DNA from: Actinomycetota bacterium
GTDB taxonomy: Bacteria; Actinomycetota; Geothermincolia; Geothermincolales; RBG-13-55-18
Reading direction: 5' to 3'
DNA: 64,000 nucleotides
Assembly (NCBI GenBank): GCA_014360655.1
Contig: JACIXC010000003.1
Span: forward strand, 62,001 to 126,000
A model generated the notes under the pieces. It was not told the origin of the DNA and did not search any database. It saw only the letters and a list, made by a program, of their open reading frames with translations. Position 1 is the first letter of the stretch. Each line of letters starts with the position of its first letter. Made by a program: the position numbers and the translations under genes. This document shows, piece after piece, positions 1 to 64,000 of this stretch.

Positions 1-2
1 TC

Positions 3-254
3 GGCCCGCCGCTCTTGCGCTCTCTCTTCTCCAAACCCCTGCAGGCCTTCGCCCTGCGCCCTCTCTATTTGGGAATTATTGGCAAGACGCTGGCCGTGCT
101 GGGGACGGAGAAATACCTCCTGTGCCGGGATCCCCTGTGCCGTGCCGCGCGGCTCGTCCCGGAGGATACACGCCGCAGGATAGAGGAGGAAGCGCGGGAA
201 GAGGTGGCGCGGGCGGTGGCGGAAGCGATGGAAAGGAGGGAGCGCCATGCCTAG
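3..254 (+). CDS. 3' end of upstream gene, possibly 2-oxoacid dehydrogenase E1 alpha (partial)
   Basis: An open frame runs in from the left edge and stops 8 bases inside the next gene, so the two are translationally coupled. The last 45 or so residues (CRDPLCRAARL, then a charged helix rich in EEAREEVARAV) resemble the C-terminal tail of E1 alpha subunits, which have an RDP motif followed by an acidic helix. The gene that follows is E1 beta, which is its usual partner. The residues before the RDP motif do not clearly match E1 alpha, so the assignment is moderate. The 5' part lies outside the window. Confidence 0.5.
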   Translation, partial: GPPLLRSLFSKPLQAFALRPLYLGIIGKTLAVLGTEKYLLCRDPLCRAARLVPEDTRRRIEEEAREEVARAVAEAMERRERHA

Positions 255-1257
255 GATGACTTTCGCCCAGGCCATCGACTACGCGCTGGGGGAGGCCATG
301 GCGCGGGACGAGCGGGTGGTCACCTTCGGGGAGGACGTGACCATGCTGCGGCGCGACCTACACGTGCGCTTCGGGCCGCGGCGGGTGCGCCAGGCCCCCA
401 TTAGCGAGGCCGCCTTCCTGGCCGCCGGCGTGGGCGCCGCCATGGCGGGGCTGCGCCCGGTGGTGGAGATCATGATGGTGGACTTCATCGCCGTGGCCTT
501 CGACGCCCTGCTCAACGAGGCCACCAAGGTGAGGGCCTTCTCGGGGGGGAAATGGAGCGTCCCCCTGGTGGTGCGCGCGGCCTGCGGCGGGGGATACGGC
601 GACGGCGGCCAGCACGAGCAGTGCCTGTGGGGGCTGCTCTCCGGCATGCCGGGCATCGCGGTGGTGGTCCCATCCAACCCGGCGGACGCCGCCGGCCTCA
701 TGCTCTCCGCCATCGAGCACGAGGACCCCGTGGTCTTCCTGGAGCACAAGCTGCTCTCCGACTACTGGCTCGACTACCTGGGGCGCGGCGGGCGGAAAAC
801 GGTGGATTTCGACGTGCCCCGGGAAGGGGCCGAGGGCGAGGTGGCGTCTCCGCCGGAGGCGGTACCCATCGGCAGGGCGCGCCTGGTCAGGGAGGGGCGG
901 GACCTCTCCCTGGTCAGCCTGGGCGTGAGCCTGCACCGCTGCGTAGAGGCGGCTCGCTCGCTGGCGGAGCGGGGTATCAGCGCCGAGATCATCGACCTGA
1001 GGAGCGCCTGTCCCCTGGACGTGGAGGCCCTAGCCGCCACCGCCCGCAGAACGGGACGGGTGCTGGTGGTGGACGAGGATTACTTCGCCTATGGCCTTTC
1101 CGGGGAGGTGGCGGCGCTGCTGGCCGAGGCGGGGGTGAAGGCCGACTTCGCCCGCCTCTGCACGCGGGAGGTTGTCCCCTACGACCGCCGCCGGGAGGAC
1201 GAAACCCTACCGGGCGTCCGCGGCATAGAGGAAGCCGCCCTGCGCCTCTGCGGATGA
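247..1257 (+). CDS. 2-oxoacid dehydrogenase E1 component, beta subunit
   Basis: Thiamine-diphosphate-dependent E1 beta subunit of a pyruvate, branched-chain 2-oxoacid or acetoin dehydrogenase complex (336 aa, close to the usual 325-340). Family hallmarks are GED at 28-30, the PISE segment with the expected cofactor-activating Glu at 54, the GGGYGDGGQHEQ loop, PSNPADAAGL, and a C-terminal transketolase domain with DLRSACPLD. A 15-residue acidic insertion sits near residue 195. No E2 or E3 gene follows, so which oxoacid is used cannot be told. The ATG lies inside the end of the preceding gene, which suggests one operon. Confidence 0.9.
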   Translation: MPRMTFAQAIDYALGEAMARDERVVTFGEDVTMLRRDLHVRFGPRRVRQAPISEAAFLAAGVGAAMAGLRPVVEIMMVDFIAVAFDALLNEATKVRAFSGGKWSVPLVVRAACGGGYGDGGQHEQCLWGLLSGMPGIAVVVPSNPADAAGLMLSAIEHEDPVVFLEHKLLSDYWLDYLGRGGRKTVDFDVPREGAEGEVASPPEAVPIGRARLVREGRDLSLVSLGVSLHRCVEAARSLAERGISAEIIDLRSACPLDVEALAATARRTGRVLVVDEDYFAYGLSGEVAALLAEAGVKADFARLCTREVVPYDRRREDETLPGVRGIEEAALRLCG

Positions 1258-1406
1258 TCCCCCTTGGAGGACGCGGCCCTGCCTTCCAGCAAGGCGGATC
1301 GTGCGGGAGGGCAGGCATGCACGCGCCTCGCCCTTTTCCTGCCCTTCACGTCGCCATCGACCGCGCAGGCCGATGACGTCCCGTAGCGGGCTCTGGCCGG
1401 GCCGGC

Positions 1407-2081
1407 TCAAACCGTTTCCACGTCCAGGATCACCCGCAACGGATTCGTTTCGTAATGCAGGTAATGCCTGAGCGGCCTGACGAGGTCCAGGACGAAGGTG
1501 GTCTCAAGGCTGCTGGGGCCTGTCGTGTGCGTGATGCGGGAAACCGGAAGGTGCCCGAGGAAGACATCGTCTCCCTCGTTCCGGAAACGGCTGTCGGTCA
1601 CGCCAACGCCGGTGACGAAGACGAAGAGGCGCTTCCGGTCCGAAGAATAGTAGCTCTGGGAAAAGGGCAGGCGATCCGCGTTCGTCCCGTCCGTCCTGCG
1701 TATCTCGAAAACGAAACGGTAATAGCTGCCCCGGTCAGACCAGCTGATCCCGGAGATGACCAGGCTCTGGTAAGACTCGCCCCCCATGCTCTGGACATCG
1801 AAGCTGAAGGGCAACTCCTCCGTCCCCGAAGGCGCTTTCTCGCCGGTAGTCTCGGTCTCCCCGGCCTCCCCGGCCTCCCCGGCCTTCCCGCCGGCCGTCT
1901 CCCCGGCTGTCTCCCCGGCCGCCTCTCCGGCCTCGGCCCCGGTGACCTCCTCCGCCACCTCCTCCTCAGCCTTTTCCGCCGGTTGCGACTTGCCGCAACC
2001 ACAGCCCGCCGGCATGGCGGCGACCAGGCTCAGGATGATAGCGCAGGCCAGGAAAGCCATGGCTCTTGATCTCGCTTTCAC
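1407..2081 (-). CDS. AMIN-like domain lipoprotein
   Basis: Secreted lipoprotein of 224 aa. A basic N-terminus and hydrophobic segment end in a lipobox (MPAGC, Cys 27). A low-complexity Glu/Gly/Ala/Thr linker (about 35-85, with repeated GETAGE units) leads to a beta-rich C-terminal domain of about 130 residues. That domain contains YQSLVISGISW, YRFVFEIRR and LRVILDVETV, the pattern of actinobacterial AMIN-like domains. The GTG start has a strong AAGGAGGGG site five bases upstream. The gene stands alone. The exact ligand is unknown; AMIN domains generally bind the cell envelope. Confidence 0.7.
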   Translation of the reverse strand: MKARSRAMAFLACAIILSLVAAMPAGCGCGKSQPAEKAEEEVAEEVTGAEAGEAAGETAGETAGGKAGEAGEAGETETTGEKAPSGTEELPFSFDVQSMGGESYQSLVISGISWSDRGSYYRFVFEIRRTDGTNADRLPFSQSYYSSDRKRLFVFVTGVGVTDSRFRNEGDDVFLGHLPVSRITHTTGPSSLETTFVLDLVRPLRHYLHYETNPLRVILDVETV

Positions 2082-2887
2082 GGTCTCCCCTCCTTTCCGA
2101 ACCGTTCCTTCTCGTCACGCTCTTCAAGCGACGGTGCATCAGCCGCGCGTACACCCTTTCGTGCATTCTTCGCCTGTACCCATCACCTCCAGCGACTCAG
2201 TCCATGCGCTCTCTCGCCGACGGCGGAAACCTCCCTCCCGTGGCCGTCGCCGCTGCCGCCCCACGGCGCAGCGCCTCGGTTTAACGCCGGGATCCGCAAA
2301 CGCCTTACGGGCCGCGGCGTGCGCCATGGGTTTCCGGCAACGGGTGAACCGGGTTCGCGATTCCGGGCTCGTGATTACGGGTTCGTGATCCGGGCTCGTG
2401 ATCCGGGCTCGTGATACCGGGTTGCCCGTCTCGAGGCGGTTCGAGGGATTATCCCATAATATTCCATGATTATCCAGGCCGGATCTTCCCGTCGAATCCC
2501 CGCATGGGATGGGAGCCCGCGTCCCGTGTCGCCGCAGCCGTCCGGCCCCCGCGTTCCGCTCCCCTAATCATGTATTTAACCGCCCTCGTTGACTTTTAAA
2601 CCCTCCTTCGGCGCCAGTGGATACCCGCTCCCGTTCACGCTCAAACCCGCTCCGTTCACTGAAGGATATCCGCCCCCTTCCAGGCTCAAACCCGCTCCCT
2701 GCCCAGGATGAACGCGGCGCGCGTACTGCCGCGTAACGGGCCGTCGCTTCCCCTTTGTTCCCGTCCATTACCGTCATCCCCCCCGTCATGGAAGACTTTT
2801 CCTTATCGGGGGCGCACGATGTGGCTTTTCTCCTTTCAATGGGGATAATTAATAGGGGCGGAAGTGGAAGCGGAAAGGATGGTGTTC
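2082..2887. other. Intergenic region between divergent genes with short tandem repeats
   Basis: No credible gene is visible. It presumably holds the promoters of the leftward lipoprotein and the rightward udp gene. Positions 2350-2424 carry about five imperfect tandem copies of a 13-14 base unit close to CGGGCTCGTGATC. Around 2636-2700 a second unit (CTCAAACCCGCTCC) occurs twice. Confidence 0.6.
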
Positions 2888-3730
2888 ATGGAACGAAAGG
2901 GTGGAAGGGGAGCAGCGGATGCTGGACGTAAAAGGGGGCGGGGGTCCGTTTACCACCTCGCCTTGTACCGGGAAGCGACAGCCGGGGCGGAGTATGCCCT
3001 CCTCCCGGGGGATCCCGCCCGCGTCGAGGCCATCGCCGCCACCCCGCCGTTCGAAGACGCCCGCGAGCTGGCCTGCAAGCGCGAATTCCGCACCTGGCTC
3101 GGGTACGTCGGCGGCGTGCCCGTCCTGGTCACCTCCACCGGCATCGGCGGACCTTCCACCTCCATCGCCGTCGAGGAGCTGGCGCAGCTGGGCGTGAGGA
3201 CCTTCCTGCGCGTGGGCACATGCGGCGCCATCCAGCCGCACGTGAAGGTAGGCGATGTTGTCATCACCACGGGCGCGGTGCGCCTGGAAGGTGCTTCCAG
3301 CCACTACGCCCCCGTCGAGTATCCGGCCGTCGCCCACCATAAGGTGGCGAACGCCCTGGTGCGGGCGGCGGCGGACCTGGGCGTCCCCCACCACGTGGGC
3401 ATAACCTGCTCGTCGGACACCTTCTACCCCGGGCAGGAGCGCACGAACTCCTTCTCCGGCTACATACCCCGCCGCTTCCAGGGGATCACCGAGGAATGGC
3501 GCCGCCTGCACGTGCTCAACTACGAGATGGAGGCGGCGACCCTTCTCGTCATGTGCGGCGCCCTGGGCCTGCGGGGCGGCTGCGTGACCGGGGTGGCGGT
3601 CCGCCACGCGGCGGGAGGCCGCATCACCCCGCAGGCGCTGAAGAAGGCGGAGGGCAACGTGGTACGGGTGGCGGCGAGGGCGCTGGAGATCCTAGTGCGC
3701 GAGGACGTTCGAGATTCCCCGGGCCAGTAG
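2888..3730 (+). CDS. udp: Uridine phosphorylase
   Basis: Nucleoside phosphorylase of the PNP/UDP family that splits uridine with phosphate into uracil and ribose 1-phosphate for salvage. The 280-residue product tracks E. coli Udp closely: LLPGDPARVEAIA, TSTGIGGPSTSIAVEELAQLG, RVGTCGAIQPHVKVGD, GITCSSDTFYPGQER and the NYEMEAATLL substrate loop. The frame is open back to a GTG at 2864, but the ATG at 2888 has an AAAGGA site eight bases upstream and is preferred. It is monocistronic, with SDR and envelope genes beyond on the other strand. Confidence 0.93.
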   Translation: MERKGGRGAADAGRKRGRGSVYHLALYREATAGAEYALLPGDPARVEAIAATPPFEDARELACKREFRTWLGYVGGVPVLVTSTGIGGPSTSIAVEELAQLGVRTFLRVGTCGAIQPHVKVGDVVITTGAVRLEGASSHYAPVEYPAVAHHKVANALVRAAADLGVPHHVGITCSSDTFYPGQERTNSFSGYIPRRFQGITEEWRRLHVLNYEMEAATLLVMCGALGLRGGCVTGVAVRHAAGGRITPQALKKAEGNVVRVAARALEILVREDVRDSPGQ

Positions 3731-3811
3731 ATAGATCCCGAAGGCCAGGAGGAAAAGCGCCCCCACCGCCCTGCGATGTCTTGCCGGCCAGCCCCGGAGA
3801 GCTCCCAGCAT
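3692..3811 (-). CDS. Possible small membrane peptide or gene remnant (39 aa)
   Basis: Short frame overlapping the 3' end of udp by 39 bases on the opposite strand. It encodes a basic N-terminus followed by a single hydrophobic helix (VGALFLLAFGIYLLARGI). The helix resembles the last transmembrane segment of LysE-type exporters, so this may be the tail of a decayed transporter rather than a working gene. No convincing ribosome site precedes the ATG, and an in-frame stop lies about 50 bases upstream. Confidence 0.25.
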   Translation of the reverse strand: MLGALRGWPARHRRAVGALFLLAFGIYLLARGISNVLAH

Positions 3812-4006
3812 CCGTTCGCTTTGGGAGGGACAGGCGAAGGGGACTAGCGAGGCGTCGGGCGGTTATGCGCGGAGAGCAGGAGGGCGCGCGCCTCGCGGGT
3901 GCGTTGGAGCGGATTCCCCGTTCGGCCGGGCGGACTCCCGGCGCGGACCCCAGCGATGAACCGATGCCACTTCCTATATGGATATATCCGGCAACGGGGC
4001 CGCCCG

Positions 4007-4774
4007 CTAGACGGCGGAGATGCCGCCGTCCACGCATATGGCCGCGCCCGTGATGTAGCTCGCGGCGTCCGAGGCCAGGAACACCGCCATGGGGGCTATC
4101 TCCTCCGGCTCCCCCACGCGGCGCATGGGGATGGAGACGGTTATCCTGTCCCTGCTCTTGGGATGCGCGAGCAACCCCGCCATCATCTCCGTGCGCACGT
4201 AACCCGGGCAGAGCGCGTTCACCCGCACGTTGAACCTGGCCAGCTCCACGGCCATGGTGCGGGTAAGGGCGATGATGGCACCCTTGCTGGCGGAATAGGC
4301 GCTGCACTTGAAGAGCGCCTTCAAGCCCGCGATGGAAGCCACGTTGATGATGCAGCCGCTCCCCTGTTCCTTCATGAGCGGGATGACCCTCTGGCAGCAG
4401 CGGTATATCCCCCTCACGTTCGTGTCCATGATGGCCGCGTAGTCCTCCTCCGAGACATCTTCCATGTACTCGTAACTGGGGCTGGTCCCCGCGTTGTTGA
4501 CCATGACGTCCAGGCGGCCGAAGCGCTCCAGGGTAGCCTCCAGCATGGCGTCGATGTCCTCCGGCCTGGACATGTCCACGCGCAGCGGGAGGGCCTTTCC
4601 CCCCGCGGCCTCGATCTCCGCCGCCGTGGCGCGAAACTCCTCCTCCGTCCGCGAGAAAACGGTCACGTTCGCGCCGGCCTGGGCCATGGCCAGGGCGATG
4701 GCCTTGCCGATCCCCCTTCCGGCTCCGCTCACCGCCGCCGTCCTGCCTGAAAGATCCAGCGAGATCCCGCTCAT
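4007..4774 (-). CDS. SDR family oxidoreductase (3-oxoacyl-ACP reductase-like)
   Basis: Classical short-chain dehydrogenase of 255 aa. The NAD(P) motif appears as SGAGRGIG at 16-23 (Ser in place of the usual Thr), NNAG at 93-96, and the catalytic set Ser147, Tyr160 and Lys164 (NVASIAG, YSASK). The C-terminal PMRRVGEPEEIAPMAVFLASDAASYITG is typical of FabG-like enzymes. The substrate cannot be read from the sequence. It is not obviously co-transcribed with the glycosyltransferase upstream, which ends about 145 bases away. Confidence 0.85.
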   Translation of the reverse strand: MSGISLDLSGRTAAVSGAGRGIGKAIALAMAQAGANVTVFSRTEEEFRATAAEIEAAGGKALPLRVDMSRPEDIDAMLEATLERFGRLDVMVNNAGTSPSYEYMEDVSEEDYAAIMDTNVRGIYRCCQRVIPLMKEQGSGCIINVASIAGLKALFKCSAYSASKGAIIALTRTMAVELARFNVRVNALCPGYVRTEMMAGLLAHPKSRDRITVSIPMRRVGEPEEIAPMAVFLASDAASYITGAAICVDGGISAV

Positions 4775-4919
4775 CGCGCCCTCCTTCGCCTCCGCACGCC
4801 TGCCTCTACTGCCCGCCCGTTCCGGCTAGTCTCCCGAAACGTCGCACTCACGCCATTGCGAACACCATTGTAAACCCCCCGGCCCGTCGTGCGGCACGGG
4901 GCCGCCCGGGGCGCACGGC

Positions 4920-5769
4920 CTACAGCCAGTGGAATCTCTTCCTGACCAGCCTCCTGCCCTTCCATGACCATCTTCCGGAAACCGTGATCCACATGGAATA
5001 AAAGGACATCGCGACGGCGTTGCCGACCACGAACGGGTAAAGCGGCGCGAGGTAAAGGGGGTAACGGAAGCGGAGCACGGTGAGGTGCCAGAGGAAGAGG
5101 GCGAGCGCGGTATTGGCCGCCGCGAGCCACGCCAGGGACGGGGACAACACGCCGCTCAAGCCGAGAGCAAGGAGCACGGGAGGCACGACGAAGGCCATGA
5201 GCATCCACAGCCAAATGAAAAGGAAGGCGGCCGCATGGTATCCGAAAACGGCGAACAGGTTCTTTCCCAGCCCCCGGTAGATCTCGCGCCACCCGGGGTA
5301 CATCCTGCAGCGCACATGACGCTGCCCGTCGAGGAAAAGCCAGCGCAACCCCGCCGCCTTGATGTTTTTCGCCAGCTCGAAATCGTCGAGCACCTCGTCC
5401 TTGACCGCCTCGTGGCCGCCCACCGCGAAATAGGCTTCCCTGCGGAAAAGCATGTACTGCCCGATGGCCACCGCGGGGGTCCTCCGCCGCCAGGCGACTC
5501 ACGACATCCCACGTGCCGTCGGTCGATTCGTCATCCAGGACCAGGAGCTCGAAAGCCGGGTATTCCTGGGCGAGCAGGGAACGGATGCAAGCCTCCGCGT
5601 TCGATACCTCGTTCCTCATGGGCAACAGCACGGACACGAACGGCTTCCGCGCCGCTTCCCGGCAACGGTCGAGCCGCCTGAACATGAAGAGGTTGCTCGC
5701 GGCAAAGGCCGAGATGACCACCAAGAAGCAGGCCACGCCTATCTGCTGCTGCATCAGCTGGTTGCTCAA
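4920..5769 (-). pseudogene. Family 2 glycosyltransferase with internal out-of-frame deletion
   Basis: Membrane GT2 glycosyltransferase broken in the middle. The first part, from a TTG at 5769 with AGGAGGT just upstream, has an N-terminal membrane anchor followed by FVSVLLPMRNE and LLVLDDESTDGTWDVV, the nucleotide-binding start of a GT-A fold. Near 5480 the frame changes and continues as AIGQYMLFRREAYFAVGGHEAV, the ED-type acceptor region, and three or four C-terminal membrane helices. About 90-100 residues expected between these parts, including the DXD metal motif, are absent. The TTG overlaps the plsY stop (TTGA), so the two were coupled. It is a real pseudogene or an assembly error. Confidence 0.75.
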
Positions 5770-6371
5770 GCAGACCTCCTGAGCGCCTTGAGAACCCACG
5801 GTTTCAGGCGGACACCCCTCACGAGTTCGGCGTGGTGCCTGTACAGCACGATGAGCATGTTTCCGCACCACACCGCCAGGAACCGCCCGTCGTGGCCCGC
5901 TACCAGTAGATAGGCCAAAAGTCCCATCATCCCAAGAACGGCGCTCCAGGCGTCTTCGTCGAGCAGGAGGACAAAAAGGGCGAGCGACAAACCCAGCACG
6001 ACCGGGCCGCGGTAGAGCGTGAGCCCGGTCCAAACGCCGAAGGTGGCGGCGATCGCCTTGCCGCCCCTGAAGCGCAGGAAAGGGGAGAACGCGTGCCCGG
6101 CGATGGGCGCAACGGCCACGGGAACGATGCCCCATCCATCGACACCGGAAAGATGATGCGCCAGCGCGACCGGCAGCGCACCCTTCAGGTAGTCCAGGAC
6201 CCCCGCCAACAGCCCTACGGGCCAGCCGCCCGCCTTGCCCGCGTTTATCGCGCCGGGGTTGCCGTCGCCGTAATCCCGCACGTCCACGCGCAGCAGCCAC
6301 TTGCCGACCAGAAGCGAAAACGGCACCGCTCCCAGAAGGAACCCGGCGACGGTATAGAGGGCGGCTTCCAT
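5766..6371 (-). CDS. plsY: Glycerol-3-phosphate acyltransferase PlsY
   Basis: Integral membrane enzyme that transfers the acyl group from acyl-phosphate to glycerol 3-phosphate, the first step of phosphatidic acid synthesis. Hallmark loops are present: GDGNPGAINAGKAGG, GHAFSPFLRFRGGKAIAATFG and a conserved cytoplasmic region near the C-terminus, with about five hydrophobic segments over 201 aa, the usual size. The frame is open to 6407, but the ATG at 6371 starts directly at the first membrane helix as in the family. The stop overlaps the start of the downstream glycosyltransferase, so the acylation and glycosylation genes form a pair. Confidence 0.88.
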   Translation of the reverse strand: MEAALYTVAGFLLGAVPFSLLVGKWLLRVDVRDYGDGNPGAINAGKAGGWPVGLLAGVLDYLKGALPVALAHHLSGVDGWGIVPVAVAPIAGHAFSPFLRFRGGKAIAATFGVWTGLTLYRGPVVLGLSLALFVLLLDEDAWSAVLGMMGLLAYLLVAGHDGRFLAVWCGNMLIVLYRHHAELVRGVRLKPWVLKALRRSA

Positions 6372-6876
6372 CTCGCTACCCTGGGAGACTTTCGGGGCAA
6401 GACGCATGGGCCGGGCTCCCGGCCCTCTCCGCCGTCAAACCCGCACTTTTGTGGTCCCTTTGCGATGACTGCCAATCGTTGCCATATCCGAGCCATGTTG
6501 CCCAAGGCTCTTCCCGCCTTGATCTCGCCTATACTATTTTCCCACGAAGGACGCCTCCCGTAACGCCCCCTCGTACGGCTCACGTGCCGGGCAGAGGGGC
6601 CGGGGACAGCGGTCATGCTTGCTTTACCCGACGATCCCCTCGCCCCGCGAGCCGGAAAACCGCCGACGGTACCGGCACATGCACTTTCAGTTTAAACTAA
6701 TATGGGGATAAAATATGGGGATAAAGCGCGGTTTTATGTGGGTTGCGCCCGGTTCGGGGCCGCGTCCGGATGCGCATGCTTGCTCCGCGCGAAAAGGGCG
6801 GGCCGATGCCGCCGGAGTCCCGGGCCCGCAGCCTGCCTGGAAGCCGAACTTCGCAAACTTGGGAAGGGAGAAGTCC
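6372..6876. other. Intergenic region between divergent genes
   Basis: No gene is recognised. A near-perfect tandem duplication of TATGGGGATAAA lies at about 6701-6724, just upstream of the hydrolase leader, and might be an operator. A frame open from 6715 into the hydrolase has an unusual composition and no good ribosome site, so I treat it as noncoding leader. Confidence 0.5.
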
Positions 6877-7800
6877 ATGACCGGGGCCGATGCGCAGGTA
6901 AGGGCATTCCTGGAAGAGGTTGGAAGGAAGCGGGGGATGCCCTCCTTCTTCGACCGCTTCGAGCAGGATCGGGTTGCTTCGGGCAAGGTGAAGCTCCACC
7001 TCGACGTGATCGAGGTCGACCGCCGGCGGCCGACCCTCGTCTTCATGCCCGGCACCAACGCCTACGCCGTGCTCTACGGGGAATTCCTCACCGCCCTGGC
7101 CGACCACGGATACAACATCGTGGGATTCGACCCGCGCGGACACGGCAGGAGCGAGGGCGCCAGGGGAAGTTACACCGTGCCCGAGTTGATGTCCGACATG
7201 CGCGCGGCCATTAGATACGCCAGGGCGCGCTTTGGGGAACCCGTCGTGGCGGCGGGCTCCAGCCAGGGCGGCATCATCGCTTTTTGCCTGGCCGCCGAGG
7301 GGTATCCCCTGGCGGGCGTCGTCTGCCACAACGTCGCCGACCTGGGTGACCCGGCGAGCTTCAAGCTCACCCGCAACCCCCTGCTCAGCCGGGCGATGAA
7401 ACCGGCGGTTTCCTTCCTGGCGCGCCTTTTCCCCGAATGGAAGGTCCCCATGACTTCCTACATAGACCTCAAAGCCGAGCCCGTAAGGGACCTGGGCAAC
7501 TCGCGGGACCTGCTCTACGAGGGGGCACTCCTCGTTCCCTTCATCCGCCTCAAGGGTATGGCCTCGCTGGGAAGCGAGCCGCTCCCCTGCCCGGTGGAGG
7601 AGATCTCCACGCCGGTCATGATCGTGCACGGAGAGAAGGACGTCATCTTCCCGAGGGAATACATCGAGTACATCTACGCGCGCCTGACCTGCAGGAAACG
7701 CCTCCAGGTCTACGAGGGGTTTCACCATTACATACTCTTCGATCACGTGGACGTGGTGGTCCCGGATATCCTGGCGTGGCTGGAGGAGATATGCGGCTGA
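6877..7800 (+). CDS. Alpha/beta hydrolase
   Basis: Serine hydrolase of 307 aa with an alpha/beta fold. PTLVFMPGTNAY forms the oxyanion region, GFDPRGHGRSEG follows, the nucleophile elbow is GSSQGG (Ser129), the acid is probably Asp in VHGEKDVIF, and the base is His in YEGFHHYIL. The ATG at 6877 is preferred over an upstream start because GGGAAGGGAG lies six bases before it. An SDR gene follows after 84 bases on the same strand, so the two may share a transcript. The substrate is unknown; lysophospholipase-like or ester-cleaving enzymes are the closest in appearance. Confidence 0.82.
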   Translation: MTGADAQVRAFLEEVGRKRGMPSFFDRFEQDRVASGKVKLHLDVIEVDRRRPTLVFMPGTNAYAVLYGEFLTALADHGYNIVGFDPRGHGRSEGARGSYTVPELMSDMRAAIRYARARFGEPVVAAGSSQGGIIAFCLAAEGYPLAGVVCHNVADLGDPASFKLTRNPLLSRAMKPAVSFLARLFPEWKVPMTSYIDLKAEPVRDLGNSRDLLYEGALLVPFIRLKGMASLGSEPLPCPVEEISTPVMIVHGEKDVIFPREYIEYIYARLTCRKRLQVYEGFHHYILFDHVDVVVPDILAWLEEICG

Positions 7801-7884
7801 TCCGCGTGCCGCCGATACCTTTTCCTGAGGGGCTTAAGGGGAAAACCGGAGTAAGCGGGGACACCGAGACGTAAGGGGGGAGCC

Positions 7885-8793
7885 ATGGAAAGCCTGCATG
7901 GAAAGAACTGCCTGATCACCGGCGCCGCCAGCGGCATCGGCCGCGCCCTGGCGCAGGGCCTGGCCCGCGAGGGGATGAACCTCTTCCTTGCCGATATCGA
8001 CACGGACGGGCTGTCCGAGGTCAAGGAGGAGCTGGAGAGGGGCGGGGCCACCGTCCACACCGCGCGCTGCGACGTCTCCAGGTACGAGGATTTCTTGAAG
8101 CTGGCGGAAGAGTCGCGCTCCCGCCTGGGGGATGTCGACCTGCTCATCAACAACGCGGGCGTCGCCTCCGCTGGCCTCATCGACGAGCTGGGCCGGGATG
8201 AATGGGAGTACGCGCTGAAGGTGAACACGTGGAGCATCATCCACTCCATCCGGGCCTTCCTCCCCCGCATGATCGAGAGGGGCACGGGGCATATCGTCAA
8301 CGTGGCATCCGGGGCGGGCATCGTCGGCATCCCCTACCACGCGCCCTACATAGCCTCGAAGTTCGCCGTGGTTGGGATCAGCGAGGCGCTTTACAGCGAG
8401 TTGAAGCACGCGTGCGGGGGCATCGACGTCTCGGTCATATGCCCCACCTTTCTCAAGACCAACATCATAAAGAGGACCCCCATCGCCGTGCCCCGCCGGC
8501 TGCTCGAGGAGGCGGGCGGCGAGGACGTCGCGGCGAGGATGGAGGAGTTCAAGGCCATCTTCTGGGAGAAGTACACGCGCGGGGCACCTCCCGTCGCAAA
8601 GGTGGCGGAAAAGTACATCAGGGGCATCAAGAAGAAGAGGTTCTACATATTCGACACCCCGCGGCTCCGCGTCGCCATGGTACTCAAGGGCGCCTGCGAG
8701 CCGCTCTACAAGGCGGTCCTCAGGTCGGAGGGCAGGAAGGATCTGCGCATGATCGAGGAGACCCTGAAGGAGATGGGGATCGGGGTCGCCTGA
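7885..8793 (+). CDS. SDR family oxidoreductase
   Basis: Short-chain dehydrogenase of 302 aa, longer than the classical 250 because of a C-terminal extension of about 50 residues (ending RKDLRMIEETLKEMGIGVA). It has TGAASGIG for cofactor binding, NNAG, Ser in NVASGAG, and YIASK for catalysis. A GGGGGGA ribosome site sits four bases before the ATG. The extended type with PRLRVAMVLKG resembles SDRs of lipid or steroid-like metabolism, but the substrate is not determinable. The flanking hydrolase genes suggest a small catabolic cluster. Confidence 0.85.
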   Translation: MESLHGKNCLITGAASGIGRALAQGLAREGMNLFLADIDTDGLSEVKEELERGGATVHTARCDVSRYEDFLKLAEESRSRLGDVDLLINNAGVASAGLIDELGRDEWEYALKVNTWSIIHSIRAFLPRMIERGTGHIVNVASGAGIVGIPYHAPYIASKFAVVGISEALYSELKHACGGIDVSVICPTFLKTNIIKRTPIAVPRRLLEEAGGEDVAARMEEFKAIFWEKYTRGAPPVAKVAEKYIRGIKKKRFYIFDTPRLRVAMVLKGACEPLYKAVLRSEGRKDLRMIEETLKEMGIGVA

Positions 8794-8994
8794 AGCGGAA
8801 GGTCCGGTAGGCCATAGGCATGATCCAGGCCCCGCGCCCTGTGCCCTCCATGCCCTGGCCCTCTTTCTCCTTTGCCCCCGTGCCCCGTGCCCCGGTCGTG
8901 CACAACGCGAGCCCTGACCATGTGCCTCCCGGGTTCCTCAGGCACGACGCGAGCCCTGACCGTGCTTCCCGGATGTGTTAAGCTGTTGCTTGTC

Positions 8995-9753
8995 ATGTAC
9001 GAATCGAAAGTGGGGGGTATCGCCTTCGCCGCGGGACGCTGGCCCCTGGAAGCGGACCTTCCCACCGTGGTCTTCATACACGGGTCCGGCGGGTCGCGCG
9101 TGCTGTGGCATGCCCAGACGGAAGCGCTCGCGGCGGAGATGAACACCGTCGCCCTGGACCTTCCCGGTCACGGCGGCAGCGACGGCCCCGGCATGGAGAG
9201 CGTCGCGGACTACGCTGCGGCCGTGGGCGAGTTCATATCCAACCTGCGGGCTCCGCGGCCCGTCCCCTGCGGCCTCAGCCTGGGGGGCGCCGTCGTGCTG
9301 CAGCTTCTCCTGGATTATCCTGGAAAGTACGGGGCGGGCATCGTGGTGAACTCCGGGGCCAGGCTCAGGGTCATGCCCATGATCTTCGAGGCCATCGAGA
9401 AGGACTACCAGGCCTACCTGGACGCGGCGCCCGCCTTCAGCATCTCCGAGAAGACCGACCCCTCGAGGATCCAACCCCTCGCGGACGCCATGGCCGCGTG
9501 CCCTCCCGCGGTCACCCTGGGCGATTTCCGGGCCTGCGACGCCTTCGACGTCATGGAGCGGTTGGAGGAGATAAAGGCCCCCGTCCTGGTCCTGACCGCC
9601 TCCGACGACAAGCTCACCCCGGCGAAATACGGCGCTTTCCTGTCCGAGCGCATCGGGAACTCCCGCCTGGTCAACATCGAGGACGCCGGCCACCTCTCCC
9701 CCCTGGAAAAGCCCGAGGAAGTGACGCGGGCCATCCGGGAGTTCGTGCTCTAA
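8995..9753 (+). CDS. Alpha/beta hydrolase
   Basis: Alpha/beta hydrolase of 252 aa with TVVFIHGSGGSRVLW (oxyanion loop), LDLPGHGGSDG, the nucleophile elbow GLSLGG (Ser95), Asp in LTASDDKLTP and His in EDAGHLSPLEKP. These complete a Ser-Asp-His triad typical of esterases and C-C hydrolases. The ATG at 8995 has no clear ribosome site and may be translated from a very short or leaderless transcript. A direct repeat (ACGCGAGCCCTGACC) occurs twice at about 8904-8960 upstream. The downstream gene is a frameshifted remnant. Confidence 0.83.
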   Translation: MYESKVGGIAFAAGRWPLEADLPTVVFIHGSGGSRVLWHAQTEALAAEMNTVALDLPGHGGSDGPGMESVADYAAAVGEFISNLRAPRPVPCGLSLGGAVVLQLLLDYPGKYGAGIVVNSGARLRVMPMIFEAIEKDYQAYLDAAPAFSISEKTDPSRIQPLADAMAACPPAVTLGDFRACDAFDVMERLEEIKAPVLVLTASDDKLTPAKYGAFLSERIGNSRLVNIEDAGHLSPLEKPEEVTRAIREFVL

Positions 9754-9851
9754 CTCGTCGGTGTCGGTGCAAGAATGTGCATGCCGCGGCGGAATAAAAT
9801 GTATATAGCAGTCCAAGCCAATGGGATAAAGGCAAAGTGCGACCATTGTGA

Positions 9852-10210
9852 AAAGAGCGGCATTCTGCAAATAGCGATGAAATAATCCGCGCCGTTACGG
9901 GTCTGGCGTTTTCCGTTTCCCGCAATGACAAGGAATACGAGCTTGAACTTAGGCTGCGAGTCCTCTGCTCTTTGAGCGGAGTAGGTGTCCCGGTGGCCTC
10001 CGCCTTTCTTGTCCTTGTCTTCCCGGACAAATACTGCGTCATAGATCTCCGCGGTTGGAGGCAGATTTTCGGAGGGGAGAAAAGAATCCTTTCGATATCA
10101 GATCATAAAGAATACCGGAAAAGGCCGGGCAGATCTCCAAGGGGCTGAACCGGCCTGTTCGGGAGGTTGATCTTGCGATATGGGAATACGATAGAAGGAA
10201 AGCAAGGTAG
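9852..10210 (+). pseudogene. Frameshifted helix-hairpin-helix family gene
   Basis: Decayed coding sequence, lower in GC than its neighbours. One frame from 9852 to about 10110 encodes LRLRVLCSLSGVGVPVASAF and then PDKYCVIDLRGWRQIF, a helix-hairpin-helix pattern (GVGVPVASA) followed by a conserved D-R-W segment. The continuation is in another frame, with LNRPVREVDLAIWEYDRRKAR ending at a TAG at 10210. Such C-termini (REVD.ALW.YD) follow the same HhH region in a family of small proteins. No start codon is evident, and a frameshift lies near 10105. I recognise the pattern but not a named function. A 28-codon frame with a C..C pair (9800-9886) precedes it in another frame. Confidence 0.55.
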
Positions 10211-10329
10211 GATGGGGTCTTTGTTTTCGGCTTCGCTGTTTGACCATTCCATGCGTGTGTGAACGGAGGTGTAAACCATTAGTGCGGAAGAACGAAGATG
10301 TGAACCCAAATCGCAAATATATGTGTTTT

Positions 10330-10346
10330 TGGCGGAGGGGGCGGGA
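10330..10346 (+). repeat. 17-bp copy of the tRNA-Ser 3' end (possible attachment site)
   Basis: This 17-mer matches positions 24601-24617 exactly and in the same orientation. There it forms the encoded CCA, discriminator base, 3' acceptor strand and first T-arm bases of tRNA-Ser. Lower-GC sequence ends at its left side here, as at the tRNA. This is the position expected for the distal att site of an island integrated at the tRNA 3' end, though no integrase is visible. Confidence 0.45.
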
Positions 10347-10423
10347 CGCGGGCCCGCCGGACGCGCGCCCGCATCCCCCGGACAGGAACGGCCGACCCCG
10401 CTCCTTGCGGGCAACGCGGCCCC

Positions 10424-11431
10424 TCATTCAAGCGCCCTGCCCATCTCAACCACGTTATGCCTCATGAGCTTTTCGTAGGTGTTCTTCGCGGGATCATCCG
10501 GGTTTCCCAGGGGGTCCAGTATGGCCACCCTTACCCCTCCTCCCGATGCGTTAGCCACCGCCTCGGCCACCCGCGGGTTGAACTGGGGCTCCGCGAATAT
10601 CACCGTCACCCCTGCCGCCCGGATCTTCTCGACCAGCTCCGCGATATCGGCGGCGCTGGGCTCCTTTCCGGGCAGCTCTTCCAACACTCCCACCATCTCG
10701 AGGCCGTAGCGGGCGGCGAAATAGGCCCAGGCCGGGTGGAAAGCCACGAATCTCTTACGGGTAAAGGAGGCGACCCTTTCCTTTATCCAGGCATCGAGCT
10801 CGCCCAATTCCTCGATGAAGGCAGACGCGTTGTCCCTGTAATCCTGCGCGTGTTCCGGGTCGGCCTCCACCAGGGCGTCGCGGATGGCCTGCACCTGGTA
10901 GACGGCCAGTGCGGGGTCAAGCCAGACATGGGGATCGTATACGCCGTGGCGATGCTCCTCCCCTTCGCGACCTTCGCCCTCGTGCCCGCCTCCCTCGCCC
11001 TCGGGCCCGTGTTCCTCCTCGCCCGCCGCTATCAGCTCGCCGGTGGGAATGGCGCCGGCCGTCTCCACCCTCACCAGCCCGCTGTTGCCCACCTTGCCCA
11101 GTATGTCCGTAGCCCAGGTCTCCAGCTCCAGCCCGTTCAAGACCAGCAGCCTTGCCTCGGAGAGGAACCTCATCTGCCTGGAGGTGGGTTCGTAGGTATG
11201 GGGGCTTGCGCCCGCGGGCACCATCAGCTCGACCTCGACCCGCTCGCCTCCCACCCGCGCAACGAAATCGGCCAGTGGGGCTATGGAGGCGGCCACCTTC
11301 ACGCGGCCGCCGGAATCCGCGCCCCGCGTCCCCCCACATCCCCAAGACAGCGCGGCGATCAGCAAGGCCGGCAATATCGCCGCCGCCCACGCGAACCGCG
11401 GCAGCATGGCCTTCCTGATGATATCCTTCAT
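10424..11431 (-). CDS. Zinc/manganese ABC transporter substrate-binding lipoprotein (ZnuA-like)
   Basis: Cluster A-I metal-binding protein that delivers Zn or Mn to an ABC importer. The 335-residue product starts at an ATG with GGAGGGATC upstream, has a signal ending in a lipobox (LSWGC, Cys32), and shows VAASIAPLADFVARVGG, the metal ligand His in GASPHTYEPT, a His/Glu-rich loop (about 135-160, HEGEGREGEEHRHG) ahead of YDPHVWLDP, then FHPAWAYFAARYGLE and FAEPQFNP. The His-rich loop favours zinc. No ATPase or permease partner is intact beside it; a decayed ABC remnant lies just to the right but belongs to the FetAB type. Confidence 0.85.
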   Translation of the reverse strand: MKDIIRKAMLPRFAWAAAILPALLIAALSWGCGGTRGADSGGRVKVAASIAPLADFVARVGGERVEVELMVPAGASPHTYEPTSRQMRFLSEARLLVLNGLELETWATDILGKVGNSGLVRVETAGAIPTGELIAAGEEEHGPEGEGGGHEGEGREGEEHRHGVYDPHVWLDPALAVYQVQAIRDALVEADPEHAQDYRDNASAFIEELGELDAWIKERVASFTRKRFVAFHPAWAYFAARYGLEMVGVLEELPGKEPSAADIAELVEKIRAAGVTVIFAEPQFNPRVAEAVANASGGGVRVAILDPLGNPDDPAKNTYEKLMRHNVVEMGRALE

Positions 11432-11839
11432 TTGATCCCTCCTCTCGGACACATCTCGATCCGGGATCGCTTGTTCCCATTATCTTGGTGAGCGGCGGCC
11501 CGCTTTGTCAAAGAACAGCCTGCAGGGGTTTTGCATGACCTCACGGGCACCGCCAAACAAGCGGCCCCCAAGGGCATGGCCAGCGCAACCGGGAGCGTGC
11601 ACGTCCATAATATACCCCGGTTCCCTCGCTCTCTTCATGCTCCAGCCGGCCTCACATCCCGCGATACCTGTTTATATACTCAGGCACCCGCCTCACCGCT
11701 TCCCCTGCCTGTCCATCCTGCCGCCCCTTGATCCCGCTTTCCTCCCCGGGGCGGCGCGGAATGATCCCGCCAAGCCCTCCGTCATGCGTCGGCCAGGACC
11801 TGGACATCTCCGAAGGCAAAGCGCGATTTCCTCGAGTGG

Positions 11840-12335
11840 GCCTTTTCCATCAGGGCGAACCAGACACGCGGGAGAGCCGGGCAAGGATGTACGACGCCAT
11901 GGACTGGCTGGAGCTGGGCCGGCATCTCCTCGGCAGGGAGATGTCCGACCTCTCCGGGGGCGAGAGGCAGAGGCTGGCCCTTGCCTTGCCCGTGACGGGA
12001 AAAGGTGCCGGTACCGCCTGGCCCCGGGAGCCACGCGATTCGAAGCCCTCTCGGACTACCTCCGCAGGGGGATGACCATGGCCCTCAAACCCGCGCCGGC
12101 CGATATGGCCACCATGGGACTGGTGTTCCTGCCGGGGATGATGACAGGCCAGATCTTGAGCGGGGAACCTCCACTCCTCGCGGTGCGTTACCAGATCGCC
12201 ATCGTCATCGCCGTCTTCGTTTGTGTCTCGCTTACCGCGGCCCTCACGCTGCTCGTGGCCTTGGGCGCAAGCTTCGACGCCCATGGGAACCTGAGAAAGA
12301 GCGCGTTCCGCGCCAGGCGCCGGGGATCCCGGTAA
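11840..12335 (+). pseudogene. fetA-fetB (YbbL-YbbM) iron exporter remnant fused by deletion
   Basis: Two parts of an ABC-type exporter are joined. In frame 1, about 11850-11990, YDAMDWLELGRHLL leads into DLSGGERQRLALAL, an ABC ATPase signature motif with no Walker A or Walker B around it. In frame 3, about 12020-12335, GATRFEALSDYLRRG is followed by GLVFLPGMMTGQILSGEPPL and AVRYQIAIVIAVF, matching the C-terminal third of UPF0014/FetB permeases (LPGMM.GQI.G, A..YQI). The ATPase C-terminus and most of the permease are missing, so a deletion of roughly a kilobase is inferred. It is not functional. Confidence 0.65.
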
Positions 12336-12651
12336 CGCCTTGGCCCGACTTTCCCGCGGTCGGGACCTCGCCGGCGGCAACGCCCCGACGACCGGCAGCG
12401 GCGCGGCCCGCGCGACATCATGAGGGACGGGGCGCCGTCTGCGGACGGCGCCGAACGCCGCCAATACGGTGGTTGAGGTCACCCTCTACGACGGGAACGG
12501 CGAGCACCCGGGATCGTGCAATGCTGCCGGGACCCAGGGCAAGCAGTGATATTTTCTGCTTTGCCGTCTACGATCTTTAAACCGCAGGACACGAACGTTT
12601 TGGATCAAACCTCCATGGCGCGCCCGCGCAACCCTCCACCGCTCGTCCTCA
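12336..12651. other. Intergenic region
   Basis: No gene is recognised. A perfect inverted repeat (GGCGCCGTC / GACGGCGCC) at about 12430-12451 could form a hairpin but is not followed by a T run. A short frame just after it (NTVVEVTLYDGNG, stop at about 12549) looks protein-like but is too short to assign. Confidence 0.4.
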
Positions 12652-14373
12652 TCAAGGCGCAAAACCGACGGAGGAGTGGGCCCAGTCCCTCGCGGCCCCG
12701 TACATGGCGCGCTCGCACACCACCTCCCCCGTGGCGCTGACCCGGGTGGAGACGTGCCAGTCGGTGACGAAGTCGTTGAGGCGCAGCGAGCAGCGCGAGA
12801 GGCCGGGGAGGGGGAAGCCGTGCGGCCCGGCCCGCTCTCCCTGCGAGGTCATGAAGTCGAAGTCCACCCTGACCTCCTCGGGGTTGGGGTTCAGCACCAG
12901 CACCCAGGTCTCGAAGTCGCCCTGCGTGCACCCCTCGGCGAGGTACCAGGTGGCGGCGGGGGAGGTGACGCCGACGGAGGAGTGGGCCCAGTCCCTCGCG
13001 GCCCCGTACATGGCGCGCTCGCACACCACCTCCCCCGTGGCGCTGACCCGGGTGGAGACGTGCCAGTCGGTGACGAAGTCGTTGAGGCGCAGCGAGCAGC
13101 GCGAGAGGCCGGGGAGGGGGAAGCCGTGCGGCCCGGCCCGCTCTCCCTGCGAGGTCATGAAGTCGAAGTCCACCCTGACCTCCTCGGGGTTGGGGTTCAG
13201 CACCAGCACCCAGGTCTCGAAGTCGCCCTGCGTGCACCCCTCGGCGAGGTACCAGGTCCTGGAAACGGGCGCGGTGTCGGGCTCGAAGGTCGCCTCCACC
13301 AGGTGGTCCTCGTTGACGTCCCGGATGGTGTAGGTCATGCCTCCCGGCTTCACCTGCTTGGCCTGCCCGTTGTCGACGAGGGAGGCGAGGCGCCAGCCCG
13401 CGGCGGGAGCGGCGGTAAGGGCGGCGTCGCCTCCCGCCTGTAACACCTGGACGGCGGGTTCCAGCGCGCCCTGTCCGGAGGCGACCACGGCTTTAACGTC
13501 GTATAACCCCCGGAAGACAGCGAACTTCCTGTGCGCCTCCCCCGCTACCGTGGTGAATTCCCCTCCTAGATAGAGGGTGGAGCCCGAGAGCGAGAGGCTC
13601 CGGACCCTGTCGTCCGTTCCCGAAACGAACGTAACGGCCCGGCCGGTGGATGTGTCGAGAGCGGCGAGGTGTTTGCAGGACTGCCCTCCGATGGAGTTGA
13701 AGTATCCTCCCGCGTAGAGCACGGCGCCGTCCCCGGAGAGGGCGAGGGCCCAGACCCAGTCGTCGGCGCCGGGATCGAAGGGGGTGGCATGGCCGGTGGA
13801 TGTGTCGAGAGTGGCGATGCGCTCGCGGTCCTCCCCCCCGATGCGGGTGAAGTCGCCTCCCGCGTAAAGGGTGGAGCCGTCGCCGGAGAGGGCGAGGGAC
13901 GATACCCATCCGTTAGGGCTGGGATCAAAGGAAGAGACGCCGCCGCCGGCCGCGATGTGGGCCAGGCAGTTGCGCGCGCTGCCGCCCACCCGGGTGAAGT
14001 TCCCCCCGATATACCAGCCCCCGGAGCCGTCCGACACGGCGGCATAAACGGCCCCGTTGACCTCGGGGAAGGGGCTGAGCGGGGTTGAAGAGGCGATGTC
14101 GATGGGAGCCCCGTGTCCGTTATTGGGACCCACGTAGGAGAAATCGCCCGCGATGTAGGTGACGTCCCCGCCGGGAAGGACGGCTTCGACGACCCCGTCG
14201 GTCACCCACGCTTCCCCCCAGGGAACAGGGGCGGCGGACGCGAGGCGGCCTTCCGCCCCCCCGCATGCGGGGAACCCTCCGATCCAGGCGCACAGGAGGG
14301 CGGAGAGCAGAAGCCATGTCACCGCCGGCACAGCGCCGAATCCGCCCTTTACCCCTTTCCCTCCGCCACGCAC
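12652..14373 (-). CDS. Secreted beta-propeller surface protein with WYLAEG repeats
   Basis: Exported protein of about 573 aa. A basic start and hydrophobic stretch (VTWLLLSALLCAWIGGFPAC) form the signal. Next come five or six propeller-like units carrying YIGGNFTRVGG, YAGGDFTRIGG or YAGGYFNSIGG. A bacterial repeat domain follows (GGDAALTAAPAAGWRLASLVDNG...EATFEPD), then two copies of a domain starting TWYLAEGCTQGDFETWVL and ending in CERAMYGAARDWAHSSVG. The two copies are identical over 287 bases of DNA. Such WYLAEG domains are abundant in Geothermincolia-like actinobacteria; their role is unknown. The start is uncertain: GTG at 14373 gives the best signal peptide, and the frame is open to 14502. 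Confidence 0.7.
   Translation of the reverse strand: MRGGGKGVKGGFGAVPAVTWLLLSALLCAWIGGFPACGGAEGRLASAAPVPWGEAWVTDGVVEAVLPGGDVTYIAGDFSYVGPNNGHGAPIDIASSTPLSPFPEVNGAVYAAVSDGSGGWYIGGNFTRVGGSARNCLAHIAAGGGVSSFDPSPNGWVSSLALSGDGSTLYAGGDFTRIGGEDRERIATLDTSTGHATPFDPGADDWVWALALSGDGAVLYAGGYFNSIGGQSCKHLAALDTSTGRAVTFVSGTDDRVRSLSLSGSTLYLGGEFTTVAGEAHRKFAVFRGLYDVKAVVASGQGALEPAVQVLQAGGDAALTAAPAAGWRLASLVDNGQAKQVKPGGMTYTIRDVNEDHLVEATFEPDTAPVSRTWYLAEGCTQGDFETWVLVLNPNPEEVRVDFDFMTSQGERAGPHGFPLPGLSRCSLRLNDFVTDWHVSTRVSATGEVVCERAMYGAARDWAHSSVGVTSPAATWYLAEGCTQGDFETWVLVLNPNPEEVRVDFDFMTSQGERAGPHGFPLPGLSRCSLRLNDFVTDWHVSTRVSATGEVVCERAMYGAARDWAHSSVGFAP
12665..12951. repeat. 287-bp perfect direct repeat, copy 1
   Basis: Base-for-base identical to 12971-13257 by eye, with a 19-base spacer. 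It encodes the last WYLAEG domain of the surface protein. Identity including third codon positions means a recent duplication, gene conversion, or an assembly artefact. Confidence 0.9.
12971..13257. repeat. 287-bp perfect direct repeat, copy 2
   Basis: Second copy of the WYLAEG-domain coding repeat, identical to 12665-12951 and offset by 306 bases, which keeps the reading frame. Confidence 0.9.
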
Positions 14374-14880
14374 GGCGCTTCCACCCACCTTCTTTTTCCC
14401 GCGCCGCCTGCCCGACCATGGGGGCCGGAAAAGCGCGGAGGCGACGTTCAAGCCTGCCTCCCTCCCGAGGGGCGAGAGGGCTCCCGCAATCGTTCGCGCC
14501 ACTTCCCCTTGCCCGAAAAGGCCCTCATCCCGCAGGGGCTCTCCCCATCCCGCCGCGGCGCTCCTTCCCCCTCGGCTGCTCCCCCACGTAGCCTTGGGCC
14601 GGGGAACGCCGCTCCCGCATCACCGAGAAGGCGAAGGCGCCCACCGCTCGCCTCGAGGCGGACCGCCTGCCGCTGCCCCCATCCCCACGCGAGCGCATAC
14701 GGCGGATCGAATCCCGGGCCCCGGCCAAGCCGCGCCACCCCGCCCGCTCCGTCAGGCTGCGCGAGCACCCGGAATCATCGCGAGGGATGCGGGGGCCGCG
14801 TCCTCGGTCTTCCGATCGCGCGGCGCGATTTTCCTCGCAGCGTATGCGAAAGCGCGGATCGAAGACGCGGCCCCACCCGT
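14374..14880. other. Intergenic region
   Basis: GC-rich sequence between two leftward genes. No convincing gene, RNA or hairpin terminator was seen. It may include part of the surface-protein N-terminus if that protein starts further upstream. Confidence 0.4.
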
Positions 14881-15291
14881 TCACTCCTTGGTGTACTGGG
14901 TCATGGTCTTGTCGTCGACGATCGCCGCGACCTCGTCTTCGGCGATCATCACGCTCATCCTCAGCGTGGAACCGTCGCTGAAGAAGAGGCTGACCCACTT
15001 GCCCCCCTCGTGCTCGGCATACACGTAGTTGCCCTCCTGCGAGGCCCATGCGTCGGTCTTGAAGGTCCCGTCTTCTTTCAGGGTGACGTATTTGCCTTCA
15101 GCCGACTGGTAGGTGCCGACGACGGAGTACCCCTCCTCGCCCCCTCCTTTTCCGCTTCCGTCAGGCTGGCCGTTCACCACCGCCCCGTCCTTCTTGCCGC
15201 TGTCGCCATTCGAGCCGCCGCATCCGGCAGAGGTTGCCAGAAGCGATACCAGCAGGAATGCGAACAACGTGAGCACCATTACTCGCTTCAC
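14881..15291 (-). CDS. Small lipoprotein, unknown function
   Basis: Predicted lipoprotein of 136 aa. A basic N-terminus and hydrophobic helix end in LATSAGC as lipobox, followed by a Gly/Asp/Lys linker and a beta-rich domain (VVGTYQSAEGKYVTLKEDGT, YVYAEHEGGKWVSLFFSDG). The domain resembles lipocalin-like or DUF-type domains that describe a residue-by-dose pattern, but I cannot name a family. The GTG at 15291 has AGGGGGT seven bases upstream and is preferred to the longer frame open to 15333. Confidence 0.6.
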   Translation of the reverse strand: MKRVMVLTLFAFLLVSLLATSAGCGGSNGDSGKKDGAVVNGQPDGSGKGGGEEGYSVVGTYQSAEGKYVTLKEDGTFKTDAWASQEGNYVYAEHEGGKWVSLFFSDGSTLRMSVMIAEDEVAAIVDDKTMTQYTKE

Positions 15292-15489
15292 TTCCAGACC
15301 CCCTTTCCGCGTAAGCAAGGACGTCATCCGCATAGTATAAGTCGGAATCGCGAATGAACGCCTTTGACCTCGGGGGGAGAAGGGCTTGTGTCCCCTTGCC
15401 GGAGGCGGGGGGACTTGGGCGCCTTTAATCTCGGGGGAGGTTGCCGTCCAGAAAAAGCAGGCGCCTCAACCCGACAAAACCTCAACAAG

Positions 15490-15676
15490 CCATCTTTTGG
15501 ATAAGATGGAGAACGGAAAGGGGGCTCTCCTCCGAGGAGAAGCCTCGGTGGTCTCGGTCCGCCTCTTTACCTCTTTGCCCGCCCTCTCCAGCTGGTTGTC
15601 GGCTTAGATATGGGGACGCACCTGCTCCGGGTACTTGAGGAAGGCTGGGTCTCTGGACCAAATCTCTTGACGCTAT
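15490..15676 (-). mobile_element. IS256-family transposase C-terminal remnant with one terminal inverted repeat
   Basis: On the minus strand the sequence begins with a terminal repeat (ATAGCGTCAAGAGATTTGG, right end at 15676). It runs straight into FLKYPEQVRPHI, a stop, then DNQLERAGKEVKRRTETTEA, the degraded C-terminus of a Mutator/IS256 transposase (intact relatives read IYTTNQLER). The junction between the terminal repeat and FLKYPEQVRP is the same as in the element at 23716-24000. The other end is missing or diverged. Confidence 0.6.
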
Positions 15677-15734
15677 CCCTCTCGCCCTGCTGCAATGTCT
15701 CTTTCTCTATCCTCTCATCACATAATCACTACTC

Positions 15735-16382
15735 TTATAGCCCGCCGATCTCCTGCTTCAAATCCCCTAGCATCTCTTGAGCCTTCTCGAGTTCATCCTT
15801 CAAACTGAACATCTCTATCGATTCGAGATGTTGCTCCGCCTCTAGCCTATAGAAGTCTGATTCTACTTCCCTCAACCCCTCGACATCCCCTTCATCCTTT
15901 GCTCGCTTTAACTTGGTATAGATAGCTACATATTCATTAAAATTCTTCAAGGCGAGCTCGTGAATTTGGCATAGCTTTTCCATAGATGTTGGGGGCTCAA
16001 TCTCGCTCATTGTCTCAGATGCCTTGGCGAACACGGCCAGGCCCTCGTCTATGGAATCATGCCTCTCTTCATCCCCTATCCACTCATAAAGATCTTTTAA
16101 TACCTTCAAATGGGTGGCCAGGCATCTCGCCGCGGATTTAAGGTCCACGATATAATCCCTGAGCCGCGGAAGATATACCGACTTAGTGCCCTTTTCTATG
16201 AGTTCCCGTTCCAGGTGTTCTGCTTCCTCTGATGCTATATCCAGAAGTTCGCCGCTTTTAAGCGTCAGTCTCTCGCCCAGTCCAAGAAGCTCCGGGGTAA
16301 ATGAATCAGTTGATTCTATGATATCCGCCCCTTCATAGCACTGCGACAGTATCAGTTCTATATTTGCCAGCCTGTCAGCCAT
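15735..16382 (-). CDS. Hypothetical all-helical coiled-coil protein
   Basis: Protein of 215 aa, almost entirely alpha-helical by composition, with heptad-like charged helices (ELLDIASEEAEHLERELIEKG, EGDVEGLREVESDFYRLEAEQ). No signal peptide, membrane segment or catalytic motif is seen. Base composition is clearly lower in GC than the ATPase next door and similar to the defence genes at 19-24 kb, which suggests recent acquisition. It stands between an IS remnant and an AAA+ ATPase gene on the same strand. I do not recognise a family. Confidence 0.6.
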   Translation of the reverse strand: MADRLANIELILSQCYEGADIIESTDSFTPELLGLGERLTLKSGELLDIASEEAEHLERELIEKGTKSVYLPRLRDYIVDLKSAARCLATHLKVLKDLYEWIGDEERHDSIDEGLAVFAKASETMSEIEPPTSMEKLCQIHELALKNFNEYVAIYTKLKRAKDEGDVEGLREVESDFYRLEAEQHLESIEMFSLKDELEKAQEMLGDLKQEIGGL

Positions 16383-16607
16383 GTTTCTCTCTCCTTCCCC
16401 TGAAAGTCCCGTTATTCAGCAGTCAAGTATTACCGATACTCTCCACATCTCCGACTATATCCGGGCCAGCTCGAATGAGGAGCTTTAAGCCTGAAGTGCC
16501 ACCAGGATCTGCCATCTGCACCTCCAGATACCACTATTCTAGCATCAGGCTAGAGCAAAGATGCACTGCGCGCTAATTGCCGGATGCGGTGGCGCCAACT
16601 GTTTGGG

Positions 16608-18086
16608 TCATGCCAGGAAGCCCACCTTTCTCCTCCCGCCCGCGGAGAACGCGCCGCCCTCGCACTCGTCCCGGCAGGCCCGCTCCAGGTCCCGCATGGC
16701 GACCACCGCCGAGGCCGCGTCCCCCGCCCGGGCGATGGCCCGCCTCGCGGCCGTCACCACGGCGTTCCTGATGTTCCCGCCGGCGAGCTCGTAGACCCTC
16801 GCCAGCCGGGCCACGTCCACGTCCTCGGCCAGGGGAAGGCCGGACGGCAGGTGCAGGCGCCAGATGCGCTCCCTCTCCTCCGGCCCCGGCACGCCGAAGG
16901 CGACCTTCAGGGTCAGCCGGCGCTCCAGGGCGGGGTCCAGGGCGTCCGCCCGGTTGGTGGTGAGGACCACCGGCAGGGCGTGGTCCTCCAGGCATCCCAG
17001 GATGACGTTCACCGCGCGGTTGTCGGCGACGTCGGTGGAATGGGAGACGCCGTGGCGGGCGTAGAAGAAGGAGTCGGCCTCGTCGAAGAGGAGCACGGCC
17101 TCCTCGGCGCGCGCCCGCCTGAAGACGGCGGCGGTGCGGCGCTCCTCCTCGCCGTGCCACTTGCTCACCAGGTCGGAGCCGGAGACCCAGAGCAGCTTCC
17201 TCCCGAGCTCGCGCGCCACCGCCTCCGCGGCCATGGTCTTCCCGGTGCCGGGCGGGCCGAAGAAGAGCATGGAGACCCCCCTGCCCCTGGGCGCCTGCTC
17301 CCCCAGCCCCCAGGAGCCGAAGAGGACCTCCCGGTTCCGTTCCAGGACCAGGGCCGAGCGTATCTCCTCCAGGGTCTCGGGGGGCAGGACCACCCTCTCC
17401 AGCCCCACGCGGGGCTCCAGGAGCTCTCCCAGCCCCTCCCCGTCGTCACGCCCCTCCGGGCCGGGAAGCCCCTCCCGGCGGGCGCGATCGGGTCCCGGCC
17501 GGTCCCGGCCCATGAGGGCCCGGTAGGCGCCGCCGCGGATGGCGAGCAGGTGCCCCGCGGGCGAGGGCCCGCCGCGCGTCCCCGGCTCGCGAGGGCACAG
17601 GCGCAGGATGCGCGATTGCAGGAGCTTGCAGTCGCGCGTGAAGTAGAACTCCGCCTCCAGGCGCTTGCGCGGGGAGTGGTGGTAGAGCCTGGCCAGCCTG
17701 CGCACCTCCATCCCCGCCTCCAGACCGTCGTGGTCCTCCCCGTAGAGGGTGATGCTCGCCACCGCCGTGACCATGAAGCGCTCCAGGGCGTTCAGGCGGT
17801 GGGCCCTGCAGAAGGCTTCCAGGGGGTAGCGTTGCGGGCTCTCCTTGAGCCTGGCCTCGAAGGAACTCACGGCGCGCTCCAGCCTGCGCATTTCCGCGCC
17901 GGCACCCGGGGCGGGGCTCCCGGCGCTTGCCGCGGAGGGGCCCGTTCCGCCGCGGGGACCCTCCTCCGGGGCCATGCCTTCCCGCATCCTCCAGGCGTTT
18001 TCCCTCATGCGCAGCAGCTTGTAGAAGGCCTCCATGTAGCGGAGCTGCGCGTCGATGTCCCTGCTCGCGTATTCCTTGCCGACCAT
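16608..18086 (-). CDS. AAA+ ATPase
   Basis: ATPase of 492 aa. The N-terminal half has a helical region with a Pro/Gly/Ala-rich linker and a winged-helix-like stretch (YPLEAFCRAHRLNALERFMV). The C-terminal half is a classical AAA module: Walker A GPPGTGKT, LLWVSGSDLVSKWHGEEE, Walker B VLLFDEAD, sensor 1 VLTTNRAD, a DPALERR arginine finger, and a lid with LAGGNIRNAVVTAARRAI. Similar AAA proteins remodel or unfold partners, for example in contractile-injection loci, but nothing around it indicates the partner. The ATG at 18086 has GAGGGGG nine bases upstream; the longer frame starts with a TTG and is rejected. Confidence 0.8.
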   Translation of the reverse strand: MVGKEYASRDIDAQLRYMEAFYKLLRMRENAWRMREGMAPEEGPRGGTGPSAASAGSPAPGAGAEMRRLERAVSSFEARLKESPQRYPLEAFCRAHRLNALERFMVTAVASITLYGEDHDGLEAGMEVRRLARLYHHSPRKRLEAEFYFTRDCKLLQSRILRLCPREPGTRGGPSPAGHLLAIRGGAYRALMGRDRPGPDRARREGLPGPEGRDDGEGLGELLEPRVGLERVVLPPETLEEIRSALVLERNREVLFGSWGLGEQAPRGRGVSMLFFGPPGTGKTMAAEAVARELGRKLLWVSGSDLVSKWHGEEERRTAAVFRRARAEEAVLLFDEADSFFYARHGVSHSTDVADNRAVNVILGCLEDHALPVVLTTNRADALDPALERRLTLKVAFGVPGPEERERIWRLHLPSGLPLAEDVDVARLARVYELAGGNIRNAVVTAARRAIARAGDAASAVVAMRDLERACRDECEGGAFSAGGRRKVGFLA

Positions 18087-18205
18087 GACGCTCACCCCCT
18101 CGACATCCTTTGCGTGTATGCCTCTTGCAGGCTCCTGCCCCTCGGGCAAGTGTTTTAATGTAGCACGGGGGGTGACAATTCCGTTTCAGTGGCATGGCTT
18201 GGTTT

Positions 18206-18317
18206 TAGCCAATCTCCTGAACGGAGATTTTTATTTTTCTACCCAGTATCCATGCGGGTTCTGGCGAAGGAACTGAAATCGTTTCAATCTCCTGAACGGA
18301 GATTTTTCCTTTTCTAC
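18206..18317 (-). CRISPR. Minimal CRISPR relic: two 37-bp repeats and one 38-bp spacer
   Basis: Repeats at 18206-18242 and 18281-18317 flank a 38-base spacer (18243-18280). Read on the minus strand the intact repeat begins GTAGAAAAGGAAAAATCTCC, contains a short palindrome (ATCTCC/GGAGAT) and ends in GGAGATTGAAAC, the ATTGAAAC end typical of type I and III repeats. The second repeat in that direction (18242-18206) matches until its last bases, which are changed. Degeneration of the terminal repeat's 3' end is normal at the leader-distal end of an array. No cas gene is in the window. Two repeats are the minimum, so it remains a candidate. Confidence 0.65.
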
Positions 18318-18481
18318 AGGTGCTGCGATACCTGGAGGAATATAAGAAATGCGCTGGACCGCATGCACCTAGGGACCTTCTCCGGTCCGGACGGCTCCTG
18401 AAGCAGAGTGCAGAGACCATCCCGCTCAGAGGCGCATCTTTTCTGCCCTGGATATCCCCGAGCCGCTCCTGATCACCGAAA

Positions 18482-19149
18482 TCATCCCGAAAAAAGCCAG
18501 GAAGCAGCCCGCCTAGTTACACGCCCATTTTGGCTGAAATCCCACAATCCCATTGTAAATACGTTTTCCGGGATTCGCTCATCTAGTAACTGTCGAACTT
18601 CGGACAGCCTGCCTACGCTCTTGAGCATGCCCACGTAGAAGGTGTTCTTGCTGGGCAGATAGCCTGGATACAGCATCACTATGTGAAACTCGGCGAATTC
18701 CGGGTTGTGCTTCTCAAGCAGGCGTATCTGCTCCTCGGTCAAGTTGAAACCCTTGCCTGCAGATCTCTTCTCCAGCTTGAGCATCCTCTCGTACCTCGTC
18801 CCCAAGTCGTGCCGCATCCAGATGTCGCGCACCTTTGTGGCTTCCAGGACCACGCTCCGCATAATCATCTCGTCCCTTACCGTCATCTGTCCTCAGGAGG
18901 GATGCTCGATGGTGAGGTCTATGACCTTGGCCTCGATTTCTTCCGCTACCTTGTGGGAAAGGACGCGGGGATGGGAGGCCGGTCCAGGAGCGCTTCTAAC
19001 CCCCCGGGTTGGAAGGCTCTCTTGATCTTGTAGAACTGGGATCTGGAATATCCCATGATCTTGCAGGCCTTACTCACGCTCACCAGTTCTTCCGCCAGCT
19101 GTAGCTTGTACAATTTCCCCTGTGCTGTCTTTTCTTTAGCAGTCATCAC
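18482..19149 (-). pseudogene. IS481-like transposase, broken
   Basis: The N-terminal helix-turn-helix (LVSVSKACKIMGYSRSQFYK, then LLDRPPIPASFPT) is intact from 19149. A frameshift near 18960 moves to KVAEEIEAKVIDLTIEHPS, where a TGA replaces the expected Trp codon of PSWGQ. The frame resumes as VRDIWMRHDLGTRYERMLKL, with NTFYVGMLKSVGR near the start of the DDE domain. Downstream the match is lost. This is a dead IS481/ISL-type element with a nonsense mutation, a frameshift and a truncated catalytic domain. Confidence 0.7.
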
Positions 19150-19245
19150 GGTTTCCTTTCAGCACGTTTGACGGTTCTTGCATCCTGTCAATTGTACCCA
19201 AAGTGACGGGGTGACCGCTTTGCTTATCAAAGAGAGTTAATGTCC

Positions 19246-19308
19246 GTTAAGCTATTAACTAGTATGATTCAGTGGCTCATCCACTCCTAAGACGAGTTAA
19301 GCTATAAT
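19246..19308 (+). promoter_or_regulatory. Probable promoter region of the AIPR gene
   Basis: AT-rich segment with a TATAAT box at 19303-19308. A 10-base direct repeat GTTAAGCTAT occurs at 19246-19255 and 19296-19305, the second copy overlapping the -10 box, as an operator could. No clear -35 box. The gene starts 73 bases downstream, after AAGGAG and a GGGGG stretch. Confidence 0.4.
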
Positions 19309-19380
19309 ATGGCTATACCGAATAACATGCAGTCATTGCAATGAAAGATAGTATAGGCCTAAGGAGTCAAGGGGGTAATC

Positions 19381-21084
19381 ATGGAGACGCCAAAAGCTGA
19401 CTTTAGAAGACGGCTAGAAGAAACCATGAAGGAGTACTCATATTCAGGAATCGAATCTGCCTTTGTAACATGGTTTGTAGATAACGCATATGCAGCTCCA
19501 AAGGACAAAAAAATAATCACGGGAGTACATTCAAACGACGGCGGTATAGACGCGGTAGTTTTCGAAGGTGATTATACCTATGTGATTCAAGGTGCATATA
19601 CAGAAGCATTCTTTAAGAGTAAGAAAGCTCCCGCGCTGAGCCCAAGCAAGTATACAAGCCTCAACGAAGTAAGGAGAAATTTCACTAGCGATCATGCGTT
19701 TAACAGTTACTTGGATACCGTCGCAAGACCACTTCATATTCCTTATAGAAAAATACGTAAGAATATGAGTAAGGATCCCAATTCCGTCATCTGGTTAATC
19801 ACCACATTAAATAGTAGGTCTCCTGCAGGGGAAAAGAGACTTAGAGACATAGATCCTACCAACTTCAAGTATGGAGTGGATAATCTAATGCTTTTTCAGC
19901 TGGCAGAAATTGACGCAACCCCCATGCCACTACCGATGAAGCTAACATTCAAAGAGAATCCAATTACCATAGATGACCGAGTAAAGGGCTTGAAATCCTA
20001 CGTTTTACAGGCCAGAGTCGTGGATTTCATTTCATACATTGAAGATGAGCAGGGTCTTCGTTGTCTAGCGAGAAATGTCAGGACAGAATTGCCGGACAAA
20101 GCTGCAAAACAGATTAGCGAGGGCATCAAAAATACATACGAACAAAACCCCGCGGACTTCTGGTACAGCCACAATGGTATTACAATGATTTGTACCAAGG
20201 CTGTATCAACCGGCAAACAAATGAGAATAGAAAACCCATTCATAATAAACGGGGCACAGACATTATTAGCCCTACGCAATTCAACGAAGCGAAATGATAG
20301 TGCATTTGTGCTCACCCGAATAATTGAAGTTCCCCCAGAGGTGGGACTCGCTGATAATTTCGTAAACGATATTATATGCCGCACAAACCAACAAAACCGC
20401 ATGTACTTATATGATTTAAGAGCGAATGATCGATTCCAAATTAAACTTGCACGCTATTTCCTCGATAAAAAAGTTCACTATGAGAGGAAAAGGGGAGAAT
20501 GGGCTTTAATAAAGCAACCAATGCGCGGCCGAGGCTATAAGAACCTAACGATCAAGCGTCTTGCTCAAATACGCGTGTGTTGCCTGGATAAAGAGGGAGG
20601 GGTGGAGGCGTCAAAGAAGACCATCGAAGATCTATTTAGAGATGAACGCTATAATGAGTTGTTTGGTGCTCCCTTTGAAGAGATATATTTCCAATATCGG
20701 ATTTACGAATTGCTACAGACAACGCTAAAGAATCCTATTAAGGGCAGCAGAACAGTGAGCAGAGAGCGCAGCCATGCAATGCTTTCTTGTCTAATGCTAC
20801 TCTGGGCATGTGTGGAAAATGACCAGAATATTCATAAATGGTATGATGCGGTTCTAAACAAACCTAGCAGACTTGATTGGGATCCAAAAAATCCCTTAGT
20901 AAAAACGATTGAAGATATGTTCAATGCGGTATGGAACAGGTGGATTCAGCTAGCTAGTAAAGATCCTAATCTAAGCGCAAACAACTTCTTCAAGAGCAAA
21001 GAACACAATCGTGAATTGCTTAAAGAATTCCAACGTAAATATCAGAAGAGAGTTAGGCAGGGATTTCAGAAAGCATTAAAGTAG
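19381..21084 (+). CDS. AIPR family protein (abortive infection phage resistance)
   Basis: Defence-type protein of 567 aa. The C-terminal two thirds match the AIPR family: FWYSHNGITMIC at 260-271, ENPFIINGAQTLLAL, and TNQQNRMYLYDLRAND. The N-terminal 80 residues look like the restriction-endonuclease-type fold seen in this family (SNDGGIDAVVFEGDYTYVIQ at 51-70). In most relatives that strand reads Q-x-K-Y, whereas here it is Q70-G-A72-Y, so the expected lysine is missing. GC content is far below the chromosome average, pointing to transfer. It is flanked by IS remnants. AIPR genes are known from phage-defence loci; the mechanism is inferred. Confidence 0.8.
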   Translation: METPKADFRRRLEETMKEYSYSGIESAFVTWFVDNAYAAPKDKKIITGVHSNDGGIDAVVFEGDYTYVIQGAYTEAFFKSKKAPALSPSKYTSLNEVRRNFTSDHAFNSYLDTVARPLHIPYRKIRKNMSKDPNSVIWLITTLNSRSPAGEKRLRDIDPTNFKYGVDNLMLFQLAEIDATPMPLPMKLTFKENPITIDDRVKGLKSYVLQARVVDFISYIEDEQGLRCLARNVRTELPDKAAKQISEGIKNTYEQNPADFWYSHNGITMICTKAVSTGKQMRIENPFIINGAQTLLALRNSTKRNDSAFVLTRIIEVPPEVGLADNFVNDIICRTNQQNRMYLYDLRANDRFQIKLARYFLDKKVHYERKRGEWALIKQPMRGRGYKNLTIKRLAQIRVCCLDKEGGVEASKKTIEDLFRDERYNELFGAPFEEIYFQYRIYELLQTTLKNPIKGSRTVSRERSHAMLSCLMLLWACVENDQNIHKWYDAVLNKPSRLDWDPKNPLVKTIEDMFNAVWNRWIQLASKDPNLSANNFFKSKEHNRELLKEFQRKYQKRVRQGFQKALK

Positions 21085-21125
21085 CTATAGTAATTTTAAA
21101 CTGCGCGCAAGATCAGTAGCGGCGC

Positions 21126-21487
21126 TTAGTTAGTTAATGTGATAACGGTGAGGGCTTTTTGGAATCTTAACTCATCCTGAACAGTTACTTTTCTAAACTC
21201 CCGGGCAGGAGGGCATTTTTCACCCTCGGAAAAGGGCCGTGGCATTTGGATCGGCTCTCTTGCCGCCGGCGGCATCGCCACCCTGCAGGCCTTGAATGCC
21301 TGGCCGGCACAACCTTGCAATGGGCTTCTCAGGATACAGGTCTTCCCATCCTGCTCCACCTCCACCTTGTAGAGGGCCTCGAGATACCGCTTCATCTCTT
21401 ACCACTCGAACGCGCCCTCGGTCCTTGTCTTGAGCTCGTGCATGAGGAGGAGGGGCAGAAAGGAACAGAAGACGTGGCGCAAGATGT
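21126..21487 (-). pseudogene. IS1634-like (IS4-type) transposase C-terminal fragment
   Basis: On the minus strand YILRHVFCSFLPLLLMHELK, a stop after FEW, and then MKRYLEALYKVEVEQDGKTC with LQGCAGQAFKA correspond to the tail of IS1634-type transposases (RGHVFCSFLALVL followed by an EVEQDGK segment). The catalytic part is absent and an in-frame TAA interrupts the piece. Confidence 0.5.
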
Positions 21488-21504
21488 AGGATTCGGATTT
21501 ATGG

Positions 21505-21826
21505 ATAGCGTCAAGAAATTCGTGTCCGCCACCTAGCCTTCCTCCTCCAACCTCAATTTTGCAAAACCCCGGAGCCTCCTCTACTGAAGTCTTTCGTTCT
21601 TGTTCTTGAGGATAAGATGGAGAACGGAAAGAAGGCTCTCCTCCGAGGAGAAGCCTCGATGGTCTTGGTTCGCCTCTTCACCTTTTTGCCCGCTTTCTCC
21701 AGCTAGTTGGTGGTGTAGATATTCCTTGTGTTCACACCGCAGGAGAACACGGAAAGGACGAGGTTGCCCAGATCTACGGAAGCCCTCCTCATGCCCGGCA
21801 GTATGGCGGGGTAGAACTTTCAGCAT
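21505..21826 (-). mobile_element. IS256-family transposase remnant with one terminal inverted repeat
   Basis: The left end carries the terminal repeat ATAGCGTCAAGAAATTCGTG at 21505-21524, the same as in the element at 23716. Minus-strand frames give FYPAILPGMRRASVDLGNLV, then NIYTTN, a stop, KAGKKVKRRTKTIEA and SSEESLLSVLHLIL across frameshifts, the C-terminal third of an IS256 transposase. It keeps more of the gene than the other two copies, so it comes from a different parental or deletion form. Confidence 0.6.
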
Positions 21827-21945
21827 CGGTGATAAAAGTACAGAGATCAGCGAAATTAAAAGTCACCTTGGGAAGAGAGAGTCTCCCCGATTGTCATCGG
21901 CTACAACCCGGCAAGGGGTGTCCAATCACTACCAGGGAGGTACCG

Positions 21946-22110
21946 ATGATCAGCAAGGATGACTATATGGAAATCAAAGCACAACATGAGGGAGATGCCT
22001 ACAAGAAGTACCTCGCGCACAAGCTGGGAGTGCACCCCAGAACGATGACCAGGGTGCTTAAGTGGGGCGGCCCGCCGACGAGGAAGAGGCCAGACCGATT
22101 TTCGGAGCCC
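21946..22110 (+). pseudogene. IS21 family transposase (IstA) N-terminal fragment
   Basis: From an ATG with GGGAGG upstream the frame encodes MISKDDYMEIKAQHEG, AHKLGVHPRTMTRVL and PPTRKRPDR, the helix-turn-helix start of IstA-type transposases. After about 50 residues it runs into unrelated sequence belonging to an IS256-type fragment. The catalytic domain and istB are absent. Confidence 0.55.
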
Positions 22111-22434
22111 CCAATAAAAAGGAAGCCTTAAGGCGCTTCAATGCCCGGAGAAAGAAGTGGATCAAGGAGGAGGAACGGGCAGTGCGCTGCCTGGAGAAAG
22201 GACTCTACAGCTTCCTGCACTTCTATGATTTCCCCGAGGAGATGCGGAGGAAGATACGGACCACCAACATCCTAGAAAAGGCCATCCGGGAGGCGAGGAG
22301 AAGGGACTAGCCCCATGGGGCTATTCCCCAACGCCGACTCGGCCAACCGCATCTTCTACGGGTTCACTGACTATATGAACGAGAACTGGAGGGGAAGTCA
22401 CCTCAAGCAAATTTCAGCAGAATCTTTGACATGA
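22086..22434 (+). pseudogene. IS256-type transposase C-terminal fragment (second lineage)
   Basis: One frame (to 22310) gives KKEALRRFNARRKKW, FLHFYDFPEEMRRKIRTTN and ILEKAIREARRR. The sequence continues in another frame as MGLFPNADSANRIFYG and YMNENWRGSHLKQI. Together these match the Mutator-type transposase C-terminus (FYDFP...RTTN.IE...R.R, G.FPN..S). It differs from the IYTTNQLER copies nearby, so a separate IS was the source. The N-terminal and DDE parts are missing. Confidence 0.65.
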
Positions 22435-22718
22435 CCCACCTGTTAACCCGGATAATACAGGAGGTTGCTACTTTATATATAATATTTATAAGGGTTAAGC
22501 CGAAACTAGCTGGCACATGTGATTAATAATAAGGGTTAAAGCTGCATAAGAGCCGTGTGATAAGCACATAGTGGCATTCTCACACAAGGACGAGATTAAA
22601 GTTAATGAAGGCAGCTATTTTGAGAAATCATGGGCAGTACAAACATTGTCAATCATCAGATAGAGGCGTTAAGCGTATTGATCAATAAGGCGAATAGATC
22701 CCGAGCAAGGAGATAAAA
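22435..22718 (+). promoter_or_regulatory. AT-rich upstream region of the HNH-HIT gene
   Basis: AT-rich region with an 11-base direct repeat ATAAGGGTTAA at 22488-22498 and 22529-22539. A TATAAT sits at 22476-22481 inside TTTATATATAATATTTATA. These are plausible promoter and operator elements. No other gene is visible. Confidence 0.35.
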
Positions 22719-23684
22719 ATGACATACGATGAGCTGATCGACTTTCTGGAGAACCGCATGAGAATGAGCCACATTTACCAGCCTCTTTTGATAAAGAGTT
22801 TGATTGATTCCGGGGGTGCAGCGACAATCCGACAACTGGCCCAAGCCTTTCTGGCTCAAGATGAGAGCCAGATTATATTCTATGAAAAACGCATAAAACA
22901 GATGCCCCTAAAGGTTCTGAAAAACCACAAAGTAATAGTACAAGACGGCGAACTCGTAACTTTGAATACGGAGCGCTTAAATTTCCAGCAGAGATTAACC
23001 GTAAAGATGATATGTGAACAAAAAATGCAGGAGTTTTTAGGGAAAAAGGGCCTGTCCCTCTGGGATTATCGCCTAGGCGAAACGGAGCCAATTCCAGACA
23101 GCCTGCGCTATCAAGCCCTTAAAGCATCGGGCGGAAGATGCGCTTTATGTGGCGCTACCAAGAATGAGGCGCCGCTTGAAATAGACCACATCATTCCGCG
23201 TTCAAGAGGTGGGAAAAATGAGCTCGCCAACTTGCAGGTCCTCTGCTCGAAATGCAACAGGGCAAAGAGCAACAAAGACCGCACGGATTTCAGAAAGTCA
23301 TGCGATTCTAACCCAGAACCTGGATGCCCGTTTTGCTCACCACGTGAAATATTTGAAGAATATGGGAACGTGTATGCAATCAGAGATAAGCACCCGGTCA
23401 CTGCTGGGCACATGCTCATTATCCCCTATCGTCATATACCGGATTACTTTTCAATGAATGCGCGCGAAAAATCTGATTCGGATCGCCTGATTGTCTATCT
23501 GCGCAACAAGGCCATGACGGATGATCCATCGATTATGGGCTTCAATATCGGCACAAACTGCGGCATTGCAGCAGGGCAAACGATCTTCCATGCCCATCTT
23601 CATCTTATCCCACGCAGAAATGGAGATACGCCTAAGCCGCGAGGGGGGGTTAGGGGAGTAATTCCTTCAAGAATGTCATATTAA
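22719..23684 (+). CDS. HNH nuclease-HIT domain fusion protein
   Basis: Protein of 321 aa in three parts. Residues 1-130 are a helical, winged-helix-like region with no named family. Residues 138-186 are an HNH endonuclease motif: C141-x2-C144, EIDHIIPRSRGGKNE (Asp156, His157) and LQVLCSKCNRAKSNK (C176-x2-C179, Asn180). Residues 203-321 are a HIT nucleotide-hydrolase domain starting CPFC, with HPVTAGHMLIIPYRH and the catalytic triad motif HAHLHLI (His291, 293, 295). AAGGAG lies six bases before the ATG. GC is low and the gene sits between IS remnants near AIPR. A role in defence is inferred from context, not shown. Confidence 0.85.
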   Translation: MTYDELIDFLENRMRMSHIYQPLLIKSLIDSGGAATIRQLAQAFLAQDESQIIFYEKRIKQMPLKVLKNHKVIVQDGELVTLNTERLNFQQRLTVKMICEQKMQEFLGKKGLSLWDYRLGETEPIPDSLRYQALKASGGRCALCGATKNEAPLEIDHIIPRSRGGKNELANLQVLCSKCNRAKSNKDRTDFRKSCDSNPEPGCPFCSPREIFEEYGNVYAIRDKHPVTAGHMLIIPYRHIPDYFSMNAREKSDSDRLIVYLRNKAMTDDPSIMGFNIGTNCGIAAGQTIFHAHLHLIPRRNGDTPKPRGGVRGVIPSRMSY

Positions 23685-23715
23685 CAAATGGGATTCTCGC
23701 TTTCCCTACTATCGG

Positions 23716-24000
23716 ATAGCGTCAAGGAATTTGTGTCCATTGCTCTAGCCTTCCTCTGACGACACCAAATTGTTGAAACCCCGGAACCGTCTCTGTTGCA
23801 GCTTTTCGTTCTCAAATTTGAGTATGAGATAGAGCACGGATACGAGGCTCTCCTCCGAGGAGAAGCCTCGATGGTCTTGGTTCGCCTCTTCACCTTTTTT
23901 ACCCGCCCTCTCCAGCTGGTTGGTGGTGTAGATATAGGGACGCACCTGCTCCGAGTACTTGAGGAAGGTTAGGTCTCTGGAGCAAATTTCTTGACGCTAT
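23716..24000 (-). mobile_element. MITE-like 285-bp derivative of an IS256 element
   Basis: Both ends carry inverted repeats of about 23 bases (ATAGCGTCAAGGAATTTGTG at 23716; ATAGCGTCAAGAAATTTGCT read inwards from 24000). Between them, on the minus strand, lie FLKYSEQVRPYIYTTNQLER, GEEANQDHRGF after a frameshift, and SSEESLVSVLYLILKFENEK, the last 90 or so residues of an IS256-type transposase. No target duplication was evident at the ends. The same end-to-coding junction occurs at 15676, so this shortened form was itself copied. Confidence 0.65.
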
Positions 24001-24084
24001 TGAAGGGTCGGAAGAAGACTTGTTTAAGCGATAAAGCAACAGGGAAAGTATTTGAGGAAGCACACAACGACCGGGAGGTTAGGA

Positions 24085-24291
24085 ATGGCTACTTATGCGG
24101 AAATCGAAGCCTGGGTGAAGGAAAACTACGGCTGGAAGCCCAAAGGGTGCTGGATTGCGCACTGCAAAGAGCTGAACGGCTTGCCGCTTCGTCAATCACC
24201 CAGGCGAAAGGGAGCGCGGATGGTGCCTTGCCCGGAGAACAGGAGGTCAGCCATAGAGGCAGCATTTCGCCATTTTGGTATGATCGATTGA
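24085..24291 (+). CDS. Small conserved-looking hypothetical protein (68 aa)
   Basis: From an ATG with GGGAGG six bases upstream the frame encodes MATYAEIEAWVKENYGWKPK, CWIAHCKELNGLPLR, RKGARMVPCPENRR and AAFRHFGMID. The balanced amino-acid use, the good ribosome site and two Cys-containing conserved-looking blocks support a real gene. It has no signal or membrane segment. I recall similar short proteins beside mobile or defence genes but cannot name a function. It sits between the MITE and tRNA-Ser. Confidence 0.55.
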   Translation: MATYAEIEAWVKENYGWKPKGCWIAHCKELNGLPLRQSPRRKGARMVPCPENRRSAIEAAFRHFGMID

Positions 24292-24600
24292 TCGCAAGCA
24301 AAGCATACGGAAATAAGTTCTTCGATATCAGCTGAATACGTTCCTCGATGGTCTTCAATAACTTTCTCTTGTATTTGACTATGACAGATAGCGGTGGACG
24401 TTCTAACCGAGTCTTTTCATGCAAGTGCTTTCCTGGTTTGCTTTTTCTTCCCAGGAAAACATAGGGTATCCATCATGTTTTCGAGCCCGGCCAATTTCCA
24501 TAAAGGGCATAAAACTGGCACGGAAGAGAAACCGGCAGAGCCGGCGTTTTTTCGGAAGGGTTGGGTTTAACGTAAAACCCAGTTCAAGGCGCACATTATG
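24292..24600. other. Low-GC intergenic region next to tRNA-Ser
   Basis: No gene seen apart from the tRNA terminator. Composition is intermediate, and the change to host-like GC content occurs at the tRNA. Confidence 0.4.
24522..24550 (-). terminator. Probable terminator of tRNA-Ser
   Basis: On the minus strand, about 57 bases after the tRNA 3' end, a CCGGC-TCT-GCCGG hairpin is followed by TTTCTCTT. This fits a factor-independent terminator for the leftward tRNA transcript. Confidence 0.5.
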
Positions 24601-24688
24601 TGGCGGAGGGGGCGGGATTCGAACCCGCGAGCCGTTGCCGGCCAATGGTTTTCAAGACCATCGCAATCGTCCGCTCTGCCACCCCTCC
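24601..24688 (-). tRNA. tRNA-Ser (UGA), CCA encoded
   Basis: Read on the minus strand, GGAGGGG pairs with CCCCTCC in the acceptor stem. The anticodon loop CTTGAAA contains UGA (complement at 24652-24654), followed by a long variable arm typical of class II serine tRNA and a T-arm with GGTTCGAATCC. Discriminator G and the CCA end are encoded (24601-24604). seryl-tRNA synthetase lies 1.3 kb away on the same strand. The 3' end faces the low-GC accessory region, a common integration arrangement. Confidence 0.95.
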
Positions 24689-24749
24689 AAGGCCCATTTT
24701 ATTTGCCGCGACGCGCATCCGGCAACGGGAGGGCGGGACTCGCGCGGGC

Positions 24750-25352
24750 TCAGTTGCCCTTCGCCAGCTCGGGCCCGGAAGCGGGGCGGCCGAAGCCGGT
24801 CATGGTGAGGCCCACGCTGCGCAGGGCGGCGAACTGGAAGGGCCAGTGGCGGCGCAGGATGGCCTCCGCCCGGGCGCGGGGGTCGGGGAAGGGCTGGCGG
24901 CTGGTAGCCAGGTAGATGACCTCGCGCAGGATCATCCCCTCCACCAGGGGACGGTGCAGTCGCCTGTCCTCCCGGCTGACCTTCTCGTACAGTCCTTCCA
25001 TCTCCACGATGATGGTGCGGGTGGAGGGAAGGGTATGCAGCAGGGGAACCGGCGCCTCCACGGACTCCCCCGGCTCGCCGGGAACCGGAGCTTCCACTGG
25101 TTCGCCGGTCTCCCCCGGTTCACCGGGTTCCGCCTGCTCCCCGCGCCTCACGGATGATGCCCGGCCGGAGCCGCGGCCCTCGCCTTCCTGCAGGGCCTTG
25201 CGCAGCGAGGCCTCGTCCGCCAGCAGGGGCCTGCCGCGCAGGCGGGCCCGGAACCCCTCCGGTGAGACCACCTCCAGGCGGATGCCGGGGAGGAGAGGGG
25301 CGAAATCGCGGACTATGCGGCGCATGAGCCTCAGGATGTCGTCCCTCTGCAC
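24750..25352 (-). CDS. Hypothetical protein with Pro/Glu-rich central linker
   Basis: Protein of 200 aa starting at GTG. The N-terminal 60 residues (LRLMRRIVRDFAPLLPGIRL) and the C-terminal 90 residues (TIIVEMEGLYEKV, GMILREVIYLATSRQPFPDP, ILRRHWPFQFAALRS) look folded. They are separated by a low-complexity linker with repeated GEPGE/VEAPVPGE units (about 70-105). No signal peptide or membrane helix. Composition is host-like. I do not recognise the family. It sits between tRNA-Ser and the ferredoxin remnant upstream of serS, read leftwards like both. Confidence 0.55.
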   Translation of the reverse strand: MQRDDILRLMRRIVRDFAPLLPGIRLEVVSPEGFRARLRGRPLLADEASLRKALQEGEGRGSGRASSVRRGEQAEPGEPGETGEPVEAPVPGEPGESVEAPVPLLHTLPSTRTIIVEMEGLYEKVSREDRRLHRPLVEGMILREVIYLATSRQPFPDPRARAEAILRRHWPFQFAALRSVGLTMTGFGRPASGPELAKGN

Positions 25353-25514
25353 GCTCTTCTCACCTGCCGTTCGGGCGCGGCCGCCCGATTTTCGTCCCCC
25401 CGATCATTGCCCCTGATATCATTGCCCCTGATATTACTCTTGGCATCTCCCCCGAACGGCTGTCAAGGTCCCCACCGGGACCTGCGCCGGTAGCGGACCC
25501 GCTGAAGGCGCCCA

Positions 25515-25770
25515 TCACCGCCAGGACAGGCCCCTCTCCCGGGAGATGCACTCCAGAGCCTCATGGTAATCAAGGGGCGGGGCCCCCGCGTCCTCCCTCT
25601 CGACCAGCGACATGGCCTCCCGCGGGCAGGTCGAGAGGCAGACCCCGCACCCTATGCACCGCATGGGGTCGATCTCCACGCACTCCCCGCCCTCCACCAC
25701 CGCGTCCACGGGGCAGCGCTCCAGGGAGGTCCCGCAGGCGTCGCAACTGCCGGGGCTCGACGAGGTCGAC
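25515..25770 (-). pseudogene. 4Fe-4S ferredoxin-type domain remnant
   Basis: The last 80 or so residues of an iron-sulfur protein: SCDACGTSLERCPVDAV (first cluster motif with Ser where the third Cys is expected), then RCIGCGVCLSTCPREA (complete second motif), and a tail LDYHEALECISRERGLSW. Relatives carry this as the C-terminus of longer proteins. Upstream the frame continues into sequence without a recognisable domain or start, so the 5' part appears lost. It could be a short ferredoxin from a GTG near 25771, but the missing Cys argues against that. Confidence 0.5.
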
Positions 25771-25915
25771 GGCACAAGAACGCATCCGGCTCGGCGGGAT
25801 AAAAACGTAGCCGACTTGCTTGGGAGATGACGGCCCTGACAGCGCCGGAAGGCACGGAAGCCCTTCGCTTCCGCCCTTTCGTCAACGAAAGGGGAGGCCG
25901 CGCAGGCGGAGGTTA

Positions 25916-27540
<1,625 letters not shown>

Positions 27541-28425
27541 CTACGGGTCCCCGTTCCCCTCGTCCTCCGCGGAATACATGGGGTATGAACCCAGGATCTT
27601 CACCCGCGGCAGCTTGCAGTCCAGGCACTTCAGGGCGCTTGCCACCACCTCGTCCTCCTCGTGCCCCTCGCAGTCGATGAAGAAGCAGTATTCGCCCAGC
27701 GTCTTCTTGGTCGGCCGCGACTCTATTTTCGTGAGGTTTATATAGCGGTAGGCGAACTCCTGCAGTATCTGGAGGAGCATGCCGGGCCGGTCCTGGTGGA
27801 TGAAACAGACCAGCGAGGTCTTGTCGTGCCCGCTCCTGGGCACCTTCTCCCTCCCCAGGAGCACGAAGCGGGTCCGGTTCTCGGGGTGGTCCTCCATGCC
27901 CTCGTGGAGGACCTCCAGGCCGTAGAGCTCCGCCGCCAGCGCGCTTCCCAGCGCCGCCAGCGGCTCCACGGACTCCGCCACGCGGCGCGCCGCCTCCGAG
28001 GTGCTGTTGGCGGCGCTCAGACCCACGCCGGGAAGCAGCTCCATGAGGTGGCGCCGGCACTGCGCCGCCGCCTGGGGATGGGAAACCACCCCGCTCACGT
28101 CCTGCAGGCGCACCCCCGGGCGCGCCAGGAGGAAATGCCTCACCTGGCAGACCTTCTCGCCCTGGATGAGGACGTCCTCCGCCTCGAAGGCCAGGCAGTC
28201 GAGAGTGGCGTTCACCGAGCCCTCCAGGGAGTTCTCTATGGGGACCACCGCCCTGTCGGCCAGGTTGTCCTCCACGGCGAGGATGGTCTCCTCCACGGTA
28301 GGGAAGGGCAGGGCCGCCTCGTATTCCAGGCCGTCCCATGCGAGCAGGGCTTCCTCGGTGAAGGTCCCCGGGGGGCCGAGGTAAGCCACGTTGCGGCAAA
28401 CCGCGCGAGGGGTCACATCACCCAA
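27541..28425 (-). CDS. pheA: Prephenate dehydratase
   Basis: Converts prephenate to phenylpyruvate in phenylalanine synthesis (294 aa). The catalytic domain has YLGPPGTFTEEAL, VVPIENSLEGSVNATLD, SHPQAAAQCRRHL and ENRTRFVLLG with the catalytic Thr. The C-terminal ACT domain, with the phenylalanine-binding GMLLQILQEFAYRYINLTKIESRP segment, indicates feedback inhibition by Phe. The start overlaps the end of the DUF4446 gene; TTG at 28425 with GGGAGG about ten bases upstream is chosen, with GTG at 28416 as the alternative. Confidence 0.93.
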   Translation of the reverse strand: MGDVTPRAVCRNVAYLGPPGTFTEEALLAWDGLEYEAALPFPTVEETILAVEDNLADRAVVPIENSLEGSVNATLDCLAFEAEDVLIQGEKVCQVRHFLLARPGVRLQDVSGVVSHPQAAAQCRRHLMELLPGVGLSAANSTSEAARRVAESVEPLAALGSALAAELYGLEVLHEGMEDHPENRTRFVLLGREKVPRSGHDKTSLVCFIHQDRPGMLLQILQEFAYRYINLTKIESRPTKKTLGEYCFFIDCEGHEEDEVVASALKCLDCKLPRVKILGSYPMYSAEDEGNGDP

Positions 28426-29012
28426 GACCCATCATCCTCCCTGCGGGATTCCCCGCCCGCCTCCTCCACCGTCTGGAGGTCGAAGAGCCTCTGCTCGCGG
28501 GCTTTTCTCGCCCTGATGAGCGGGGGCTTGGCGCTCAGGGCCCGCTTCAGGGCCTCCGCTTCCTCCCTGGACAGCACGTGGGAGGATCTTCCACCCAGGA
28601 CGGCCTTGGCGTAGGTGCGGTTCTCGTTGCGCCCGTAGATGGAGGTGAAGATGACGCCGTCGCCGTTCTCGTCCAGCATGGCCGCGGAATAGCTGAGCTT
28701 GCCCCCCATGTCCTCGAAGGCGTCGAAGCGCACCACCGCTACCCTCTGCAGGGCTCCCGCCAGCACCTCCGTGAGGTATTCCTTCTGGGCCGCCTGCTCG
28801 TCAAGCCTGTGGTAGATGTCCTCTATCTGCAGGGCCTGCGAGGCGACCTTCTCCACCAGGCTCGATCCTTCCGCCCCCCTCTTCAGGATGGTGATGTTGC
28901 GGCGCAGCAGGCTCAACTGGCGGAAAAGGACGAAGATGGCGGCAAAGAGCGCCAGTTCGCCCAGGAAGAGCAGGGCGATCAAGACCCCGGCGTTGTCGCG
29001 CAAAGTGTCCAA
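28413..29012 (-). CDS. DUF4446 family membrane-anchored protein
   Basis: Protein of 199 aa with one N-terminal membrane helix (GVLIALLFLGELALFAAIFVLF). A coiled-coil segment (VEKVASQALQIEDIYHRLDE) leads to the DUF4446 core: VVRFDAFEDMGGKLSYSAAM, LDENGDGVIFTSIYGR, YAKAVLGGRSSHVLSREE. The TTG at 29012 is preferred because AGGAGG lies eight bases upstream; the longer frame starts at 29066. Overlap with pheA suggests coupled translation. Proteins of this family are widespread in Gram-positives and of unknown function. Confidence 0.8.
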   Translation of the reverse strand: MDTLRDNAGVLIALLFLGELALFAAIFVLFRQLSLLRRNITILKRGAEGSSLVEKVASQALQIEDIYHRLDEQAAQKEYLTEVLAGALQRVAVVRFDAFEDMGGKLSYSAAMLDENGDGVIFTSIYGRNENRTYAKAVLGGRSSHVLSREEAEALKRALSAKPPLIRARKAREQRLFDLQTVEEAGGESRREDDGSWVM

Positions 29013-29344
29013 TGACCCGTCCTCCTTTCCCCAAAAGGATACCATATGAACGCGGAAAGCGTTCACGCGCGGTGCCCGCGACTTGCACCGCGTGCGTGCG
29101 TTCCGGAACCCGATCCCGTGCCCGGGTCCCTCTCGCGCGGACCCCGTTAACGGGATACGGCAGCGAACCCGCGCGTTCCCGAAGGCGGTTCCCCATGCAC
29201 GCCCCGGGTGCCGCCGCCGCCGAAAAGGGCGTACCCCATCCGGAGCGCTCCTTTCGCGCGCGCGCCGGCTTTTCGCGCGCGCGCCGGCGGTCGCCGGATG
29301 CGCGCCCGACGCGTGCTATACTCGAAAAAAAGCGTGGTGTTGAC
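29013..29344. other. Divergent intergenic region with CG-alternating repeat
   Basis: It holds no gene. An 18-base unit TTTCGCGCGCGCGCCGGC occurs at 29252-29269 and 29271-29288, with (CG)n tracts, just upstream of the larE promoter. Confidence 0.6.
29314..29322 (+). promoter_or_regulatory. Extended -10 promoter of larE
   Basis: TGCTATACT is an extended -10 element 23 bases before the larE ATG. The 12-mer GCGTGCTATACT is identical to the one upstream of the SRP RNA gene. No clear -35 box, as is usual with extended -10 promoters. Confidence 0.5.
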
Positions 29345-30190
29345 ATGGATGCGCGAACGGAAAGGAAGCTGCGGGAGCTGCGGGGAACGCTTGCGTCATT
29401 CCCTTCCGCGCTTGTCTCCTACTCGGGAGGGGTGGATTCCACCCTGCTCGCCTTCCTCGCCCACCGCGAGCTCGCAGGGCGCATGCGGGCGGTCATCGTC
29501 TCCTCCCCCCTCCTTCCCCCGCGCGAGCTGCGCAGGGCGGTGGATATAGCCGCGGCCCTGGGCTTTCCGTGCACGGTGCTGGAGGAGGACGTGCTCTCCG
29601 TGCCGGGCTTCGCCTCGAACCCCCGCGAGCGCTGCTACCTCTGCAAGAAGCATCTTCTGGGGCGCTTGAAGACGCTGGCGGCCGACGGGGGCTTCGCGGC
29701 CGTTCTCGATGGGTCACACGCCGACGACTCCTCTTCCCACCGTCCCGGGGAGAGGGCACTGGAGGAGGAAGGCGTCGCCAGTCCCCTGAAAGCCGCGGGG
29801 TTGGGCAAGGCCGAGATACGCGCCCTGGCCGCATGGTACGGCCTTCCGAACCGGGACGCGCCCTCGCGCCCCTGCCTGGCAACGCGCTTCCCCCATGACA
29901 CGGAGCTCTCACCCGAGCTCCTGCGCAGGGTGGACGCTGCGGAGGAGTGGCTGGAGGGCCTGGGGCTGCGCGAGCTGCGGGTGCGGGTAGACGGGCCGGG
30001 CCAGGCGCGCATCGAGGCCGGGCGGGAGGAGATGCGGCTTCTCGATGGGAAGGAAAGGAGAGAGCGCCTGGTGAAGAAGTTCAGGGAGCTGGGCTTCCGG
30101 CGCGTCGAACTCGACCTCGAGGGCTACCGCCGCGGCAGCATGGACGGGAAGCGCAATGGCGGTCGTGTGCTCACGCTGTTTCAGGGTTGA
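29345..30190 (+). CDS. larE: ATP-dependent sacrificial sulfur transferase LarE
   Basis: PP-loop enzyme of 281 aa that activates and sulfurates the pyridinium carboxylates during nickel-pincer nucleotide synthesis. The ATP motif is SGGVDS at 27-32. Cysteines at 97 and 100 (RCYLCK) and 177 (RPCLATR) match conserved positions; Cys177 corresponds to the sulfur-donating Cys176 of the Lactobacillus enzyme. Forms with three cysteines are thought to bind a 4Fe-4S cluster for repeated turnover, which would apply here if the positions align. larC follows after 285 bases. Confidence 0.88.
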   Translation: MDARTERKLRELRGTLASFPSALVSYSGGVDSTLLAFLAHRELAGRMRAVIVSSPLLPPRELRRAVDIAAALGFPCTVLEEDVLSVPGFASNPRERCYLCKKHLLGRLKTLAADGGFAAVLDGSHADDSSSHRPGERALEEEGVASPLKAAGLGKAEIRALAAWYGLPNRDAPSRPCLATRFPHDTELSPELLRRVDAAEEWLEGLGLRELRVRVDGPGQARIEAGREEMRLLDGKERRERLVKKFRELGFRRVELDLEGYRRGSMDGKRNGGRVLTLFQG

Positions 30191-30475
30191 CCTCGCGCGG
30201 GAGAGGACGCGGCGTATCCCCTTCCCGTGGCCGGGGCCGGAAAGGGATGTACCGGCAATGAAACGGGCGGGTGGCAAGGGGACGACTCGTGCGGGAAACC
30301 GTCCCCGCCTGCGGCCCGCGGAGGGCGCCAGGCGCGGGAAGGGCTCCCGCCGCGGCCGGGAGAAGAGCCCGCCGGGAGCGGGCCGGCGCGCGATGGGGCC
30401 GCAGGTGATGGTGTTTCCGGCGGCGGGCACGCGCGGGGACGGTTCCGTGCGTGACGTCCGCGGAAAGGTGGACGG

Positions 30476-31684
30476 ATGAAGACTCTCTACCTAGACGCCT
30501 TCGCCGGCATCAGCGGGGACATGATGCTGGGGGTCCTGGTGGACCTCGGCGTCCCCGTCGAGCTCTTCCGCGAGACGGCGGCGGCCCTGGGGCTCGTCGA
30601 GGTGGAGATAAGCGCCGCAAGGACGGAACGCAAGGGCATCGGGGCCGCCAAGGTGCACGTGCGCGCGCCGGAGCGCGGCGTGGTCAGGACCTACGCCCAC
30701 ATCAAGGGCCTCATAGCGAAGGGGGAGCTCTCGCGCGACGTCAAGGAGAAGAGCCAGCGCGTCTTCGCGCTCCTGGCGGAAGCGGAGAGCCGCATACACT
30801 CCCGCAACATAGAACACGTCCACTTCCACGAGCTGGGCAGCGCCGATACGCTGGTGGACGTGGTGGGCACGGTGCGGGGACTGGAATACCTCGGGGTGGA
30901 GGAGCTTCTCTGTTCCCCCCTCCCCATGGGCACGGGCATGATCAAGACCAGCCACGGCGTCTACCCCGTCCCGGCGCCCGCGGTCACCGAGATACTCAGG
31001 GACGTGCCCGTGTACTCCAGCGGCATACCCACCGAGATCGTGACCCCCACGGGCGCGGCCATCGTAGCGGCGCTCGCCTCCGACTTCTGCCTGCTCCCCT
31101 TCATGCGCGTGCAGGCCGTGGGCTACGGCGCGGGCGACCGGGACCTGGAGATACCCAACGTCCTGCGGGGCATGCTGGGCGAGAGGGAGGCGCCGGCGCG
31201 GGGACGCAGCCGCGAGCGCCGCCTGGTATTTTCTACCAACATAGACGACATGAACCCGGAGCTCTATCCCTATGTCATGGAGAGGCTCTTCGAGGCCGGC
31301 GCCGAGGACGTCTGGCTCTATCCCATCCAGATGAAGAAGTCGCGGCCCGCGGTGACCCTGTGCATGCTGGTGCCCCCCTCCCTCGAGGAGCAGATCAAGG
31401 AGGTCCTCTTCGCGGAGACAAAGACCCTGGGGATACGCGTGGAGGAGGTGGACAAGGAGTACCTGGACCGCGAGATCATCGAGGTGGACACGGCCTTCGG
31501 GCGGGTGCGGGTGAAGCTGGCCTACCGGGAGGGGAAGGCGGTCAACATCGCCCCAGAATACGAGGATTGCCGGCAGGCCGCGGTGAAGCACGGCGTCCCA
31601 TTAAAGGAGGTCTACGCCGCGGCGGAGGAGGCGGCGCGTTACCTTGTCGTGCGCGAGGAGGGCGGCCCGGAGAGTGAGGCGTGA
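30476..31684 (+). CDS. larC: Nickel insertion protein LarC (nickel-pincer cofactor cyclometallase)
   Basis: CTP-dependent enzyme that inserts nickel into the pincer nucleotide (402 aa). Family motifs are YLDAFAGISGDMMLGVLVDLG at the start, HVHFHELGSADTLVDVVGT, LPMGTGMIKTSHGVYPVPAPA, SSGIPTEIVTPTGAAI, and NIDDMNPELYPYVMERLFEAGAEDVW in the C-terminal part. In Lactobacillus the gene is split into larC1 and larC2 by a frameshift, whereas here it is one uninterrupted frame. It lies in the same direction as larE and TIGR00725. Confidence 0.92.
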   Translation: MKTLYLDAFAGISGDMMLGVLVDLGVPVELFRETAAALGLVEVEISAARTERKGIGAAKVHVRAPERGVVRTYAHIKGLIAKGELSRDVKEKSQRVFALLAEAESRIHSRNIEHVHFHELGSADTLVDVVGTVRGLEYLGVEELLCSPLPMGTGMIKTSHGVYPVPAPAVTEILRDVPVYSSGIPTEIVTPTGAAIVAALASDFCLLPFMRVQAVGYGAGDRDLEIPNVLRGMLGEREAPARGRSRERRLVFSTNIDDMNPELYPYVMERLFEAGAEDVWLYPIQMKKSRPAVTLCMLVPPSLEEQIKEVLFAETKTLGIRVEEVDKEYLDREIIEVDTAFGRVRVKLAYREGKAVNIAPEYEDCRQAAVKHGVPLKEVYAAAEEAARYLVVREEGGPESEA

Positions 31685-31747
31685 AAAGGGGCCGGGGGGA
31701 TCCCGCGCGGACAGGCGTGAAAAGGGGCCGGGGGGATCCCGCGCGGA
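31681..31747. repeat. 31-bp direct repeat downstream of larC
   Basis: Two copies of a 31-base unit beginning GTGAAAAGGGGCCGGGG occur at 31681-31711 and 31717-31747. The first overlaps the larC stop codon. Function unknown. Confidence 0.85.
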
Positions 31748-31819
31748 GGAGAGAGGTGCCCCCGGGGCAAGGGCGGACGTACAGCGGTGAATGTAGCGGT
31801 ACATAGGAGGTAGCGAGGC

Positions 31820-32284
31820 GTGTACGTAGGCATCATCGGAGGCCAGTTCTGCAGCGAGGAGGAGGAAAGGATTGCCTACGAGGTGGGCAACCTGGTGGCC
31901 AGGCGCGGCGCCGTCATCATATGCGGCGGCCTGGGCGGGGTCATGGAGGCCGCCTGCAAGGGAGCCAGGGAGGCGGGGGGCACCACCATCGGCATCCTCC
32001 CCGGCCCCTTCCGGGGAGACGCCAACCCCTACGTCGACCACCCCATCGCCACCGATATGGGTCAGGCGCGCAACGCCATCATCGTGCGCAGCGCGGACGC
32101 GGTGATCGCGGTGGGCGGGGAATACGGGACGCTCTCCGAGATAGCCATGGCCCTGAAGATGGGCAAGAAGGTGGTGGCCATATCCAGCTGGGAGATATCC
32201 CGCCAGGGGGTTCCCGACGAGAAGATAATCCGCGCCGCGAGTGCCGAGGAGGCGGTCGCCGCGGTGATGGGCCCGGAACGCTGA
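31820..32284 (+). CDS. TIGR00725 family protein (SLOG/LOG-like)
   Basis: Protein of 154 aa with a Rossmann-like SLOG fold: YVGIIGGQFCSEEEE, IICGGLGGVMEAACKGAREAGG, GILPG, RNAIIVRSADAVIAVGGEYGTLSEIAMAL. These resemble the nucleotide-binding GG...GTxxE pattern of lysine-decarboxylase-like/LOG proteins, and the size fits the TIGR00725 family. The GTG start has AGGAGG nine bases upstream. Its position after larE-larC and facing larA is notable, but no biochemical role in nickel-pincer metabolism is established. Confidence 0.8.
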   Translation: MYVGIIGGQFCSEEEERIAYEVGNLVARRGAVIICGGLGGVMEAACKGAREAGGTTIGILPGPFRGDANPYVDHPIATDMGQARNAIIVRSADAVIAVGGEYGTLSEIAMALKMGKKVVAISSWEISRQGVPDEKIIRAASAEEAVAAVMGPER

Positions 32285-32307
32285 TCCGCGGCGGCGCCCA
32301 CTCCCTT

Positions 32308-33597
32308 TCAGCAGGCGGGCGATGGTATGGTCTGGGAGGCGTGGGGCATGAGCAGGACCCTCCCTCCCGGCAGGGCGTCCATGGCCTCCCGCAATGCCTC
32401 CTGTATGCTGCGGTGCGGGACGATGCCTATGCGCCTGACCACCCCGGGGTCCAGTCCCGAGACCAGCATCACCTTCTTCGCCTGGCGCGCGAGGAGCGCG
32501 GCCCGGAAGACCACGAAGCCGGCGACGGTGAAGGCCCGGCGCAGCTCCTTTTCCATCTCCTCGACGCCGCCCATGTCGAACCAGCGGCGGAACTCGTAGG
32601 GGCCGAGCCCCTGCGAACATTCACCCACCATGATGATGATCCCCTCGCCGTCGTCGCGCAGCGCGGCGCGGGCATTGGCGTTGGACTGGAAGGCCTGGTA
32701 GAAGGTGAGGTCCATGGGGTAGCCGCCGCGGGACGCGAGCACTATATCCGCCCTGGCGGGGATCTCCACCCGGAAGGCCCGCGAGACGAAGTCGCATCCC
32801 TCCGCGTGGGCTTCCTCCAGGTCGCCGGCGAAGACGCCCAGGAAATCGCCCTCCTCGCTCAGGACGAGGTTGACGATGAAGCGGGGGCCGAGCATGCGCG
32901 CCGCCTCCAGCATGTCCTCGTGCACGGGGTTCCCGGCGAGCACCCCCGGGCGCGCCTCCGGGTGGATGCCGCCCCCGGGAGTATCGCTGAGAGCGCGGCG
33001 GTGGTTGGCCAGTATGGTCTTCATGCCCGCCATGCCGGGAAGCACCGCCTTGCGCCCGCCCCCGTAGCCGGCGAAGGCGTGGGGGACGACGGCGCCGGTG
33101 AGGATGACGTGGTCCGCCTCGAGGGCGTGGCGGTTGACCCACACGGGGGTGCCCCTGGAAGTCTTTCCCAGGTAACGGAGGGACGCCTCGTCGCGCGCGT
33201 CGTGGCTCACCACGCGCACGTCGCGGGGGAAGTCCTCCCCCAGTATCATCCTCGTCTCGCGATAGGTGGGAGGGGCATGCGTACCGTTGGCGATGATGAC
33301 CGTTATGTCGCGGTCGCGCACGCCGCAGCGGTTGAGGTGGGACACGAGAAGGGGCAGCCAGACGCGGGAGCGCACCCACAGGCGGTGGAAGTCGGGGCAG
33401 GCGACGGCCACCCGGTCCCCTTCCCGCACCAGTTCCTCCAGGGGAGGGGAAGCGACGGGGCGCGCGAGGGCTTCCCGCAGCGCCTCCCCGAGGTCCGGCA
33501 TGGGCTCCACCGCATCGCCTTCAACCGTGCCCAGGTAGAGGTGGTCGGGGACCTCGAAGTCCTGCGTGCCGCGGCCGAATTCCCACGTGAATCTCAT
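32308..33597 (-). CDS. larA: Nickel-dependent lactate racemase family protein LarA
   Basis: Enzyme of 429 aa that uses the nickel-pincer nucleotide for hydride-transfer racemisation or epimerisation of 2-hydroxy acids. Catalytic and cofactor residues are in place: His107 (NGTHAPPT), His173 and Lys183 (PHAFAGYGGGRK; Lys is the covalent anchor) and His199 (LANHRRAL), matching His108, His174, Lys184 and His200 of Lactobacillus LarA. The ATG at 33597 begins the conserved sequence; the longer frame to 33732 has no family match. Its substrate may be lactate or another 2-hydroxy acid. The gene converges on larE-larC-TIGR00725. Confidence 0.88.
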   Translation of the reverse strand: MRFTWEFGRGTQDFEVPDHLYLGTVEGDAVEPMPDLGEALREALARPVASPPLEELVREGDRVAVACPDFHRLWVRSRVWLPLLVSHLNRCGVRDRDITVIIANGTHAPPTYRETRMILGEDFPRDVRVVSHDARDEASLRYLGKTSRGTPVWVNRHALEADHVILTGAVVPHAFAGYGGGRKAVLPGMAGMKTILANHRRALSDTPGGGIHPEARPGVLAGNPVHEDMLEAARMLGPRFIVNLVLSEEGDFLGVFAGDLEEAHAEGCDFVSRAFRVEIPARADIVLASRGGYPMDLTFYQAFQSNANARAALRDDGEGIIIMVGECSQGLGPYEFRRWFDMGGVEEMEKELRRAFTVAGFVVFRAALLARQAKKVMLVSGLDPGVVRRIGIVPHRSIQEALREAMDALPGGRVLLMPHASQTIPSPAC

Positions 33598-33939
33598 GTT
33601 CTCAAATCTACCAGAAGGCGCTCCACGTGAAAACGCTCCCGTGGTACCGGCACGAGAGGCCGGTAAGGTCGCGCGCACCGCGCACCACGGGATGCGGACG
33701 AAAGAATGGCGGCCGCCGCCGCCGGACCACAATGGGCCAAACGTCCCGCCGGGGCGCCCGGAAGGGCTGGGCGCCGCGGCGGGGAATCCCGGCGCCCGGG
33801 CAAGGAGCCCGTGCCGGGAGCCGCGGCGCGTGCCGCCGCGGGTCTTCAGCGTGACCGTCTACCTGCCGAATGATAATCCCGAAAAACGAGGCCGGAGAGG
33901 GCGCCTGAAAGCGAGGCTCTCCGACGGGAGGTGGGAGAC
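33598..33939. other. Divergent intergenic region
   Basis: GC-rich stretch between larA and the rightward hypothetical gene. No gene, RNA or repeat was recognised. Confidence 0.4.
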
Positions 33940-34521
33940 TTGCCGCGCATCGTCGTGCTGGGCTGGGATCCGCTGGTGGAGGAACCCGGGAAGCTGCCGC
34001 TGGGGGAGGGCGGGTGGCGCGAGGACGGCCCGCGCCTTCCCGTGGAACTCTGCCGCCTCACCCCCCGCAGGTTTCCCGCCCTCTCCCTCTGCAGGGGAGC
34101 CGTGCCCCAGCAGGTGTACTGGGCCTACATGGGGACGGACAGCGTGGGCGAGGCGGTGTGGTTCCTCGCGCAGGCCGCGGAGTGCAAGCCGGAGAACGTG
34201 GGCTTCCTCGACCTGTGCAGCGGCGAATACTGGTGCCGCACGGTGGACGAACACCTGGAGACCCTGCGGCGCTGGGCGGAGGAGAAGGGACGCGCGGGCG
34301 ACGCTATCGAGGTCATCATATGGAACGACCTCAAGCCCGACTTCGAGAAGAAGGCGCGGCGGGAGCTCACGCCCGAGAACGTCGTCGCCTACCTGCGGGG
34401 GTTACGGCCCGAGTTCAGGGAGGCCGCACGCCTCTACCTCGCGAAGGTGCCCCCGCGCATCGACACTCCCGTCCTCGCCGCCGTCCGGGCCTCCTGGAAC
34501 GACATCTTTTCCCGAACGTGA
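33940..34521 (+). CDS. Hypothetical protein
   Basis: Protein of 193 aa starting at a TTG with GGGAGGTGGG seven bases upstream (a GTG at 33931 is too close to that site). Sequence blocks such as RIVVLGWDPLVEEPG, GTDSVGEAVWFLAQAAE, FLDLCSGEYWCRTVDEHLET and IEVIIWNDLKPDFEKKA look folded and soluble. There is no signal peptide, membrane helix or known catalytic motif. Host-like composition suggests a resident gene. I do not recognise a family. Confidence 0.6.
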   Translation: MPRIVVLGWDPLVEEPGKLPLGEGGWREDGPRLPVELCRLTPRRFPALSLCRGAVPQQVYWAYMGTDSVGEAVWFLAQAAECKPENVGFLDLCSGEYWCRTVDEHLETLRRWAEEKGRAGDAIEVIIWNDLKPDFEKKARRELTPENVVAYLRGLRPEFREAARLYLAKVPPRIDTPVLAAVRASWNDIFSRT

Positions 34522-35001
34522 GCCGGGAGTGGGGCAAGAACGCGGTCCTTTCTCCCGTTTTCGCGCAAAACAAAGGGAGAGGGAGAGTCGTGGTCAAAAC
34601 ACTCGCTATCCACCTCTTTTGGAAGGTTGACCATCGCCGCGGTCTCCCTCTCCGTTATTCATTATCGGCAACCAGGGGTCACATGATTAGAAAAATCGAG
34701 GGGTATTTTTGGCACGGCAAAAGCGCGCAAATGCGCATGGTTATCGCATATTAGCTTGCTATGCAAGGGCGCCGGGAGGTGCGGGAGGGCCCCGTGAACA
34801 TGTCGACCTGATTTACAATATTTAACATATAGCTTACGGCGTAATTGGTATATATTACCATAAGGACAAGCGGCGCGGCGGGCGCGGGTCACGGCCCGCC
34901 CTGCGCGATAGGGTGCGGCGGGTGCGGCGCCGGGTATGCGCACCTGCACGGAGGGCCTGGACCCGGAGGGGGACGCGGAGGCGGACCCGCCGTCGCCGCG
35001 T
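34522..35001. other. Convergent intergenic region, partly AT-rich
   Basis: Positions about 34560-34870 are AT-rich compared with the surroundings. No gene, tRNA or strong hairpin was identified. It separates the rightward hypothetical gene from the leftward helicase gene. Confidence 0.4.
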
Positions 35002-37320
35002 TCAGGATGTGCCCTGCCGCCCGCCGGGAGGCGGCGCCAGGTCCTCCTCGAGCAGGCGCAGGATCAAAAGCGCCGCCCGCTTGTCCAGGGGCTCGTTACC
35101 GCTCCCGCACTTGGGAGACTGGATGCACGAGGGGCAGCCTTCCCGGCAGGGACAACCCTCCACCATCTCCCGCGTCGCCTTCAGGTGCGACGCCACCAGG
35201 TCGAAACCCCGCGCCGCGATGCCCACGCCCCCGGGGTAGGCGTCGTAGATGAAGACGGTGGCACGACCCGTGTCCCCGTGCAGGGCGGTTGACATGCCCC
35301 CGATGTCCCAGCGGTCGCACATGGCGAAGAGGGGGAGCATGGCTATGGCGGCGTGCTCCAGCGCGTGCAGCCCCCCGGCGAGAGCGTACTCGTCAAGGTC
35401 CAGGTGAGCGAGGCGCTCCGCCGGTATGGTGTACCACAGGGCGCGGGTGAGCAGCGTCTGGGTGGGGAGGTCGAGCCCCAGGGTCTCCAGGATCTCGTGG
35501 GTGAGAAGGCGGCGTTTCTGGTAGGCGTAGACCTTGGTCGAGACCTCCACCTCGCCGTAGTGCAGCCCGCACGAGCGCTGCGAGGCGATGCTCCTTCTCT
35601 CTTCCGCGAGCACCATCACGTCGGTGTTGTCCATGGGATTGGTATAAAAATCCAGGTCCGCGTTCACCACCAGTGCCACCATGCGCTCCAGGTCCAGCTC
35701 CTCCACCAGGTAGGAATCCCCCTGGTGGAGGTAGACCGCGCCGGGATGCACGTGGAAGAAGCAGGAGGCTTCCTCCACCGTGCCCACCAGGCTCCCCGTG
35801 TCCCTCTCCACGATGCTGATGAGCGACCCGGAGGCGGAACGCAGGTTGATGTCCTGCGCCGGCGAGGCGCCCCCCGCGTAAAACCATGACCGCGCCTTGC
35901 GCCGCAACCTCTCTCCCGCGGCGAGGGACTCCACCGCGTCCCGCATGCCGGGGCCGAAGTACTCCTCGTCTTCCTCGCGCAACGGGAGCTCGTAGGCCGC
36001 GCACGCCAGGTGCGCCTCCAGAATGCGCGGGTTCTCCAGGTCGACCACCGCCTCCTCGCAGGGACTCCCGAAGAGGAAATCCGGATGGCGCACCAGGTAC
36101 TGGTCGAGGGGGTCGTCCGCGGCGACCAGCACCGCCAGCGACTCCCCCTGGCGGCGTCCCGCCCTTCCAGCCTGCTGCCAGGTGCTGGCGATGGTCCCCG
36201 GGTACCCGTTCATGATGCAGGCCTCCAGCTCGCCGATGTCCACGCCCAGCTCCAGCGCGTTGGTGGTGGAGACCGCCAGGAGCTCCCCCGAGAATAGCCT
36301 CCTCTCTATCTCCCTCCGCTGCCGTGGCAGGTAACCCCCGCGATAGGATGCCACCTTCTCCGCCAGTTCCCGCTCGTCCGCGCCCAGCAGCCGCTGCACG
36401 TACCCGTAGACCAGCTCCGCCGCCTTGCGGGAACGGCAGAAGGCGATGGTGCGCACGCCCAGGCGCAGGAGGCGGGCCATGAGCTCGGCCGTTTCCAGGT
36501 TGGAGGAGCGGTGTATCTCCCCACCCTCCCTGCTCAGGATGTCGGGGGGATTCCAGAGGGCGAAGACCTTCCTGCCCCGTGGCGAGGAATCGTCCTCCAC
36601 CGCTTCCACCTCCACCCCCGCGAGCCGCGTGGCGTGCTCCGCGGGGTTGGCGATGGTGGCGCTGGCGAAGATGAAGGTGGGCCGGGCCCCGTAGTGTGCC
36701 GCCACGCGCCGCAGCCTGCGCATCACCAGGGCCACGTGGGAACCGAACACGCCGCGCGCCACGTGCGCCTCGTCCAGCACCACGAATCGCAGGCAGCGGA
36801 AGAACCCTCCCCAGAGGCGGTGGTTGGGAAGGATGCCGTAATGGAGCATGTCCGGGTTGGTGAGCACCACCTGCGCCTCGCGGCGTATCCAGCCCCGCAG
36901 CTCGGAGGGGGTATCCCCGTCGTAGGTGGCCGAGACCACTCCTCCTCCGTGCAGTTCCTTGAGGCTGCGCAACTGGTCCTGCGCCAGCGCCTTGGTGGGA
37001 AAGACGTACAGGGCCCTCGAGGAAGGATTTTCCAGTAATTCCCCGTAGACCGGTAAGTGATAGCAGAGGCTCTTTCCGCTGGCGGTGCCGGTGGCGATGA
37101 TCACGTGCCGCCCCTCCTCCACCAGGCGCAGGGCGCGCGCCTGGTGGCGGTAGAGCCCGCGGATGCCCATGCCCCGAAGGGTCTCCGCCAGTTCCGGATG
37201 CAGGTGCGGGGGCAGGTCCACCATCTGTGCGTCCCGGGCGGGGATGACCTCGAGGTGGGTCGTGCGGCGCGCTTCACCGAATCCCTCGCTTATCTCCCGC
37301 AGGACTTCCTCAAAACCCAT
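35002..37320 (-). CDS. DEAD/DEAH helicase with DUF1998 domain (MrfA/YprA type)
   Basis: Superfamily 2 helicase of 772 aa. The motor has a Q-like region LYRHQARALRL, Walker A ATGTASGKS, PTKALAQDQ, DEAH (VVLDEAHV), SATIANP and motif VI QQAGRAGR. The C-terminal DUF1998 region carries the metal-binding cysteines CPCREGCPSCIQSPKCG. This architecture is that of MrfA, a 3'-5' helicase for mitomycin-type DNA damage in Bacillus. The ATG at 37320 has GAAGGTG about nine bases upstream. It is monocistronic, with the efflux adaptor gene upstream on the same strand. Confidence 0.87.
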   Translation of the reverse strand: MGFEEVLREISEGFGEARRTTHLEVIPARDAQMVDLPPHLHPELAETLRGMGIRGLYRHQARALRLVEEGRHVIIATGTASGKSLCYHLPVYGELLENPSSRALYVFPTKALAQDQLRSLKELHGGGVVSATYDGDTPSELRGWIRREAQVVLTNPDMLHYGILPNHRLWGGFFRCLRFVVLDEAHVARGVFGSHVALVMRRLRRVAAHYGARPTFIFASATIANPAEHATRLAGVEVEAVEDDSSPRGRKVFALWNPPDILSREGGEIHRSSNLETAELMARLLRLGVRTIAFCRSRKAAELVYGYVQRLLGADERELAEKVASYRGGYLPRQRREIERRLFSGELLAVSTTNALELGVDIGELEACIMNGYPGTIASTWQQAGRAGRRQGESLAVLVAADDPLDQYLVRHPDFLFGSPCEEAVVDLENPRILEAHLACAAYELPLREEDEEYFGPGMRDAVESLAAGERLRRKARSWFYAGGASPAQDINLRSASGSLISIVERDTGSLVGTVEEASCFFHVHPGAVYLHQGDSYLVEELDLERMVALVVNADLDFYTNPMDNTDVMVLAEERRSIASQRSCGLHYGEVEVSTKVYAYQKRRLLTHEILETLGLDLPTQTLLTRALWYTIPAERLAHLDLDEYALAGGLHALEHAAIAMLPLFAMCDRWDIGGMSTALHGDTGRATVFIYDAYPGGVGIAARGFDLVASHLKATREMVEGCPCREGCPSCIQSPKCGSGNEPLDKRAALLILRLLEEDLAPPPGGRQGTS

Positions 37321-37418
37321 GCATGAAACACCTTCGTTGCGGGTCTTTACCATGACGCAGGGGTGCCCCGGTGCCGCCGCGGGGCCTTCCCGGGGCCGTT
37401 CCGGACCCGTGACGCGGG

Positions 37419-38789
37419 CTACTCCAGCTTCTGTCCTTCCTTTACCTTGCCCACCCCCTCTATCACCACCCGCTCGCCCTCCACGAGACCGGATACCACC
37501 TCCACCCACTCCTCGCTCTTCTCCCCCGTTTTCACCTCGCGCCTCCGCGCCCTGCCCTCTTCCACCACGTAGACATAGCTCGCGCCGTCCTCCTGGAGGA
37601 CGGCGGTGACGGGGAGCGAGATGATCCTTTCCCTGCTGAGCACCTTGATATCCACGGTGGCGTTGTAACCGACCCGCAGGGGCACCTCGGCGCGGTCGAG
37701 CTGGACGACCACCGGGAAGACGGTGGTGCCCGCCGAGCCCTGCTCGGCCTTGATGCCCACCTGCACCACCCTGCCCGTGAACACGGCGTCGGGGTAGGCG
37801 TCGAGATAGACCTCCACCTCCTGGCCCGCCTGGACGCGCGGTATGTCCGCTTCCTCCACCTGCGCCCTCACCTGCATGTCCTGGAGATCCAGTATCTGGA
37901 AAACAGGCCGGCCGGCGGCGATCCTGCTGCCCGCCTTGAGCTCCCCGCCTCCCGTGGTGCCTCCCAGCAGGGCGCCCATGTCCCCGCCCAACATCCCTCC
38001 CAGTGCCCCCATGCTGGAGACCAGGGACGTGAGTCCGCCCAGCATGCCGGAGAGGTCGGCGGAAAGGGCGCCCGAGGGGGGCATGAAGAGCACGTATCCG
38101 GACACGGGAGCGGTGATGTAGGGATTCTTCAGCGCCTCCTCGGCCCGCCTGTACTGGTAGCCGGTCGCCTCCATCACCGCCTCTTTCGCCGCCTGCGCGG
38201 TTGAGGGATATCCCGGGTAGGAGACGGCGGGCGGGGCGGGGCGGGCGGCCATGGCCCGCAGGTAATCCTGTCTCTGCTCCGCGAGCAGCGACTTGATGAA
38301 CTCCTGCTGCTCCGGGGGGAGAAAGGGCACGAGGACGGGCGCCAGGTCATACAGGTTGAGCACCGCCATGTCCACCTGTTCGCGCATCTCGAGGTAGGCC
38401 CGGGAGGCGTATTCCACCCCCTGGTAAACGGCCTGCATGCCCGCGAACTGGCTCTGCGTTACGTCCCAGGCGCCGGCGCCCATATAGTACATGGCCTTGG
38501 CCTTGGCAGCCAGCTCCGCGAGACCTTCCCTGTCCAGCGAGGCGAGGACGTCCCCCGCGCAAACGTAATCGCCCTCCTTCACGCGCAGCTCGGCGATGAC
38601 GGCGTCCACGGGAAAGACGACGTCAACGGGACTCGCCGCCTCCACCGTGCCCACCGCCGTGACCACCTTGCTCACGTCGCCCCTGCCGACCTCGGCGACT
38701 TTCACCCCTTCCGGGAGCCCGCCGAAACATCCGCTTATGAGCAGCAGGAGAAACACGGCCGACCATATCCGGATCCTCTTCATGCGCAT
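37419..38789 (-). CDS. HlyD/MacA-type efflux adaptor lipoprotein
   Basis: Membrane-fusion-type adaptor of 456 aa, lipid-anchored through LLISGC. The lipoyl-like halves are VVTAVGTVEAASPVDVVFPV and NPYITAPVSGYVLF, separated by a helical hairpin (about 95-225). An unusual Gly/Met/Leu-rich insertion (SADLSGMLGGLTSLVSS then GALGGMLGGDMG) sits in the second lipoyl half. Beta-barrel and membrane-proximal domains follow (QVEVYLDAYPDAVFTGRV, AVLQEDGASYVYVVEEG). Such adaptors normally work with an ABC exporter (MacB type), but none is adjacent. ATG at 38789 with AAGAGG upstream. Confidence 0.8.
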   Translation of the reverse strand: MRMKRIRIWSAVFLLLLISGCFGGLPEGVKVAEVGRGDVSKVVTAVGTVEAASPVDVVFPVDAVIAELRVKEGDYVCAGDVLASLDREGLAELAAKAKAMYYMGAGAWDVTQSQFAGMQAVYQGVEYASRAYLEMREQVDMAVLNLYDLAPVLVPFLPPEQQEFIKSLLAEQRQDYLRAMAARPAPPAVSYPGYPSTAQAAKEAVMEATGYQYRRAEEALKNPYITAPVSGYVLFMPPSGALSADLSGMLGGLTSLVSSMGALGGMLGGDMGALLGGTTGGGELKAGSRIAAGRPVFQILDLQDMQVRAQVEEADIPRVQAGQEVEVYLDAYPDAVFTGRVVQVGIKAEQGSAGTTVFPVVVQLDRAEVPLRVGYNATVDIKVLSRERIISLPVTAVLQEDGASYVYVVEEGRARRREVKTGEKSEEWVEVVSGLVEGERVVIEGVGKVKEGQKLE

Positions 38790-39000
38790 CCCACCCTCTT
38801 CCGCGCAATCCCTCGGCAGTCCTCCTCGGGGCGGCTCCCGGGGCGGCACCGACCGACACGGGCGCCGCGAAGTGGCGGCGGCCCGGCATGCCGCCGCGCG
38901 CTCATACCGCCCCTCGTTCGACATTCCTCCTCATGCGTTCCCGTCTTTTCTCGAGCGACGACAAGGGCGGGGCCTCACGGGGAGCGCGGCGCCCGCCGCC

Positions 39001-40893
39001 TCAGGTGCAAGTATAAACGAGGGAGATGACACGGGCAGCGGCACCCGCTGGGCGGCCTCCCATGGCGGCCTCCGAGATGAAGATGTTCCAGTTGTAGCAG
39101 GCGGCGCAGAAGAAGGCCGCCCCCAGCGCGAGCCCCAGGAAGACGATGAAAGTGAAGAGCCTTCCCCATCCCCGTGGAGGGGCAAGGAAGCCGGCCAGGA
39201 CCAGCAACAGCGCCGCGGCCGCCATCATCCACACTGGCGGACCCAGCCCGGGGGTCTCCCCGCTCCCGAAGAAAACCCTTCCCAGCCCTGCCGCGGGCTC
39301 TATCTCCACCCCCATCTGCCTCAGCGGGAGGATCGCCTGGAATACCACGTAAGCGAGGGGGAGCAGGAGCAGGCAGCCCGCCAGCATGAACATGGGCCCC
39401 CTTCCCATGCGCAGGGCCAGGAAGAGCAGGGTAAGCGCCAGGGCGAGGGCGACCACCAGGCCCACGGTGAGGAACTCCGTCCCCCCGTAGGGGAGCAGGC
39501 CCGGCCCTCCCAGGAGGTCCAGCCTCCCCCGGAGGTAGGAACCCTGGTGGGAGAACATGCCGATGTCCAAACCCCTCTTATAGGAAAAACCTTCCAGAAA
39601 CAGCGGCAGGACGAGGCAGGCGGCCAGTGCCGCCGCGGCCAGCAACGCCAGCGCGTCCGCCGCCCCGAAGCTCCTCTCTCCCCGCGCCTTCCCGGCCCGC
39701 GCCGCCGGTGCATAAGGATAGGCTTCCACGCCGGCCGCGGCGGTCCCCGGTGCCGGGACCCCGGTCGTTGCGACCCCGGGCGGAGCGGCTTCCGCCTGCG
39801 CCGGCATGGCCATGGTCCTCTGCTGCGCCGCCTGGGAGGCGCGGGCCCTCGCCGAGGCGGGCTGGCGCAGCGACGCCTGCGGGAGCGGGCTGCCGCACTC
39901 CTGGCAGAAGCTGTTCAGCTCGGGATTCGGGGCGTAGCACTCGGGGCATATCACCCTGCTCGCACGACGCACCTCGGACCTTTCCACGGACTGCATGGCC
40001 TGCGTCCTGTCCGCTTCCGCGGCTGCGGCATCCACGGCTTCCGGCTCCGGCGGCGGCTCTGCCGGGTAAGCGGCGTGGTCCACCTCCGGAGGAAGGTAGA
40101 TACCGGTGCCGGCGCTCCCTCCTCCCACCACTCCCTTCCCTGCGCCAGGGACGGGTTCTCCTCCGCCAACGGGTGTCCGGGGCACGGCTTCCACCGGGGC
40201 CGCCCGCCCGCCTTCCCCGCCGGAAGGGGGCGCGGGTGGCGCGACCGGCGCCTCTTCTGCCTCGATCCCTCCCGTCCCGGAAACGGGGACGGCCACGGTT
40301 GGGCCCTCGAAAGATGCGGGAGCATGCTCTGGCGTTTGGGACGGGGGCGGCGGCAGAGTGCCGGGTGCGGGAGCCGTCCCGCCGATACCGGGCGTTGCCG
40401 TTCCGGAGGGGGGCACTCCTCGCGCTTCGGCGGCGCCCGGCGGGACCCCGGCCGGCGTTGGGGCGTATCCGCCGAAAACAAACCCCCCGGGCGACACGAC
40501 CCGCCCCTCCTCCCCCGGGGCCTCGCCCGCGCTCCCGCTCCCCTCCGCGGGCGGTACGGCGCCGACGGCGGTCCCCGCCCCCTCCTCCCGGGAAGCCCGC
40601 GGCGGCGGGGCGGGCTGCGGAGGCGGGGAAGCCTCGGGCGGAAGGGGCTGTCCCGACGGCGCGGGTGCCGTCATTTCGGGAGCGCCGGACGTCGCGGCCG
40701 GGGTCGGGGGCGCCGGCTCCACGGACGCATGCGGCCGCGGCTGCGCGGCTCCCGCCCGCTTCACGCCGGTCCCCTCTCCCTGCGGCCTCCCTCGCTCCAC
40801 CTGGGCGAAGGGGGCCTCCGGCAGCGGGGACCCGCATGCCATGCAGAAAGCCGCGTCGGGCTTGTTCTCGCTTCCGCAAGAGGGACAATCCAT
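39001..40893 (-). CDS. Membrane protein with two zinc ribbons and a proline-rich linker
   Basis: Protein of 630 aa. It opens with a zinc ribbon (CPSCGSENKPDAAFCMACG, residues 3-21). A long Pro/Ala/Gly-rich disordered region follows, then a second ribbon (CPECYAPNPELNSFCQECG) and about six membrane helices (ALALLAAAALAACLVLPLFL, VGLVVALALALTLLFLAL, MFMLAGCLLLLPLAYVVF and others). Zinc-ribbon-plus-membrane proteins of this kind are common in Actinobacteria and of unknown function. The two CPBP proteases on its right share the N-terminal zinc motif and linker style. Confidence 0.75.
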   Translation of the reverse strand: MDCPSCGSENKPDAAFCMACGSPLPEAPFAQVERGRPQGEGTGVKRAGAAQPRPHASVEPAPPTPAATSGAPEMTAPAPSGQPLPPEASPPPQPAPPPRASREEGAGTAVGAVPPAEGSGSAGEAPGEEGRVVSPGGFVFGGYAPTPAGVPPGAAEARGVPPSGTATPGIGGTAPAPGTLPPPPSQTPEHAPASFEGPTVAVPVSGTGGIEAEEAPVAPPAPPSGGEGGRAAPVEAVPRTPVGGGEPVPGAGKGVVGGGSAGTGIYLPPEVDHAAYPAEPPPEPEAVDAAAAEADRTQAMQSVERSEVRRASRVICPECYAPNPELNSFCQECGSPLPQASLRQPASARARASQAAQQRTMAMPAQAEAAPPGVATTGVPAPGTAAAGVEAYPYAPAARAGKARGERSFGAADALALLAAAALAACLVLPLFLEGFSYKRGLDIGMFSHQGSYLRGRLDLLGGPGLLPYGGTEFLTVGLVVALALALTLLFLALRMGRGPMFMLAGCLLLLPLAYVVFQAILPLRQMGVEIEPAAGLGRVFFGSGETPGLGPPVWMMAAAALLLVLAGFLAPPRGWGRLFTFIVFLGLALGAAFFCAACYNWNIFISEAAMGGRPAGAAARVISLVYTCT

Positions 40894-41073
40894 AACGGTG
40901 TAGACCTTCCGGGGCGTACCTTTCCCGTGCCGTCGCTATACCGCTTTTCTATCTAAGGTTCTTCTTTCCTCATCATAATCCCTTCGCGGTGATTTGTTAA
41001 CGGCGCCGCGCGCCCACGTACATCGGCGTTCAGGCCAGTGTTCATGCGGGTTTCCGGCCCGTCGTCCACGGCG

Positions 41074-42030
41074 TCACGAGCTCCACATGACGGCAAGGGG
41101 CAGGAAGAAAGCCACGAAGTTGTTCAGCGCGTGCGCGGTCACCGAAGACCAGAGGTTGTCGGTGTACTCGTAGAGGAGGCAGAAGAGCGCCCCCGACAGG
41201 GTCCTTCCCAGGAGCCCGTAAAGGCTGAAATGGACCGCCGAGAATATGAACCCGTTGAGGAAGACCGCCGCCCACACCCCCAGGCGATCGCGCATCGCCG
41301 GGTAGAGGTAACCGCGGAAGAAAAGCTCCTCGCACAGCGGCGCGGCGACGACGATGATGACGCCGGCCAGGATAAGGTCGCCGCCCGTCAGCCCTCTCGC
41401 GTTCACGTCGAAGAACCCCTTAAGCCATTCCTCCAACCATCCCAGGCGGTTGAAGAGGCCGTTGGACAGGAAGGCGCACGCGGCGCCGATCCAGAAGGCC
41501 AGGGAGCCGCAGATTACGCCGAGCCCCAGGCTCGCCGGCAGGTTACCCGCGTGCACGCCCATTTCCTGCCAGAAGTCACCATGGCGGGAGACGACCATGT
41601 AGGCGAACCCCAGGGTGGTGGAGTAAAGGAGGAGGGAGATGAAGAGCTGCGCCAGGCCCACCGACACCTCCCCGCCCTGCCTCATCATGTAGGTCATGAG
41701 GCCGCTCAGCGCGAAGGGGACGGGGAGGAAGGCGAGCCCGGGCCAGAGCCGCCACGGCGTCACGAGCTGGCGGGGCGCGGCCGCATGCCTGCCGTAAGCG
41801 GCGCCCCGCAAGGCCGCCTCGCCCCTTCTTTCCAGCATGCCGCGGAAGCACGTCTCGCAGAAGCGCCTGCCGCCCGCCTCCCGCTGGCATCCCGAGCAGA
41901 TGAGGGAGCCGCACCTGCTGCAGCGGGTAACGGCCCTCACGCCGGGATGAAAGGCGCAGGAGGCGACCACCTTGGCCGCCACCGGCCCGCCCTGACCGCT
42001 CGGCGTCTCCCCCCGTCCTCCGCCCTGCAA
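41074..42030 (-). CDS. CPBP family intramembrane metalloprotease with N-terminal zinc finger
   Basis: Protein of 318 aa. The N-terminus has a B-box-like finger (CAFHPGVRAVTRCSRCGSLI, CSGCQREAGGRRFCETC). Several membrane helices follow, with the CPBP/Abi motifs EELFFRG (Glu-Glu pair), FSAVHF and HALNN, which form the putative metal site of this Rce1-like family. Substrates may be prenylated or membrane proteins; none is known. The start at ATG 42030 lies in a GC-rich leader with GGAG nearby. The protein is similar in design to the neighbour at 42254. Confidence 0.83.
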   Translation of the reverse strand: MQGGGRGETPSGQGGPVAAKVVASCAFHPGVRAVTRCSRCGSLICSGCQREAGGRRFCETCFRGMLERRGEAALRGAAYGRHAAAPRQLVTPWRLWPGLAFLPVPFALSGLMTYMMRQGGEVSVGLAQLFISLLLYSTTLGFAYMVVSRHGDFWQEMGVHAGNLPASLGLGVICGSLAFWIGAACAFLSNGLFNRLGWLEEWLKGFFDVNARGLTGGDLILAGVIIVVAAPLCEELFFRGYLYPAMRDRLGVWAAVFLNGFIFSAVHFSLYGLLGRTLSGALFCLLYEYTDNLWSSVTAHALNNFVAFFLPLAVMWSS

Positions 42031-42253
42031 CGGCTCCTCCCCTTCTCTCGGCCCTGAGCGGGGGACCCGGTCCCTTCCGCCCCTCCGCGGCCCCTTCCGG
42101 TTCGCATCCCGGCTCCTATCGGCCCGCCTCCCGGCTCATCCCGGCCCGCATACGTATCTCGTCCGTACTACCGTCCCCGGTGGCCGGCCCGACGCCAGAG
42201 AATATATCGGCAACGTCGCGCCCTTACCTGTATACGGGCGGGTACAGGGGAAC

Positions 42254-43441
42254 TCACCACCCGGCGAGGAGGGAGATGAGGATCACGGAGAGGTTGTAGA
42301 GGGAATGGGCGGCCATGGGCGCAAGCAGGGAGTCCGACTTCTCGTAGAGGTAGGCCAGCACTATGCCCACCAGCACCAGGGAGAGCATGAAAAGGGGCTG
42401 GAAATGGAGCGCCCCGAAGATGAGGCCGTTGAGGAAGATCGCCAGCCGCGGCCCTATGCGCCTGCGCAGCGCGGGGTAGAAAAGCCCCCGGAAGAGGATC
42501 TCCTCGAAAACGGGGGCCAGGAGCACCACCACGGCGATCACCAGTGCCACCTGGGCCCCTCCCATCTCCTGCAGCCGTTCCGTCTGTTCCGCCACCGGCC
42601 CCCTTCCCGCTATCAGGTAGAAGATGAGGTATATGGCGAAATACGCCCCGTAGCTGAAGGTCATGGCGGTGGCGCTACCCGCCACGCCGTAGAGCGCCGT
42701 CCTCGCCGGCCTGCCCAAACGCAACCCCATCTCATCCCTGCCGCGGCCGTGGCGCCGCGGGATGTACCAGCAGCTCAACGCTATCAGAGGACAGAAGAAG
42801 AGCGCGTAGGAAATGTAGCTGTAGAAAAGCGGGTTCTCCGTGGTGATGAGGAGGATCACGCTGAGCACGTTGTAAAGGCCGAAGATGGCCACCAGGGCGA
42901 CGGCAACCTCGGCGAGACTCCAGTCCGCCCTCCACCACCTCTTCTCCCTCTCGTCGGCCGGCTCGGGCGGCTGCAGCGAGGGCCTCGGAGCCGGGTAGGC
43001 CGCGGGGTACGCCGGGTAGGGGTATGGCCCCGTGCCCGGATAGGGCGGCGGGTATGAAGGCGGGTGGGGCGGAGGATAGGGCGGAGGGGGATAAACCGCT
43101 TGCGGCGGGTGGGGCGGCGCGTACGAGGGCCGGGAAGAAGGGTAGGGGCCCGAGTGGGGTGGTTGGTACACGGGGTAAGGGTGAGGCGCCGTTCCCGGGT
43201 GAATTCCCGGGTGTGCGTAAGGCGCCGTTCCCGGGTGGACGGGCGGCGGGGCCGTCTGCCTCAGGTGGCAGTAAGGGCACCTGTGAACGAGGCCCTCGCC
43301 CCGCTCGCACGCCCCGCAGATGGCCCTCCCGCAGTAGATGCAGAAGGCCGCCGCCTCGCGGTCCGGGTGGAAGAAGCAACCCGGCATACCTGCCCCGCCT
43401 GCGCCGCTCGCGCCGCCGACCCCTTCGTCCCTTTCCGTCAT
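42254..43441 (-). CDS. CPBP family intramembrane metalloprotease with zinc finger and Pro-rich linker
   Basis: Protein of 395 aa. A zinc finger of the form CFFHPDREAAAFCIYCGRAI, CGACERGEGLVHRCPYC is followed by a Pro/His/Tyr-rich linker (about 65-165, with repeated HPGTAPY and YPPPYP units). Then come about seven membrane helices with EEILFRG, FGALHF and HSLYN. Its ATG follows the asd stop codon directly, with GGAG six bases upstream, so it is the last gene of the lysC-asd transcript. The linker is low complexity and may bind partners or the wall. Confidence 0.83.
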   Translation of the reverse strand: MTERDEGVGGASGAGGAGMPGCFFHPDREAAAFCIYCGRAICGACERGEGLVHRCPYCHLRQTAPPPVHPGTAPYAHPGIHPGTAPHPYPVYQPPHSGPYPSSRPSYAPPHPPQAVYPPPPYPPPHPPSYPPPYPGTGPYPYPAYPAAYPAPRPSLQPPEPADEREKRWWRADWSLAEVAVALVAIFGLYNVLSVILLITTENPLFYSYISYALFFCPLIALSCWYIPRRHGRGRDEMGLRLGRPARTALYGVAGSATAMTFSYGAYFAIYLIFYLIAGRGPVAEQTERLQEMGGAQVALVIAVVVLLAPVFEEILFRGLFYPALRRRIGPRLAIFLNGLIFGALHFQPLFMLSLVLVGIVLAYLYEKSDSLLAPMAAHSLYNLSVILISLLAGW

Positions 43442-44449
43442 TCAATTCTCCAGGACGAGTTCGGCGATCTGCACGGCGTTGAGGGCGGCCCCCTTGCGTA
43501 TGTTGTCGCACACCACCCACATGTTCAGCGCACGCGGGCAGGAGGTGTCCTCGCGGATACGCCCCACGTAGCAGGCGTCTTTCCCAGCGGCCTCCAGGGC
43601 CAGGGGATAAAGGGCGTTCTCCGGGTCATCCACCACCTCGACGCCCGGCGCGTCGGAGAGTATGCGCCTGGCCTCTGCGGGGTCTATGGCCTCCGCGAAC
43701 TCCGCGTTTATCGACTCGGAATGGCCGATGAACACGGGCACGCGCACGGCGGTGGCGCAGACCGGCAGATCGGGGATCCCCATTATCTTCCTGGTCTCGT
43801 TCACCATCTTCAATTCCTCCTTGGTGTGGCCCCCGGGAAAGAACGCGTCTATGTGCGGTATGCAGTTGAAGGCGATGGGGTGCGGGTACACCCGCGGCAC
43901 CGCCTCCCTCTCCCGCAGGACCTCGGCGGTCTGATCCCGCAGCTCCTCCACGGCATCCTTGCCCGTGCCGGAAACGGACTGGTAGGTGGAGGCGATCACC
44001 CGCCGCAGTGGCGAGCGGTCGTGCAGGGGCTTGAGCACCAGCACCATCTGGATGGTCGAGCAGTTGGGGTTGGCGATGATGCCGCGGTGACGGAAGGCGT
44101 CGTCCGGGTTCACCTCGGGTACCACCAGGGGCACGTCCTCATCCATGCGGAAGGCGCTGCTGTTGTCCACCACCAGCGCGCCCGCCTCCGCCGCCAGCGG
44201 CGCGAAGCGGAGGGCGATGTCCGCGCCCGCCGAGAAGAGGGCCAGGTCCACGCCGCGGAAGGAATTCTCGTCGAGCACCCGCACCTCCACTTCCTCCCCG
44301 CGGAAGGGCAGCCTCCTGCCCCGCGACCTCTCGGAGGCCAACAGGCGCAGGTCGCTCACGGGGAAATCCCTTTCCTCCAGGATCTCCCGCATGCTCATGC
44401 CCACCATGCCGGTGGCGCCCACAACCGCCACGCGATATTCCCGGCTCAT
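43442..44449 (-). CDS. asd: Aspartate-semialdehyde dehydrogenase
   Basis: Reduces aspartyl phosphate to the semialdehyde in the lysine, threonine, methionine and diaminopimelate pathways (335 aa). NADP motif VVGATGMVG, nucleophile Cys in ANPNCSTIQ, GTGKDAVEEL, FNCIPHIDAF, and the catalytic His region VPVFIGHSESI are all present. It lies 36 bases after lysC and directly before a CPBP protease gene on the same strand. Confidence 0.96.
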   Translation of the reverse strand: MSREYRVAVVGATGMVGMSMREILEERDFPVSDLRLLASERSRGRRLPFRGEEVEVRVLDENSFRGVDLALFSAGADIALRFAPLAAEAGALVVDNSSAFRMDEDVPLVVPEVNPDDAFRHRGIIANPNCSTIQMVLVLKPLHDRSPLRRVIASTYQSVSGTGKDAVEELRDQTAEVLREREAVPRVYPHPIAFNCIPHIDAFFPGGHTKEELKMVNETRKIMGIPDLPVCATAVRVPVFIGHSESINAEFAEAIDPAEARRILSDAPGVEVVDDPENALYPLALEAAGKDACYVGRIREDTSCPRALNMWVVCDNIRKGAALNAVQIAELVLEN

Positions 44450-44485
44450 GCCCTTCTCCTCGCCTTCATAAGCCTTCCCTGCCCT

Positions 44486-45727
44486 TTAAGCCCTCATCAC
44501 CACGCCGCGCTCCAGCCCGAACTTCTTGTGTATGGCGCGCACCGCCTTCTTAACGTCCTCGGCCCTTATCACGCAGCTTATCTTGATGGTCGAGGTGCTG
44601 ATCATCTCTATGTTGATGCCGCTTTCCGCGAGGGCGCTGAACATGTCCGCGGCCACTCCCGGGTGGGTGCGCATCCCCGCTCCCACCAGGCTGACCTTGG
44701 CGATGGACTCGTCCACGCTCACCCCCCCGGCCTCCAGCCTCTCCGCCACCTCGCGGGTTATCTCCTCCGCCTTCCTGAGGTCCTCCTTGCTCACCGTGAA
44801 GGAGATGGCGGTCCTCTGGTCCTCGCTCACGTTCTGGATGATCATGTCCACGTTGATGTTCTCCGCCGCCAGCGCCTGGAAAAGGGCGGCCGCGACGCCC
44901 GGCCGGTCCGGGACGTCGAAGACGGTGACCTTCGCCTCGTCGACGTCGTGCGTCACGCCGCTGATGATGGCCTTCTCCATGCGATCCTCTTCCCCCGAAA
45001 TCCACGTTCCCTCTTCCTCGGAAAAACTGGACCTCACGTGCATCACCACCCCGTAATTACGCGCGAACTCCACGCTCCGCAGCTGCAGAACCCTGGCGCC
45101 GGTGGCCGCCATCTCCAGCATCTCCTCGTAGGTCACCCTGGACAGCTTGCGCGCCTCCGGCACCAGCCTCGGATCCGCCGTGTAGACGCCCTCCACGTCC
45201 GTGTATATCTCGCAGACGTCGGCCTTCAACGCGGCGGCCAGCGCCACCGCCGTGGTGTCCGAGCCTCCCCTCCCCAGGGTGGTTATCTGGTCGTCCAGGG
45301 AAACCCCCTGGAAGCCGGCCACGATCACCACGCTCCCCTTCTCCAGCTCCTCGAGTATGCGCCCCACTTTGACGTCCAGGATCTTCGCCCTGGTGTGGGT
45401 GCTGTCGGTCACTATGCCCACCTGGGCGCCGGTAAAGGATATGGCCTCGTAGCCCAGCTCGTGCATGGCCATGGAGAGCAGCGCCACGGATACCTGCTCG
45501 CCGGTGGCGAGGAGCATGTCCATCTCCCGCTCGCGCGGGTTCTCGCTGATGCTGTGCGCCAGCTTTATGAGGCGGTCCGTGGTGTCGCCCAGGGCGGAGA
45601 TGACCACCACCACGTGGTCGCCCCGTTTCCTGTTCTCGGAGACGCGGCGCGCCACGTTCTTTATCTTCTCCGTGTCGGCGACCGAGGTCCCGCCGTATTT
45701 CTGCACGATTATCCGCGCGCTTTCCAC
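44486..45727 (-). CDS. lysC: Aspartate kinase
   Basis: Phosphorylates aspartate, the entry step to the aspartate family of amino acids (413 aa). Kinase motifs [42 protein letters not shown] and [15 protein letters not shown] are followed by two ACT domains ([42 protein letters not shown]), which bind Lys or Thr for feedback control. The start is GTG at 45727; an internal beta-subunit start is possible, as in other Gram-positives. It is followed by asd. Confidence 0.96.
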
Positions 45728-45852
45728 CCTTCACACGCCTTCCTTCCGCTGCCGTTTCCAGGCGCGTCCCGCGCTCTCCCGCGCCACATCCTTCTTTTAC
45801 GCTCGGCCTACCACGGTGTCAAGGAGAGGCGGGGCGCACCGCGAGGGAACGC

Positions 45853-46449
45853 TCACAACTCCAGCCTGCCCTTCAACGCCCTCCCCAGGGTGACCTCGTC
45901 CGCGTATTCCAGGTCCCCGCCCACCGGCAGCCCGCTGGCGATGCGCGTGGCCCTGACGCCAAGGGGTTTGAGAAGATCGGCGAGGTACATGGCCGTCGCC
46001 TCTCCCTCCACCCTGGGGTTGGTGGCGATGATGACCTCGCGGACGCCGTCCCGCCTCACCCTCTCCAGGAGCTCCCTGACGCGCAGGTCGTCCGGCCCTA
46101 TGCCGTCGATGGGGGATATGGCCCCTCCCAGGACATGGTAGAGGCCTCGGAATTCCCCCGTACGTTCCACGGCCACGATATCCTGGGGACGCTCGACCAC
46201 GCACACCAGGGCGGCGTCCCTGCGCGCGTCCGCGCAGAACTCGCACAACTCGCCCTGGGCGAAATTGAAGCACCGGCGGCAGAAGGTGACCTTCTCGCGC
46301 GCCTCCAGGATGGCTTCCGCCAGGGCCCTCGCGTCCTCCCGCGGCACCTTCAGGAGATGGAAGGCCAGCCTCTGCGCCGTCTTCTGTCCTATCCCGGGGA
46401 GCCTGGAAAGTTCTTCCACCAGGCGGGCGATGGGAGGTGTGTACAGCAC
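45853..46449 (-). CDS. recR: Recombination mediator RecR
   Basis: Ring-forming DNA-binding protein of RecFOR recombination (198 aa). The helix-hairpin-helix LSRLPGIGQKTAQRLAFHLL, zinc finger CRRCFNFAQGELCEFC, and Toprim domain with VCVVERPQDIVAVE and IIATNPRVEGEATAMYL are in order. GTG start with AGGAGCGG upstream, 9 bases after the ybaB stop. dnaX-ybaB-recR is a conserved order. Confidence 0.96.
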   Translation of the reverse strand: MLYTPPIARLVEELSRLPGIGQKTAQRLAFHLLKVPREDARALAEAILEAREKVTFCRRCFNFAQGELCEFCADARRDAALVCVVERPQDIVAVERTGEFRGLYHVLGGAISPIDGIGPDDLRVRELLERVRRDGVREVIIATNPRVEGEATAMYLADLLKPLGVRATRIASGLPVGGDLEYADEVTLGRALKGRLEL

Positions 46450-46458
46450 TGGCCGCTC

Positions 46459-46773
46459 CTACATCAGTCCGGGTATCTTCATGCCCTTGGTAAACGCCCC
46501 CAGGCGCTCCTCCGCCAGCTCGCGCGACTTGCGCAGCGCCTCGCTCACCGCCGCCAGCACCAGGTCCTCAAGCATCTCCACGTCCTCCGGGTCGACCACC
46601 TGGGGGTCTATCCTGATCTCCAGCACGTTCTGCTGTCCGTCCGCCACCACCTTCACCATGCCCCCGCCCGAGGTGGCCTCCAGGCGTTCCTCGGCCAGGG
46701 CCTCCTGGGCCTCCAGCATCTGGCGCTGCAGCTTCTGGGCCTGCTTCATCATCTTCTGAAGGTTACCGTTCAT
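46459..46773 (-). CDS. ybaB: Nucleoid-associated protein YbaB/EbfC
   Basis: Small dimeric DNA-binding protein of 104 aa. QKMMKQAQKLQRQMLEAQEA forms the first helix; then VKVVADGQQNVLEIRIDPQV and a C-terminal helix are typical of the family. GGAGG sits eight bases before the ATG at 46773. Located between dnaX and recR, as in most bacteria. Confidence 0.94.
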   Translation of the reverse strand: MNGNLQKMMKQAQKLQRQMLEAQEALAEERLEATSGGGMVKVVADGQQNVLEIRIDPQVVDPEDVEMLEDLVLAAVSEALRKSRELAEERLGAFTKGMKIPGLM

Positions 46774-46842
46774 GCGACGACCTCCATCTCTCGGCACCCG
46801 TGCGGCACGTCCGGCGCCGGGAGGGGCAACGGCACCCCGCCC

Positions 46843-48942
46843 TCAATCGGAGAGCTTGATCTCCTCCACCATCTCCGCGCCGAAGACGTCCTTCACCAGC
46901 TTCACCTTACCCGCCTCGTGGGCTTCCGCGGCCTTCCCGTCCCTGCGCTCCGCTTCCTTTTTTCCCGGGGCGGCCTCCCCTGCTTCCGGCACGCCCGCCC
47001 CAATACCCCCCATGTCGTCTCCCTCGGTCCTTCCCGCAGCGGCCTTACCCGCAGCGGCCTTCACGCCACCGGTCTCCGCGCCTTCTCCTTCCTGCGCCGC
47101 GGCCGCCCCCTGCGACGCCGGCGCCTCTTCCGCGATGCCGTACTCCGTCGCCCCTTCTTCCGCCTTCTCCTCCCTTTCCCCGGGCATCTTACGCGGCGCT
47201 TCCTTCCTTCTCCCGGAGGCTCCCTCGCCCGCTCCCCGCGCGTGCGCCTCCTCCCGGCGCTCACCCGCGACGACCGTGCCCCCACCCTCCTCCAGGCGCA
47301 CGCTCACGCCCAGGCGCACTCCCAGCACTTCCTCCAGCGCCGCTTCCAGTACCTTCCTGTTGCCCTCCTTCTCGAGCTCATCGCGGTGGAAGGACCTGTC
47401 AGGCGGGAGGGCGATCACCAGGACGCCCTCGCCCACCTCCACGGGCTTCCCCTCCAGCAGCAGGGCATGGGTGATCACCCTCCTCTCCTTCACCCTTTCC
47501 TTTATGTGCGGCCAGGCCCTGCGTACCGTCGCTATATCGGCGCCCGCGGCAGCCGGACGCGTCCCCGGCCCCTCCTCGCGCGCCTCCTCCCCAGCGCCCT
47601 GCTCCCGCGCGGCGGGCGGGTGTTCCGGCTTCAACCTCTCCTCGCGCGCCTCCTCGCGCGCCTCCTCGCGCCCCTCCTCGCGCGCCTCTCCTCCGACCCC
47701 CGCCTTCCTCGCGTCCTGTCCCGTCTTCCCGGCCTGCAGGCCCCTGCCGGCAGCCGCGACCGCCTCGCCCCCGCGGCGCAAGGCTCTCTCCAACCTGCCC
47801 TCGAGCCTCTCCAGCCTGGACGCCAGCGCTTCCGGGGAGGTCGCGAGCTCCTCGCGCGCCATGGCCACGAGGGAGCTCTCGAGGACCAGGCGGGGAGCCG
47901 AGGAACGCTTCATCTCCTCCTGCACCTGCTGCAGGGACGAGATGACGAAGACGACCCTCTCCGGGCTCATCATCGCCGCCTGTTCCCTTATTTCCCCGAG
48001 CGTCGCCTCGTCCACCTCCAGGTCGGCGGCGGCGAGCTCCGCGTGCTGCAGGAGGAAGACGCGGCGGAAGTGCTCCTGCACCTGCCCTGCGAAATGCACC
48101 AGGTCCCTGCCCTCCTCGTAGGCCTGCTCCACCACCGATATGATGTCCCGTACGCGCCCGGAAGCCAGGCACTCCCCCAGCCTTACCAGCATCTCCTCTT
48201 CCACCAGGCCCAGGAAACCGGCGGCGGCCGTCTCGTCCAGCACCCCGTCGCCGTAACTGGCAAGTTGTTCCAGGAAGACCAGGGCATCGCGCACCGACCC
48301 GCGCGCCCGGCGCGCCACCAGGCGCAGGGCTTCGCCGGTCGCCGTGAAGCCCTCCTCCCCCGCCACCTTCTGCAGGAACTCGCACATGAGAGAGACGGGG
48401 ACGCTGCGGAAGTCGTACCTCTGGCAACGGGACAGGATGGTCTGGGGTACCTTGTGAGGCTCGGTGGTGGCCAGGACGAAAACGACGTGAGCTGGCGGTT
48501 CCTCCAGCGTTTTCAGGAAGGCGTTGAAGGCGTCCCTGGTGATCATGTGGGCCTCGTCGAGGATGTAGACCTTCACGCGCGACGAGGCGGGGGTGAAGAT
48601 CACCCTCTCCCTGAGGTCGCGGATGTCGTCGATGCCCCGGTTCGACGCGGCGTCGATCTCCACCACGTCCACTGAGCTGCCCTCGGTGATGGCGCGGCAG
48701 GAATCGCAGCGGTTGCACGGGCTCGGCGTGGGCCCTTCCACGCAGTTGAGCGCCTTGGCCAGTATGCGCGCCGTGCTCGTCTTCCCCGTCCCGCGCGGGC
48801 CGGCGAAGAGATAGGCGTGGGCGAAGTTGCCGCTGCGCAGGGAGTTGGCCAGCGTCCTCGTGACGTAATCCTGCCCCACGACCTCCTCGAAGGTCTGGGG
48901 GCGCCACCTTCGGTAAAGCGACACGTAAGCCAAGTCCGTCAC
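46843..48942 (-). CDS. dnaX: DNA polymerase III subunits gamma/tau
   Basis: Clamp-loader ATPase of 699 aa. Motifs: YRRWRPQTFEEVVGQDYV, Walker A GPRGTGKTSTAR, zinc module CNRCDSCRAI, Walker B VYILDEAH, sensor LATTEPHKVPQTILSRCQRYDF. After about residue 370 comes a long charged linker with EAREEGREEAREEAREER repeats, then a tau-like region (VRRAWPHIKERVKERRVITH). A final low-complexity Glu/Ala/Gly tail ends AEMVEEIKLSD. GTG start. The SRP RNA gene lies just upstream on the same strand. Confidence 0.95.
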   Translation of the reverse strand: MTDLAYVSLYRRWRPQTFEEVVGQDYVTRTLANSLRSGNFAHAYLFAGPRGTGKTSTARILAKALNCVEGPTPSPCNRCDSCRAITEGSSVDVVEIDAASNRGIDDIRDLRERVIFTPASSRVKVYILDEAHMITRDAFNAFLKTLEEPPAHVVFVLATTEPHKVPQTILSRCQRYDFRSVPVSLMCEFLQKVAGEEGFTATGEALRLVARRARGSVRDALVFLEQLASYGDGVLDETAAAGFLGLVEEEMLVRLGECLASGRVRDIISVVEQAYEEGRDLVHFAGQVQEHFRRVFLLQHAELAAADLEVDEATLGEIREQAAMMSPERVVFVISSLQQVQEEMKRSSAPRLVLESSLVAMAREELATSPEALASRLERLEGRLERALRRGGEAVAAAGRGLQAGKTGQDARKAGVGGEAREEGREEAREEAREERLKPEHPPAAREQGAGEEAREEGPGTRPAAAGADIATVRRAWPHIKERVKERRVITHALLLEGKPVEVGEGVLVIALPPDRSFHRDELEKEGNRKVLEAALEEVLGVRLGVSVRLEEGGGTVVAGERREEAHARGAGEGASGRRKEAPRKMPGEREEKAEEGATEYGIAEEAPASQGAAAAQEGEGAETGGVKAAAGKAAAGRTEGDDMGGIGAGVPEAGEAAPGKKEAERRDGKAAEAHEAGKVKLVKDVFGAEMVEEIKLSD

Positions 48943-49018
48943 CGTTCCCTTTCGCGAACCTTACCACGCCGGAAGCCGGCCCTCGATCAAACCCCGAAGG
49001 ATCCGGCTCCAAATATAT

Positions 49019-49292
49019 GTGATCGTGCACCCGCCTTCGACTCCCGACCCCGAGCGCTACGCGGGTAGTTGGCTCCGGACAGGTTTGTCTGCGGCACACG
49101 GGAAGATTTGCTTACCGCTGCTTCCTTCCGGACCTGACGGGGTTCACAAGTTCCCGTTGCGCAGGACCCGACCTTCAACGCTACTTGCCCGTGCGCTGTA
49201 CTCAAGACCGGAGAGCCTCGGTTGGGAATTCGGCCCCGCTGTAGCGGATTGCGGGTACAGGGCACCGCTAGCTCCCCGCTTAGCACGATCAC
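49019..49292 (-). ncRNA. ffs: Signal recognition particle RNA, large type
   Basis: About 274 nt on the minus strand. The Alu-side conserved block (GGTGCCCTGTACCCGCAAT, CCGCTACAGCGGGGC) and the S-domain block CAGGTCCGGAAGGAAGCAGC are clear. The ends pair as GTGATCGTGC with GCACGATCAC. This long form with an Alu domain occurs in many Gram-positives. Its position before dnaX is the common arrangement. Confidence 0.95.
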
Positions 49293-49616
49293 GTCTTTAG
49301 TATAGCACGCCACCCTCACGCGGGGCCCCGGCCTTCCCGCGCTTCCCCCTGTCGCCCGACCGCTCTTCTCCTTCCCGCCCGCCCGCGCTTTTTCTCTCCG
49401 CCACCGGTCCTTCGCAACTCCTTCCGAACCCGCCCCCCGTCCCTTCTCTCGAACCCGCACTCAGCGCCGCGAACCTCTCCGCGTCCGCAACGGCCGGGGA
49501 GGCGAGGAGCGGAGGCGCGACGCCCGCGCCACGCCCGCCGGTTCCGCGCATAATCCGTGCGCGGGCAGGTTTTCGCGTCTTGCGTGTATAATAAGTTAGG
49601 AAACGGAGGGGGAGAA
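49293..49616. other. Divergent promoter region of ffs and the KaiC-like operon
   Basis: No gene is seen. It holds the ffs promoter on the left and a TATAAT box at 49587-49592 on the right, 25 bases before the KaiC-like start, with GGAGGGGG as ribosome site. Confidence 0.6.
49300..49308 (-). promoter_or_regulatory. Extended -10 promoter of ffs
   Basis: On the minus strand GCGTGCTATACT ends seven bases before the predicted first base of the SRP RNA, so TGCTATACT is a fitting extended -10 box. The same 12-mer precedes larE. Confidence 0.6.
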
Positions 49617-50429
49617 ATGTGTAGCGTGGAACTGAAAGAGAGGGTCTCCACGGGCATACCGCGCCTGGACGAGATGATGGACGGCGGCCCGTTCCGCGGT
49701 TCCGTGACCCTCGTCCTCGGAGCCCCCGGAACGGGGAAGACATGCCTGGGGCTGGAGTTCATAGCGCGCGGGGCCCTGGAGTACGGCGAACCGGGGCTCA
49801 TCGTCACTTTCGAGCACTTCCCGAAGAAGCTGCTGCGTGACGCCCTCTCCCTGGGTTTCGACCTGCAGGAGCTGGAGCGGAAGGGGCTGCTGCGCATACT
49901 CTTCACATCTCCCGAGATATTCTTCGAGCAGGCGCAGGCGCCCGGAGGGCTCCTCGACACCATGGTGCAGGAGCTCGGGGCCAGGAGGATCCTGGTGGAC
50001 TCCATCTCCCACCTGGAACGCATCGCCAGGGACCCGGTGAAGCTGCGCGAGGTGGCCTTCACCTTCACCAACGCCCTGCTGCGGCACGGGCTCACCGCCA
50101 TGGTCACCCAGGAGGACCCCGAGATAACCGGCGACATGGCCGCGGCGCAGTACGGGATCTCTTACCTCGTGGACGCGGTCATCGTCCTGCGCTACGTGGA
50201 GCTCGACTCCTCCATAAGCAGGGCCATCCTGGTCCTCAAGCAGCGGGCCAGCTCGCACGACAAGTCCATACGCGAGTTCCGCGTCACCGAGAAGGGGGTA
50301 TCCATAGAGAGCCCCTTCAAGGACAGGGAAGGCGTGCTCTCGGGCCTGCCGCGCAAGAAGGAGATAGACGCTTTCATGGAGGTCTTCGGCCCCAAGGGGA
50401 AGCCTGCGGGCGAGGGGGAGGTGGGATAG
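49617..50429 (+). CDS. KaiC-like RecA-fold ATPase
   Basis: Single-domain KaiC/RadA-type ATPase of 270 aa. VSTGIPRLDEMMDGGPFRGS is the family opening, followed by Walker A GAPGTGKT, then GLIVTFEHFPKKLLRDA, Walker B RRILVDSISHLE and AVIVLRYVELDSSISRAILV. Canonical KaiC has two such domains, so this is the short type found with two-component genes in many bacteria and archaea. It stops where the response-regulator GTG begins, so the two are tightly coupled and probably act together. Confidence 0.87.
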   Translation: MCSVELKERVSTGIPRLDEMMDGGPFRGSVTLVLGAPGTGKTCLGLEFIARGALEYGEPGLIVTFEHFPKKLLRDALSLGFDLQELERKGLLRILFTSPEIFFEQAQAPGGLLDTMVQELGARRILVDSISHLERIARDPVKLREVAFTFTNALLRHGLTAMVTQEDPEITGDMAAAQYGISYLVDAVIVLRYVELDSSISRAILVLKQRASSHDKSIREFRVTEKGVSIESPFKDREGVLSGLPRKKEIDAFMEVFGPKGKPAGEGEVG

Positions 50430-50825
50430 GTGGCGGAAAAGATCCTCATCGTAGACGACGACAGGGAGATGGTGGACCTCATCGAGCTCTTCCTGGAAAA
50501 CGCCGGGTACGAGACCATCGTCGCCTTCTCCGGGGAAGAGGCGCTGGAGAAGACCTTCCGGGAGAAGCCGGACCTCATCCTCCTGGACATCATGATGCCC
50601 AAGATAGACGGGTGGGAGGTCCTGCGGCGCATAAAGAACGACCCCGAGGCGCAGGACACGCCGGTCGCCTTCATCACCGCCCGCACGCAGAACATCGACA
50701 AGATGATCGGCCTCTCGGTCATGAAGGCCGCCGGCTACATAACCAAGCCCTTCAGCAAGCAGGAGCTGCTCACCGAGGTGAAACGCATCCTCGACGAGCG
50801 AAGCAGAAGCGCGGGCCCCTCCTGA
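50430..50825 (+). CDS. Response regulator receiver protein (CheY-like)
   Basis: Stand-alone receiver domain of 131 aa: acidic pocket VDDD near the N-terminus, phospho-acceptor Asp in LILLDIMMPKIDGWEV, FITART and the conserved Lys in YITKPFSKQELL. There is no output domain. GTG start immediately after the KaiC-like gene. It is probably the partner of the PAS kinase three genes downstream. Confidence 0.92.
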   Translation: MAEKILIVDDDREMVDLIELFLENAGYETIVAFSGEEALEKTFREKPDLILLDIMMPKIDGWEVLRRIKNDPEAQDTPVAFITARTQNIDKMIGLSVMKAAGYITKPFSKQELLTEVKRILDERSRSAGPS

Positions 50826-50863
50826 GGCGTTGCGTCGTCAGTAGGCTGAGAGAAAGGGGAGCG

Positions 50864-51166
50864 GTGACGTCCTACGCATGGTGGAAGACCTTGTCCCTCT
50901 TCTTCTGGCTCTACAACGCCTCGGCCACGGCCATGCTCCTGGCCTACTTCTTCGGCATCTGCCGCCTGGCGGAGCAGAGGTTCGGCGGGCGCACATACGC
51001 GCCGCTGCTTGCCGTCTTCTTCGTCTTCATGGGCGCCGGCACGCTCTTCTATTCCCTGGGCGACTCGTCCTTCATCGCCCCCTGGTACGCGATATTGCCG
51101 GCCCTTGCCGGGCTGGCGCTGCTGGTGGTGGTCTACCGGGTCTATCGCCTGATGCTGGGAAGATGA
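50864..51166 (+). CDS. Small three-helix membrane protein
   Basis: Protein of 100 aa with three hydrophobic segments (LSLFFWLYNASATAMLLAYF, YAPLLAVFFVFMGAGTLFYS, YAILPALAGLALLVVVYRVY). GTG start with AAAGGGG upstream. Its ATGA overlap with the next membrane gene shows translational coupling. Probably a sensor or anchor component of the kinase system; no family is recognised. Confidence 0.7.
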   Translation: MTSYAWWKTLSLFFWLYNASATAMLLAYFFGICRLAEQRFGGRTYAPLLAVFFVFMGAGTLFYSLGDSSFIAPWYAILPALAGLALLVVVYRVYRLMLGR

Positions 51167-51540
51167 CTTACCTCTCCTCCGCCATGTTCGCCGTCGGCCC
51201 CTTCTCGGTGGGGATGATGCTCCTGCTGCTCATGGTGCTGAGCAGGAGGCTGGGGCACGCGCTCGAAACCCCCCCGTATCACCGCCTCTACCTGGCCTCC
51301 CTCGCCTTTCTCCTTCTCCCGCTACCCGCCGTCGCGGTCCTGCTGCTGACCGGGGCCTCGGGGCTGCCGGAAGCGGAGCCGCAGGTCAACCTGCTCGTGA
51401 AGGTCCTCGCCACCTTCGCGCCCATGGCCGTCGCCATGACCTTCGCGCTGGTGGCCACCGTGAAATACTGGTACTGGGTCTGGGGCGAGCTGATGGGGTT
51501 CCGCGGGAAAGGCGGTGAGCGAAGTGAAGGCCGCCGTTAG
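51163..51540 (+). CDS. Small membrane protein in the kinase operon
   Basis: Protein of 125 aa with three hydrophobic segments (MFAVGPFSVGMMLLLLMVLS, LYLASLAFLLLPLPAVAVLL, VLATFAPMAVAMTFALVATV) and a basic tail. Its ATG overlaps the preceding stop, and its end overlaps the kinase start by 26 bases. With the previous gene it may form a membrane sensor for the kinase. No family is recognised. Confidence 0.7.
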   Translation: MTYLSSAMFAVGPFSVGMMLLLLMVLSRRLGHALETPPYHRLYLASLAFLLLPLPAVAVLLLTGASGLPEAEPQVNLLVKVLATFAPMAVAMTFALVATVKYWYWVWGELMGFRGKGGERSEGRR

Positions 51541-53617
51541 GGGACGCCTCTTCGCCCTTTCACTCACCGCCGCCGCCCTCTTCGCGCTGTTGGCCCTGGT
51601 GGCCGGGGCCGCTTCGTGGCGCGCTGCGTCAACCGCCCTCGCCGCCCTTGCCTTCCTCTGCACGGTGCTCGCCGCCGCGACCTCCGGCATGCAACCACCC
51701 GCGGCACCGCGCCCTTCCCTGGAGCGACGCCATGTGCGCCTCCTCGCCATGCTGCCGCACCCCTCCCTGCTCGTGGACGGCGAGGGGCGCATCATCGCCG
51801 CCAACCCCCCGGCGGAGGAGCTTCCCGGTACCCTGGGCAGGCAGAGGTCCCCCCTGGCGGGAACCATGCTGGACGAGGCCTTCCTGCCGCCGTTCTTCGC
51901 GGGCTGGACGCTGCAGCTGCAAAGGGCCGCGGCGGAGGGAGGGCGCCTCGAGCGCCCCTTCGAGCAGTATCACCTGGAGGACCGCTCCGGGGTGTGCCGC
52001 GTCTGGATAAGGAAGGCGGACGAGGCCCAGGGGGAGGGGGAGCGTTTCCTGGTGACCATCCAGGACATCACGGCGGAAGCCGAGGAGAGGGCCTCCCTCA
52101 TGGAGGCCTCGGAGCGCGAGGCGGGCCTCTTCGAGAGCGTGCCGGTGAAGATAGCCGTGCTGGACCGCAACTTCCGCCTCCTGCGCTGCAACCGTCCCAT
52201 GCTGGACTGGCTGGGGGATGCGTGCGGGCTCCAGGACTCTTGCCTTCCCGGCCTGCCGGCACTGGACATCATGCCCCAGGAATTCCGGGCCGACTGGAAG
52301 CACATCCTGCGCCGCGTCCTGGTGGAGGGCCGCTCCTTCGAGCAGCCGCGCGTGCACCAGGTCGTGGACGGCGAGGACCATTTCCACCGCGTGCGCCTGC
52401 ACCCCCTGACCGACGATGCGGGCAACATGCGGGAGGCCCTGCTCCTCTTCGAGGACGTCACGGAATACGTGAGGCTGGAGCGCCGCCTCGCCGAGACCAC
52501 CGACTATCTCAACTTGCTCATCGAGAGCCTCAACGACGGCTTCTACGCCATGGACGCAGAGGGCAGGTTCACCTTCTGCAACCAGGCCTTCCTGGACATG
52601 CTGGGCATGAGCTTCCCCGACGAGCTCATGCGCAAGACGCCGCGGGACATCGTCATGCCGGAGGAATACGAGAAGGTCGAGCGCATGCTGGAAAGGCGCC
52701 GCCGCGGCGAGAAGGTATTCTTCGAGACCTTCCTGCGCCGCTCGGACGGGAGCCCCCTTCCCGTGCAGATAAGCTCCGCGCCCCTCTTCCGGGGCGGCAG
52801 CTTCGTGGGCATCGTGGGGATAGCGCATGACCTGAGCGAGAGGAGGAGGCTGGAGGCGATGGTGGAGCGCACCCACCAGGACCTGGAAAAGGCCTACGAG
52901 GAGCTCTCCGTCCTCGACAAGATGAAATCGGACTTCATCGCCATAGCCTCCCACGAGCTGCGCACCCCGCTCTCCATCATCAAGGGTTACGCGGACGCCT
53001 TCCAGTACGGCGAGCTGGGCGAGCTCGCCCCGCTCCAGATGGACAAGATCAAGATCATGAACGCCCGCGCCGACCAGATGACCAAGATAATTAACGACCT
53101 CCTGGACATCACGCGCATGGAGGAGGGGCGCCTGGTGGGGAAGAAATGGCCCGCCCCCGTAGACGAGCTGGTCGTCAACGCCGTGTCCGAATACAAGAGC
53201 CGCGCCGCGGAAAAGGGGCTGGAGCTCGCTTCCGCCGTCGCGGAAGGCCTGCCCCCCGTGAGCGTGGACGTGTGGCGCGTCCACCAGGTGCTCGAAAACC
53301 TCATAGGGAACGCCATCAAGTTCACGCCTCCCGGGGGAACCATCGAGGTCTTCGCCCGCCTCGCCGGGGAACCGGACATGGTGGAGATAGAGGTGAGGGA
53401 CAACGGCCCCGGCATCCCCCCGCGCGAGCAGGAAAGATTGTTTACCATGTTTTACCAGGTGGAGACGGACTCCACCCGCTCCGCCGGCGGCCTGGGGCTG
53501 GGCCTCGTCATATCCAAGGGCATCGTGGAAAGCCACGGCGGCCGCATATGGGTGGAGAGCGAGCCGGGCAGGGGGTCCTCCTTCAAGTTCACCCTGCCCG
53601 TGCACAAGGAGGAGTGA
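51515..53617 (+). CDS. PAS-domain sensor histidine kinase
   Basis: Kinase of 700 aa. Two N-terminal membrane helices are followed by three PAS-like domains (LPHPSLLVDGEGRIIAANPP; PVKIAVLDRNFRLLRCNRPM; SLNDGFYAMDAEGRFTFCNQ), the third with a PAC segment. HisKA follows (ASHELRTPLSIIKGY with the phospho-His), then HATPase_c (LENLIGNAIKFTPPGG, VRDNGPGIPP, GGLGLGLVISKGIVESHGG). The ligand is unknown. Overlap with the membrane gene upstream and a 3-base gap to the next gene place it in one operon. Confidence 0.92.
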   Translation: MSEVKAAVRGRLFALSLTAAALFALLALVAGAASWRAASTALAALAFLCTVLAAATSGMQPPAAPRPSLERRHVRLLAMLPHPSLLVDGEGRIIAANPPAEELPGTLGRQRSPLAGTMLDEAFLPPFFAGWTLQLQRAAAEGGRLERPFEQYHLEDRSGVCRVWIRKADEAQGEGERFLVTIQDITAEAEERASLMEASEREAGLFESVPVKIAVLDRNFRLLRCNRPMLDWLGDACGLQDSCLPGLPALDIMPQEFRADWKHILRRVLVEGRSFEQPRVHQVVDGEDHFHRVRLHPLTDDAGNMREALLLFEDVTEYVRLERRLAETTDYLNLLIESLNDGFYAMDAEGRFTFCNQAFLDMLGMSFPDELMRKTPRDIVMPEEYEKVERMLERRRRGEKVFFETFLRRSDGSPLPVQISSAPLFRGGSFVGIVGIAHDLSERRRLEAMVERTHQDLEKAYEELSVLDKMKSDFIAIASHELRTPLSIIKGYADAFQYGELGELAPLQMDKIKIMNARADQMTKIINDLLDITRMEEGRLVGKKWPAPVDELVVNAVSEYKSRAAEKGLELASAVAEGLPPVSVDVWRVHQVLENLIGNAIKFTPPGGTIEVFARLAGEPDMVEIEVRDNGPGIPPREQERLFTMFYQVETDSTRSAGGLGLGLVISKGIVESHGGRIWVESEPGRGSSFKFTLPVHKEE

Positions 53618-53620
53618 TCC

Positions 53621-54622
53621 TTGCGTACCATCGCGCGAGGAGATCGCGGCCCGGCAGTAGCCGACATCCAGAAGAGGCTGCACGACCTCGGCTTTTCGCC
53701 CCCCGGCTTCGAGGCGGAGCTGCGGGATTCCGTCTTCGGCGCGTACACGGAGCAGGCGGTGAGGGAGTTCCAGGCCGGGCGCGGGCTGCGCGTCGACGGC
53801 TGCGTGGACGAGGCCACCTGGCACGAGCTCGTCGAGGCCTCTTTCCGCCTGGGAGACAGGTTCCTCTACCTGCGCGTCCCTCCCTTCCGGGGGGACGACG
53901 TGAGGGAGCTCCAGGAGTACCTGAACCGCCTGGGCTTCGACGCGGGCCGCGAGGACGGCATCTTCGGCGCGGATACCGACCGCGCCCTCCGCGCCTTCCA
54001 GCACAACATGGGCCTGCCCGTGGACGGCATCGCCGGGTCCTCCACCATATCCTGCCTGCAACGCCTGCGCCACGCCATGAAGGAGGTCAGCGTCGCCGAG
54101 GTGCACGAGGCCCTGCGCGATCGCCAGGAAAGGGGGAAGGAGGGTCGCGGCGTGGTCCTCGACGCTGCCGCGGGCCACGCGCAATGCGAGGACATCATGC
54201 GCCGCGCGGGCGAGGAGCTGTCGGCCCAGGGGCTTGTCCCCATCATCACCGGGGGCTGCTCCGGCGCCGTCGGTGAGAGCCAGCGCGCCCGCCTGGCCAA
54301 CGAAAAGGGGGCGGACGTCGTCCTCTCCCTGCGCCCCGGCGATCAGGCGGAGGCGCGCTACTATTACTTCGGCGGCAGGCACTATTCCTCGCGACGCGGA
54401 AAGCGGCTCGCGGAGCTGCTCCGCGAGGAGGTGGCGAGGTTGACCGGGGCGGAGGGGGCAGCCCCGGAGGGCAGGAACTATCCCCTCCTGCGCGAAACGC
54501 GCATGCCCTGCGTGATCATGGAGTGGCCGCCGGACGAGGAGCCCCCCGCCGTGCTCTGCGACGCCATCGCCCGAGCCGTTCTTGCCTACTTCACCCCCCT
54601 GGAGGAGGAAGGCGGCGCCTGA
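53621..54622 (+). CDS. CwlM-like protein: two peptidoglycan-binding domains and a degenerate amidase
   Basis: Protein of 333 aa. Two PG_binding_1 repeats (GPAVADIQKRLHDLGFSPPG...VREFQAGRGLRVDG; VRELQEYLNRLGFDAGREDG...LRAFQHNMGLPVDG) precede an Amidase_3-type domain. That domain keeps the fold signatures RARLANEKGADVVLS and LLRETRMPCVIME. The zinc ligands are lost: the DPGHGG position reads DAAAGH, and the SLH position reads SLRPGD. It therefore looks like a pseudo-amidase, comparable to CwlM, which regulates MurA in mycobacteria. TTG start with AAGGAGGA upstream, coupled to the kinase gene. Confidence 0.8.
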   Translation: MRTIARGDRGPAVADIQKRLHDLGFSPPGFEAELRDSVFGAYTEQAVREFQAGRGLRVDGCVDEATWHELVEASFRLGDRFLYLRVPPFRGDDVRELQEYLNRLGFDAGREDGIFGADTDRALRAFQHNMGLPVDGIAGSSTISCLQRLRHAMKEVSVAEVHEALRDRQERGKEGRGVVLDAAAGHAQCEDIMRRAGEELSAQGLVPIITGGCSGAVGESQRARLANEKGADVVLSLRPGDQAEARYYYFGGRHYSSRRGKRLAELLREEVARLTGAEGAAPEGRNYPLLRETRMPCVIMEWPPDEEPPAVLCDAIARAVLAYFTPLEEEGGA

Positions 54623-54763
54623 GGCGTCCTGCCGGCATCCGTCATGCCGGCATCACGCGACGTGTCGCGGCTCCACCGGAACTGCGCAGGGAAGCTCGCA
54701 TGGTGACGGCGCGGAGAAGCGAGGCCGCGGGGGCGGCGGGCGGGTGATGCCGGCGGGCGCCCG

Positions 54764-55111
54764 TCATGCCGGCGGAGGCTCGATATCCTCGATGACCACC
54801 TCCACCTCATCCACCCGGATATCCGTCAATCCCTCCACGTACTCCTTCACCCTGCCCTTCACCTCGCGGGCCATGGCGGGAAGGTTGACCCCGTATTCCA
54901 CCTTCAGGTAAAGGGTCAGCCGGCAGGACTCTCCCTCGCGCTCGACCCTCACGCCCTTGTGCACGAACTCCCTCTTCATGCGCGAGGTGATGCTCTCCAC
55001 CGGCTTGCGGTAGGTTGCCGCCACCCCCTCCACCCCCGTCGCCGCCTGGGCAGCAAGGGTGGCTATGGCTTCCGGGGAAACGTCTATGCCTTCGCCGCGG
55101 GACTCCTTCAT
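54764..55111 (-). CDS. Asp23/Gls24 family envelope stress protein
   Basis: Protein of 115 aa: VSPEAIATLAAQAATGVEGV at the start, then LTLYLKVEYGVNLPAMAREV and VEGLTDIRVDEVEVVIEDIE, the standard Asp23 pattern. Its ATG overlaps the cheD stop by one base (TGATG), so it ends the chemotaxis transcript. Family members are alkaline-shock or envelope-stress proteins in Gram-positives; a role in chemotaxis is not known. Confidence 0.88.
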   Translation of the reverse strand: MKESRGEGIDVSPEAIATLAAQAATGVEGVAATYRKPVESITSRMKREFVHKGVRVEREGESCRLTLYLKVEYGVNLPAMAREVKGRVKEYVEGLTDIRVDEVEVVIEDIEPPPA

Positions 55112-55626
55112 CACAGTTCCTTCACCCCGTGCTTTATCGAGCTGATGGTGACCTTACCGTCGCTTATGTGGAAACGCATGGTCCTCCCGTAGGTGCCGCC
55201 GGTGTCCTCCGCCACCAGCGGTATCCCGAGATCCCGCAACGCCCGCTTGGCCGCCTTGATGTTCCTCTCGCCTATCTGCATCCCCAGGGCGGGGCCCGGT
55301 ACGTTCTTGGGGTTGGTGGCGCCGGGGATGGTGAACATGCATGCTCCCCCGGCCATCTTGGCGCGCATGTCGCGGCGCCTGGACCCGAGTTTTTCCATCT
55401 CCTCGACCACGGCCCGAACGGCCGTGTCCGCGTAACGGCCCGGCCCCCCGGGCTTGCTGATGGCCTTGGAGTCGGGCAGCATGATGTGGGCCATGCCTCC
55501 TATCTTCCTCCTCTCGTCGTAGATGGCCACGCCCACGCAACTCCCAAGCCCGTAGCTGGCCAGCACGTGTGGGTTGTGTGTGACGTAATACTCGGCCACC
55601 CCGACGTTTACCGTTTCCTCTCCCAC
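55111..55626 (-). CDS. cheD: Chemoreceptor glutamine deamidase CheD
   Basis: Deamidates glutamines on chemoreceptors and pairs with CheC in adaptation (171 aa). The Cys-His-Thr catalytic set is visible: SYGLGSCVGVAIYDE (Cys), GGMAHIMLPDS (His) and the Thr in GACMFTIPGATNP. GTG start overlapping the cheC stop (TAGTG). Confidence 0.94.
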   Translation of the reverse strand: MGEETVNVGVAEYYVTHNPHVLASYGLGSCVGVAIYDERRKIGGMAHIMLPDSKAISKPGGPGRYADTAVRAVVEEMEKLGSRRRDMRAKMAGGACMFTIPGATNPKNVPGPALGMQIGERNIKAAKRALRDLGIPLVAEDTGGTYGRTMRFHISDGKVTISSIKHGVKEL

Positions 55627-56237
55627 TAAGCGCTCACTCCAAGCCTTCCCAGTATTATGTCCAGGGACCCGAGATCGGGGAAAAGGATCAGGTGGCCCCG
55701 GATCTTGTGCTGCATGATGTCGAACTCCGTCTCGATGACCAGCACGTAATCCTCTGACTGGCTTATCTCCACCAGTATGAAATCGATGATCGCGCCCGCC
55801 ATGTCCATGGCGAAGCCGGGCACGGACGGCTTGAGCAGGATGCCGGTCATCTGGGAAAGGGCGTTCAGGTAAGACCCTGCCAGGATGCTCCCCGTCTCCT
55901 GCAGGGCGGACTGGGCTACCGTGGAGAGGTCGCCTCCCTCCGCACCGGTGACCATGAGTTGTGCGAGCTCCCGCGCGCTCCCTTCCTCGAGGAGAAGGAG
56001 CATGCTGCCCGACGCGTCTCCGCTTATGTGCAGGTAGATGCCCACCACGGGCGTCTCCGCTCCCCCCACCAGCTCCGAAACCCTCACCAGGGGAACCAGC
56101 GAGGCCCGCGGGACGCTCAGCATCACCTTCTTGTCCACCATGGTGGAAAGGGCCACGGCGGCGTTGCCGGAACCTATGTTGCCCACCTCCCTCAGTGCAT
56201 CGAGCTGCAGCGGGGTGAGGCCCTTCCTCTCCGCCAT
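55626..56237 (-). CDS. cheC: CheY-phosphate phosphatase CheC
   Basis: Adaptation phosphatase of 203 aa: QLDALREVGNIGSGNAAVAL carries the first E-x2-N site. The second site reads QETGSILAGSYLNAL, with Ser where Asn is expected, so only one active site may work. AGGAGG lies six bases before the ATG at 56237. It lies between cheA and cheD. Confidence 0.92.
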   Translation of the reverse strand: MAERKGLTPLQLDALREVGNIGSGNAAVALSTMVDKKVMLSVPRASLVPLVRVSELVGGAETPVVGIYLHISGDASGSMLLLLEEGSARELAQLMVTGAEGGDLSTVAQSALQETGSILAGSYLNALSQMTGILLKPSVPGFAMDMAGAIIDFILVEISQSEDYVLVIETEFDIMQHKIRGHLILFPDLGSLDIILGRLGVSA

Positions 56238-56287
56238 GATTCCTCCTTTCCGCGTACGCCGTTCCCGTTCTTCATCAGGATTCTTCA

Positions 56288-58321
56288 TCAGGATATCAGA
56301 GTCGGTATGTCGAGTATAAGCGCGACCTCCCCCGTTCCCAGGATGGTGGCTCCGCCGAACCCCTTTATCCCCTTCAGGAACTTGTCCAGGCTGGTGATGA
56401 CGATCTCCTGCTGTCCCATCAGCTCGTCCACGGCGATGGCCACGCTGCGTGGCGAGACCTCCACCACCACCACCGGGAAGGCCCCCTTCCCGTTCGTCTC
56501 CGCCAGGCCCAGGCAGCGGGAGAGGCGCACCAGGGGAAGGGTCTCGTCCCGCAGGAAGATGACCTCCTGGTTGGAGACGTACTTCACGTCGTGCGCCGAT
56601 ATCACCGCCGTCTCGGCCACCATCCCCAGCGGTATGGCGTAGACCTCCCCCTGCACCTTTACCAGCAGGGCCTGGATGATGGCCAGGGTCAGGGGCAGCT
56701 TCAGCGCGAAGGTGGTGCCCTCGCCCCTGGTCGTCTGCATGATGAGCATGCCGCCCAGCGACTCCACCTTGTTCCTCACCACGTCCAGGCCCACCCCCCG
56801 GCCGGAAACGCCGCTGACCTCCCTGGCGGTGGTAAATCCCGGCGTGGAGAGTAGGCGCAGGGCCTCATCCTCGCCGAACGAGAGGCGCTCCTCCGCCGAT
56901 ACCAGGCCGGCCTCCAGGGCTGCCTCGAAGACCCTGTCCAGGTCCACTCCCTGCCCGTCGTCGGAGACCTCGATGGAGACGTAGTTGCGGTCGCGCCGCG
57001 CCGCGAGCCGTATGCTGCCGCGCCTGGGCTTCCCCCTCGCCTCGCGCTCCTCGGGCGGGTCGATGCCGTGGTCCACGGCGTTGCGCAGGAGGTGCATGAG
57101 GGGGTCGCTGATCTCGTCCAGGATGGTGCGGTCGAGCTCTATGTCCCTCCCCTCCATGGAGAAATCGACCTCCTTGCCGCGGTTCTTGGCCAGGTCGCGC
57201 ACCATGCGCGGGAAGCGGTTGAAGATGTGCTCCACGGGCACCATGCGCGTCTTCATCACCTCGTCCTGCAGTTCCGCCGTGAGCCTCGCCGTCTGGGCGA
57301 GGGCCTCCTTGAGCTCCGGTATGTTGTAGGACGAGGCGATCTCCTGCAGGCGGGTGCGGTTGATGACCAGCTCGCCGATGAGGTTCATGAGGTTGTCCAG
57401 TCGCGAGATGTTGACTCTCACGCTCTGGGTGCGTACGGTCGGCTGTGTCGCGCCGAGCGGCTCGGGGGGCGCCTCCCTCGTCGCCGCCTCTCTGGGGGCG
57501 ACCGTCTCCGGGGCCTCTTCCCTCTCCGCCTCCCTTTCTCCCTCCGGCGCGAGGGCTTCCACCTGGTAAACCTCTGCTATGCTCAGGAGGGCCCGTCGTA
57601 TGTCTTCCTCATCCTGTGCCGTGTCCAGGCTTATCTCGAAGGAGCGCTCGAACTTCTCGTCCTCCAGGTCCTCCATGGAAGGCCTCGAGCCGGTGATCCT
57701 CCCCATGCGGGACAGTTTCTTGAAGATCATAAAAACGCGCACCGACTTGAGCACGCAGTCCTTGTCCAGGGTCACCCGGAAGCGCATCCTCCTCGCTTCC
57801 CTGGCCTTCCCCTCCGCTGCAGCAACGGGCGCCCCGGCCTCCACGGGCTCCACGGGCCCTTCTTCCGCCCTCTCCTCCGCCTCCTTTTTAACCCTGCGCC
57901 TCGCCGCCGCCTCGCTCCCCGTGAACGATGGCCTGGCGCCCCCGTATACCTCCCGCAACGCGCTTATCACCGGCTGGGAGTCGATGACCTCCCCGCTTTC
58001 CTCGGCTATGGCGTTGACCATGGCCCCCAGCATGTCGAAGCAGCCGAAGAGTAGGTCCACGATCTCCGTGCTCACCTCGATGTCGCCGCTCCGCAGCCCG
58101 TCGAGGACGTTCTCCATCTCGTGGGTCAACTCGGTGAGCTGATCGAACCCCATGGTCGCCGACATGCCCTTCAGGGTATGGGCGGAGCGGAATATCTCCG
58201 TGAGGACGTCAGGGTTCCCGGGATCCTTCTCCAGGTCGACCATGGACTGGTTCAAGGCTTCCAGGTGTTCCTGGGCCTCGTTTATGAAGAGTTCCTTGTA
58301 TTGAGATATGTCCATGTCCAT
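56288..58321 (-). CDS. cheA: Chemotaxis histidine kinase CheA
   Basis: Kinase of 677 aa. P1 HPt domain with FRSAHTLKGMSATMGF (phospho-His), a P2-like CheY-docking domain (MRFRVTLDKDCVLKSVRVFM), P3 dimerisation (VNISRLDNLMNLIGELVINR), P4 ATPase (LLRNAVDHGIDPPEE, SDDGQGVD, GRGVGLDVVRNKVESLGG), and P5 CheW-like domain. It is preceded by cheB and followed by cheC. Confidence 0.95.
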   Translation of the reverse strand: MDMDISQYKELFINEAQEHLEALNQSMVDLEKDPGNPDVLTEIFRSAHTLKGMSATMGFDQLTELTHEMENVLDGLRSGDIEVSTEIVDLLFGCFDMLGAMVNAIAEESGEVIDSQPVISALREVYGGARPSFTGSEAAARRRVKKEAEERAEEGPVEPVEAGAPVAAAEGKAREARRMRFRVTLDKDCVLKSVRVFMIFKKLSRMGRITGSRPSMEDLEDEKFERSFEISLDTAQDEEDIRRALLSIAEVYQVEALAPEGEREAEREEAPETVAPREAATREAPPEPLGATQPTVRTQSVRVNISRLDNLMNLIGELVINRTRLQEIASSYNIPELKEALAQTARLTAELQDEVMKTRMVPVEHIFNRFPRMVRDLAKNRGKEVDFSMEGRDIELDRTILDEISDPLMHLLRNAVDHGIDPPEEREARGKPRRGSIRLAARRDRNYVSIEVSDDGQGVDLDRVFEAALEAGLVSAEERLSFGEDEALRLLSTPGFTTAREVSGVSGRGVGLDVVRNKVESLGGMLIMQTTRGEGTTFALKLPLTLAIIQALLVKVQGEVYAIPLGMVAETAVISAHDVKYVSNQEVIFLRDETLPLVRLSRCLGLAETNGKGAFPVVVVEVSPRSVAIAVDELMGQQEIVITSLDKFLKGIKGFGGATILGTGEVALILDIPTLIS

Positions 58322-58356
58322 GCCGCGAGCACCCCCGGACCGTCACGGCGGCAAGG

Positions 58357-59400
58357 TCACAGCAGCTCCAGGATCTTGCCCGGTATCTTCTCCAGCGGCA
58401 TCACCCAGTCCACGCAACCCCTCTCTATCGCCACCTTGGGCATGCCGAAGACCAGGCAGCTGTCCTCGTCCTGGGCTATGGTGCTTCCCTTGCCTTTCTT
58501 TATCCTTTCCATACCCTTGGCTCCGTCGGACCCCATCCCGGTCATGATCACCCCTATCGCGTCCTCTCCGAAGGTCTCCGCCGCGGTGATCATGGTGGTG
58601 TCGATGCGGGGCGTGGCTCCTCCCCGGTTCATGGACTCCATGAGCTCCACGCGCGCCGGCCCCCCGTCGCCCAGGCCTATGATGAGATCGTTCCCTCCGG
58701 GGGCCACCAGCACCGTCCCCGCGCGCACCTCGTCTCCCTCCTCCGCCTCCTTCACCGGCAACGACGAGATACTGTTCAGCCTGCTCGCGAAGGAACGCGT
58801 GAAGACCCCGGGCATGTGCTGCACGATGACGATGGCCGCCGGCGTTTCCTTCGGGAACATGGGCATGATCTCGGAGAGCGCCTTGGGCCCCCCGGCGGAA
58901 GCCCCGATCACCACCAGCTTCTCCCCCTCGCGCGCCCTCTTGCCCACCTCGAGCTTCCTGCCCGCCTTCCTCTTGCCGTAACCCCTGCGCACGTGGTCCA
59001 TGGCCTGGAAGGCGGTCTTTATCTTCATGGCGACCTCGTCGCGCACCTCCTTCACCGCCGAGGGATAATGGCTCGGCTTGGCGATGAAGTCCACCGCCCC
59101 CAGCTCCAGGGCCTTGAGCGTCGGCGAGGCCCCCTTCTGCACCAAGGCACTGAGCATCACCACCGGGAGGGGATGCTTGCGCATGATGTACTCCAGCGCC
59201 GTCAGTCCGTCCATCTCCGGCATGTGGATATCCATGGTGACGACGTCGGGCTCCAGCTCGCGCACCGCGCGGATGGCCTCTATGCCGTTGGAAGCGGTCC
59301 CCACCACCTCCATCTCCGGGTCGGCGGTTATCACGTCCCTCAAGAGCTTGCGCACCAGAGCGGAGTCATCGACGATCAGAACCCTTATCTTCTGGGGCAA
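58357..59400 (-). CDS. cheB: Chemotaxis protein-glutamate methylesterase CheB
   Basis: Receiver domain (VLIVDDSALVRKLLRDVI, phospho-Asp in VVTMDIHMPEMDGLTALEY) joined to the methylesterase (VIGASAGGPKALSEI with Ser, VQHMPGVFTRSFASRLN with His, VIMTGMGSDGAKGM with Asp), 347 aa. A GTG at 59409 is the longer start, but AGGAGGTGAG touches it, so the TTG at 59400 with normal spacing is preferred. Confidence 0.94.
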   Translation of the reverse strand: MPQKIRVLIVDDSALVRKLLRDVITADPEMEVVGTASNGIEAIRAVRELEPDVVTMDIHMPEMDGLTALEYIMRKHPLPVVMLSALVQKGASPTLKALELGAVDFIAKPSHYPSAVKEVRDEVAMKIKTAFQAMDHVRRGYGKRKAGRKLEVGKRAREGEKLVVIGASAGGPKALSEIMPMFPKETPAAIVIVQHMPGVFTRSFASRLNSISSLPVKEAEEGDEVRAGTVLVAPGGNDLIIGLGDGGPARVELMESMNRGGATPRIDTTMITAAETFGEDAIGVIMTGMGSDGAKGMERIKKGKGSTIAQDEDSCLVFGMPKVAIERGCVDWVMPLEKIPGKILELL

Positions 59401-59435
59401 ACGACTCACCTCCTCCCCCTGCGGGGAGAAACGTC

Positions 59436-59801
59436 TCAGCTCTTGAGCGCCTTCTCTACCGCCTCGATGACCTTCGATGGCTGGAAGGGCTTGATGATGA
59501 AGTCTTTCGCGCCTGCCTCAAGTGCCTCGACCACCAGCGGCTGTTGCCCCATGGCGCTGCACATAAGGATCTTGGCGTTGGGGTCTATCTTCATGATCTG
59601 CTTGACCGCCTCGATGCCGTCCATCTCGGGCATGACGATGTCCATGGTCACGAGGTCCGGCCTCATCTCCTTATACCGCTCCACGGCCTCCACGCCGTTT
59701 TCGGCCTCGCCGATCACCTCAAAACCGTCCTTGGACAGGATGTCCCTGATCATCATGCGCATAAACAGGGCGTCATCGACGATCAGCACGGTCGGCGCCA
59801 T
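59436..59801 (-). CDS. cheY: Chemotaxis response regulator CheY
   Basis: Single receiver domain of 121 aa: TVLIVDDALFMRMMIRDIL, phospho-Asp in LVTMDIVMPEMDGIEAV, switch Ser in MCSAMGQ and Lys in DFIIKPFQPSKV. ATG with GGAAGG upstream. Lies between cheW and cheB. Confidence 0.94.
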   Translation of the reverse strand: MAPTVLIVDDALFMRMMIRDILSKDGFEVIGEAENGVEAVERYKEMRPDLVTMDIVMPEMDGIEAVKQIMKIDPNAKILMCSAMGQQPLVVEALEAGAKDFIIKPFQPSKVIEAVEKALKS

Positions 59802-59876
59802 CCCTTCCTCCTTTCCCTCCTCTCATATCTATATATATCGTATTTTCCCACCGGCTCCCTAAAAGCTGTCGGCACC

Positions 59877-60344
59877 TTAAAACCCGAGCCCGGCCATTTC
59901 CTCCAGGGACAGGACCTTGGTGAGGTCGAGGAGGATTATCAGCCGGTTGTCGTGCTTTATGACGCCCGTCAGAAAGGCGGCCGACACGTCCGCCGCCAGG
60001 GTGGGGCTGGGCTCCAGCGCGTCGGCATCCACCCGCAGAACCTCCGAAACGGAGTCCACGATCATCCCCACCTTCACGTCCCCCGCCTCCACGACGATGA
60101 TGCGGGTATCCCCGCTGCGCTCCTGCGCCTCGATGTTCAGGCGCTTGGCCAGGTCGATGACGGCGATTATCTGCCCGCGCAGGTTTATTATCCCCTCCAC
60201 GAAATGGGGACTCTTGGGCATGCGGGTGATCTCCTCCATGCGCATTATCTCGCGCACCTGGGTGACCTCCACGGCAAACTCCTCCCGCCCCAGGCTGAAG
60301 ACCACCAGCTGGAGCTCCTCCGCCGCCCTTGTTTCCTCGACCAT
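59877..60344 (-). CDS. cheW: Chemotaxis coupling protein CheW
   Basis: Adaptor of 155 aa linking receptors and CheA: LVVFSLGREEFAVEVTQVRE, GIINLRGQIIAVIDLAKRL, and VGMIVDSVSEVLRVDADALE are typical. A GTG two codons upstream is possible, but the ATG has better spacing from GGGGGAC. Confidence 0.94.
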   Translation of the reverse strand: MVEETRAAEELQLVVFSLGREEFAVEVTQVREIMRMEEITRMPKSPHFVEGIINLRGQIIAVIDLAKRLNIEAQERSGDTRIIVVEAGDVKVGMIVDSVSEVLRVDADALEPSPTLAADVSAAFLTGVIKHDNRLIILLDLTKVLSLEEMAGLGF

Positions 60345-60442
60345 GGGCACCGTCCCCCTTCGACGTCACCTTCCTGCAGCGGGTGAGCGGTCCTCACACC
60401 AACTATATATCACGCCACCACCCCCCTCAACGCGCGTTCCCC

Positions 60443-61747
60443 TCACGTCCTGAATTCACGCTGCATGGCGCGCAGGCGGTTGGCGATCTCCTCCAGTTCC
60501 TGGGCCGCCGCCGTCACCTCCTGCATGGCCGCGGTCTGCTCCTGGATGGAGGCGGAGACCTCCTGCGTGGAGGCCGCCGACTCCTCCGCGATGCCTGCGA
60601 TGGAGTTCATGGCCTCCACCACCTTGCCGCTCTTCTCGAAAACCTGCTGCGTCGCCTCGTAGATGGAGGAGACCTGGCTGGCGATGCCCCTCGAGACCTC
60701 GTCTATCTCCTCCAGCATGACCCGCGCTTCCCCCACCACCATGTTTCCCTCGTCCGCCACCAGCGTTCCGCCCTCCATGCCCTCGATGGTCCTGTCGATG
60801 CCCCTCTGGATCTCCCGCACCAGGTTCGCGATCTGTGAGGCGGCCTTCGCGGATCCCTCCGCCAGGTTGCGCACCTCGCCGGCCACCACCGCGAATCCCC
60901 GCCCCTGTTCCCCGGCCCTGGCGGCCTCGATGGCCGCGTTGAGGGCCAGGAGGTTGGTCTGGTCCGCGATGGAGGTGATGACGTCCACGATGAGCCCTAT
61001 CTGTGTGGAGTGCTCTTCCAGCTCCCTCACCGCCCTCGCCGAGGCGTCCACGGTCTGCTTGATCTGCTGCATCTTGTCCGCCGCGCGGTGGACCGCCAGC
61101 ACTCCCTTCTGCACCGTGTCCTGCGCCTGGGCGCTGAACCTGCTTGCCTCCTGCGAGCTCTCCGCCACCCGGGAGATCTCGTCCACGATCTCGCTCACGG
61201 TGCCCTGGGCCTGCATGATGGCGTTGACCTGTTCCTCGGCCCCGCGCGCCAGCTGGGCCACCGTGTTCGCCGTTTCCTGCGAGGTCATGGTCGTCTCCCG
61301 GGAGACGCTGGACATGGTCTCGCTGGCCGTGGTCAGCTGGTCGGCCGTTTCCGCCTGCTCCCTGATCATGGCGCGCATGGAATCAGCCAGTGCGTTCATG
61401 GCCTCCGCGAAATTGCGCAGTATGCCCGCGCGCCTCTCGTCGGCGTGCGCGGTGAAGTCCTTCTGGCGCAGCCTTTCCAGGACGATGTTCAGGTTGCGCA
61501 CGGGTAGCATGTATATGTACAGCACCAGGGTCGCCGCCACACCGAGGACCACGGACACGACGACGAAGCCGAAGAGCAGCCCGACCAGCGCCGGCGACCA
61601 GGAGAGCCTGTCGCCGGCGTAGGCGATGCCCACGCTTCCCGCCAGCCCGAGGGGGAAGACGATCGCCGCCGTGATGGTCATGAACCTGACGATGATGGAT
61701 GCCGTCTTCCTGTTGACCTCTTTTTCCAGGGGCTCCACTTCACGCAC
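60443..61747 (-). CDS. Methyl-accepting chemotaxis protein, no large sensor domain
   Basis: Receptor of 434 aa with two closely spaced membrane helices ([44 protein letters not shown]). The loop between is only about 15 residues, so it lacks a periplasmic sensing domain and may sense membrane state or an intracellular signal. A HAMP-like segment ([18 protein letters not shown]) precedes the signalling hairpin with [20 protein letters not shown] and [16 protein letters not shown]. The GTG start lies close behind the second receptor gene. Confidence 0.92.
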
Positions 61748-61762
61748 CTTTCCTTGCGCCTC

Positions 61763-63142
61763 TCACACCTTGAAGCCGCCCACGAGCTGGTTGAGCTTCT
61801 CCGCCATGGCGGCGAGCTCCGCCGCCGCGGCCGCCATCTCCTGCATGGACGCCGTCTGCTCCTCCACCGTCGCCGAGGCCTCCTCCGAGGACGCGGCGGT
61901 CTCGTCGGCGATGCTCGCGATCTCGGTGATGGCCTTGAGGGCCTCCTCGTTCTCCGCCACCTGCCTCTTGGTGATCTCCGCGATCTCGCTGGCGTAGCGC
62001 GACGTGGTCTCGATGGATACCGCGATCTCCCTCAGCGCCCTTCCCGCCCTTTCCACGACCTCCGTGCCGCCCCTCACCTGCTCGATCGCCGCGTCGATGC
62101 TGCCCCTCATCTTGTTGACTCCCGACTCGATCTCGCGGATGAGGTTGGAGATCTGCTCGGCCGACTTGCGGGAGTTCTCCGCCAGGCTCCTCACCTCCTC
62201 GGCGACGACGGCGAAGCCCCGCCCCTGCTCTCCCGCCCTGGCGGCCTCGATGGCCGCGTTGAGGGCCAGGAGGTTGGTCTGGTCGGCCACGCTGGTGATC
62301 ACGTCCACGATGATGCCGATCTGCATGAACCTCTCCTCCAGGCCTGCGCTGGCCTCCACCACGGACTCCGCGGCCTTGCGGATGACCTCCATGGCCCCCG
62401 CCGTTTCCACCGCCGCCTCGGCCCCCTTCTGCGCTATCTCGATGGCCTCGTTGGCCGCCTGGTTGGAAAGCCCCGCCTTCTCCGCCATCTCCTGGATGGA
62501 GACGTTCATGACTTCCATGGAATGCGAGGTCTCGAGCACCCTGCGGGCCTGCTCCTCCCCTCCCTTGGCGATGTGGGCGATGGTGCTCGATATATCCTGG
62601 CTCGATGCGTTCATCTGCTGGATCACAGCGGAAACCTGCTCGGCGCTGTTGCTCAGCTCGCCCGCTATCCTCCCGATCTCCGCCACCGAGCCGCGCAGGG
62701 CCGCTATCATGGTGTTGATGGAATCCGCGAGCTCCCCGAAGGTATGCCGGTCCCGTACCACGATCTTGCGCGTGAGGTCCCCGTCCCCTCCCGCCACCTG
62801 CTGTACCTGCCAGGTGATCTCCTTTACCGTCCCCGCAAGCCAGCGGTACACGAACACCGCCGCCGCCGCCCCCAGGACCGCCTCCAGCACCAGCACGACC
62901 ACGGCGAACGGCAGCGCCCCCTCCAGGATATCGCCCACGGACGCGATCTCTTCCCGCGCCTCTCCCGTCTCCGCCGCCTCGGCCGCCCTGTCCGCGCGCG
63001 AGGCTCCCGATGCGAAAACGGCGATCCCCGCGACGCAGAACGCCAGGGACACCGCCATGAAGGCGACGGCGCAGGCCAGCGCCGCCCCGCGCGTGCTCAT
63101 GCCAAAGCGCGACGTTCCGCTCTTATCGGCGGTCTTTTCCAT
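61763..63142 (-). CDS. Methyl-accepting chemotaxis protein
   Basis: Receptor of 459 aa. Two membrane helices (ALACAVAFMAVSLAFCVAGIAV; LPFAVVVLVLEAVLGAAAAVFV) enclose a short loop of about 35 residues. A HAMP domain (WLAGTVKEITWQVQQVAGGD) and a cytoplasmic signalling domain with [20 protein letters not shown] and [16 protein letters not shown] follow. Like its neighbour it has no large extracellular sensor. ATG start; 246 bases separate it from cheR. Confidence 0.93.
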   Translation of the reverse strand: MEKTADKSGTSRFGMSTRGAALACAVAFMAVSLAFCVAGIAVFASGASRADRAAEAAETGEAREEIASVGDILEGALPFAVVVLVLEAVLGAAAAVFVYRWLAGTVKEITWQVQQVAGGDGDLTRKIVVRDRHTFGELADSINTMIAALRGSVAEIGRIAGELSNSAEQVSAVIQQMNASSQDISSTIAHIAKGGEEQARRVLETSHSMEVMNVSIQEMAEKAGLSNQAANEAIEIAQKGAEAAVETAGAMEVIRKAAESVVEASAGLEERFMQIGIIVDVITSVADQTNLLALNAAIEAARAGEQGRGFAVVAEEVRSLAENSRKSAEQISNLIREIESGVNKMRGSIDAAIEQVRGGTEVVERAGRALREIAVSIETTSRYASEIAEITKRQVAENEEALKAITEIASIADETAASSEEASATVEEQTASMQEMAAAAAELAAMAEKLNQLVGGFKV

Positions 63143-63388
63143 GCTTTTCCCTCCAAGCTCTCAGGATCGATTCGCGAGCGGCCGCGGCACCGGCCTGCGC
63201 CCTCCCGGCCGATACCACGGTCCGCGGTCCCGGAAAAATGCCGCTATGGCCTTTTTCGGCATCGTTCCGTTATAGTTTTATATTCATCCAGCACTTCTTC
63301 CTTCCCGTGGGCCGCTCCCGCCGCGTGCCTCCGCGGCCGGGGCCGGTATGCCCGGCGCCCTGCCGCCCTCGACACACCGCTCGCTGCC

Positions 63389-64000
63389 CTATTGCCGCAT
63401 ATACACCCTTTCCCTTCTCCGGTAGGGCACGAAGCCGCTGTCCTCCGATCTAACTATGGCCTCGCTCTTTCCCAGCACGAGAAAGCCCCCGGGCCTCAGG
63501 CACCTGCGGAAGATCTCCAGTATCGCCGCCTGCTTTTCCTTCTCGAAGTAGATCAGCACGTTGCGACAGAGGATGAGGTCGAGCTGGCGCAGGGGCGGGG
63601 GCTTCACCAGGTCCAGGAGGAGAAAGCGCACCGGACGCTTCACCTCCTCGCGCACCATGTACCCGCTCGCGAGCGGCAGGAAATGGTCTTCCGCCCTGAT
63701 GCCCGGGAGCAACCTTATCTCCTCGTAGATGCCCAGCTTTGCCTTCATCAGCGCCTTGTCGTCGAGGTCGGACGCGGTTATGCGGACCGTCCACGGTTCC
63801 TCTCTCTTTGTCTTACCAATTTCTTCTAAAAACAGGATGGCTAGGGAGTACGGCTCTTCCCCCGTCGCACAACCGGCGCTCCATGCCCGCAGGCTGTATA
63901 TGCGCTGCTCCCTCTTGTGCCGCATTATCTCCGGGATGACGTGCGACCTCAGCGCCTCGAACACGTCCTGGTCGCGGAAGAACTCCGTCACGTTGATGGT
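63389..64000 (-). CDS. cheR: Chemotaxis protein methyltransferase CheR (5' end outside window)
   Basis: SAM-dependent methyltransferase for receptor glutamates. The visible 203 residues start inside the family motif TINVTEFFRD, and contain the SAM site SAGCATGEEPYSLAI, ITASDLDDKALMKAKLGIYE, LDLILCRNVLIYFEKE and FLVLGKSEAI. The frame runs off the right edge, so about 60-70 N-terminal residues are missing. It is the first visible gene of the chemotaxis operon. Confidence 0.93.
   Translation of the reverse strand, partial: TINVTEFFRDQDVFEALRSHVIPEIMRHKREQRIYSLRAWSAGCATGEEPYSLAILFLEEIGKTKREEPWTVRITASDLDDKALMKAKLGIYEEIRLLPGIRAEDHFLPLASGYMVREEVKRPVRFLLLDLVKPPPLRQLDLILCRNVLIYFEKEKQAAILEIFRRCLRPGGFLVLGKSEAIVRSEDSGFVPYRRRERVYMRQ

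What the first reader, a model, noticed from the sequence alone, without database searches (positions are those of the whole stretch)
22719..23684. HNH nuclease fused to a HIT nucleotide hydrolase in a low-GC defence neighbourhood
One 321-aa protein carries a complete HNH motif (C141, C144, D156-H157, C176, C179, N180) and then a complete HIT domain with the HAHLHLI active site. HIT enzymes cleave nucleotide phosphoanhydrides or AMP adducts; joined to a DNA nuclease this could couple nucleotide-signal hydrolysis, or removal of an adenylate, to DNA cleavage. The gene is foreign in composition, has its own promoter-like region with paired 11-base repeats, and sits near an AIPR gene and a CRISPR relic. 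I do not know a described defence system with this fusion. Function is inference.
Basis: partly seen in the sequence, partly recalled or inferred. Interest (0 to 1): 0.72.

Follow-up and report, generated by a model that had tools for sequence, protein, structure and literature searches.

The report
Fused HNH nuclease–HIT hydrolase defence protein
This gene encodes a real, widely shared bacterial protein that joins a DNA-cutting domain to a nucleotide-cleaving (HIT) domain; its relatives repeatedly sit beside restriction and anti-phage genes, so it is probably an undescribed DNA-restriction component, though its chemistry is untested.

Summary
Window 22719-23684 (+) is one intact 321-aa protein with a winged-helix-like N-terminus (1-110), an HNH nuclease (141-193) and a HIT domain (208-301), both with full catalytic motifs. 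The fusion is no artefact: it recurs full length in about 57 other loci under at least 12 phylum labels, with the catalytic and zinc residues conserved. None of 97 relatives tested has it. It lies in a low-GC island ending at a tRNA-Ser where synteny with relatives breaks.

The defence reading gains support. The closest relative (60% identity) follows a MzaC-MzaD-MzaE-C5 methyltransferase-HNH run. Others lie beside SauUSI-like PLD-helicase-DUF3427 enzymes, SLFN-g3 helicases or HNH_2 nucleases. Two Cyanobiaceae share a 6.35-kb HNH-HIT/helicase/SauUSI-like cassette in unrelated flanks. Stand-alone relatives of the HIT domain precede separate HNH genes on two plasmids. Pfam, NCBIfam and PADLOC gave only domain-level matches, and no open-access paper found describes the fusion.

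Best reading: an HNH restriction effector whose HIT domain hydrolyses a nucleotide signal, adduct or modified nucleotide. The HIT role is inference. Bonus: in 21 cyanobacterial loci, HNH-HIT and SauUSI-like genes bracket variable, apparently defence-related cargo inside nested, decayed copies of themselves.

The parts
22719..23684 (+). HNH-HIT fusion gene, 321 aa
   Evidence: full-length relatives
22719..23048 (+). N-terminal domain (aa 1-110), helical with a small beta wing, winged-helix-like; presumed DNA binding
   Evidence: AlphaFold2 pLDDT about 80-90; best PDB match is a winged-helix protein but not significant (F93, E=0.47)
23139..23297 (+). HNH nuclease domain (aa 141-193): C141/C144/C176/C179 zinc site, D156-H157, N171, N180
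   Evidence: PF14279/PF01844; invariant residues
23325..23684 (+). HIT domain with C203-x2-C206, catalytic H291-A-H293-L-H295 and the GGVRGVIP..Y tail (aa 203-321)
22707..22712 (+). Shine-Dalgarno AAGGAG
   Evidence: read directly
22488..22539 (+). paired 11-bp direct repeats ATAAGGGTTAA (22488-22498, 22529-22539) in an AT-rich upstream region
19381..21084 (+). AIPR-family gene (567 aa), AbiU-like; 26% identical to the MzaE beside the closest HNH-HIT relative
21503..22330 (+). IS256/Mutator-type remnant: IS end plus transposase C-terminal fragment (22062-22310)
23714..24000 (+). second IS256-type end (direct repeat of 21503-21722, about 80%) with inverted terminal copy 23983-24000
24601..24688 (-). 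tRNA-Ser(TGA); island boundary, nucleotide synteny with five family relatives stops here
18210..18317 (+). two CRISPR repeats, same repeat as the 39-copy array on contig C25

Best explanation
A horizontally moving restriction-type defence effector. Shown: a conserved three-part protein with intact HNH and HIT catalytic sites, spread across phyla, and repeatedly located inside restriction/anti-phage loci (SauUSI-like PLD-helicase-DUF3427, SLFN-g3 helicase, HNH_2 nuclease, C5 methyltransferase, MZA genes, NUDIX). Inferred: the N-terminal domain contacts DNA, the HNH domain nicks or cuts invading (probably modified) DNA together with helicase or nuclease partners, and the HIT domain makes and hydrolyses a nucleotidyl-histidine intermediate. 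My preferred HIT role is hydrolysis of a small nucleotide (an infection-linked signal, a modified nucleotide or a nucleotidyl adduct) that gates or complements cutting. The recurring NUDIX neighbour, another nucleotide hydrolase, points the same way. In the window the gene stands alone, 1.6 kb behind an AIPR gene and between IS remnants, so it may be a stand-alone or eroded version.
For: Catalytic residues of both domains conserved in 51 sequences. Closest relative L001 (60%) follows MzaC (3e-118), MzaD (2e-23), MzaE (3e-73), C5 MTase (1e-126) and HNH (2e-85). In the window's own clade, an HNH_2 nuclease lies directly beside HNH-HIT in L001, L003 and L006; L002, 59% identical but not in the tree, has HNH_2 genes close downstream. 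Two Cyanobiaceae share a 6.35-kb, 90% identical cassette HNH-HIT / SLFN-g3 helicase / PLD-ResIII-DUF3427 (PADLOC mREase_IV 5e-262) in unrelated flanks. DUF3427 genes fall within 17 kb of HNH-HIT in 17 of 22 cyanobacterial genomes and within about 5 kb in 4 of 6 others. Cargo between the two genes read by eye as type I RM, SIR2-HerA-like and dGTPase-like genes. Stand-alone relatives of this HIT domain precede an HNH gene on two plasmids, and that HNH family sits beside BREX, CRISPR I-F and McrBC genes elsewhere. Patchy: 7/249 and 32/251 genomes in two families; absent from 97 relatives.
Against: No function has been measured for any member. In the window the only defence-like neighbours are one AIPR gene and the two CRISPR repeats. 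Most non-cyanobacterial relatives have no fixed partner, and enrichment against matched control regions is modest. No place covering 80% of the protein was found in 72,556 plasmids or 50,697 phages, unusual for a very mobile defence gene. Nothing directly shows what the HIT domain acts on.
Confidence: 0.6

Rival explanations
1. A DNA end-processing or repair enzyme: HNH nicks and the HIT domain removes 5'-AMP left by abortive ligation (aprataxin-like), and it sits in defence islands only because those islands collect DNA enzymes.
For: Aprataxin is a HIT enzyme that deadenylates DNA ends (PMC6043908, PMC4499129). The protein has a putative DNA-binding N-terminus.
Against: Very patchy, horizontally moving distribution with frequent pseudogenes in cyanobacteria, unlike a housekeeping repair enzyme. 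The HIT domain matches Hint/Fhit/Ap4A-type HIT proteins, with no aprataxin among the listed PDB hits.
Confidence: 0.15
2. A selfish homing-type nuclease: HNH cuts related loci so that the cassette carrying it is copied in, and defence cargo rides along.
For: In 21 cyanobacterial loci all HNH-HIT copies lie upstream of all same-strand SauUSI-like copies. Outer HNH-HIT stubs keep the 5' end (31 vs 1) and outer SauUSI-like stubs keep only the 3' end (14 vs 0), as expected for repeated insertion or replacement inside older copies. Inter-stub DNA is shared between genomes and sometimes holds partner genes.
Against: No conserved target site or empty site was shown. In most non-cyanobacterial genomes searched the gene is single copy. 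Homing does not need a conserved HIT active site.
Confidence: 0.13
3. A detoxifying HIT hydrolase (for example of phosphoramidate nucleotide antibiotics or modified dNTPs) to which an HNH domain is fused for DNA docking only.
For: HIT hydrolases give resistance to microcin C (PMC7157772); NUDIX neighbours in L020, L021, L033 and L041.
Against: HNH catalytic D156-H157, N171 and N180 are invariant, so the nuclease looks under selection.
Confidence: 0.07

Closest known systems
SauUSI-type (PLD-helicase-DUF3427) Type IV restriction
   Same: Recurrent neighbour of HNH-HIT, PADLOC mREase_IV up to 5e-262; SauUSI has PLD + NTPase + DUF3427 and cuts m5C/hm5C DNA (PMC3874153)
   Different: HNH-HIT itself has no helicase, PLD or DUF3427 domain; no SauUSI-like gene in the window
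HNH Type IV/II restriction nucleases (McrA-like; PADLOC HNH)
   Same: N-terminal domain plus C4-zinc HNH; restriction gene context
   Different: Carries a complete HIT domain; only domain-level similarity
MZA system (MzaC/D/E)
   Same: Closest HNH-HIT relative is in the same operon-like run as MzaC-MzaD-MzaE; an AIPR gene lies 1.6 kb upstream in the window
   Different: Window AIPR is AbiU-like, MzaE only 3e-4; no other MZA-type gene was found among the neighbour ORFs scanned with Pfam
Thoeris type II ThsC (HIT protein)
   Same: A HIT protein tied to anti-phage defence, proposed to act on the nucleotide signal (PMC8565338)
   Different: ThsC is stand-alone and accompanies Thoeris genes; here HIT is fused to HNH; score only 30 bits over 68 residues
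Hint/Fhit/Ap4A-phosphorylase HIT enzymes
   Same: Fold and HxHxH motif (PDB 5uvm, 3imi, 3ano)
   Different: Fused to HNH; conserved GGVRGVIP..Y tail
Plasmid HIT + HNH gene pairs (Polaromonas pPNAP03, Aromatoleum plasmid 2)
   Same: Related HIT protein encoded directly before an HNH nuclease gene
   Different: Two genes; the HNH protein is another family (31% over 51 residues)

Membership tests
HNH nuclease superfamily | zinc-binding cysteines, D/H catalytic pair and downstream N residues | tested here: met
   PF14279 56 bits, PF01844 54 bits; residues invariant in 51 sequences
HIT superfamily | HIT fold with complete H-x-H-x-H motif | tested here: met
   PF01230 55 bits; HAHLHLI 291-297; fold match to PDB HIT structures
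IscB/Cas9 RNA-guided nuclease | RuvC split around HNH; whole-protein model score | tested here: not met
   NF040563 58.9 bits against cut-off 175, only the HNH stretch 112-194
Septu PtuB | PtuB model match over the protein, PtuA partner | tested here: not met
   Only HNH-level matches, best 32 bits; no PtuA-like domain reported among the neighbour ORFs scanned with Pfam
Thoeris type II | HIT protein ThsC with ThsA and ThsB | tested here: not met
   Partial ThsC match 7e-8; no ThsA/ThsB-type domain among neighbour ORFs scanned
MZA system | MzaC (Z1), MzaD and MzaE beside each other | tested here: not met
   Window has one AIPR gene, MzaE only 3e-4; met in the relative L001
SauUSI-like Type IV enzyme | PLD + SF2 helicase + DUF3427 in one chain | tested here: not met
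   None in P0001; no homologue of the PLD/DUF3427 partner in the window
Anti-phage defence protein | reduces phage or plasmid entry | not testable with these tools
   needs experiment

The most novel reading that the evidence does not exclude
HNH-HIT plus a SauUSI-like helicase-nuclease form the two ends of a self-nesting defence cassette: the pair mediates or marks repeated replacement of the cargo between them, leaving 5' stubs of old HNH-HIT genes on one side and 3' stubs of old SauUSI-like genes on the other. The HIT domain supplies a new chemistry (nucleotidyl transfer or hydrolysis) to DNA cutting.
Probability: 0.13. Interest if true: 0.85.

Novelty: new variant of a known kind. Interest (0 to 1): 0.6.

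Why it matters
If right, it adds an undescribed enzyme pairing (DNA nuclease plus nucleotidyl-histidine hydrolase) to restriction-type immunity, found under at least 12 phylum labels and with no model of the whole protein among the library matches. It gives a concrete test of whether HIT chemistry gates or complements DNA cutting. The cyanobacterial loci offer a natural record of how a defence locus swaps its cargo.

Tried and rejected
Fusion as frameshift or assembly join: rejected. RNA-guided IscB/Cas9-type nuclease: rejected, HNH stretch only. Identity of the N-terminal domain: no Pfam match, a profile search of PDB gave nothing below E=0.07, Foldseek only weak winged-helix matches. AlphaFold domain packing not interpreted (pTM 0.52). 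Fixed operon partner for all members: not found. Invariance of MRMSHIYQP as a functional motif: set aside as search bias. The split at residues 185/186 in some Cyanobiaceae looked like an intron or intein; it resolved into decayed tandem copies. tRNA-Ser att duplication: none seen in the repeat list. An enrichment test with hand-picked families was dropped as circular and replaced by a PADLOC scan of randomly drawn neighbours against controls from the same contigs.

Full report
What is there. Window 22719-23684 (+) encodes an uninterrupted 321-aa protein with a Shine-Dalgarno sequence at 22707-22712. Pfam finds an HNH domain at 141-193 and a HIT domain at 208-301, both well over their cut-offs. 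NCBIfam and PADLOC give domain-level matches only: IscB 59 bits against a cut-off of 175, PtuB about 32 bits, ThsC 30 bits. AlphaFold2 (51 sequences, mean pLDDT 85.6, pTM 0.52) gives three domains whose packing is not resolved. The HIT part matches solved HIT enzymes. The N-terminal part is helical with a small wing; its best PDB match is a winged-helix protein, but not significant.

It is a real family. Seed-peptide scans returned 80 genome loci and 7 viral-contig loci. By my criteria 58 sequences, the window included, have full-length reading frames. The 51-row tree spans at least 12 phylum labels, some of them from metagenome bins. In 51 aligned members the HNH zinc cysteines, D156, H157, N171 and N180, the HIT cysteines C203/C206 and H231, H239 and H291 are invariant, and H293 and H295 are at least 90% conserved. 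Both enzymes therefore look under selection. The MRMSHIYQP block is also invariant, but MRMSHIYQ was a search seed, so this is partly ascertainment. Distribution is patchy: 7 of 249 genomes in the family of Yoonia sediminilitoris and 32 of 251 in the family of Synechococcus WH 5701, many of the latter decayed. None of 97 relatives of the window organism has the fusion. No place covering 80% of the protein was found in 50,697 phage or 72,556 plasmid records.

Local setting. GC falls to 0.42-0.57 at 19-25 kb against mostly 0.63-0.70 around. Nucleotide synteny with five members of the same family is conserved from the tRNA-Ser at 24601 rightwards and stops there, so the gene sits in a tRNA-associated variable island. 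It is bracketed by IS256/Mutator-type remnants (21503-22330 and 23714-24000), the ends of which recur elsewhere in the genome. Upstream on the same strand is an AIPR gene (19381-21084), AbiU-like in PADLOC. The CRISPR repeats at 18210 and 18285 are the same as those of a 39-repeat array on another contig.

Neighbours of relatives. The window protein falls in a well-supported clade with Bacillota, Neomarinimicrobiota and Bacteroidota members. The closest, L001, is the sixth gene of a tight run: MzaC, MzaD, MzaE (AIPR), C5 methyltransferase, HNH nuclease, HNH-HIT. Its MzaE is 26% identical to the window AIPR protein over 341 residues. HNH_2 nucleases lie directly beside HNH-HIT in L001, L003 and L006 and close downstream in L002, and a related HNH_2 type beside it in L011, L024, L038, L051, L064 and many cyanobacteria. 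SauUSI-like PLD-ResIII-DUF3427 proteins, SLFN-g3 helicases (PDC-S41) and NUDIX proteins (PDC-S07) recur. In two Cyanobiaceae genomes a 6.35-kb block at 90% identity holds exactly HNH-HIT, a 622-aa SLFN-g3 helicase and a 1052-aa SauUSI-like protein, with no alignable flanks within the 20 kb compared. Among 79 HNH-HIT genomes, DUF3427 genes lie within 17 kb of HNH-HIT in 17 of the 22 cyanobacterial genomes that have one, and close by in 4 of the 6 others. Within that cyanobacterial family, HNH-HIT genomes carry DUF3427 more often (23 of 32 against 22 of 219), though relatedness and genome size confound this. A check on 20 non-cyanobacterial genomes, 100 randomly drawn neighbours against 100 proteins from the same contigs far away, matched 18 PADLOC families against 2; roughly 9-10 proteins against 2, p about 0.02-0.03. 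The protein count is my estimate, because the tool tallies families and not proteins. That enrichment is modest.

Nested arrays. In 21 cyanobacterial loci every HNH-HIT copy lies upstream of every same-strand SauUSI-like copy. The innermost copies are near full length (mean HNH-HIT coverage 0.92), while outer HNH-HIT copies cover 0.36 on average. Of outer HNH-HIT stubs 31 keep only the 5' end and 1 only the 3' end; of outer SauUSI-like stubs 14 keep only the 3' end and none only the 5' end. Between the intact pair lie different genes, read by eye as type I R-M (L156), SIR2-HerA-like (L157) and dGTPase-like plus an AAA gene (L151); these readings were not confirmed by a family search. Inter-stub DNA is shared among genomes and sometimes holds a partner gene. 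This fits repeated replacement of cargo inside older copies. The loci share ancestry, so nominal p-values are not independent, and the mechanism is not shown.

HIT-HNH outside the fusion. The nearest stand-alone HIT proteins on plasmids include two, in Polaromonas pPNAP03 and Aromatoleum plasmid 2, that directly precede an HNH gene; four other plasmid HIT relatives that I looked at do not. That HNH family is different in sequence and sits beside BREX, CRISPR I-F and McrBC genes on other plasmids, sometimes with a SAM methyltransferase in the HIT position. This is independent, though limited, support for a functional HIT-HNH link.

Mechanism. Shown: conserved active sites, patchy cross-phylum spread and restriction-locus context. 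Inferred: DNA binding by the N-terminus, DNA cutting by HNH, and a HIT step through nucleotidyl-histidine at H293 (the position of the catalytic middle histidine of HIT enzymes, from general knowledge). Precedents for HIT roles are DNA deadenylation (aprataxin), phosphoramidate hydrolysis (PMC7157772) and a proposed role for ThsC on the Thoeris signal (PMC8565338). SauUSI, the known relative of the commonest partner, cuts m5C/hm5C DNA with ATP (PMC3874153), so modification-dependent restriction is the natural first test. The defence assignment is put at 0.6; the specific HIT role is far less certain.

Novelty. No paper found in the open-access library describes the fusion, but subscription journals are largely missing. 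The parts are known kinds; the pairing and its cyanobacterial architecture are new to the sources searched.

Noticed in passing
L150-L158, L161-L170, L068, L079: Cyanobacterial loci with nested, decayed HNH-HIT 5' stubs and SauUSI-like 3' stubs around variable cargo that looks like defence genes
   Followed up: partly
window 18210-18317: Two CRISPR repeats matching a 39-repeat array on contig C25 of the same genome
   Followed up: partly
window 21503-22330 and 23714-24000: IS256/Mutator-type remnants bracketing the gene in direct orientation; ends recur on contigs C3, C6 and C25
   Followed up: partly
window 24601: Nucleotide synteny with family relatives stops at tRNA-Ser(TGA), the likely island integration point; no att duplicate seen
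   Followed up: partly
L138, L141, L145, L147: A plasmid HNH family pairs with either a HIT gene or a class I SAM methyltransferase gene directly upstream, and sits beside BREX, CRISPR and McrBC genes in other plasmids
   Followed up: partly
L012:6302-7855, L044:9203-10426, L028:1349-2143: Recurrent neighbours of HNH-HIT (517, 407 and 264 aa) without any Pfam or PADLOC match
   Followed up: no
L020:11240-11929: A 229-aa gene that looks PLD-like by eye between the SLFN-g3 helicase and NUDIX genes downstream of HNH-HIT
   Followed up: no
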